Shown piece by piece: positions 1 to 27,899 of a DNA stretch of 27,899 nucleotides (its first letter is position 1; every line of letters starts with the position of its first letter). Under the pieces are notes generated by a model. That model was given only the letters and a program-made list of their open reading frames with translations. It was not told where the DNA came from and searched no databases. Origin of the DNA: a virus; IMG/VR virus record IMGVR_UViG_3300023184_000012, positions 1-27,899 of that record; one strand, written 5' to 3'. The translations under genes were made by a program, and so were the position numbers.

Positions 1-103
1 ATAATACCCTGTAGGATATCCTTGTTTCTTTGTGCTGCCTCTATTTGTTTCTTTTCAGTTACTTCTAGATTTATTATATTAGCCTTAGAAGCTTTAATAA
101 CAG
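1..103. repeat. Terminal redundancy, left copy
   Basis: These 103 bases are identical to the last 103 of the window (27797-27899). Both copies lie inside the tape-measure gene, and joining them keeps that frame open. The simplest reading is an assembly overlap from a circular or circularly permuted genome of 27,796 bp. A true packaged direct terminal repeat would be an unusual find in the middle of a long coding frame. Confidence 0.95.
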
Positions 104-785
104 CATCGTATTGATCTAATTTAAGCTTATAAATCTCCTCCTCGGACATACCTTGGAGTCTTAGAATATTCTCTTGTGCACTTATAGCAGACAATTGCTT
201 TTCTTGCATAGCAAGATTGGCAGCAGAATCAGCATTAAGTTTCTTTTGTTCTTCATCAACTCCAGTTACTGCAGCTTTAATATCGTCCCAGTATGCGTAG
301 ATAGCACCAAGAGCAATTACAAGTAATCCAATACCAGTAGATCCAATAGCAGCTTTAATACCTTGAAATGCAGTAACAGCTACTTTCTTAAGGTTAGTGA
401 AAGCATCTCCCATATCTGCTAAGGCAGTTAACCCTTGGGTTAAAGCCATAGCCCCTTGTACCTTTTGGAAAGTCTTTTCGAAATCTTTAGCGTCTCCACC
501 AGCTAAACTAATAGCACCTTGAATAGCTGTGAATCCTCCAGCTACAGCTGCTAAAGATTTAGTAACTGCCTGAAATTTACCTTGGGTTGTAAAAGCATTT
601 GCAGTATCATTGGCATCTGCTAATGTTTCTTTTAACTGCCCTACCTTTGCTGCAGCAGCATTAATAGCTTCTGGTGTTGCGTTAACACTAGCTAATAATT
701 TCTGATACTCTACCTGAGCTTCTTTGATTTGAGATTTTAAACTCTGAAACCCGGTTACTTCAATGTCTATATTTTCGTCTGCCAT
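1..785 (-). CDS. Tape measure protein, N-terminal part (gene continues at 27796)
   Basis: This is the first 261 codons plus two bases of a gene that continues across the circular join to 25765; the joined protein has 938 residues. Tape-measure proteins run through the tail tube and set tail length. The part here starts MADENIDIEVTGF, goes through a helical, Ala/Gln/Lys-rich stretch, and reaches a hydrophobic segment at about residues 150-165 (IGLLVIALGAIYAYWDDI), a pattern typical of tape measures. The start at 785 is 30 bases after the preceding tail gene ends, behind an A-rich leader. I translated the region by hand and found no stop. At the family rule of about 0.15 nm per residue the tail would be roughly 140 nm long (inference). 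Confidence 0.93.
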   Translation of the reverse strand, partial: MADENIDIEVTGFQSLKSQIKEAQVEYQKLLASVNATPEAINAAAAKVGQLKETLADANDTANAFTTQGKFQAVTKSLAAVAGGFTAIQGAISLAGGDAKDFEKTFQKVQGAMALTQGLTALADMGDAFTNLKKVAVTAFQGIKAAIGSTGIGLLVIALGAIYAYWDDIKAAVTGVDEEQKKLNADSAANLAMQEKQLSAISAQENILRLQGMSEEEIYKLKLDQYDAVIKASKANIINLEVTEKKQIEAAQRNKDILQGI

Positions 786-815
786 TTTGGTTGTTTATTT
801 TTAAATATAATTTTG

Positions 816-3800
816 TTATCCAACGAAGGTGAAATAAACTTCTGTTGAATAACTTTCTACTGGTGTTTGCCCTTGGAAAAGTATTGGTGACCCAGGTTTT
901 GCGATTAATTCTTGATAATCTACAATAACTCCTTCTTGAAAATATTGGTAAATTAAATTTACTGAGGTTTCTACTGTTAAATCTACTGCAATAAAGTTAG
1001 TTGCATTGTAATCAATAGTGTGTGTCACATCCCAACTTGAACCTGCATAACCGGCTTGATCAAGGTAAAGATAAGTACTAGGATCTGGACAAGTGTAGTA
1101 TGTGAAATATGCTGTTAAGTTTGAACCGGTTCGGTTAATAGCTCTGAATGTTACAGTATTAGTTCTATCAATTGGGGTAAGATCTGCACAGTCTAATGTT
1201 GGTCCTGATGCTGTTGCTCCCACATAGTACTTAACAACTTTTCCATCTGACACAAATCCAGTTACGCCTACTTGTCCTAAATTTCCAATAGCTACATCTG
1301 AGTTAACATCATAATAGAATGTATTAGAATCAAGGAATGCCGGATCGCTAGTGTAGAAAGTTTCATATGATTGACCTCCAGTATTACTACAAGCTGATGC
1401 TGCTGTTCCGTAAGTAACTGGACCTGTACCACCAGTACCACTGTTTACACTAGCAGATCTAGAATACACTCCACCGTTAGGATTATATCCACAGTTACAA
1501 CCACTGCAATCGCCAAAAGAAGTAATAGTTATACCATTAGCCCCTACCCTACATTGTGCACTTGCATTCTTGTAGTATCTATTTGGGATAAGTGTAGTAG
1601 TTCCAGTATTGTTTCCGTATAGTACAGTACAAGCTGCTAATGTAGGTTTATCGCCGTATATTGTTTGTGAGTAAGAAGTACAGCAACAAGCAGTACAGAA
1701 AGTATCTGAACCACAAACGGAAATAGCATATAATGTAGGTACACATGCACATCCTGATCCAGTTCCTATTGCTATGAGAACACCAAATTCATTAACCTGC
1801 ATAGTGTAATTACCATCATAGTACCAACCGGCAGGAGCTGGAATAGATCCTGAAGGATTTCCATAGATAAATTGGGAATCATACATCCTTTTATTATTAC
1901 CATAAACAGTAAATTTATTTATACCTCTACAGCAATATGCATCACATTGTGTAAGGCCAAAACAAACATTTGTAAATTCTGTTAACACAGTTCCAGTAAT
2001 TGTAGTTGGTCCAGTGGCTCCTATAGAAACTCCGATATTACCTAATCTTACTAACTGAACTTTTACGTTCTGCTTAGTTCCTAGTACGTAATCACTTATT
2101 TTTGTTACCGTCCACCAACTATCTTTAACCATTACAATGTCATTAAAGTTGATGTTATAAACGTCAGTAGAATCTAAAGCAAATGTAGCTTCCATGATTC
2201 TTGAATAAGGACTGTAAGTTGAATCAAACCAAGCTTCCCAATACTTAACATAGGTTGTGTTAGTTGTTCTACCAGCAAATCCAGTAGCACCTGATCCACC
2301 TGCTGCTGGATAAATGTTGTTCAGGGGATTCCAAAACTGGGGATTGTTAGTCCAGTTAAGATCGTATGATGCCTGATCGAAAGGGTAAATGTTAAACTGA
2401 GATATTAAGGGGTATGATGTTTGCTGTACAGAAGCTCCAGTAGCCCCTGGGGTATTTCTGAGGTACCAATTTAATCCAGTAGGAACTTGTTGGATACCAT
2501 TATAGAAAACTAACCTAGGCTTAACCTGCATAGGTTGTCTTTGCGTCTCTGTGTCTTTAGCAAAGTGCGGGATTAAGAATCCACCTGTACCAGCAATAGG
2601 TGCTAAAGGAACTGGAGCAAATATAGAAGTGATTGTTCTATCTCCAGTTATAAGTTCTATATTAGAATCTTGGTTAAGCTGACCGAATACCTGTTTATTC
2701 TGTTGTTGGAAACTGAAATTAAACACATCAGATTCTTCAGAGTCTTTAAATATAACTCTACGTGGTTGGGTATAGAAAAGTGGTTTTACAGTAACGTCTA
2801 GTTCTTCATTAAGTTTATCCGTCCAGTCTAATTGTTCCCCTTGTTTAATCCAATCAACCCAAGGTTCTATCTTAAAGTTTTTTACATTCTCTTTATCAGG
2901 TTCCCACATCAACTTAAATCTGTCATTGATTCCTTTTATAAAATCAATTTGTTTATATTGGGTTGGCATTAAACCCTGAGGTATAACTACTTCTGGTCCT
3001 GTAAATGTTATGGATCCAGTTTGAAACATTAAAAAAGTAAATTGAAAAAGGGAAACATACACATAAAATTCTAAGGTATCCCCTTGTGTGTAGTTACCAC
3101 TGAAGTCAAATTCATACACGGGACTAAATCCAGGAATAGGATATTGAGATGTTGCGTATCTGGTGTCTGTAAAATTTCCTAGTGATTCTAAATAACCAGT
3201 TCTACTAACTATCTGTACCCCATTTTTATTCATTGCATAACTAAAAGTTTTATAGGCACCTGGAGAAGCACCAGGGGTAAAAGTCATTTGTAGTCTTGAT
3301 TTAATGCTATAATAACCAGTAAAAGGAACCGTATAAGTACTTGTTACTGGATTATAAGAATTAGTAGTATCTACACTTTCAGTGCTAGCAACTATTTTAG
3401 TGAATTGGGAAAACGGTAATGTGTTTGGTCCTGAATTAGGAATTCCCACAATAGCGAGTGGAGTAGAAACTAATTCTGCATTAGATGTTGCAACATCAGT
3501 TGAAACCATATACAGATTTTTAAAGAACATGCTATCTAAAAATTGGGATTCATAAGTGTATCCCGCATCATCAAAAATAGCATCCCATATCTTCTTAGCC
3601 CTAACTATAGGTTTAAATTGGCTTAACGCTAATGGGTATGCTGAATTAGTAAACCCTTTCATTGAACCTCCTGTAGTTCCTGTATACACAGATAACGTGG
3701 ATTGTTGTGGTTGATTATCATCTCCATAGGTATAACCCCATTCGGCTAATGGATAAACAACATCACCATTTAGCAAACCTCCTGTTGAACCCGGTCCGGC

Positions 3801-4271
3801 ATTCCAGGATAACTTAATGTTATCGTACGTAAAGTTGTGACCAAGATCATTTAGGTTTATCTCACTCATGTTCTTTGGAGCAACTATAGAAGCAAATGTA
3901 GAAGTCTCGCCCATGAATACAATCTCGTATTCCACTTTAGATCTTTCCCCGTTAGTGTAGATAGCAGTTAACCTAATGTTACCTCCAACGAAGTAAGCGT
4001 TATTAATATTTATGTAGGCATCAGCTTTCTGGGTTGCATCAAAATCAGTGCTGTTAACATTAAACACAGCTTTGAAGTACTGACCGTTACCGCTATTAGC
4101 AGGCACACGAAATGTTCTAGTAAAATTAGAAGTTGTTGCTGTGGGTTCTTCTATCGACTGTATGGATTTGTTGAACTTAATTGGTTCATCATCATACATA
4201 TCGATTTCTCGATAAGATGAATATCCAGTAGTTCCATCCTGTATCTGTGCGTATAGCGATATAGCGTCCAT
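816..4271 (-). CDS. Large tail/baseplate structural protein with Cys-rich repeats
   Basis: An 1151-residue protein encoded between the 475-aa tail protein and the tape measure. Its N-terminus (EIDMYDDEPIKFNKSI and SNFTRTFRVPA) resembles a class of tail or baseplate proteins I know from Bacteroidota phages; no enzymatic motif is visible. Most of the chain is Ser/Thr/Asn/Gly/Tyr-rich beta-type sequence. At about residues 765-930 it carries two related repeats, each bounded by cysteine clusters (CDAYCCRG, GCACV, CTACCCTSYS, GCNCG) and sharing a pattern of YGN/YGD, a short loop, a WYYDG or RYYKN turn and a GV/GI-I segment ending in GC. The C-terminal 220 residues are again beta-rich. Its start codon shares a base with the upstream stop (TAATG), implying translational coupling. 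It is probably a baseplate hub or distal tail component; the exact role is unproven. Confidence 0.75.
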   Translation of the reverse strand: MDAISLYAQIQDGTTGYSSYREIDMYDDEPIKFNKSIQSIEEPTATTSNFTRTFRVPANSGNGQYFKAVFNVNSTDFDATQKADAYININNAYFVGGNIRLTAIYTNGERSKVEYEIVFMGETSTFASIVAPKNMSEINLNDLGHNFTYDNIKLSWNAGPGSTGGLLNGDVVYPLAEWGYTYGDDNQPQQSTLSVYTGTTGGSMKGFTNSAYPLALSQFKPIVRAKKIWDAIFDDAGYTYESQFLDSMFFKNLYMVSTDVATSNAELVSTPLAIVGIPNSGPNTLPFSQFTKIVASTESVDTTNSYNPVTSTYTVPFTGYYSIKSRLQMTFTPGASPGAYKTFSYAMNKNGVQIVSRTGYLESLGNFTDTRYATSQYPIPGFSPVYEFDFSGNYTQGDTLEFYVYVSLFQFTFLMFQTGSITFTGPEVVIPQGLMPTQYKQIDFIKGINDRFKLMWEPDKENVKNFKIEPWVDWIKQGEQLDWTDKLNEELDVTVKPLFYTQPRRVIFKDSEESDVFNFSFQQQNKQVFGQLNQDSNIELITGDRTITSIFAPVPLAPIAGTGGFLIPHFAKDTETQRQPMQVKPRLVFYNGIQQVPTGLNWYLRNTPGATGASVQQTSYPLISQFNIYPFDQASYDLNWTNNPQFWNPLNNIYPAAGGSGATGFAGRTTNTTYVKYWEAWFDSTYSPYSRIMEATFALDSTDVYNINFNDIVMVKDSWWTVTKISDYVLGTKQNVKVQLVRLGNIGVSIGATGPTTITGTVLTEFTNVCFGLTQCDAYCCRGINKFTVYGNNKRMYDSQFIYGNPSGSIPAPAGWYYDGNYTMQVNEFGVLIAIGTGSGCACVPTLYAISVCGSDTFCTACCCTSYSQTIYGDKPTLAACTVLYGNNTGTTTLIPNRYYKNASAQCRVGANGITITSFGDCSGCNCGYNPNGGVYSRSASVNSGTGGTGPVTYGTAASACSNTGGQSYETFYTSDPAFLDSNTFYYDVNSDVAIGNLGQVGVTGFVSDGKVVKYYVGATASGPTLDCADLTPIDRTNTVTFRAINRTGSNLTAYFTYYTCPDPSTYLYLDQAGYAGSSWDVTHTIDYNATNFIAVDLTVETSVNLIYQYFQEGVIVDYQELIAKPGSPILFQGQTPVESYSTEVYFTFVG

Positions 4272-5698
4272 TAATAGTTTTGTTTAGGTTGTGTCTTAGT
4301 AATCTTACAAACGAATGTGCCTTGAACCATCTTAACTTGTTTAACATTTTTATAAGTGTAATCTGCTTTCTCGACGATAACTGTGTACGGGTTAACCTCA
4401 TCACCTATGTAAGCCCATACCGAAGGTGACTCAGGAATAGCTCCTAAGAAATCTACGTACTCTTGGGTTAACCAATCTGACTGAATAGTGAATGTTCTAG
4501 TAACCACTTTGTTAAATGACTTAGCTCCACCTCTCATCCAGTTCGGCGAGGTGTTAGCAGAAGGATCAGTCACAACAGGTTCTGAAGAATTCCAATTAAG
4601 TGGATTCTGACTATAAGTTTGCTCAGTAGAATTAGATGTTAGTTCATAGAACATATTAAAGTTATAGTAGTCCCTGCCACCTAGATCGTTAAGCCAACTT
4701 AACCTAACTACCGGATAAAGGGTTTGACAATCAGTATCAATGGTAAAGGTTACTAACTCAGAGGCTATTGTCTGTGGTGTAGTAGAAGCAGTTGAGGTAG
4801 TCTTTGTATAAGCTTGTATTGTGTAATAAGTGATATTAGGATTAGTGATAGCTAAATCTTTAGGTCCACATCTGAAAGTTAGCATAGCATAATAATAATT
4901 ATTCCATTGAGCTCCTGTGTAGGTTGGAGTTGACATAGGTCCACCGCCATTTTGAATTAAGTTCTGATAAGTTGTAGTTTGTATTAAACCTCCAGTAGCT
5001 CCATAGGCATTATAAACCATACACTGAACTGGTCTGCCCCAAGTTCCTGGTGTGAATCTATAGTTCCAGTTTATAAATGAAAGCGTGTGATGATCTCCAG
5101 ATCCCACTGTGATGTCGTTGCTATCTCTCTTAAGAAACTTACCACCAGGTAATGGTAAAGAAGCTGTACCAGTCGCACCCATCATATAAGATTGATAGAA
5201 GCCATAGGTGGTTTCATCAGCCATTGAAGCAACTGCTTCTTCCCAAGGTAGTGCACCAGGCAAAACAGATACTGGAAACCCAGTCTGTTCTAGACTTCCC
5301 ATAAAATAAGCTGGTGCTCCAGTACTTCCCAGACCATTAAAGGTTGTGAGAGAGGATCCGGTTCCACCAATATACTCTTCACCCACCTTTATAAATACCG
5401 CAGGTGCTATATCAGAGGAATCCCTAAAGTTCTTATTCCAACCTTGTTCAACCGAATAGTTTGTTAACTGTATGAATGGTTGCACGATCGAACTCACATC
5501 CACCATACCATACCCTGCCTGATTAGGTCGCTGCTTAAGCGTATACGTTGGCGTAGTAGATCCTGTAGCAGCATTAACATAGATGTCAACTACATAAGAG
5601 AAGTCTATGTTACCATTCTGATTGGATAGAAAACTCCAGACAACAGGATTATATCCTGGTGAGTATACGTGTGGTTTAAATGTAATATTAGTTATCAT
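4271..5698 (-). CDS. Tail structural protein (distal-tail or baseplate type)
   Basis: A 475-residue protein rich in Tyr, Thr, Asn and Ser, with no catalytic motif. The opening (FKPHVYSPGYNPVVWSFLS, then VVDIYVNAA and MVDVSSIVQPF) matches a pattern I associate with tail proteins encoded just after the tail chaperone in Bacteroidota phages. Its ATG at 5698 overlaps the TGA of the frameshifted chaperone frame (ATGA, 5698-5695), and its own TAA shares a base with the next start, so the three genes are translationally coupled. Position before the 1151-aa tail protein and the tape measure suggests a baseplate or distal-tail component. No more precise function can be read from the sequence. Confidence 0.7.
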   Translation of the reverse strand: MITNITFKPHVYSPGYNPVVWSFLSNQNGNIDFSYVVDIYVNAATGSTTPTYTLKQRPNQAGYGMVDVSSIVQPFIQLTNYSVEQGWNKNFRDSSDIAPAVFIKVGEEYIGGTGSSLTTFNGLGSTGAPAYFMGSLEQTGFPVSVLPGALPWEEAVASMADETTYGFYQSYMMGATGTASLPLPGGKFLKRDSNDITVGSGDHHTLSFINWNYRFTPGTWGRPVQCMVYNAYGATGGLIQTTTYQNLIQNGGGPMSTPTYTGAQWNNYYYAMLTFRCGPKDLAITNPNITYYTIQAYTKTTSTASTTPQTIASELVTFTIDTDCQTLYPVVRLSWLNDLGGRDYYNFNMFYELTSNSTEQTYSQNPLNWNSSEPVVTDPSANTSPNWMRGGAKSFNKVVTRTFTIQSDWLTQEYVDFLGAIPESPSVWAYIGDEVNPYTVIVEKADYTYKNVKQVKMVQGTFVCKITKTQPKQNY

Positions 5699-6494
5699 CT
5701 TCTGATTGATTTTTCTTTTTGAATGGCCAAAGCTTCTTTAGTAGCTTCGTCTTTTTTCCAGGTAAGCCAGTTAAATGCGGCGCGGACTTGTAAAGTCGTA
5801 GTCTCTGCAAATCGAAGAGGATCTTCTCCAGCCAAACGATTGATGAGTTCCCACCAAGATCTACCTGGGCTAAGCTTTTTAGCGTCTCCTGGTCTGCCTC
5901 CGGAAGCTGCTTCACTTCTGGTATCTCTAGCAAAGAGTCCAGGGTACTCTTTAAAGATGAGTTTGCGTATTGCAAAAAAAAAGAGTTAGCTGATTTTACT
6001 GCTGACACTGGTAGATCTAGGAATAGTTCTTTTCTGTATTTAAACCCATTAGTGTCATAGTCTTCTAAGACCAGCACATTACCCTTCTGGGATTTAATAG
6101 GTCTGTACACAATCGCTGCTATGTCTTCTAGTCTTCTCTCTGCATTCTTATCTCCAACAATAAGATCTAAGTCAGCAAATTCTCCTAACGTCATATCGTC
6201 CACATTAGGTAACCCGTACTTAATCCCTTGAAATTCCACGATCGGATTAATAGATGCCGCGTTGCCAACCAATGATGTGATCTGCATCTGGGCTTCTTCC
6301 CAAACCATAATCCAAGCGCTGTACTTTAGTTTAAACAAGGTTTCAATTGGACAACCAGTTAGGCACTCTACGATTTTGTATTCAGAATCCTTATCCTGAT
6401 TTGCTAACAAGTCTTGTAATTTGTAATAGGTCTTTAACGTGATCTCTTTGAACTCGTATGAATCTTTGCCTATTTTAAATGTTGGTCTACTCAT
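5688..6494 (-). CDS. Tail assembly chaperone, zero-frame form
   Basis: A 268-residue protein in the tail-chaperone position between the gp10-like gene and the large tail genes. Such proteins coat the tape measure during tail assembly and are not usually found in the virion. The first part (FKIGKDSYEFKEITLKTYYKLQ) has the look of phage tail chaperones. After residue 171 the coding strand has nine T in a row (5982-5974). Past that point this frame stays open for about 94 codons and ends in a Lys-rich tail (KKLWPFKKKNQSEDDN), but its third codon positions are about 50% G/C by my count, against about 33% in the overlapping -1 frame. The C-terminal third may therefore be secondary to the frameshift product. 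The start is set by an ATGA overlap with the gene above. Confidence 0.8.
   Translation of the reverse strand: MSRPTFKIGKDSYEFKEITLKTYYKLQDLLANQDKDSEYKIVECLTGCPIETLFKLKYSAWIMVWEEAQMQITSLVGNAASINPIVEFQGIKYGLPNVDDMTLGEFADLDLIVGDKNAERRLEDIAAIVYRPIKSQKGNVLVLEDYDTNGFKYRKELFLDLPVSAVKSANSFFLQYANSSLKSTLDSLLEIPEVKQLPEADQETLKSLAQVDLGGNSSIVWLEKILFDLQRLRLYKSAPHLTGLPGKKTKLLKKLWPFKKKNQSEDDN
5695..6494 (-). CDS. Tail assembly chaperone, predicted -1 frameshift product
   Basis: The ribosome would read from 6494 to the T9 tract (5982-5974), slip back one base, and finish at TGA 5697-5695, giving about 266 residues. The -1 frame has a TAA just upstream of the tract, is open for about 92 codons after it, has no ATG of its own, and ends in ATGA overlap with the next start. 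Its extension looks like a true protein domain, with SWWELINRLAGEDPLRF followed by FNWLTWKKDEATKEAL. Programmed -1 frameshifting is well known in siphovirus tail chaperones (lambda G/GT). What is odd is that the two forms have nearly equal length and differ only in the C-terminal third. An indel error in the T9 tract would be the main alternative explanation. Confidence 0.72.
5974..5982 (-). promoter_or_regulatory. Slippery T9 tract, putative -1 frameshift site
   Basis: On the coding strand the sequence is TCT followed by TTT TTT TTG in the zero frame, so nine T are uninterrupted and satisfy the X XXY YYZ heptamer rule for -1 slippage. The -1 frame stop TAA lies eight bases before the tract, which is where such a window should begin. 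Transcriptional slippage on the same run could give the same result. I did not identify a convincing downstream pseudoknot by eye. Confidence 0.68.
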
Positions 6495-6874
6495 ATTACT
6501 TTTTTTCTAAATTGTGTTCTAATGTATTGGCCAATAGCTTTGGCTACTTGTTTCTTAACTTGCTTCTTAACCGAGTCTTCTAGACTTGTCCAGAATCTAG
6601 GTCTTATTCCTCCTAGCCCTTTGCCCGGGCTAGGATTCCATTGTCCTGTCCTACCTTTACCCCTAACCCTATAAGGTCCGGTACCTTTGTCTACGAACTT
6701 ACCGTAGTACAGGTAGTTGTATCTGAACTGTATGCTGTCTCCTGTGTAACTACCGCTAACCTTAATAGATCTTTGAAGCGCACCAGTTGCTACGGGAGCT
6801 TGTCTCCTTAGATTGGCAGAGATTAGTCTTGCTGCCATATTGATTGCTGAAGTTAGATCTATATCGTTTGCCAT
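6491..6874 (-). CDS. HK97 gp10-like neck / tail completion protein
   Basis: A 127-residue basic protein. The pattern ISANLRRQAPVATGALQRSI near the N-terminus, followed by a YYGKFVDKGTGP segment and a basic C-terminal helix (KKQVKKQVAKAIGQYIRTQF), is that of the HK97 gp10-like family of head-tail connection or tail-completion proteins. It is encoded three bases after the tail-terminator-like gene and its TGA overlaps the chaperone ATG (ATGA). This neighbourhood is the normal one for neck proteins. Family assignment is from pattern recognition only, but is supported by both the sequence and the context. Confidence 0.75.
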   Translation of the reverse strand: MANDIDLTSAINMAARLISANLRRQAPVATGALQRSIKVSGSYTGDSIQFRYNYLYYGKFVDKGTGPYRVRGKGRTGQWNPSPGKGLGGIRPRFWTSLEDSVKKQVKKQVAKAIGQYIRTQFRKKVI

Positions 6875-6876
6875 GC

Positions 6877-7356
6877 TTATTCGAATGCTGCCTCACATAG
6901 ATTGAAAGGTGACTTAAGTTCCACGTTGATCTCTGCTGTCCAACCAGCTAAGTTGTTATTGAATCTCTCCACAAAAGGTACTATGTTAACCGGTGTCTCT
7001 AGGTTAATGTCTACTGTCTCGTAGTCCGTTAACACGATACGACTAAACAGATCCTGCATAATCATTAGCGTGTTGTTGTGGGTGTTAACCTTTAGATCCT
7101 CTTGGTTCTTAGCAATGTCTGCTACGATTAGGCTAAACCCTAATACCATTCTTCCGTTCCTATCCATCAGCGATTGCTGAGGCACTAAGAATACTAAGGG
7201 ATACTTAACCGGGGTCTTTGTGTTGGTCTGAACGTCTATATCTGAAAGTTCGCCTACAGCAAACTGTTCGATCCCTGTGTGGGATGCACATAGTGATTCA
7301 AAGTACTCGATGAACTCTTTGTAGGTTTTAATTGGTCCTGAATTTGCTAGCGGCAT
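6877..7356 (-). CDS. Tail terminator / tail completion-like protein
   Basis: A 159-residue protein that sits between the large terminase and the gp10-like gene. It has a mixed alpha/beta pattern: an N-terminal helix with FIEYFESLC, a strand ending VKYPLVFLVPQQS, a strand GFSLIVADI, a helix NTLMIMQDLFSRI and C-terminal strands (WTAEINVELKSPF). This is the layout of phage tail terminator proteins, which cap the tail tube and meet the head. The family is recognised by pattern and gene order, not by any invariant residue. A 56-base gap without another gene separates it from the terminase end; that gap holds one copy of a recurring TTAAATATG motif (7380-7388, plus-strand spelling). Confidence 0.6.
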   Translation of the reverse strand: MPLANSGPIKTYKEFIEYFESLCASHTGIEQFAVGELSDIDVQTNTKTPVKYPLVFLVPQQSLMDRNGRMVLGFSLIVADIAKNQEDLKVNTHNNTLMIMQDLFSRIVLTDYETVDINLETPVNIVPFVERFNNNLAGWTAEINVELKSPFNLCEAAFE

Positions 7357-7412
7357 CTTTAAAGATTTTGTTTATGTTGTTAAATATGTAATGGGCAATA
7401 GTTGCAGAAAGT

Positions 7413-8705
7413 TTAGTTATAAATGTTCTCTGGTCCACTAACCCCACCTACCCTACTTGTAGCCCCAGAGTAAACTGTGTAGGAGCCTTTTGACTTACCT
7501 TGGGTTAACGCCCGGTTAGCAAAGGCTAAACTTAGGACAATATCATCACTTGCTCCCGAAGGTGCAGAGTAAGAGATTAACCCCGAGGGCAACATCTTGT
7601 AAGCGAAGATGCCAAGCTCCATATGCATCACGCTCAGCACGTCCTTCTTAGGGATCCGTATAAGCTTGTCACCGAACGATAACTTCAGACTCTCTATGAT
7701 ATCCTTCTTACTAGCATTGGTTGTTGTAAACGCTTCTATTAGATTCGGACAGGCTTTGGCTAACTGCTCGGCCACCACAGATCCGATAGAGTTCTTCTCG
7801 ACAACCGTGTAACATCTCCAGTGGTTTATCCTATCGGTTACCTCGCCAATGATCTCTTCCCAAGATGTCTTATTCTTACGGTAGAAGTCTACGAGATCCC
7901 CATCCTCATTAAAGACGGTTAACACTGTGTAGTCATTAGCCACCGCTAGGTCTAAGCCAGCGTAGTACTTCTTGCCTGCTTCTGGTTTGGTCTGTAGGGA
8001 TTCTAAGGTAGCGCATTGGCCGAACCCAGCAAACACATTACCACCACCTTCTAAGAACACCCCTAGGTATTCCTGTAGGTAACTCTTCTCTGGTAGAGTC
8101 TTGCGGGCTAACTCTAAGGTCTCTAGATCTAAGTAAGGGTTGTCATAACTGGTTATCCGATAGGAAGCCCAGTCTGTGTAGTCTGGGTCTAATCCCCAAT
8201 CGAAGATCTTCTTAAACCAGTTGGTGCCATTAGGAGTACTAATGAATAGCACCTTACGGCATCTAATAAGAGTGGTCGGTCTTAGTATGGTTGTCCAGAC
8301 ATCCTCGGGCACAAATGCTGCTTCATCCATGACCAGCAACCCTGACACGGTGAAACCCCTTAGGTTCTGACCAGACTCCGCACTCATCATACGGATAACC
8401 GACCCACTCTTAAAGGTCATTATTAATTCACTAGCATTACTAGAAGCTATTAGCGGGTTGTTAGGACCGGCTGACTTAGCCAGGTCCATAAAAGATTTCT
8501 TTGACTGACTAAACACTGGGCTGACCAGAACGTTATAGCTATCAGGAACGTTGATTGCATAGTACAGTAGAAGGTTAAGGGAGATGAGAGTCTTACCAGA
8601 TTGTCTACTAGATACAAGTGTGTGGTGGGTTGCCTCAGAACCTAAGACTCCATTGATCACCTCGAGTTGTTTAGGGTACGGTATAAAGTTACTTTTAACC
8701 TCCAT
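7413..8705 (-). CDS. terL: Terminase large subunit
   Basis: The 430-residue motor and nuclease that pumps DNA into the prohead and cuts the concatemer. Motifs are clear: Walker A SSRQSGKT at residues 32-39, Walker B LLVMDEA at 123-129, coupling motif FISTPNG at 154-160, and the RNase H-like nuclease acidic residues D252 (AGLDLA), E303 (VVEKNS) and D387/D388 (GASDDIVLSLAFA). Length is normal for the family. It follows the small terminase with one small gene between, and the 9-base gap to that gene suggests cotranscription. The protein appears intact, with no missing catalytic residue. Confidence 0.97.
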   Translation of the reverse strand: MEVKSNFIPYPKQLEVINGVLGSEATHHTLVSSRQSGKTLISLNLLLYYAINVPDSYNVLVSPVFSQSKKSFMDLAKSAGPNNPLIASSNASELIMTFKSGSVIRMMSAESGQNLRGFTVSGLLVMDEAAFVPEDVWTTILRPTTLIRCRKVLFISTPNGTNWFKKIFDWGLDPDYTDWASYRITSYDNPYLDLETLELARKTLPEKSYLQEYLGVFLEGGGNVFAGFGQCATLESLQTKPEAGKKYYAGLDLAVANDYTVLTVFNEDGDLVDFYRKNKTSWEEIIGEVTDRINHWRCYTVVEKNSIGSVVAEQLAKACPNLIEAFTTTNASKKDIIESLKLSFGDKLIRIPKKDVLSVMHMELGIFAYKMLPSGLISYSAPSGASDDIVLSLAFANRALTQGKSKGSYTVYSGATSRVGGVSGPENIYN

Positions 8706-8714
8706 TAGCCCTAG

Positions 8715-8951
8715 TTAACCTACCGAGATGTCACGGTCATTATATAAATCAAAGCCCTCCGATCCGGTTAACGGAAGGAAGTTAGGCACACCATGCGGCC
8801 TACTACGGAGAGTAGCCTCTTTAACCTTTTGGTTAGCCTCGTTAGCCTCGTGCATTCGGTTAAGGGTGTTTTGAAATTGTCGTTGCTCATTCTGAATCTT
8901 CTGATTCCGTTTCGCTACTCTCGCCCTGTGGGTTTTCTTGGTCTTGCTCAT
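8715..8951 (-). CDS. Small basic protein between small and large terminase
   Basis: A 78-residue protein that I do not recognise. The N-terminal half is very basic and predicted helical (KKTHRARVAKRNQKIQNEQRQFQ, in part), and the C-terminal half is more neutral (PNFLPLTGSEGFDLY). It overlaps the last 65 bases of the small-terminase gene in another frame; a start at the internal Met 33 would avoid the overlap. Its position suggests a packaging accessory role, but this is only context. The overlap with the acidic, probably disordered tail of the small terminase makes dual coding plausible. Confidence 0.6.
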   Translation of the reverse strand: MSKTKKTHRARVAKRNQKIQNEQRQFQNTLNRMHEANEANQKVKEATLRSRPHGVPNFLPLTGSEGFDLYNDRDISVG

Positions 8952-9243
8952 TTTGCTTATCGTCTTCTGCTGTTGAAAAATTAAAACTTACTTTAAGGTC
9001 TTGGCCATCCTGACCTACTATCTCTTGTCTAGCTAACTTAGGAATTATAAACTCAGAAAGCTTTAGTGTTAGGTCGACAGCCTTCTGTGGATCCTTAGCA
9101 GCCACTTGGGCTAACCAAAGAGAAATGTTATCCAGGTTGTTCTCAAGTAGATTGTGAAAGGCTACTCTAATCTTCCTGGTGTCCATGTCGCTGGCACCCT
9201 TTGGTCTACCGCTAGGATTGCCTGATTGTCCTTTTTGAAACAT
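8887..9243 (-). CDS. terS: Terminase small subunit
   Basis: A 118-residue protein starting with the motif FQKGQSGNPSGRPKGA, characteristic of a phage family (DUF5681-like) that sits directly before large terminases in Bacteroidota phages. The central part is helical (FHNLLENNLDNISLWLAQV, then DLTLKLSEFIIPKL) and would give the DNA-binding and oligomerising core; the tail is very acidic (ETESEDSE) and likely disordered. Small terminase recognises phage DNA and hands it to the large subunit. It starts two bases after the preceding small gene ends, so the two are probably coupled. Confidence 0.82.
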   Translation of the reverse strand: MFQKGQSGNPSGRPKGASDMDTRKIRVAFHNLLENNLDNISLWLAQVAAKDPQKAVDLTLKLSEFIIPKLARQEIVGQDGQDLKVSFNFSTAEDDKQNEQDQENPQGESSETESEDSE

Positions 9244-9244
9244 A

Positions 9245-9469
9245 TTATTGTACAGGATTTGTTTTTACAAGGGCCATATACATGTTACGGACCGAGTTTA
9301 TATGGTTTCTTCTACAGCTTCCACAACCAGTATCCACTTCATTTGTGCCGTGAATCTTGTTGTAGATGTTGTAGATATGGACTAGGTCTTCTCCGGTCCA
9401 GTGGGCTTTGACGCCATTGAACATTCTGCGTCCTAATTCAATTAGTTCTAGTTCGTGCTCTGCTGTCAT
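9245..9469 (-). CDS. Small protein with CGSCRR motif
   Basis: A 74-residue protein without an assigned function. It contains helical segments (ELELIELGRRMFNGVKAHW) and a CGSCRRNHINSVRNM motif; the CxxC pair could bind a metal, though a second pair is absent. Its ATG overlaps the TGA of the preceding 55-codon gene (ATGA), and its stop is one base from the small-terminase start, so it belongs to the tightly packed terminase operon. I have seen similar short CGSCRR proteins next to terminases of Bacteroidota phages, but I cannot name a role. Confidence 0.72.
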   Translation of the reverse strand: MTAEHELELIELGRRMFNGVKAHWTGEDLVHIYNIYNKIHGTNEVDTGCGSCRRNHINSVRNMYMALVKTNPVQ

Positions 9470-9633
9470 TGTTTTACTATTTTATATCCTTGATCTATTA
9501 GAGACTGTTTATTTGCCATAGTGGTCCAGATGGTTTTGGTTATCCCATCCTTCTCTACTACATACTCTAGTACAAGCTTCCATAGCGGTTGCTTATCATT
9601 TGGTATGCTATTGAACTTCTCATCTCTATTCAT
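9466..9633 (-). CDS. Small hypothetical protein (55 aa)
   Basis: This frame reads MNRDEKFNSIPNDKQPLW and ends QGYKIVKQ. It fills exactly the space between two neighbours: its ATG shares one base with the TAA of the membrane-protein gene above (TAATG at 9635-9631) and its TGA overlaps the next start (ATGA at 9469-9466). Such seamless coupling at both ends is good evidence for a real gene despite the small size. The protein has a Trp-containing helix and a WTTMANKQSLIDQGY segment. No function is recognised. Confidence 0.72.
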   Translation of the reverse strand: MNRDEKFNSIPNDKQPLWKLVLEYVVEKDGITKTIWTTMANKQSLIDQGYKIVKQ

Positions 9634-9899
9634 TAGAACAATCTTGACTGTATCTTATTTACTTCATCTCCTAGTGCGCCGGCGACTAAAGCAAATATTA
9701 TCGTTTCTGGGACCGGGTAATTAAAGTACGTCAGACTCAGAATCCCCATTGTCCAGAATGGTAGGCAGATCGCGCAGTTGAACGGCGGACGCCACAGACG
9801 CATCTTTTTTAGCACGTACTGGTACGGCGGGAGTGTTAGTAGTGTTGCTGACGCTATCGCCACTAGGCACGTCATTATTAACTGATTGATTAGCTGCAT
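9633..9899 (-). CDS. Small membrane protein, holin candidate
   Basis: An 88-residue hydrophobic protein with likely membrane helices at about residues 5-24 and 46-60 and a weaker one at 65-80. A CxxC pair (C42, C45) lies in RPPFNCAICLPFWT, a motif I know from small phage membrane proteins with CxxC-PFW or CxxC-SFW. Size and topology would suit a holin, but no endolysin was found beside it, so that role is a guess. It overlaps the 105-aa gene over 179 bases in a different frame, and its stop shares a base with the next start. Starting at Met 33 would shorten the overlap but lose the first helix. Confidence 0.68.
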   Translation of the reverse strand: MQLINQLIMTCLVAIASATLLTLPPYQYVLKKMRLWRPPFNCAICLPFWTMGILSLTYFNYPVPETIIFALVAGALGDEVNKIQSRLF

Positions 9900-10038
9900 G
9901 GTTGTAAATTGAGATTTCGTGATCTGGGTGAATGTTCAGGGAGGTTCTTAACTTGGATACAGTTACCTCGAACTTGTCTGCTGGTGTTGTGAATGTTGCT
10001 GGGGTTTCTGCAAATCCCCAATGGATTGTATTACTCAT
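9721..10038 (-). CDS. Hypothetical protein overlapping the membrane protein gene
   Basis: A 105-residue protein that I do not recognise. The first 45 residues look folded (TIHWGFAETPATF, FEVTVSKLRTSL), while the second half is polar and low in complexity (NQSVNNDVPSGDSVSNTTN), likely disordered. The last 60 codons are read in a different frame by the membrane protein gene. Its ATG overlaps the stop of the sigma-like gene by eight bases, which supports the start. The disordered tail would tolerate the constraint of a second frame, so dual coding is plausible. Confidence 0.65.
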   Translation of the reverse strand: MSNTIHWGFAETPATFTTPADKFEVTVSKLRTSLNIHPDHEISIYNHAANQSVNNDVPSGDSVSNTTNTPAVPVRAKKDASVASAVQLRDLPTILDNGDSESDVL

Positions 10039-10552
10039 ATGTTATTGGTTTTATTTTAGATCTTATATGTCTTTTAACTCTATTGATGGTGAGGGAGATT
10101 GAGGTTCTTGGTATGCTGGTCTCTCTGGCCAGGCTTGAAATTGTCTTACCCCCTTCACAGTATAACTTGAAGAGGGTCTGATCGTACCAACCCAAATTAC
10201 GTAACTCCAATTGAATTTCGTTTGCTGTAAGTTCGATCTGTTCTGTAGATTGCGCAATCTCATCTGCAACATCATTTCTCTCTAAGTATGAATCTAGATC
10301 AATCTGACATACATTCTTGCGGTAGATCTTGTAAAAGGGTGAGGTAGTGGATCTCCACTGGGATAGCATGATGCGTATGATATAAAACTCGCATCCACCA
10401 GAATTCACTATTTCCAGAATGTTTGGCTTGATCAGAAGCTGTTCTAGTGAATAGTGAAGTAGTTCTTCTGATAACTCGTCGTTGTAACTTATATTCTTAG
10501 CTGCTTGAAGCAGTTTATTATAATTCTGATTGGTCCAGTCTGTTATGTTCAA
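10031..10552 (-). CDS. RNA polymerase sigma factor-like protein
   Basis: A 173-residue protein with the compact layout of small sigma factors. The N-terminal half is helical and could be a region 2-like domain; the C-terminal part (TLFKLYCEGGKTISSLA, then IPRTSISLTINRVKRHIRSKI) is a clear region 4-type helix-turn-helix. Sigma-like genes placed shortly before the terminase occur in Bacteroidota phages. It would redirect host RNA polymerase to phage, probably late, promoters (inference). A 50-base AT-rich leader precedes the ATG. The alternative is a non-sigma transcription regulator that shares only the helix-turn-helix. Confidence 0.7.
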   Translation of the reverse strand: MNITDWTNQNYNKLLQAAKNISYNDELSEELLHYSLEQLLIKPNILEIVNSGGCEFYIIRIMLSQWRSTTSPFYKIYRKNVCQIDLDSYLERNDVADEIAQSTEQIELTANEIQLELRNLGWYDQTLFKLYCEGGKTISSLARETSIPRTSISLTINRVKRHIRSKIKPITYE

Positions 10553-10602
10553 GATATAAAGTTATGTTCGGCTTATATATCTCTAGTAGTAAATCTACCT
10601 TT

Positions 10603-10899
10603 TTAACCGAACATCTCTTTATACCTACACTCTTCATCCACTATCTGGTCCGCGGAATCTAGATTGCTGATGGAAAATTCCCTGGCATCCCGATGTTCTC
10701 CTAGATAGTAGAACTGTAGGCAATGGGATACCCTAGAAATAAATATCCTGAACGTGGAATCAGGTTCTTCGATTATGATGGTTTCATTTCCATCTATTAC
10801 TTTATACCCAACAGATTTATAATGCTTAATGATGCCTGCAACTACAGGCATTTGGTTATCTGAGAACGTTTTTCTTTTCTGTACTGATGGTATTGCCAT
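10603..10899 (-). CDS. Hypothetical protein (98 aa)
   Basis: An unrecognised 98-residue protein in the early-gene run. It begins with a basic segment (AIPSVQKRKTF), then alternates strands and helices (KVIDGNETIIIEEPDSTFRI), and ends with an acidic helix (SADQIVDEECRYKEMFG). The start lies two bases after the preceding stop, consistent with one polycistronic message. There are no signal peptide, membrane segment or catalytic motifs. Confidence 0.65.
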   Translation of the reverse strand: MAIPSVQKRKTFSDNQMPVVAGIIKHYKSVGYKVIDGNETIIIEEPDSTFRIFISRVSHCLQFYYLGEHRDAREFSISNLDSADQIVDEECRYKEMFG

Positions 10900-10901
10900 A
10901 A

Positions 10902-11099
10902 TTATATTTTATCAAATTCAATTGGTGGGCGTCCGGATTCTAGTTCCTGATCTATTTTTAGCAGTAACTCTAGACCCTTCTTAAATAGTTCTGTGTCGTG
11001 AATCATTCTTTTTGTGTAAAACCGAATGGTGTGCTGTAGCAACATTTCGTCTTGCAATGCCGATCTATGTACTGATACCTTTAACGAATATTCTTGCAT
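10902..11099 (-). CDS. Hypothetical helical protein (65 aa)
   Basis: A short protein that is mostly helical in its centre (LLQHTIRFYTKRMIHDTELF, then LELLLKIDQELESG) and ends in a Pro-containing tail. Its ATG shares a base with the stop of the winged-helix gene (TAATG), and its own stop is two bases from the next start. I do not recognise it. The coupling at both ends supports it as a real gene. Confidence 0.65.
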   Translation of the reverse strand: MQEYSLKVSVHRSALQDEMLLQHTIRFYTKRMIHDTELFKKGLELLLKIDQELESGRPPIEFDKI

Positions 11100-11431
11100 T
11101 ATAGTTCTGAGTAGTTAAAAATATCGAAATCTTGATTATCCCTAGCACATTCTATTAGCTCTCCGGGTGTGGCTATGACTAGATACCTTGTAGACGAGTT
11201 TTTAGGATACCGCATCAGCACGATACCTCTCTTAACCAATGATTGTATTATCTGTCTAGTTTCAAACTCAGTAGACGCAATTAAAAGAGCTATATGAGCA
11301 TCTGATGAAAAGGTGCACCGGTCTTCTACTTGAAATGACCAAATATGATTTAGAATAACTTTCTCTTGTAAGCTCTTTAATCTGTGGTCGTTCATGATGT
11401 GCTCATAGAACTTAACTATCTTGTATCCCAT
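11099..11431 (-). CDS. Winged-helix protein, possible replication or transcription factor
   Basis: A 110-residue protein with a likely winged-helix fold: LKSLQEKVILNHIWSFQ, a CTFSSDAHIALLIAS turn, a FETRQIIQSLVKRGIVLMRY recognition-type helix and wing, and a terminal strand (RYLVIATPGEL). Similar domains occur in phage replisome organisers and in plasmid or phage initiator proteins. The neighbour upstream (11436-11948) has the same flavour, so the pair may be the phage's DNA-replication or control module. No enzymatic activity is implied. The functional assignment is an inference from fold pattern and neighbourhood. Confidence 0.6.
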   Translation of the reverse strand: MGYKIVKFYEHIMNDHRLKSLQEKVILNHIWSFQVEDRCTFSSDAHIALLIASTEFETRQIIQSLVKRGIVLMRYPKNSSTRYLVIATPGELIECARDNQDFDIFNYSEL

Positions 11432-11435
11432 AATT

Positions 11436-11948
11436 TTAATTTAAGTCGTTATAAAGATCTTCTAGGCTATCATGAACTGGGACTAGAGTCTCTTGTGTAA
11501 ATAAATGATTTGGAATCTCCCTCTTAGATTCTATACTATTACTATTAGTTATTTCATCTTCATCTTCATCTTCAAGGGCGCGAGATAGATTTTCGCTAGA
11601 TGTTTTGCTAGGATCTTTGCTAGAGTTTTGCTTATTCTTTGCTTTAGCTAAACCACCTTTTCTGCCATTTTCAGATCTCCATATAGCACCTTCTTCTCTT
11701 TTTAACTTTTCACGATCAGCTCTTGGATTAAACCATTTACCTTCTTCGTCTTGTATAAATTTACCTGCTACCTCAACATCTGTATCTTCTAATATTTGTG
11801 ACATCTGTTCAGTAGTTAGATGCCCTTTTTGATGCTGTAAACAGAGAAGCAAAATATACTTGCCTCTTTGTTCATGTGACATAAAAAAAGTACCGGTTAT
11901 AAAATCCTGGGTGTACAGCAATAGTGCTGGGTCTTTTTCTTTTGCCAT
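11436..11948 (-). CDS. Phage replication-organiser-like (DUF1376-type) protein
   Basis: A 170-residue protein whose first 85 residues (LLYTQDFITGTFFMSHEQRG, YILLLCLQHQKGHLT) match the N-terminal winged-helix type found in DUF1376-like phage proteins, which are often encoded next to replication genes. A basic motif (WRSENGRKGGLAKAKNKQ) follows, then a Ser/Asp/Glu-rich linker and a short acidic C-terminus. Such proteins are thought to bind DNA and load the host helicase, so it may start replication in a phage that has no polymerase or helicase of its own. Its start overlaps the stop above (TAATG). Function is inferred. Confidence 0.62.
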   Translation of the reverse strand: MAKEKDPALLLYTQDFITGTFFMSHEQRGKYILLLCLQHQKGHLTTEQMSQILEDTDVEVAGKFIQDEEGKWFNPRADREKLKREEGAIWRSENGRKGGLAKAKNKQNSSKDPSKTSSENLSRALEDEDEDEITNSNSIESKREIPNHLFTQETLVPVHDSLEDLYNDLN

Positions 11949-12205
11949 TAGAATAATCTAGTTTGTTTAGGTTCCGAAATACTTAATAGTACATTAAGAA
12001 AAATCTTTGTTTTAAACTCTTGGAAGTTAGTTTCAGTAAAACTATAAACTATATCACCATCTAAATTTTTCTCTTGATATGTGAATTTTTCCACACCATC
12101 TATTATAAGATTATCTAATTTGTAAATCTTAATTTTGCTTGCTTTTTGCATTACAAGTAATTGTTCCTTAATTACTTGCAGTTCGTTAAATTCCTGTTTT
12201 GTCAT
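11948..12205 (-). CDS. Hypothetical protein (85 aa)
   Basis: An unrecognised 85-residue protein. It starts with a Lys/Glu/Gln-rich helix (TKQEFNELQVIKEQLLVMQ) and continues with short strands (KIYKLDNLIIDGVEKFTYQ) and a final helix. It is the first gene of the closely spaced early run that leads into the terminase genes. The 59-base AT-rich leader ahead of it, after the endonuclease stop, has an A-rich start region and no Shine-Dalgarno sequence. Confidence 0.65.
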   Translation of the reverse strand: MTKQEFNELQVIKEQLLVMQKASKIKIYKLDNLIIDGVEKFTYQEKNLDGDIVYSFTETNFQEFKTKIFLNVLLSISEPKQTRLF

Positions 12206-12264
12206 GTTCGTATTTTGTATTTTAATTTGTAAATGTAATTATTGTTTACGGGAATAAAAAATAT

Positions 12265-12816
12265 TTATTGATCTTTTTTAAATCTATCGTAAAGATTTCT
12301 ATTCATATAATACTCGGGAAGTTTTCCGGTTTTAATTATACAATCCGATGCTTCAATATAAACTTGTGAAGCTTCTTCAGGAGTATAATAACAACCGAGA
12401 TACCTATTAATTCCTAAATAACTTATCTGTGCTTTGTACTTTCTTTTACCCATAGGACTTGTAGTAACCCCAGTAGGTAGTTCACGATTCCTACTAATAT
12501 AGGTTAAGGCACTATTGCGTCTGTGACTTATAACTTCTAAATTGTCCAATCGATTGTTTTGTTTGTTCTGATCTATATGGTTCACCGTAATTAAACCTCT
12601 TTTTGGAATGTGATCTAGAAATACTATACTCATAAGATGATGACAGTACATAGTTTTGCGTTTGCCATTCACTGAGATATTAACTGCCGGATAGTTTGAA
12701 ATTAGGAACGGCTTAAGTATAATTTTAGTTTTTGAGTTTCTAACCTCAGCATACTCGTTTATAAAGTAATTGGTATTCTCTATTTGAATAAATTTCCTAC
12801 TTAGTTTGTTTTTCAT
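12265..12816 (-). CDS. HNH homing endonuclease with AP2-like domain
   Basis: A 183-residue protein. An N-terminal NUMOD-like strand region (YFINEYAEVRNSKTKIILK) leads to a full HNH core: HH at 59-60, NHIDQN at 79-84, NN at 87-88 and NLEVISHRRN at 92-101. Residues about 113-160 (LPTGVTTSPMGKRKYKAQI, YLGCYYTPEEASQVYIEA) look like an AP2-type DNA-binding domain. This combination is common in free-standing phage homing endonucleases, which cut specific DNA and spread themselves. I chose Met at 12816 over the upstream ATG at 12873 because the latter lies in the T-tract of the terminator ahead of the gene. The gene stands alone between a terminator and the early run, in keeping with a mobile insertion. 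Confidence 0.88.
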   Translation of the reverse strand: MKNKLSRKFIQIENTNYFINEYAEVRNSKTKIILKPFLISNYPAVNISVNGKRKTMYCHHLMSIVFLDHIPKRGLITVNHIDQNKQNNRLDNLEVISHRRNSALTYISRNRELPTGVTTSPMGKRKYKAQISYLGINRYLGCYYTPEEASQVYIEASDCIIKTGKLPEYYMNRNLYDRFKKDQ

Positions 12817-12871
12817 TGTGTATCGTTTATTGTTATATATCATCGTAGATATAAAGGTTTCACGATTCCAC

Positions 12872-12898
12872 AAAAAAAGTCTAGATTACTCTAGACTT
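12872..12898 (-). terminator. Intrinsic terminator T1
   Basis: On the minus strand AAGTCTAGA, a GTAA loop and TCTAGACTT form a perfect 9-bp stem followed by a T-run (plus-strand A at 72-78 of this block). It lies after the 160-aa gene and before the endonuclease, and would end the fibre-portal transcription unit. The plus-strand reading has no T-run, so it works in one direction only. Confidence 0.85.
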
Positions 12899-12955
12899 AG
12901 TTTGTCCGATAAAGCATTAAATCAAAAATACAAATATGGAAATTACGAACATAGG

Positions 12956-13438
12956 TTATACCAATTCGCTCTTAAATTGTTTCGATTTATGTTGTGGGCT
13001 AGCATTTTGCCAAGCCTTAATGTATCTTTGTGGGATTCCTAACTGGGTAAAATAGTCTACCATATCTCTTTTATGACCGAATATTTCTTCTCTAATAAGC
13101 ATTTGCTTAACAGTATTCTCTGTGAACTTCTTTTCTTTAGCTATTCTAACCGGACAGTGTAAGTCTAGTATCTCAATATTTTCGTAAGAGGTGTCATACG
13201 GATTTAGATTTTTAAACCTAAGATTCGTATAAGGTCTAAGCTCTTTCCCAGTCCAGCATTCAAATACTATATGTGCTGTACCTTTTTTGGTGTAATTATA
13301 AACAGGCATATCATCGACCTTACACCTAACTACTCCGCAATAACTTGCTTCAAGCTCGGGTATAGTGGGATGGTTTCTAAATTCTACTGGGTAAGTAGCT
13401 ACTGGATAGATGCAATGGAATATAGATTCAAATACCAA
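12956..13438 (-). CDS. HNH-derived / helix-turn-helix protein, probably non-catalytic
   Basis: A 160-residue protein. Residues 34-92 follow the spacing of an HNH domain of the phage homing type: YCGVVRCKV, then AHIVFECWTGKEL (His 56), then LRFKNLNPYDTSYENIEIL. The usual central H-I-D-x-N is replaced by KNLNP, so the catalytic centre seems lost. The C-terminal part (FTENTVKQMLIREEI, then YFTQLGIPQRYIKAW) looks like a helix-turn-helix. It may be a degenerate homing endonuclease kept for DNA binding, or a regulator. It is the last gene before terminator T1. The relationship to HNH proteins is my alignment by eye. Confidence 0.5.
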   Translation of the reverse strand: MVFESIFHCIYPVATYPVEFRNHPTIPELEASYCGVVRCKVDDMPVYNYTKKGTAHIVFECWTGKELRPYTNLRFKNLNPYDTSYENIEILDLHCPVRIAKEKKFTENTVKQMLIREEIFGHKRDMVDYFTQLGIPQRYIKAWQNASPQHKSKQFKSELV

Positions 13439-13442
13439 AGGA

Positions 13443-13574
13443 TTAAGATTTAGAAGGTTTAACAGTAGCTATATAAGTCTTAAGTTTTACCTCATTGACT
13501 TCGGTTGATTTATAAACTTTGGATAACTTAATGTCCATAGATTTATCTTTAGTGGAGTTATCCTTTTCTTTCAT
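13443..13574 (-). CDS. Small Lys/Ser-rich protein (43 aa)
   Basis: A 43-residue frame filling the gap between the connector and the HNH-derived gene. It starts MKEKDNSTKDKSMDIKLSKV and ends YIATVKPSKS. Its ATG follows the connector stop after a single base (TAATATG), and its stop is four bases above the next ATG, so it fits the operon exactly. It is charged and probably unstructured at its N-terminus. No function is recognised. Confidence 0.6.
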   Translation of the reverse strand: MKEKDNSTKDKSMDIKLSKVYKSTEVNEVKLKTYIATVKPSKS

Positions 13575-13575
13575 A

Positions 13576-14190
13576 TTAAGTACCAGGTAGGTTGTAGCAA
13601 TCTAATCCATTATAAAGTCCGCCCCAGTCACTACCGTAATATCCTGCACGTCTTCTATTACCATTACCGTACCCCATTCCTGGTACCACGATATTAGCTG
13701 TGAAAGGTGAACTACGATCAGGTAATTCACCATCACGTATTCTAGCTTGGTTGTATAAAGGAAATTCCTGTGGGTGCGTGATTAAGTGGTTAACCATTTG
13801 ACCAGCATAGCTTTCAGCAATTGACTTAATCTGTGACTGTAAGAATTTAAACTCGTCTAGATCCAAACTAGTTCCAGATTCAGAAGTTGCTTTCATTACG
13901 CCTTTGTTGTATGATCTCGCCCATACAAAAGGTAAAGCCATATAGAATGCGTAGTTACATAAGTAAGGACCAATGAATGTGTTAAGCAGGTCTTCATCAG
14001 CAGCAGTCATAGATCCTGCAATAACACGATCTCTTAGAGCATTATAATAAGTACCACCAAGATAGTGTGGCATCATAATATTTTGTGCATCAAACACGTA
14101 TGGCTGGAGATCTTCTGGACTTAAGTTTGTGTTAAGTGAAGTGTATGCTTTTAGTCTTTCCTCTGAAACGAATAATACTTGTTGTGACAT
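13576..14190 (-). CDS. Head-tail connector-like protein
   Basis: A 204-residue protein directly downstream of the portal. The N-terminus (LFVSEERLKAYTSLNTNL, then LQPYVFDAQNIMMPHYLGG) and the following helices (LNTFIGPYLCNYAFYMALPF) match a connector family I know from Bacteroidota phages (DUF6712-like), in which four or five helices bind below the portal. The last 50 residues are Gly/Arg/Tyr-rich (YGNGNRRRAGYYGSDWGGLY) and may be flexible. The context (portal, then connector) is the usual one, though the pair is far from the other head genes here. Confidence 0.68.
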   Translation of the reverse strand: MSQQVLFVSEERLKAYTSLNTNLSPEDLQPYVFDAQNIMMPHYLGGTYYNALRDRVIAGSMTAADEDLLNTFIGPYLCNYAFYMALPFVWARSYNKGVMKATSESGTSLDLDEFKFLQSQIKSIAESYAGQMVNHLITHPQEFPLYNQARIRDGELPDRSSPFTANIVVPGMGYGNGNRRRAGYYGSDWGGLYNGLDCYNLPGT

Positions 14191-14200
14191 GTTTTGGTTT

Positions 14201-15379
14201 TTATTTTACTGCTGTTTCTACTGAATTGTCTACTACACCTTCACCTTCTGGGAATAGCTTAAGAGGTTCAACATAAAGCTTTGTGTTATATCCATGGTAG
14301 AACATTAACTTGTCCATTGGTTTAAGTAGTGCTTTAATGTCTGGTCTAAGTACTGTGTTCTTAAAAGTCTCGTAAGAAACCATGATTTCGTCTTTGTTAG
14401 ATCCTAATCCGCTTCCACCTTCGTGGTATAATCCTAATAGCAATGGCGAAGTGATACCGTGACCTGTTAGGATACGTGTAGTGATTCTAGTTTCTAGATT
14501 CACGTAGTAGTTATCGTTAGCAGATGTGATTGGTGTTACCTCTGGTGCTTGATCTGGTCCATCGCTAAATGAACAGAAGAATCTACCAGTGTTAGAAGTT
14601 CCAGCAAAGTTAGCAGTTAACGAATCGTAAATCTGCTTTTGGTTCTCGATCGATGGTGTACCGTTCTTGAAGCTAATAAACAAACTTGGGTTAAGTCCAT
14701 TTGCTAGATTGCTTAAGTGGAAATTACTCACCTCTATGTCGATTGTAATGTCCTGTAACGAGCCTGAATAGCTTGGGATAGGATAATACTGGGATTGAGG
14801 ATTATAGTCAAAGAAGTACATCATTTGACATGGGTAGTCAACTGCACATCCAGGATCAAATGCTTTGTACTCTATTGGTCTAAACTTTCTGAAGTTGTTC
14901 CAGTTAGAAGAGTAGTAGTAGCTTTCAACCTTATCTGTCTTAGGATCGATCTCACCAGATCTAATAGCGGAAAATGGTATGTGATAGAAACTGTGTATTC
15001 TATCGCCGGTTGCATTCCAAATAACATTACAAGCAAATCCACCGTATATTTCATAATCTGTAACTATCTTTTCAAAGACATCGTTCCAAGATTCTGGTGG
15101 ACCGCCGTCTCCGTCATTTGCACGACCAAGCACGTAATCCATATTAGGATCAATAGTTCTTAAACCTTCACCAAATACACCCAAGATCTTAGCTTGTAGT
15201 GCTCTGCGGTTGATAGCAGACTTAGCATAAAGTTCTGTAATGAAAGAAGGGTAGTCGTTACCAGTTCCGTAAGATTCCCAAGGATAACCTCTAACCTTAA
15301 AGATTAGTGGTATTGTTGGGTTAGGAACCATGTTTGTTTGGTTGTCTTGCCCTACCGTATTAAATTTGTACTCTGCCAT
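14201..15379 (-). CDS. Portal protein
   Basis: A 392-residue protein that forms the dodecameric portal through which DNA enters and leaves the capsid. Portal-type features are present: an N-terminal helix with YPSFITELYAKSAINRRAL, the core DYEIYGGFACNVIWNATGDRI and YHIPFSAIRSGEI, the crown-like segment SNLANGLNPSLFISFKNGTP, and ITSPLLLGLYHEGGSGL before a C-terminal helix. Length is at the short end for the family. It lies in the fibre transcription unit, about 7 kb downstream of the capsid gene rather than next to the terminase. Upstream is a 22-base leader without Shine-Dalgarno. Confidence 0.85.
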   Translation of the reverse strand: MAEYKFNTVGQDNQTNMVPNPTIPLIFKVRGYPWESYGTGNDYPSFITELYAKSAINRRALQAKILGVFGEGLRTIDPNMDYVLGRANDGDGGPPESWNDVFEKIVTDYEIYGGFACNVIWNATGDRIHSFYHIPFSAIRSGEIDPKTDKVESYYYSSNWNNFRKFRPIEYKAFDPGCAVDYPCQMMYFFDYNPQSQYYPIPSYSGSLQDITIDIEVSNFHLSNLANGLNPSLFISFKNGTPSIENQKQIYDSLTANFAGTSNTGRFFCSFSDGPDQAPEVTPITSANDNYYVNLETRITTRILTGHGITSPLLLGLYHEGGSGLGSNKDEIMVSYETFKNTVLRPDIKALLKPMDKLMFYHGYNTKLYVEPLKLFPEGEGVVDNSVETAVK

Positions 15380-15401
15380 ATTCTTAAGTATGTTTTAGTT
15401 A

Positions 15402-15647
15402 TTAGTTGACATTGTTTATACCCATTCGAGATAGTAGTTCTTGTAGGTCTACTACTTTCTTTTTAAAATCAATTTCTGGAAGTGTCTTAACCCATTGAAA
15501 ATCTGGATTAGTGGTTTGTCTTACTGTTTCTAAACCTAAACACCAATTTCCGTTAACATCTTCTATTGGAGAAAAAAGTTGATGCTCTTTAAAATAAATT
15601 CCCATTAAAGAATCTTTTTGTTCTGTTGTTAATAGTTTTACTTTCAT
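15402..15647 (-). CDS. Hypothetical protein (81 aa)
   Basis: An 81-residue unrecognised protein (MKVKLLTTEQKDSLMGIYF..., ending LSRMGINNVN). The middle contains GNWCLGLETVRQTTNPDF, and the end is a helix (VVDLQELLSRMG). The start is two bases after the fibre-tip gene stops. Its first codons and their leader are duplicated exactly 941 bases upstream, where they head a short chimeric frame (see 16484-16588), so this gene start has taken part in a rearrangement. Bacteroidota phages often carry a similar small protein next to fibre-tip genes, with unknown role. Confidence 0.62.
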   Translation of the reverse strand: MKVKLLTTEQKDSLMGIYFKEHQLFSPIEDVNGNWCLGLETVRQTTNPDFQWVKTLPEIDFKKKVVDLQELLSRMGINNVN

Positions 15648-15651
15648 AATT
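15623..15651. repeat. 29-bp direct repeat, copy at the 81-aa gene start
   Basis: This exact 29-base stretch covers the last bases of the leader and the first codons (MKVKLLTT) of the 81-aa gene. It recurs at 16564-16592, where it begins the chimeric ORF. The bases flanking the two copies differ on both sides. Confidence 0.9.
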
Positions 15652-16480
15652 ATACGTTTCTGCCTAATGTTGTTTGGTATGTTGTTATTGCATTATAATA
15701 ATCTGTTCTTTCTGTCGCATTTAGATACGATCCTACACTAAATGAACGTACTTCATTAGTAGAATATTCGTAAATATGATTTGGTTGACTGTGCCAGTAT
15801 AATCCTAATAAAGCGTTACCTGCATTAGCATTCCAATATGTTCCTGCAGCCCCACTACTAACATCAAATGAATTATTTATATAAGACTTAACATTTGTTG
15901 CGTTATTATCAATATAAAGTAACCCATTAAAATCAGGATCGGTAAAGGTACTTCCTGCAAAGTCATTGTTAAATGCCCCACCGTAACCAGGATAATAGAA
16001 AGTTCCTAATCCACATTTGTTGTATTCTCCAGCAGTATCTAAAACCCCATTAAAGTGATACGCAGATCCTGAATTATATTTTTGGTAAGAAGCCCAGTGT
16101 GCATCACCAAAATCAGCTTTTACTAAATCTACCATTTTCCAGATAGATCTCATAGCAGCATCTGTTCCGTTACCAAGAACTCCAGTAGCACTAAATACTG
16201 GTGTTCCTACGTAATCCCAATCATAAGTAGCATTAGAAGGCTCAACTAAATTTATTTTAGAACTAGCTGCCGTATTACCTAATATAGGTAAGAAAATATC
16301 AAACTTGGTATAAATTCCTGCTGCTTTAAAATCTAATGTAAGTTGATTAACAGCACTTTCCTCTGTTCCACTTAAGGTTCCCCCTGCAGCAATTACTGCA
16401 TCTATGTAAGCTTGTGCATCAGGATCATTTCCTCCGCCAGATGGGGTAAATTTTAAAAAAGTTATCGGTGTACTAAACAT
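15650..16480 (-). CDS. Fibre-tip / receptor-binding-like protein 2
   Basis: A 276-residue protein that starts MFSTPITFLKF. It has the segment AQAYIDAVIAAGGTLSGTEE, then a helical AVNQLTLDFKAAG, an Asn/Gly/Ser-rich beta domain, and a C-terminal ERTDYYNAITTYQTTLGRNV. This pattern, especially the opening and the QTTLGR ending, is one I associate with tail-tip proteins of Bacteroidota phages that carry a LamG- or concanavalin-like jelly-roll. It is encoded after the second copy of a duplicated fibre-end cassette. It shares only the first eight or so residues with the 256-aa protein upstream. Receptor binding is an inference from family and place. Confidence 0.62.
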   Translation of the reverse strand: MFSTPITFLKFTPSGGGNDPDAQAYIDAVIAAGGTLSGTEESAVNQLTLDFKAAGIYTKFDIFLPILGNTAASSKINLVEPSNATYDWDYVGTPVFSATGVLGNGTDAAMRSIWKMVDLVKADFGDAHWASYQKYNSGSAYHFNGVLDTAGEYNKCGLGTFYYPGYGGAFNNDFAGSTFTDPDFNGLLYIDNNATNVKSYINNSFDVSSGAAGTYWNANAGNALLGLYWHSQPNHIYEYSTNEVRSFSVGSYLNATERTDYYNAITTYQTTLGRNV

Positions 16481-16557
16481 GGTTTATGAAAAATTTAAGT
16501 TTGCATTTGCGTAATAAGAGGTTGACCCGTAAATAAAGCTTACGAAATCTACTCCTC
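16466..16557. repeat. Duplicated cassette, downstream copy (about 90% identical)
   Basis: These 92 bases match 17375-17466 with nine differences by my count. They encode, on the minus strand, the last residues of the fibre (ending ANANLNFS), its stop, and the ATG and first codons (MFSTP) of the next gene. The offset between the copies is 909 bases. Confidence 0.9.
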
Positions 16558-16588
16558 CGGTTGCTGTTGTTAATAGTTTTACTTTCAT
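16484..16588 (-). pseudogene. Chimeric 34-codon ORF made of two duplicated pieces
   Basis: The frame reads MKVKLLTT, then ATGGVDFVSF, then a fragment ending NANLNFS before a stop at 16486-16484. The first eight residues are those of the 81-aa gene and the rest is the last part of the fibre. It sits between the two fibre-tip genes in a 138-base gap that has no other gene. Just above it, the frame after the preceding stop reads FLKAGPTA and stop, which looks like the end of a lost gene. It may be only recombination debris, although translation through it could couple to the ATG at 16480, four bases below its stop. Confidence 0.6.
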
Positions 16589-16592
16589 AATT
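16564..16592. repeat. 29-bp direct repeat, copy in the chimeric ORF
   Basis: Identical to 15623-15651. It ends six bases from the 92-base cassette duplicate, so the chimeric ORF is built almost wholly from copied sequence. Confidence 0.9.
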
Positions 16593-16618
16593 TGTTTTTT
16601 ATGCTGTTGGTCCTGCTT

Positions 16619-17389
16619 TTAAGAAAACTGATATTTAGAATCTATGTAATTTTCAAAATCAATTAATTCTTGAGTATTAGGAATTCCGTCTATTATAATG
16701 TATTCTACAAAGGTCATTTTAGAAGTATAACCATATTGATTCGCATAAAATCCTATTCCAGCACCACTTCCAAATTGATAATTTGAAGGACTAGGAATTG
16801 TTCCTACATAGTTAGAAATATTGTTTGTATCAGAAATGTAAAAATCTGTATCCCCAGTTACTTTATAAGAGAATCTTACAAATTGGTAATTACCATTTAT
16901 CCAAGTATTTCCCACAGTAGCAAGTTCAGAAGGTCCTATTTGTTGGTAAATATAATATTGATTAGAACCTGCTAATCCAAATATTCCTGCTCTAAGACCT
17001 CCTGTAGTAGAATTTCCGTATTGAATAATCGCTGAATCAGCTGCTGATTTATTAACTAATTTGCTAATTCCTATAATAGTTTTATCCGTTATAGAAGGTG
17101 CAGATGCAAAATTTATATAATAACCAACATCTGAATTTTGTAATGTTGGGTTTAACATTATTGAAGGTTTATTACCCCAATCTGAATCTGAAACAGAATA
17201 AGATGCTTTATAAGAAGAATTCCAAGGATAAAGAATATTTCCATTATAACCAGTCCAAGAATTTACCGCTCCAGAACTAATAGAAACTCCAGAATCAGAA
17301 GTCCACCAATCATAAAGATTAGAAAAACTAGCAGGAGTCCATTGGGCTCCTCCGACTTGATTTAAAAATGTAAACGGTGTACTAAACAT
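16619..17389 (-). CDS. Fibre-tip / lectin-like protein 1
   Basis: A 256-residue protein starting MFSTPFTFLNQVGG. The body follows a concanavalin/LamG-like pattern: LYDWWTSDSGVSI and VNSWTGYNGNILYPW near the start, and FVEYIIIDGIPNTQELIDF then YIDSKY at the end. Such jelly-roll domains at fibre tips bind sugars or other surface groups. The ATG is four bases after the fibre stop, so the fibre and this protein are probably made together. Its ATG and first codons are repeated, with the fibre end, at the downstream cassette copy. Function as a receptor-binding module is inferred. Confidence 0.62.
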   Translation of the reverse strand: MFSTPFTFLNQVGGAQWTPASFSNLYDWWTSDSGVSISSGAVNSWTGYNGNILYPWNSSYKASYSVSDSDWGNKPSIMLNPTLQNSDVGYYINFASAPSITDKTIIGISKLVNKSAADSAIIQYGNSTTGGLRAGIFGLAGSNQYYIYQQIGPSELATVGNTWINGNYQFVRFSYKVTGDTDFYISDTNNISNYVGTIPSPSNYQFGSGAGIGFYANQYGYTSKMTFVEYIIIDGIPNTQELIDFENYIDSKYQFS

Positions 17390-17466
17390 GGTTTATGAAA
17401 AATTTAAGTTTGCGTTTCCGTAGTATGATGTTGGTCCGTAAACAAAGCTTACGAAATCTACTGCTC
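17375..17466. repeat. Duplicated cassette, upstream copy (fibre end)
   Basis: These 92 bases hold the end of the fibre gene, its stop, and the start of the 256-aa gene. They match 16466-16557 with nine differences. This is the copy in its full functional context. Confidence 0.9.
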
Positions 17467-20400
17467 CAACTGCTGTAGATAAGGTTGGTGCGGTTCCTGC
17501 TGGCCATTTAACATCTGAGCCCCAGGCAACTGTGTAACCCCCTGTTCCTCCCTGAGTTAATTGAAGCGTATAAACTCCACCGTCTACTGGATTTGATTTA
17601 GTTAATGTAGTTATTGAAGATGTTAAAGTGAGTCTTTGTATATTAGAATTATTCCAATTTAAAGTTACTGTGCCTCCTGTTGATCCTAGTGAATAAGCGT
17701 GTGATGCTGCTTGACCAGTAACTCCAAGTACGTTTCCATGGAATGTTAAATTAGCAGAAGCTTCTATTCCGGTTGCAGTACCATCAGATAATACTAATCT
17801 ATCTGCTCCATAACTACCAACTGTGTAAGCTCCTGTAGGCCCAGTAGCTCCTGTAGGTCCTTGTGATGCTAAAGCGGAAAGACCGTCATAGCCACTTCCA
17901 TTATAGATTAAAGATATAAAGTCTACTCCTGAAACTGCTGTTTGTAAGGTAGGCGCTATTCCACCTATCCAAGATATTGATCCTGGCCAAGTTATGGTAT
18001 AACCACCAGCTCCTCCTTGTACTACTTTTATAGTGTAGACTGCTCCCGAAACTGGATTGCTTAATGTTACTGTTGTGCTTGCTGTTAATGTTAATGACTG
18101 TATGTTAGAGTTATTAAAATTAATTACTGTTGTATCTCCTGTTGATCCGATAGGGTACATATAAGTTGCTGCTTGACCAGTAACACCTAATACAGTACCG
18201 TCAAAGGTTAAATTAGATTCTCCAACTAATCCAGTAGCCGTACCATCTGATGTTACTAATCTATTATTTCCATAAGATGTAATAGTAGATCCACCAGATC
18301 CCGTAGGCCCAATAGGTCCAATAGCACCGCTTGTTCCTGAAGTACCGCTTGTTCCATTAGCTCCAGTAGCTCCCTGTGCCCCTGTAGTTGCTATCGCAGA
18401 AAGCCCATTATAATTAGTTCCATCGTAAATAAATGAAATAAAATCTATTGCTCCTGGTGCAGTTTGTAATGTTGGTGCTGAACCAATCCATGCTACTGAT
18501 CCTGGCCAGGTAATGACAAAACTACCAGCTCCACCCTGTACTATCTTAAGATTATAAACCCCCCCTGCTACACCATTTGTAAATGTAAGAGTTGTGTTTG
18601 CATTTAAAGTTAAAGCTTGTACGTTAGAATCATTCCAATTAATTGTATCTGTTGCGGAAACCCCGCCGTTATCATAATATCTAGAAACTGCTTGACCAGT
18701 AATGCCAAGATAAAATCCATCATAATATAGATTAGATTGTGCAACCACGCCATCTGCTGTACCGTCTGATGTTATTAATCTATTAGCTCCTGGACTAGTA
18801 ACTGATAGGGAAGCTCCAGTAGCACCAGTTTTTCCTGAAGTACCACTAGTTCCTGAACTACCGGATGGTGTAGATACTAAAATTAGTAATACATTATTTG
18901 TATTTCCAAAAGAGTGCGTAGAAGTATTTAAGGTTACTCCATAAGTCCAATATGTTGTGTTATCGGTCTTACTTGTAATTGCCCAAGTTTGATAATTAGT
19001 ATGGTTTGCTTTATCCTGAATTGTTATAACGCTTCCAATTGCAAGATTACTTAGGAAAAGATCGATGTTAATATTACCTGTTTCTAATTCAGAAATGCTA
19101 ATTGATGTAGCAGATGCCTGTGTAACATTATTCCAGATAATATTACCGTTTCCTGGATCTCCTGATTGAGTATTTGTTCTTGACTGATAATTAAATAACG
19201 AGTTTGAAGCTCCGTTAACTCCCGAGGTTCCGCTGGTTCCTGAAGTACCGCTGGTTCCTGAAGTTCCTGAACTACCTGAAGAGCCATTAATTCCGCTAGT
19301 TCCTGCACTACCGTTTGCTGGTAAATCACCAGTTTGCATTGCGATCCAGTTAAAGTCTGGTAAAGTTCCACCTAAAGGAACTGATGTTCTTACAACAAAT
19401 TCAGATGCAGATTGACTATAAATACCAACAACTTCATCCCTATCGGTTGCCCATTGAAGAGAAGTTGCAAGTGTATAATTTGCATTAGGAAAATCTGTGT
19501 ATCCATAAGATGCAAATGTTATTGTTGCCTGATATTGTCCTGCTGGACCTGTAGCACCCCAATTTGGATTAGCATAACCAGATTTCATAAGTGGACCGTT
19601 ACCACCGTTACCTGTGGCTCCTGTAGCTCCGTTAATTCCACTAGTTCCTGAAGATCCATTAATACCTGAAGTACCGCTTGTTCCTGAAGTGCCACTAGTT
19701 CCTGAAGTGCCACTAGTTCCTGAAGTGCCACTAGTTCCTGAAGTGCCACTAGTTCCTGAGGTTCCATCTATACCTGAGGTACCACTAGTTCCTGAAGTTC
19801 CACTAGTTCCTGATGTTCCACTAGTTCCTGAAGTGCCGCTGGTTCCTGAAGTTCCGTTAACACCAGAACTACCAGAACTACCACTAGATCCTGAACTACC
19901 TGAAGACCCATCTTGACCGGGTAAACTAGTTTCTCCAAGTGCTATTGCTTGAACATACCATTCAGTAAACGCTCCATTAGGATCAAGACTATTACCAAGA
20001 ACTAAATCAAATCCTGAATTAGTTTTATTCTCTAAGGTGATTTGTGGGGTAGCAGTTAAATCGAACCATTTACCCGATGATTGTTGTTTATATTGAACGT
20101 CAATAGAATAGTTAACCGTGTTAAACGGAATGCTAAATGTAACAGGAAGTTCGTAGTTAAAAGTTACTGAATTATAAACAAAATCCGTATCTAAATAATA
20201 AAGGTTCTTAGTAGTTAATCCAAGTCCAGCAGGTCCGGTAACACCGTTAATTCCTGAAGTTCCTGAAGATCCATTAGATCCTGAAGTTCCACTGGTTCCT
20301 GAAGTACCTGAGGTTCCACTAGTGCCTGAAGTACCGCTAGTTCCACTAGTGCCTGATGTACCGTCTATACCTGAAGTTCCACTAGTTCCTGATGTACCGC

Positions 20401-21220
20401 TAGTTCCTGAGGTTCCACTAGTACCTGATGTACCGCTGATTCCTGAGGTCCCTGAAGTACCTGATGTACCTGAAGTACCAGATGTTCCACTTGTTCCTGA
20501 AGATCCATTAGTTCCTGTAGCACCTTGTTGAACATAAAATACTGGTAACACAGAAACTGAAATCGAACTAGTTGCTGGTTTATTTGGCAGCGTTCCTGCT
20601 GGTTGGAACAGAGCTTGCATTGTTGTGTCAGTCGAACTCCAATAGACCTCGTAGTAATCCCCAGTATTTGCTGCAACCTGATAAGTTAGCGTAACTGCTT
20701 GAATTGCTCCAGCACCATTTAAAGTTGTTAGCTTATTAGATCCAACCACATTAACTCCGTTTTTGCTTAACCAAACTTGAACAACGTCATCGCCTGGTGA
20801 AGTTTTATAGAATTGTATGTTAGCTTGTAGATTGAATGTAAGGCTCGCTGCTACGTTTATTTTAGAATTATCAGTAATACTAACACCGTATGAATTAACT
20901 GTCGTATTAAGTCTAAAAGCATTAGCAGCGGACGGACTAGCATTAGTCTGTGTGGTAGTATCTAAAAAAATACCGTAGAAACCTTGAGCTCCACCAGGTC
21001 CAGTAGGACCAGTAGCACCACCTCCAGTAAGTCCTGCAATTCCAGTAACGTTACCGGTAAAATTTACAGTGGTATCAGATACCTGAAAAGGCATCGGATT
21101 ACCGAAACCATCTGTGACAGTTTGTAAAGTATCTCCGGCAACGCCAGAAAGCCCTTGTGAACCTACATTAAGGATTCCACCATAAGTGTTTTGTATTCTT
21201 TTACCGGTTAAATCAGCCAT
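17393..21220 (-). CDS. Repeat-rich tail fibre (GTSGTSG and collagen-like)
   Basis: A 1275-residue fibre protein. The first 230 residues include GGGATGPTGPGGAQGFYG and a beta-type domain. Three long tracts of repeated Gly-Thr-Ser follow, at about residues 232-330, 435-540 and 637-673, with a shorter one at 783-801; small beta domains lie between them. From about residue 810 there are three related domains of some 130 residues, each opening with RLxxSDGTA and a GVTGQA or GITGQA motif and containing APTLQTA or APTLSTA and a VDF-S segment; collagen-like GATGANG and GPTG stretches separate them. It ends ANLNFS. The tracts likely form extended, trimeric shafts and the C-terminal domains the distal part. 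Such GTSG-rich fibres are common in Bacteroidota phages. Length of the tracts may vary between isolates. Confidence 0.85.
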   Translation of the reverse strand: MADLTGKRIQNTYGGILNVGSQGLSGVAGDTLQTVTDGFGNPMPFQVSDTTVNFTGNVTGIAGLTGGGATGPTGPGGAQGFYGIFLDTTTQTNASPSAANAFRLNTTVNSYGVSITDNSKINVAASLTFNLQANIQFYKTSPGDDVVQVWLSKNGVNVVGSNKLTTLNGAGAIQAVTLTYQVAANTGDYYEVYWSSTDTTMQALFQPAGTLPNKPATSSISVSVLPVFYVQQGATGTNGSSGTSGTSGTSGTSGTSGTSGISGTSGTSGTSGTSGTSGTSGTSGIDGTSGTSGTSGTSGTSGTSGTSGTSGTSGSNGSSGTSGINGVTGPAGLGLTTKNLYYLDTDFVYNSVTFNYELPVTFSIPFNTVNYSIDVQYKQQSSGKWFDLTATPQITLENKTNSGFDLVLGNSLDPNGAFTEWYVQAIALGETSLPGQDGSSGSSGSSGSSGSSGVNGTSGTSGTSGTSGTSGTSGTSGTSGTSGIDGTSGTSGTSGTSGTSGTSGTSGTSGTSGTSGTSGINGSSGTSGINGATGATGNGGNGPLMKSGYANPNWGATGPAGQYQATITFASYGYTDFPNANYTLATSLQWATDRDEVVGIYSQSASEFVVRTSVPLGGTLPDFNWIAMQTGDLPANGSAGTSGINGSSGSSGTSGTSGTSGTSGTSGVNGASNSLFNYQSRTNTQSGDPGNGNIIWNNVTQASATSISISELETGNINIDLFLSNLAIGSVITIQDKANHTNYQTWAITSKTDNTTYWTYGVTLNTSTHSFGNTNNVLLILVSTPSGSSGTSGTSGKTGATGASLSVTSPGANRLITSDGTADGVVAQSNLYYDGFYLGITGQAVSRYYDNGGVSATDTINWNDSNVQALTLNANTTLTFTNGVAGGVYNLKIVQGGAGSFVITWPGSVAWIGSAPTLQTAPGAIDFISFIYDGTNYNGLSAIATTGAQGATGANGTSGTSGTSGAIGPIGPTGSGGSTITSYGNNRLVTSDGTATGLVGESNLTFDGTVLGVTGQAATYMYPIGSTGDTTVINFNNSNIQSLTLTASTTVTLSNPVSGAVYTIKVVQGGAGGYTITWPGSISWIGGIAPTLQTAVSGVDFISLIYNGSGYDGLSALASQGPTGATGPTGAYTVGSYGADRLVLSDGTATGIEASANLTFHGNVLGVTGQAASHAYSLGSTGGTVTLNWNNSNIQRLTLTSSITTLTKSNPVDGGVYTLQLTQGGTGGYTVAWGSDVKWPAGTAPTLSTAVGAVDFVSFVYGPTSYYGNANLNFS
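17396..18795 (-). repeat. Three tandem fibre C-terminal domains
   Basis: Three homologous coding blocks at about 18795-18395, 18275-17870 and 17812-17396 encode domains with the same order of motifs: RLxxSDGTA, NL-x-x-GxxLGxTGQA, NxxNxQ-LTL or NxSNxQ-LTL, QGGAG or QGGTG, APTLxTA, then VDF-S-xY. They differ enough to be old duplications rather than recent copies. The last one ends the gene, and its end is the part copied to 16466-16557. Confidence 0.85.
19683..19754 (-). repeat. Perfect 18-bp tandem repeat, four copies
   Basis: Four identical 18-base units follow one another, each encoding GTSGTS on the minus strand. Similar but less regular units continue on both sides and in the tract at about 20230-20525. 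Runs of identical units are prone to slippage and recombination, so copy number here is a likely source of fibre-length change and of assembly error. Confidence 0.93.
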
Positions 21221-21258
21221 TATTAGATGTATGTTTTATTAAATATGTTTTGTAGATT

Positions 21259-21819
21259 TTATACATTTTCTTCCCATTCATTCTGATCTGCTTCTGGAAT
21301 GTTACTTGTGTTGTTCCATATTCCATTAGAAGTATAATAAACGTAAGATTGCAGACTTTCGTTATTGGATTCGTAAATAATTGGTCCAGTTCCGCCAGTT
21401 GCTGGGGTAAATATAACTGCCTGAAGATCCTCATTAGCACTAACAAAAGTTTCAAAAATAACTTCTGGTGGGGTTTGATCATTTAAAATCATCTGACCAC
21501 TGTCGATTAAAGTACCAATAGATGGATCTAATGTAGCGTAATTTGTATTCCAAATTTTATAGTCCCAATTTCCTGATGGAGATAGATAAACCTCCCCATT
21601 TGATGGATCCTCAACAGAGATATTAGGTACTAAAGTGATCTGAAACTTAAGATATCTTGTGTTTCTAACTAGTACAAATGGAATAACATAGCTCCATTCT
21701 TTGGTAAACCCTGACTGAAACCCAATTAGAAAGTAATCGCCAAATTCCTGTACATCGTTATCGATAGTATTGGCGTAAATTACGAACTCGTTTCCAGTCT
21801 GTTGGTTTAGATTGATCAT
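21259..21819 (-). CDS. Tail/baseplate-associated structural protein (186 aa)
   Basis: A 186-residue protein rich in beta-type sequence (FGDYFLIGFQSGFT, SYVIPFVLVRNTRYLKFQITL, PSGNWDYKIWNTNY, GTLIDSGQMILND). The PSG-W-Y-I-W and LIDSG-M pattern is one I know from small proteins next to tail-fibre genes in Bacteroidota phages, probably immunoglobulin-like. The acidic end (PEADQNEWEENV) is polar. It opens the second transcription unit, immediately after terminator T2, and precedes the fibre by a 38-base gap. No enzymatic motif is present. Confidence 0.6.
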   Translation of the reverse strand: MINLNQQTGNEFVIYANTIDNDVQEFGDYFLIGFQSGFTKEWSYVIPFVLVRNTRYLKFQITLVPNISVEDPSNGEVYLSPSGNWDYKIWNTNYATLDPSIGTLIDSGQMILNDQTPPEVIFETFVSANEDLQAVIFTPATGGTGPIIYESNNESLQSYVYYTSNGIWNNTSNIPEADQNEWEENV

Positions 21820-21870
21820 CCTTTAAAAGAAGTATTTAATACTAAATATGATAACGGACAAATGTGACAT

Positions 21871-21900
21871 AAAAAAAAGGACTAGTTTCCTAGTCCTTTT
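21871..21900 (-). terminator. Intrinsic terminator T2
   Basis: An 11-bp perfect stem with the core AAGGACTAG and CTAGTCCTT, a 4-base loop, and a T8 run on the minus strand. It follows the tail-tube-like gene and would end the long unit of early, terminase, tail and head genes. The stem also has four T at its plus-strand end, so weak termination of any plus-strand transcript is possible. Confidence 0.88.
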
Positions 21901-21920
21901 AAATGTTTGCTTTAAATGAA

Positions 21921-22448
21921 TTAAGCTGTTACGATGGTGAAACCATGTAAAGCTGACAATGAAGTCAATTCATAAGCCATATCAGGCTCTTGAGCACTGA
22001 TAGTGATGCTGTATTGGTTAGCATCTCCAGGAGCAACTCCTGTTACTGAAGTACCAGCAGAGATTACACCACCACGAGTTTTACCCATTAACCAGTAGTT
22101 ATCGTTATTATCTTGGAAGATAACTTTAATATCCCTATTTCTGCTTAAAAGAAGTAATTGATTTCTCTTCTCTGCAGATAGTTTTTGAACGTTGATCGTG
22201 ATAGCTTGATCGTAGAATGCTGTACCGTTTGTGTTAGAAATGTTGAAAGTTTCAGTGAAAGAAGCAGTATCTTTTGGAAGTTCGTATTCGAAGAAAGAAC
22301 CAGTGGTACCGGTCATACCAGTAATCTGATTGTTAGCATCATAAGATGTAGATGCGATTACTACGTTTACTCCAATATACGCTACTTTAAGTCCACCAAT
22401 ACTGTCGATACAGTCTAATGCTATTGCGGAAGTTAAATTACAAGCCAT
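21921..22448 (-). CDS. Probable major tail (tail tube) protein
   Basis: A 175-residue protein encoded directly after the capsid gene. It has a Cys-containing N-terminus (NLTSAIALDCIDSIGGLKVAYIG), a central helix (KLSAEKRNQLLLLSRNRDIKVIF) and C-terminal strands with GDANQYSITISAQEPDMAYEL. The closing pattern (a strand, then a phrase like SAQEPDMAYEL) is what tail-tube proteins of Bacteroidota phages show. Siphovirus tubes need one such protein, and no other candidate in the genome fits better. Placing it in the same unit as the capsid is consistent with high expression. The call is from pattern and context. Confidence 0.55.
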   Translation of the reverse strand: MACNLTSAIALDCIDSIGGLKVAYIGVNVVIASTSYDANNQITGMTGTTGSFFEYELPKDTASFTETFNISNTNGTAFYDQAITINVQKLSAEKRNQLLLLSRNRDIKVIFQDNNDNYWLMGKTRGGVISAGTSVTGVAPGDANQYSITISAQEPDMAYELTSLSALHGFTIVTA

Positions 22449-22483
22449 ATTATTTAGTTTTTTATTTTTTTGTGTTTTAATAA

Positions 22484-22507
22484 GGAGCTAGATTTTACTC
22501 TAGCTCC
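22484..22507 (-). other. Intercistronic hairpin after the capsid gene
   Basis: GGAGCTAGA and TCTAGCTCC form a perfect 9-bp stem around a 6-base loop, lying between the capsid stop and the tail-tube start. On the minus strand it is followed by TTATTAAAAC, a poor T-run, so it may act as a leaky terminator or protect the capsid mRNA. The same CTAGA element is seen in T1. Confidence 0.72.
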
Positions 22508-22521
22508 GTAAATTTTGCTGC

Positions 22522-23403
22522 TTATGCTCCAGCTGAGTAAACGAATTCAGAAGCGATGATACCGATACCCATTGAGAATTCAGAAATCATTCTGATCTCT
22601 TGGTTATCACGTGACCACCAACCTTGGATTCTTTCAGTGTCATCAACTAGACCGCATACTACGATCATGTGTTTAGCTGGTCCGCAATATACTTTTGGAC
22701 TAGAACCTAAACCTCCAACTGGAATTGCCTTAACGTTAGTTCCAGGGATGATGATTGATTGACCTAAACCAGTACCAGTTGTTTGACCAGTTCCGTAGTG
22801 GAATAAGTTAAGAGCTACGATGTTAGTTTGTAAGTAACGGAAAGTAGCGTAAGACATTAACATAGTTAAATCGTCTCTTGAAGCAACTGCCAAAGGAAGT
22901 GCGTCGATAGTAGCGATAGCTTTATCGTAAGCATTTGCAGAAGTCCAAGCTCCTGTAGGTCCTGCTGCTGCACCATTTGCAGTAGTTAACTGACTGATGA
23001 TTTGAGTTCCTAAGATAGACTCAGCGTATTTACGAGTCTCAAGGATCATTTGATCAGCGATTTGCTGTTCGAACGGTAATTTTTCGCCGTATGCGCTGGC
23101 GTCTAATTGAGTTGACAACCAGTAGTCGTTAAGCTCATTCAAGCAAAGTGACTGTTTCCAGCTGTATTTTGAGTTGTCTACAGAGATTTGTGTGAAGTTA
23201 GTAGAACCAGCTGAAGTCCAACCGCACGCAGCAGCTTGAAAACCAGCAGTCATTCCTAATACGTTAACAGAAACTGTTGCAGAAGCATATCCTGGACGTA
23301 CGTCACAGTATTGCATAAGGTCAGCACCTAATACTGCCTTTTGGATTAAAATACCTGAATCTTCTAGATTAAAGGTACTAAGGGTGTTTAAATTGAATCC
23401 CAT
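22522..23403 (-). CDS. Major capsid protein
   Basis: A 293-residue protein in the classic place after protease and scaffold. The N-terminus (NLNTLSTFNLEDSGILIQKA, then ADLMQYCDVRPGYASATVSV) and the segment FEQQIADQMILETRKYAESI followed by long helices and a terminal beta region (YCGPAKHMIVVCGLVDDTER, GWWSRDNQEIRMISEFSMGI) look like an HK97-fold capsid protein of Bacteroidota phages. It is slightly short for the fold, and the scaffold is separate, so no N-terminal delta domain is needed. It has an A-rich leader and a hairpin after its stop, consistent with a highly expressed gene. Confidence 0.82.
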   Translation of the reverse strand: MGFNLNTLSTFNLEDSGILIQKAVLGADLMQYCDVRPGYASATVSVNVLGMTAGFQAAACGWTSAGSTNFTQISVDNSKYSWKQSLCLNELNDYWLSTQLDASAYGEKLPFEQQIADQMILETRKYAESILGTQIISQLTTANGAAAGPTGAWTSANAYDKAIATIDALPLAVASRDDLTMLMSYATFRYLQTNIVALNLFHYGTGQTTGTGLGQSIIIPGTNVKAIPVGGLGSSPKVYCGPAKHMIVVCGLVDDTERIQGWWSRDNQEIRMISEFSMGIGIIASEFVYSAGA

Positions 23404-23433
23404 GATTATTGTTTTTTATTTTTTTTAGTTTAA

Positions 23434-24027
23434 TTATGATTTCTTAAAGAAGCCTTCGTTCTTCAAGTTAGTCATTGTTGCAATTCTAGCATCTAATGCA
23501 TCGTTGTCTGAAGCAAATTCTCCTCTTGTTACTTTAGGAGCTTTAGAAGCACCTGGAGTTTTAGAGAATTTTTCGTAGTTAGATTCCATTTCTGACATTT
23601 TAGTTTTCATCTTTGCCATTTCAGCAGACATTTCTTCTAAAGCCATTACTAACTTTTTCATTACTTCTCCAACTGCTGCTTGATTAGCTGCCGCTTCTTT
23701 TGGAGTTTCTGAGGCAGGTATCATATCACCTTCTGCAGCTGCTGCAACTGCAACTTCACCTTCTGGTGCGTCAGCTACTTCTTCAGCTTTAGTTTCAGAA
23801 GAGATTATTTTGCCTTCAGCATCAACCTCGATAAGCAATCCTGATTCTGTTTCGTGGTCTCCCATTGGCGCTGGAGATTTGGTACCATCTTCTGCTATTA
23901 CAAATAGCGGAAAGCCTGGCGCAAACTCTTCAGCTTCTACTGCGGTTCCGTCGATCAGTTTGTCAGATGCTAATTTAACCTCAAGTCCTAATATGACTTT
24001 AATTTGGTTTAGTTTTTCTTTAAACAT
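23434..24027 (-). CDS. Capsid scaffold-like protein
   Basis: A 197-residue acidic protein between the protease and the capsid gene. Residues 1-80 (LASDKLIDGTAVEAEEFAPG, then VIAEDGTKSPAPMGDHETES) have the look of a small beta domain seen at the start of phage scaffold proteins. An Ala/Glu-rich linker leads to a predicted coiled coil (VMKKLVMALEEMSAEMAKMK) and a basic end (NLKNEGFFKKS) that would bind the capsid protein. The shape and position fit a scaffold that is degraded by the neighbouring protease. No enzymatic motif is present. Confidence 0.75.
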   Translation of the reverse strand: MFKEKLNQIKVILGLEVKLASDKLIDGTAVEAEEFAPGFPLFVIAEDGTKSPAPMGDHETESGLLIEVDAEGKIISSETKAEEVADAPEGEVAVAAAAEGDMIPASETPKEAAANQAAVGEVMKKLVMALEEMSAEMAKMKTKMSEMESNYEKFSKTPGASKAPKVTRGEFASDNDALDARIATMTNLKNEGFFKKS

Positions 24028-24103
24028 ACTTTTTTATTTATTTTTACTTTTTGAAAATTGGGCGATTGCTACTAAATATAGAAATGTACGGGGATGACAT
24101 ATC

Positions 24104-25747
24104 TTAAAGAGTCTTAACAAGATTAATTAGATCGCTGTACATTTTACGATCTTTCATATAAGCTTCGTACTCGTCCTTATCTAAGAAGTCACCTTGAATG
24201 CTTAACCCTTTTAACTCTCCTGACTTAACCTTAGCCCAAGTCTCTAGGTTAGTTACCCTCATCTTAACACACCAAGCCCCGATAGGAGCATCCAGTCCGT
24301 AAACCGAATTAGCTTTATCCTCAGCAGTTTCTACGATCCAAGATTCAAACACATAAGCTCCAGCATTGGCGGTGTCTACGTGCTGAATGTTTGTATCTGC
24401 TAATCTTTGCTCTCTCATGTATTTCTCTGCGATCTTAGCGATCACTTCTTTACTGAATCTAACAAAGTAAATGTTACCATCTTTATCTTTTCTGGGTATC
24501 TCCATATCTGGCACCATAGCAATAGCAACTATCTCTTTCTTATCCTCATCAGCAAATAGCATCTTAGCAAATCCGTAAGTTCCTACAGTTCTATCCTCAG
24601 CCAATTCCACATTTTTTAAAATGCTGTCTGCTTTACGACCAACATATTTTCCTGAAGCTTCCCATTTACCTTCTACCTCTTCGTAGATCTCGATAATGTA
24701 ACCTGGATCTTCTTCAGTGCCTTGTATTTCGAAATCTACACCAGGTACTTTTTTAGCACCTTTTACAATCTCTGTGATACGTCCTCTAGGATTCTTATCT
24801 GCTGTTTTCCAACTAACTGCATCGCCAACAGATAATTCATCTACGGATGCAAATACTTCTTTATTAGCAATCGCCTTTTCTAGATCTGCATGTGATGCTC
24901 CAGGCATATAGATAAATCCATTATCTGTTGCGTGAGAATGTATCTCTCCTTTAAGTCCTAATTCATTAGATCTTTGTACTGCTTCCTCGATGGTTGGATA
25001 TTCTTCTGACGCAAACTGTTCTCCTAATACTGCTTTTCTTTTTAGCGGTCCAGATTGATTTGTGTAAGGAGCAAGTCCACCAGTATTGATTTCGAATTTC
25101 TGTCCGATTCCAAATAAAGAAGCTATGACACTTTGATTATTGTCAATGTGTTTAGAAATCTTAAGTTCTTTTACCTTTTCTACTTTAGCTTTATTACTTC
25201 CAGTTGCAAATATTCTATTTGGGAGAATACCCATTTTATTAGCATATTGGAAAATATCAGATCCTGGTGTTGATCTAGCTGTAATGATATAAAGTTGGTC
25301 ACCGCGTTTCTTATACTCTTCAAACAATTTTTTACCTCTATCAGTAGAAAGTGTATCGTCCCAATCAAAACTTACTTTAGCAAATTTCATTTTGTTATCA
25401 TAGCCACATTCGTGACAGATATAAACATCGTCACCACCATCTGCTATATCCCAAGAATGACCACACTCATCGCAAATTATAACATCGTCAACCAATGCCA
25501 TATTCTGGTAGGTAGAGATACAAATAGCAACTGCTTGATCTTGATCTTTACCCTCGTCGATTAAAGTGGGTACACATCTAGACATGTACTCTGACTCTGA
25601 TTCCCCTGCAGAAGGTTCAACAAACTCTTCAGCTTTAAAGTACATAAAGTTCTTTTCTATAGCTGGTGAATCCACTAGTGCTATGGCATCTACTCCCGAG
25701 CCTTCTAACTCGTCTATGATTTCTAAATCAATTACTCTTTTTTCCAT
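24104..25747 (-). CDS. Multidomain prohead protease (XkdF-type) with zinc ribbon and HAD-like module
   Basis: A 547-residue protein, long for a prohead protease. Modules in order: residues 1-85, N-terminal part with EYMSRCVPTLIDEGKDQDQA; 92-114, zinc ribbon (CDEC and CHEC, Cys 92, 95, 111, 114); 121-210, HAD phosphatase-like module with DWDDT (D128, D130), ITARS (T156), K186/K188 and HIDNN (D202); 250-300, a small phage motif with the YMPGASHADLEKA phrase; 305-380, a Tudor-like SVGDAVSWKTADKN; 385-530, the XkdF-like serine protease with His 456 (NIQHV) and Ser 516 (GLSIQGDF). The protease would cleave scaffold and capsid proteins. All HAD key residues are present, so the extra module may be active. 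Placement after the tape measure, 17 bases away, is unusual. Confidence 0.85.
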   Translation of the reverse strand: MEKRVIDLEIIDELEGSGVDAIALVDSPAIEKNFMYFKAEEFVEPSAGESESEYMSRCVPTLIDEGKDQDQAVAICISTYQNMALVDDVIICDECGHSWDIADGGDDVYICHECGYDNKMKFAKVSFDWDDTLSTDRGKKLFEEYKKRGDQLYIITARSTPGSDIFQYANKMGILPNRIFATGSNKAKVEKVKELKISKHIDNNQSVIASLFGIGQKFEINTGGLAPYTNQSGPLKRKAVLGEQFASEEYPTIEEAVQRSNELGLKGEIHSHATDNGFIYMPGASHADLEKAIANKEVFASVDELSVGDAVSWKTADKNPRGRITEIVKGAKKVPGVDFEIQGTEEDPGYIIEIYEEVEGKWEASGKYVGRKADSILKNVELAEDRTVGTYGFAKMLFADEDKKEIVAIAMVPDMEIPRKDKDGNIYFVRFSKEVIAKIAEKYMREQRLADTNIQHVDTANAGAYVFESWIVETAEDKANSVYGLDAPIGAWCVKMRVTNLETWAKVKSGELKGLSIQGDFLDKDEYEAYMKDRKMYSDLINLVKTL

Positions 25748-25764
25748 GTTATTAAATATGTTTT

Positions 25765-27899
25765 TTATAGTCTTGCTATATCTTCCAGACGTTTATTAGC
25801 CTCTTGTTGGCTAGTCATATCTGAAGCTACCACGTAAGTTTTAATGATAGGTGTTTGTTGGGCTACTGTTTGTTCTCCGGTTACACTTAGATTATTAGGT
25901 GCTCCTGAACCTTTACCCATTCCGTTTATCTTTTCAAGAAGTGGTAGGAATGATTCGGTAGCAGAACGATTAACTACATATTCTCCGCCTTCTAGTTGTC
26001 CAAATGATGTTGGTATTCCACCTTCTGAATGTTTACGCCCGGTAAGCAAACCACCTTCTGCAAACTTAGATCCTGAAGATCCACCTGCTCCACCTGCTCC
26101 TCCTGCTCCTCCTGTTGATTTTTTAGGTGGGGTTCCACTATAAGTTGTTTTAGCAATAGTTGCTAATTGGAAAGCAGTACTTACTGCTACGGCTGCTGCT
26201 GCAATAGCTCCTAAAACTGGACCAACAACTGGTATAGGTGCAAGTGAACTGAATGCCCCGATAGCACCTTGAATACCTCCTATAACTGCTTGTGCATACT
26301 GAACTTTCTTACCGTTCTCGAATCCTTCTTTCTCGCGGTTATAATTATCTAATGCTCTATTGTATTCTATTTCAGCAGTTGACTTTGCATATTCATCCTG
26401 TATTGCTGTCTTTTGTTCTGCAGTAAGATCTGCTTGATTAATATCATTTTGATATTGTTCATCAAGTAAAGTTTGTTCAGCATCGTATTTAGCTTTAGTT
26501 TCTTCTAAACCTTCCTGATTTTTCATTTTCTGATAATCAGCCAAAGCATTTACTGCTGCGGTTGCTGCTTGAAGTCCTCCTGCTATTTGTTCAAAAGCAA
26601 CTTTATTTTTCTCTAACCAACTCTCTGCATAATTTTTTGTATCTTCTTTGTATACTCCATTTAACTTTTCAGCTAAATCTTTTTCTAACTGAAGGGTATC
26701 TAATCCAAGATCTTTTGCAATCTCTATTCTTTTTCTAGCACCATCTATTTCTATCTTAAGTAAATCTTGTGCTAATTTTTCTTGAGCCTGCTTTTTCTGA
26801 TTGTCAGTAGATTCTTGAGCAGATAAAATTTTATTAGCTGCATCATAAGCAGCTTTTACATCTAGATCTTCCTGAGCTTTAAGAGCTACTTCTTTTTCTT
26901 TATATAGAAATTCGTATCGTCTTTTTGTAATATCATCTTCTGCTACTTTTTTATTAGCTTGTATTTTTTTATCTCTCCCGTCATAGTATAATGCTAATTC
27001 CTCTAAATCTGTTAACGCTTTTCCTTCTGCATTATAGGTATATTTAGCATAGGTTTCTCTCCATTTAGCTAACTCTGTTGCACTACTTTTAGTCTTCTCA
27101 TAATTTTCCCTTTCTAATGCTTCTATCTTGTCATACTTTTCCTTTAAATCAGCTTCTTCCTGATAGAACGCTGCTTGCTGGGCTTCCATTGTAGCTTGAT
27201 AAAGTTCTCGATTTTGTTTTGCAGCTTTAGTTTCTATTTCTGCTTTTTTATCTGCAGTCTCTTTAGCTTGTAAAAGAACTAAAGCGTCATACTCTTTTCT
27301 TAAAACAGAAAGGGTTTTCTCTTCTGCTGAGGTTAAATTTTTCTTGTTAGTGTAACCATCTATTAGAATCTGTAGTTCGTTACGTTCTTTCTTCTGCTTG
27401 TTCTCAAGTGTCTTTAAAGCTCTAGCGTCTTCGTTAGAAATCATTAACTCCCCGTACTTGTCTTGGAGATCGCCTATCTTTTCAAGATGTGCTTTCTGTA
27501 ACCCTTCCTCTTTTTCTCTAGCAGTAGCTGCTTTATCCTCTCTAGTTTTCTGTTCAGTATCACGCTTAGCGTCATGCTGTAAGATCATACCAGCTCTTTC
27601 GTTCTCTAACTTAGTTAAACCGGTTTTAGCTTCTTCAATAGCCTTGTCACCTTCTTTCTTAATCTCATCGGGATCAAATACAAGTTTAGCTAATCCGCCA
27701 GAGAATTTCTCTTCTAATCCAAAATCTTGACCTAATGCTTGACCGATTAAATCTACTGTGTAAAGAAGTGCTGTTAAAGGAATAGTTAAGAATCTAATAA
27801 TACCCTGTAGGATATCCTTGTTTCTTTGTGCTGCCTCTATTTGTTTCTTTTCAGTTACTTCTAGATTTATTATATTAGCCTTAGAAGCTTTAATAACAG
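25765..27899 (-). CDS. Tape measure protein, C-terminal part (gene begins at 785)
   Basis: The rest of the 938-residue tape measure; the frame is open through the join, and bases 27797-27899 are the duplicated end. The body is long, helical and coiled-coil-like, rich in Lys, Glu, Ala and Gln (for example KKEGDKAIEEAKTGLTKLEN). A hydrophobic stretch lies at about residues 765-805 of the joined protein (GGIQGAIGAFSSLAPIPVVG, then AIAAAAVAVSTAFQLATIAK). Near 830-850 there is a Gly-rich GGAGGAGGAGG linker, followed by FAEGGLLTGRKHSEGGIPTS and GEYVVNRSATESFLPLLEKI, the common end of tape measures. An apparent internal start at 27588 is only Met 332 of the full protein. The stop at 25765 is 17 bases from the protease start. 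Confidence 0.95.
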   Translation of the reverse strand, partial: VIKASKANIINLEVTEKKQIEAAQRNKDILQGIIRFLTIPLTALLYTVDLIGQALGQDFGLEEKFSGGLAKLVFDPDEIKKEGDKAIEEAKTGLTKLENERAGMILQHDAKRDTEQKTREDKAATAREKEEGLQKAHLEKIGDLQDKYGELMISNEDARALKTLENKQKKERNELQILIDGYTNKKNLTSAEEKTLSVLRKEYDALVLLQAKETADKKAEIETKAAKQNRELYQATMEAQQAAFYQEEADLKEKYDKIEALERENYEKTKSSATELAKWRETYAKYTYNAEGKALTDLEELALYYDGRDKKIQANKKVAEDDITKRRYEFLYKEKEVALKAQEDLDVKAAYDAANKILSAQESTDNQKKQAQEKLAQDLLKIEIDGARKRIEIAKDLGLDTLQLEKDLAEKLNGVYKEDTKNYAESWLEKNKVAFEQIAGGLQAATAAVNALADYQKMKNQEGLEETKAKYDAEQTLLDEQYQNDINQADLTAEQKTAIQDEYAKSTAEIEYNRALDNYNREKEGFENGKKVQYAQAVIGGIQGAIGAFSSLAPIPVVGPVLGAIAAAAVAVSTAFQLATIAKTTYSGTPPKKSTGGAGGAGGAGGSSGSKFAEGGLLTGRKHSEGGIPTSFGQLEGGEYVVNRSATESFLPLLEKINGMGKGSGAPNNLSVTGEQTVAQQTPIIKTYVVASDMTSQQEANKRLEDIARL
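27797..27899. repeat. Terminal redundancy, right copy
   Basis: Identical to bases 1-103. The unique circular sequence is 1-27796; this copy should not be counted twice. Confidence 0.95.

Follow-up and report, generated by a model that had tools for sequence, protein, structure and literature searches.

A conserved T9/T10 tract in a tail-module gene of tailed phages with two alternative C-terminal frames, a probable site of transcriptional slippage

A tail-module gene with two open C-terminal frames

The window analyzed here is an entire IMG/VR record of 27,899 bp. It carries an exact 103-bp terminal repeat (1-103 and 27797-27899), which indicates that the genome is complete and either circular or terminally redundant. 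One minus-strand gene of the tail module contains nine consecutive T's, the sole T or A run of at least nine within the 27.9 kb (Table 1). The -1 frame is open from position 5985 and ends at a TGA (5697-5695) that shares the motif ATGA (5698-5695) with the ATG of the next gene. It contains no ATG, and its only start-like codons are TTG codons located deep inside. Since a TAA precedes the tract and an ATG is lacking beyond it, no separate start is evident for the -1 domain.

A shift at the tract would fuse this domain to the N-terminal part of the zero-frame protein, giving a product of 266 aa compared to 268 aa for the zero-frame form, with about 173 residues in common. Third-position GC content within the overlap was 0.50 for the zero frame and 0.33 for the -1 frame. 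The original prediction had described the tract, the preceding -1 frame stop, the open -1 frame without ATG, and the ATGA overlap, and all of its numbers hold. Our recount likewise reproduced its third-position GC contents (33% and 50%), and the computed lengths agree with its two forms of about 267 residues with different C-terminal thirds. An antisense ORF of 88 codons also lies over the dual-coded overlap (5723-5989, plus strand).

Table 1. Features of the two-ending gene and its neighborhood in the window
Feature	Position	Strand	Remarks
Terminase large subunit	7413..8705	-	phrog_2 (E 1e-42), PF03237
Tail-terminator-like neighbor	6877..7356	-	Resemblance only; phrog_30964, without function; matching neighbors in relatives, by eye
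Upstream neighbor, HK97 gp10-like/neck protein	6491..6874	-	PF04883 (E 1.3e-5), phrog_5 (E 9e-11)
Zero-frame ORF	5688..6494	-	268 aa; G-like form with zero-frame tail; N-terminal part conserved as phrog_32199
-1 frame stop TAA	5986..5988	-	Just upstream of T9 tract
T9 slippage tract (putative)	5974..5982	-	Zero frame TCT TTT TTT TTG; T9/T10 in 219/219 unique relatives
-1 frame open stretch	5695..5985	-	Putative canonical C-terminal domain (FAIRKLIFKEYP...WWELINRLAGEDPLRF...SIRR), joined to N-terminal part by the shift
Dual-coded overlap, two open frames	5698..5973	-	Recoding, codon-position, and identity tests
Next gene downstream, probable structural protein	4271..5698	-	475 aa; ATG overlaps -1 stop; no family match
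Tape measure gene, N-terminal part	1..785, on into 27899-25765 across record ends	-	phrog_24676 (E 3e-11)

Conservation of the tract

Scans of viral contigs, together with one GTDB contig and the GenBank genomes of Nonlabens phages P12024S and P12024L, yielded 219 unique homologous loci. Scan patterns were mostly drawn from outside the tract; in one scan, one of the two patterns spanned it. The relatives reach down to approximately 25% identity and include the cultured Nonlabens phages. At the frame junction, 172 loci carried T9 and 47 carried T10, while T7, T8, and T11 did not occur. That 219 of 219 unique loci share a T9 or T10 run at the corresponding position is more than chance.

The register of the tract relative to the codons varied among relatives. 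The number of T's before and after the two central Phe codons (before,after) was (2,1) in 145 loci, (2,2) in 24, (3,1) in 20, (3,0) in 12, (1,2) in 7, and (1,3) in 2. These numbers compensate one another such that the run always totals 9-10. When right-hand T counts were shuffled among 97 representatives (<80% identity), compensation appeared in none of 200,000 shuffles, although the procedure takes no account of relatedness. The register state changed 15 times on a tree computed with the tract left out, and independent contrasts were always in the compensating direction, with few events (3 for no T after the Phe codons, at most 2 for a single T before them). A phylogeny-aware sign test of compensation cannot reach significance with so few independent events. 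Some of the tract's T's are also kept in place by the amino acids that the two frames require. Across 1.18 Mb of the same loci (L001-L255), 20 T9 and 38 A9/A10 runs lay outside this tract, and other slippage sites might be among them.

Selection on both C-terminal frames

Frame statistics were compiled for the 210 loci in which both stops could be reached. One homologue (L142) was left out, as an apparent indel upstream of its tract breaks the reading frame. The -1 frame was open for 81-95 codons and the +1 frame for 0-8, with the zero frame usually spanning 52-67 codons, against about 81-89 for the -1 frame in most relatives. Within the window clade (the window, L001, L002, L007, L010, L012, and L249) the zero-frame tail reached 79-98 codons, whereas four distant loci (P12024S, P12024L, and two others) had only 25-26. 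The equal length of both forms that had been predicted is thus a property of the window clade and does not extend to the other relatives.

To gauge the openness of the zero frame, the -1 protein was recoded with synonymous codons at family usage. For the window and each of four relatives tested from its clade, 0 of 4000 recodings left the zero frame as open. The corresponding value was 3e-4 for L249 and ranged from 0.001 to 0.024 for members with zero-frame tails of 52-62 codons. In the 25-codon members, the zero frame was no longer than chance.

The distribution of differences between related pairs (12-25% divergence) also distinguished the overlap. Differences fell on -1 codon positions 1:2:3 in a ratio of 0.36:0.21:0.43 within the overlap, compared to 0.22:0.13:0.65 upstream of it and 0.26:0.16:0.58 in the -1-only tail. 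The -1 third-position rate in the overlap was about half of the upstream rate and the pattern moved toward position 1, with near-equal counts at positions 1 and 3 in window-clade pairs. As third positions were slow in the -1-only tail as well, the shift of the pattern is the better sign of dual coding. Zero-frame amino acid identity between the window and L012 was 0.44, against an expectation of 0.27±0.04 were only the -1 frame constrained. Identity exceeded this null in most other pairs tested; it did not in very distant pairs and some pairs involving L118.

The overlap is therefore constrained in both frames beyond what one frame imposes, and natural selection has kept both endings in the window clade. 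Dual coding had been raised as a possibility in the original prediction, and the recoding, codon-position, and identity tests support it in this clade. Within the slip-site family, conservation extends to both frames.

Single-ORF relatives and the older ending

Searching named phages with the window protein by tblastn gave no match, and these phages were reached only via a marine relative (L005). A fold-search match pointed to Flavobacterium phage 6H and, through it, to phages carrying the homologous gene as one ORF. These single-ORF homologues (phrog_25418) occur in Flavobacterium phage FPSV-D15 and Cellulophaga phage Ingeline_1 (Duneviridae), and in Bacteroides phage BT-TP2. A profile of the fused product aligned with them over 217 columns, nearly its whole length and including the -1 domain (E 6e-14), while the -1 domain alone gave a weak match (E 0.0016). 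In comparison, the zero-frame product aligned only to just past the tract. The homologues thus share both an N-terminal part and a C-terminal domain with the fused product, and in FPSV-D15 and Ingeline_1 they belong to the tail module and precede the tape measure gene. Unlike the window gene, they encode one product without a frame change and lack a T9 tract (runs no longer than T6/A8, and no T run longer than T6 around the conserved Phe-Phe).

Because the single-ORF relatives in Duneviridae and phage BT-TP2 carry it in frame, we read the -1 domain as the older, canonical ending. The zero-frame tail was probably overprinted on this domain. Single-frame homologues lacking a slip site, which the original prediction had named as possible evidence against it, occur only at great distance (Duneviridae and others), and the slip-site family itself keeps both frames. 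Phage 6H (L256, 10047-10927) was considered as a further frameshift case and rejected, as the near-identical phages FPSV-D15, 2A, and 23T have a continuous ORF. The apparent frame changes in the 6H record are probably a sequence error.

Mechanism of the frame change

Several explanations would dispense with a frame change or with one of its products. Long T runs are error-prone on some sequencing platforms, and the original prediction had noted that a true run of T8 or T10 would allow a single continuous gene to cover the whole region. However, 219 loci, drawn from a wide range of metagenomes and from the GenBank genomes of two isolated phages, all carry T9 or T10, and long second frames stay open in the relatives. 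We rejected sequencing or assembly error on these grounds and regard its probability as negligible. Internal initiation, which would make the -1 domain as a separate protein, matches the small separate gene (gp39) that GenBank places within the P12024S -1 frame. It is nevertheless highly improbable, since the window's -1 frame has no ATG, only 7 of 210 relatives have one within its first 20 codons, 59 have none, and the fusion matches the single-ORF relatives. The zero-frame tail could also be an untranslated or inert by-product, open by accident, with the -1 fusion alone being of consequence. The occurrence of the -1 domain in all relatives and in the single-ORF homologues would agree with this, as would the chance-length tails of 25-26 codons in four distant members. 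Yet in the window clade, and mostly in the large group too, the openness, identity, and codon-position pattern of the zero frame go beyond what -1 coding alone would predict, which makes an inert tail improbable.

Either RNA polymerase or the ribosome could change the frame. A run of nine T's or A's conserved in homologues is a mark of purposeful transcriptional slippage (Baranov 2005, PMC1088944), and about nine T's are required for slippage by RNA polymerase (PMC5009743, PMC1088944). A length-conserved run of at least nine is precisely what the relatives share (T9-T10 in 219 of 219). A programmed -1 ribosomal frameshift of the lambda G/GT type would instead act on U_UUU_UUU, the longer run being a by-product of hydrophobic and aromatic codons in two frames. 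The X_XXY_YYZ heptamer this demands is also in place, as an in-frame and workable T_TTT_TTT occurs once in each of the 210 loci analyzed. Moreover, U_UU.U_UU.U and U_UU.U_UU.C are shift-prone in E. coli (PMC4066793), and G/GT frameshifting has been described as ribosomal (Atkins 2016, PMC5009743). Against a ribosomal shift, seven T's would suffice, whereas all 219 loci carry 9-10 in several registers, and the relatives analyzed contained no T_TTT_TTC or mixed heptamers. The usual, though not obligatory, stimulators were also missing: there was no downstream RNA structure at the tract (mean fold z = 0.03, n = 49), and upstream Shine-Dalgarno-like elements were found in 23 of 210 loci compared to 14 of 210 in the control. 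No Rfam motif was found at the site, and an early +1-frame stop, as insurance against slippage, was not above chance. A ribosomal shift is hence less likely.

With runs never shorter than nine T's, no T_TTT_TTC, and neither downstream structure nor Shine-Dalgarno-like element, transcriptional slippage fits better. The tract resembles such a site in its run length and lack of stimulators, rather than the ribosomal heptamer assumed originally. Slippage most likely occurs here and is transcriptional rather than ribosomal, and polymerase slippage is the probable cause of the frame change, although both processes may contribute. Under this model, unslipped mRNA (U9) would encode the 268-aa zero-frame protein. 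Slippage of RNA polymerase on T9 would cause part of the mRNAs to lose one U (or gain two), and these would encode the 266-aa protein with the -1 domain as its ending. The zero-frame tail, probably overprinted on the older -1 domain, is now itself under selection, and the two proteins would probably form a G/GT-like chaperone pair for tail assembly. Taken as a whole, one tail-module gene giving two proteins of this kind by slippage at the tract is the best explanation of the sequence data, and we hold it with slightly less confidence than the slippage itself.

Neighborhood and predicted function

The gene order in the window is terminase, terminator-like gene, gp10-like gene, two-ending gene, two structural genes, and tape measure gene. 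In relatives, the two-ending gene sits between the terminase and terminator-like genes, while in Duneviridae the single-ORF homologue is followed closely by the annotated tape measure gene. In the circular window, the two-ending gene and the tape measure gene are separated by two genes (475 and 1151 aa), and in Ingeline_1 two small genes lie between the homologue and the tape measure gene.

The products of the window gene had no match in Pfam, PHROG matches without function, and no match in a sequence search of solved structures. AlphaFold modeled the N-terminal part of the zero-frame form well (pLDDT mostly >90) and its last 60 residues poorly, and predicted the -1 domain to be helical. Foldseek returned no confident solved structure; the HK97 tail chaperone 2ob9 ranked third with a weak match (prob 0.21, TMt 0.40). 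A BFVD match to 'tail assembly chaperone' was also weak (E 0.17). Because of its tail-module location and G/GT-like layout, a role as tail assembly chaperone is plausible and somewhat favored. The prediction of a tail chaperone thus relies on layout and neighborhood; Pfam and PHROG assign no function, the fold match to 2ob9 is weak, and the gene does not lie beside the tape measure gene.

Comparison with known systems

Lambda-type G/GT chaperones bind the tape measure and major tail proteins and are absent from the virion. The window gene resembles them in its common N-terminal part, in a -1 shift between overlapping frames that gives access to an alternative C-terminal domain, and in its tail gene region. 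It differs in that the unshifted form ends in a long conserved tail specific to it (79-98 codons), so that the fusion is not the longer form (266 vs 268 aa). Other differences are a T9/T10 tract rather than a stimulated heptamer, the lack of detectable sequence homology, and the existence of single-ORF relatives. Its position in the window is also not that of G/GT, between the major tail protein and tape measure genes and adjacent to the latter.

Known slippage genes (Shigella mxiE/spa13, Thermus dnaX, and bacterial IS elements) likewise have a conserved run of about nine A's or T's and two proteins per gene. In contrast, the gene described here belongs to a phage tail module, both of its frames are long and dual-coded, and its slippage is putative. 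Among the papers searched, and apart from reviews and tools, none linked a tail assembly chaperone to transcriptional slippage, although priority is not certain.

A named counterpart is found in Nonlabens phages P12024S and P12024L (Inhavirus), where gp38 and gp39 belong to the same gene family and have the T9 tract and -1 domain of the window, but a zero-frame tail of only 25 codons. In the P12024S (L165, 3001-3692) and P12024L (L166) records, this one recoded gene is annotated as two unrelated hypothetical proteins, and PHROGs splits the same gene into two families (32199 and 38404). As gene callers split the gene, its true products are missing from databases.

Implications and genome context

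The recoding site at this locus is real and widely conserved, and its ends are dual-coded. Tail chaperone genes are a textbook example of ribosomal frameshifting. We tentatively propose, at a little under an even chance, that a clade of tailed phages, whose known isolates infect Flavobacteriia, uses polymerase slippage on T9/T10, not ribosomal frameshifting, to set the ratio of two tail-assembly proteins, and that a second functional C-terminal domain has been overprinted on the original one in these phages. If true, these phages would offer a natural test of whether RNA polymerase or the ribosome sets the product ratio. Overprinting in DNA phages would likewise gain a clear example, with about 80-98 codons of a second C-terminus atop an existing domain.

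The gene order of the window on the minus strand (7413-27588) is also unusual, with the tail-region genes and tape measure gene placed before the protease, major-capsid-like, and portal genes. An XkdF-like prohead protease is fused to Zn-ribbon-like and Hva1_TUDOR domains (24104-25747), and a 1275-aa protein with six collagen-repeat stretches (17393-21220) is probably a fiber.
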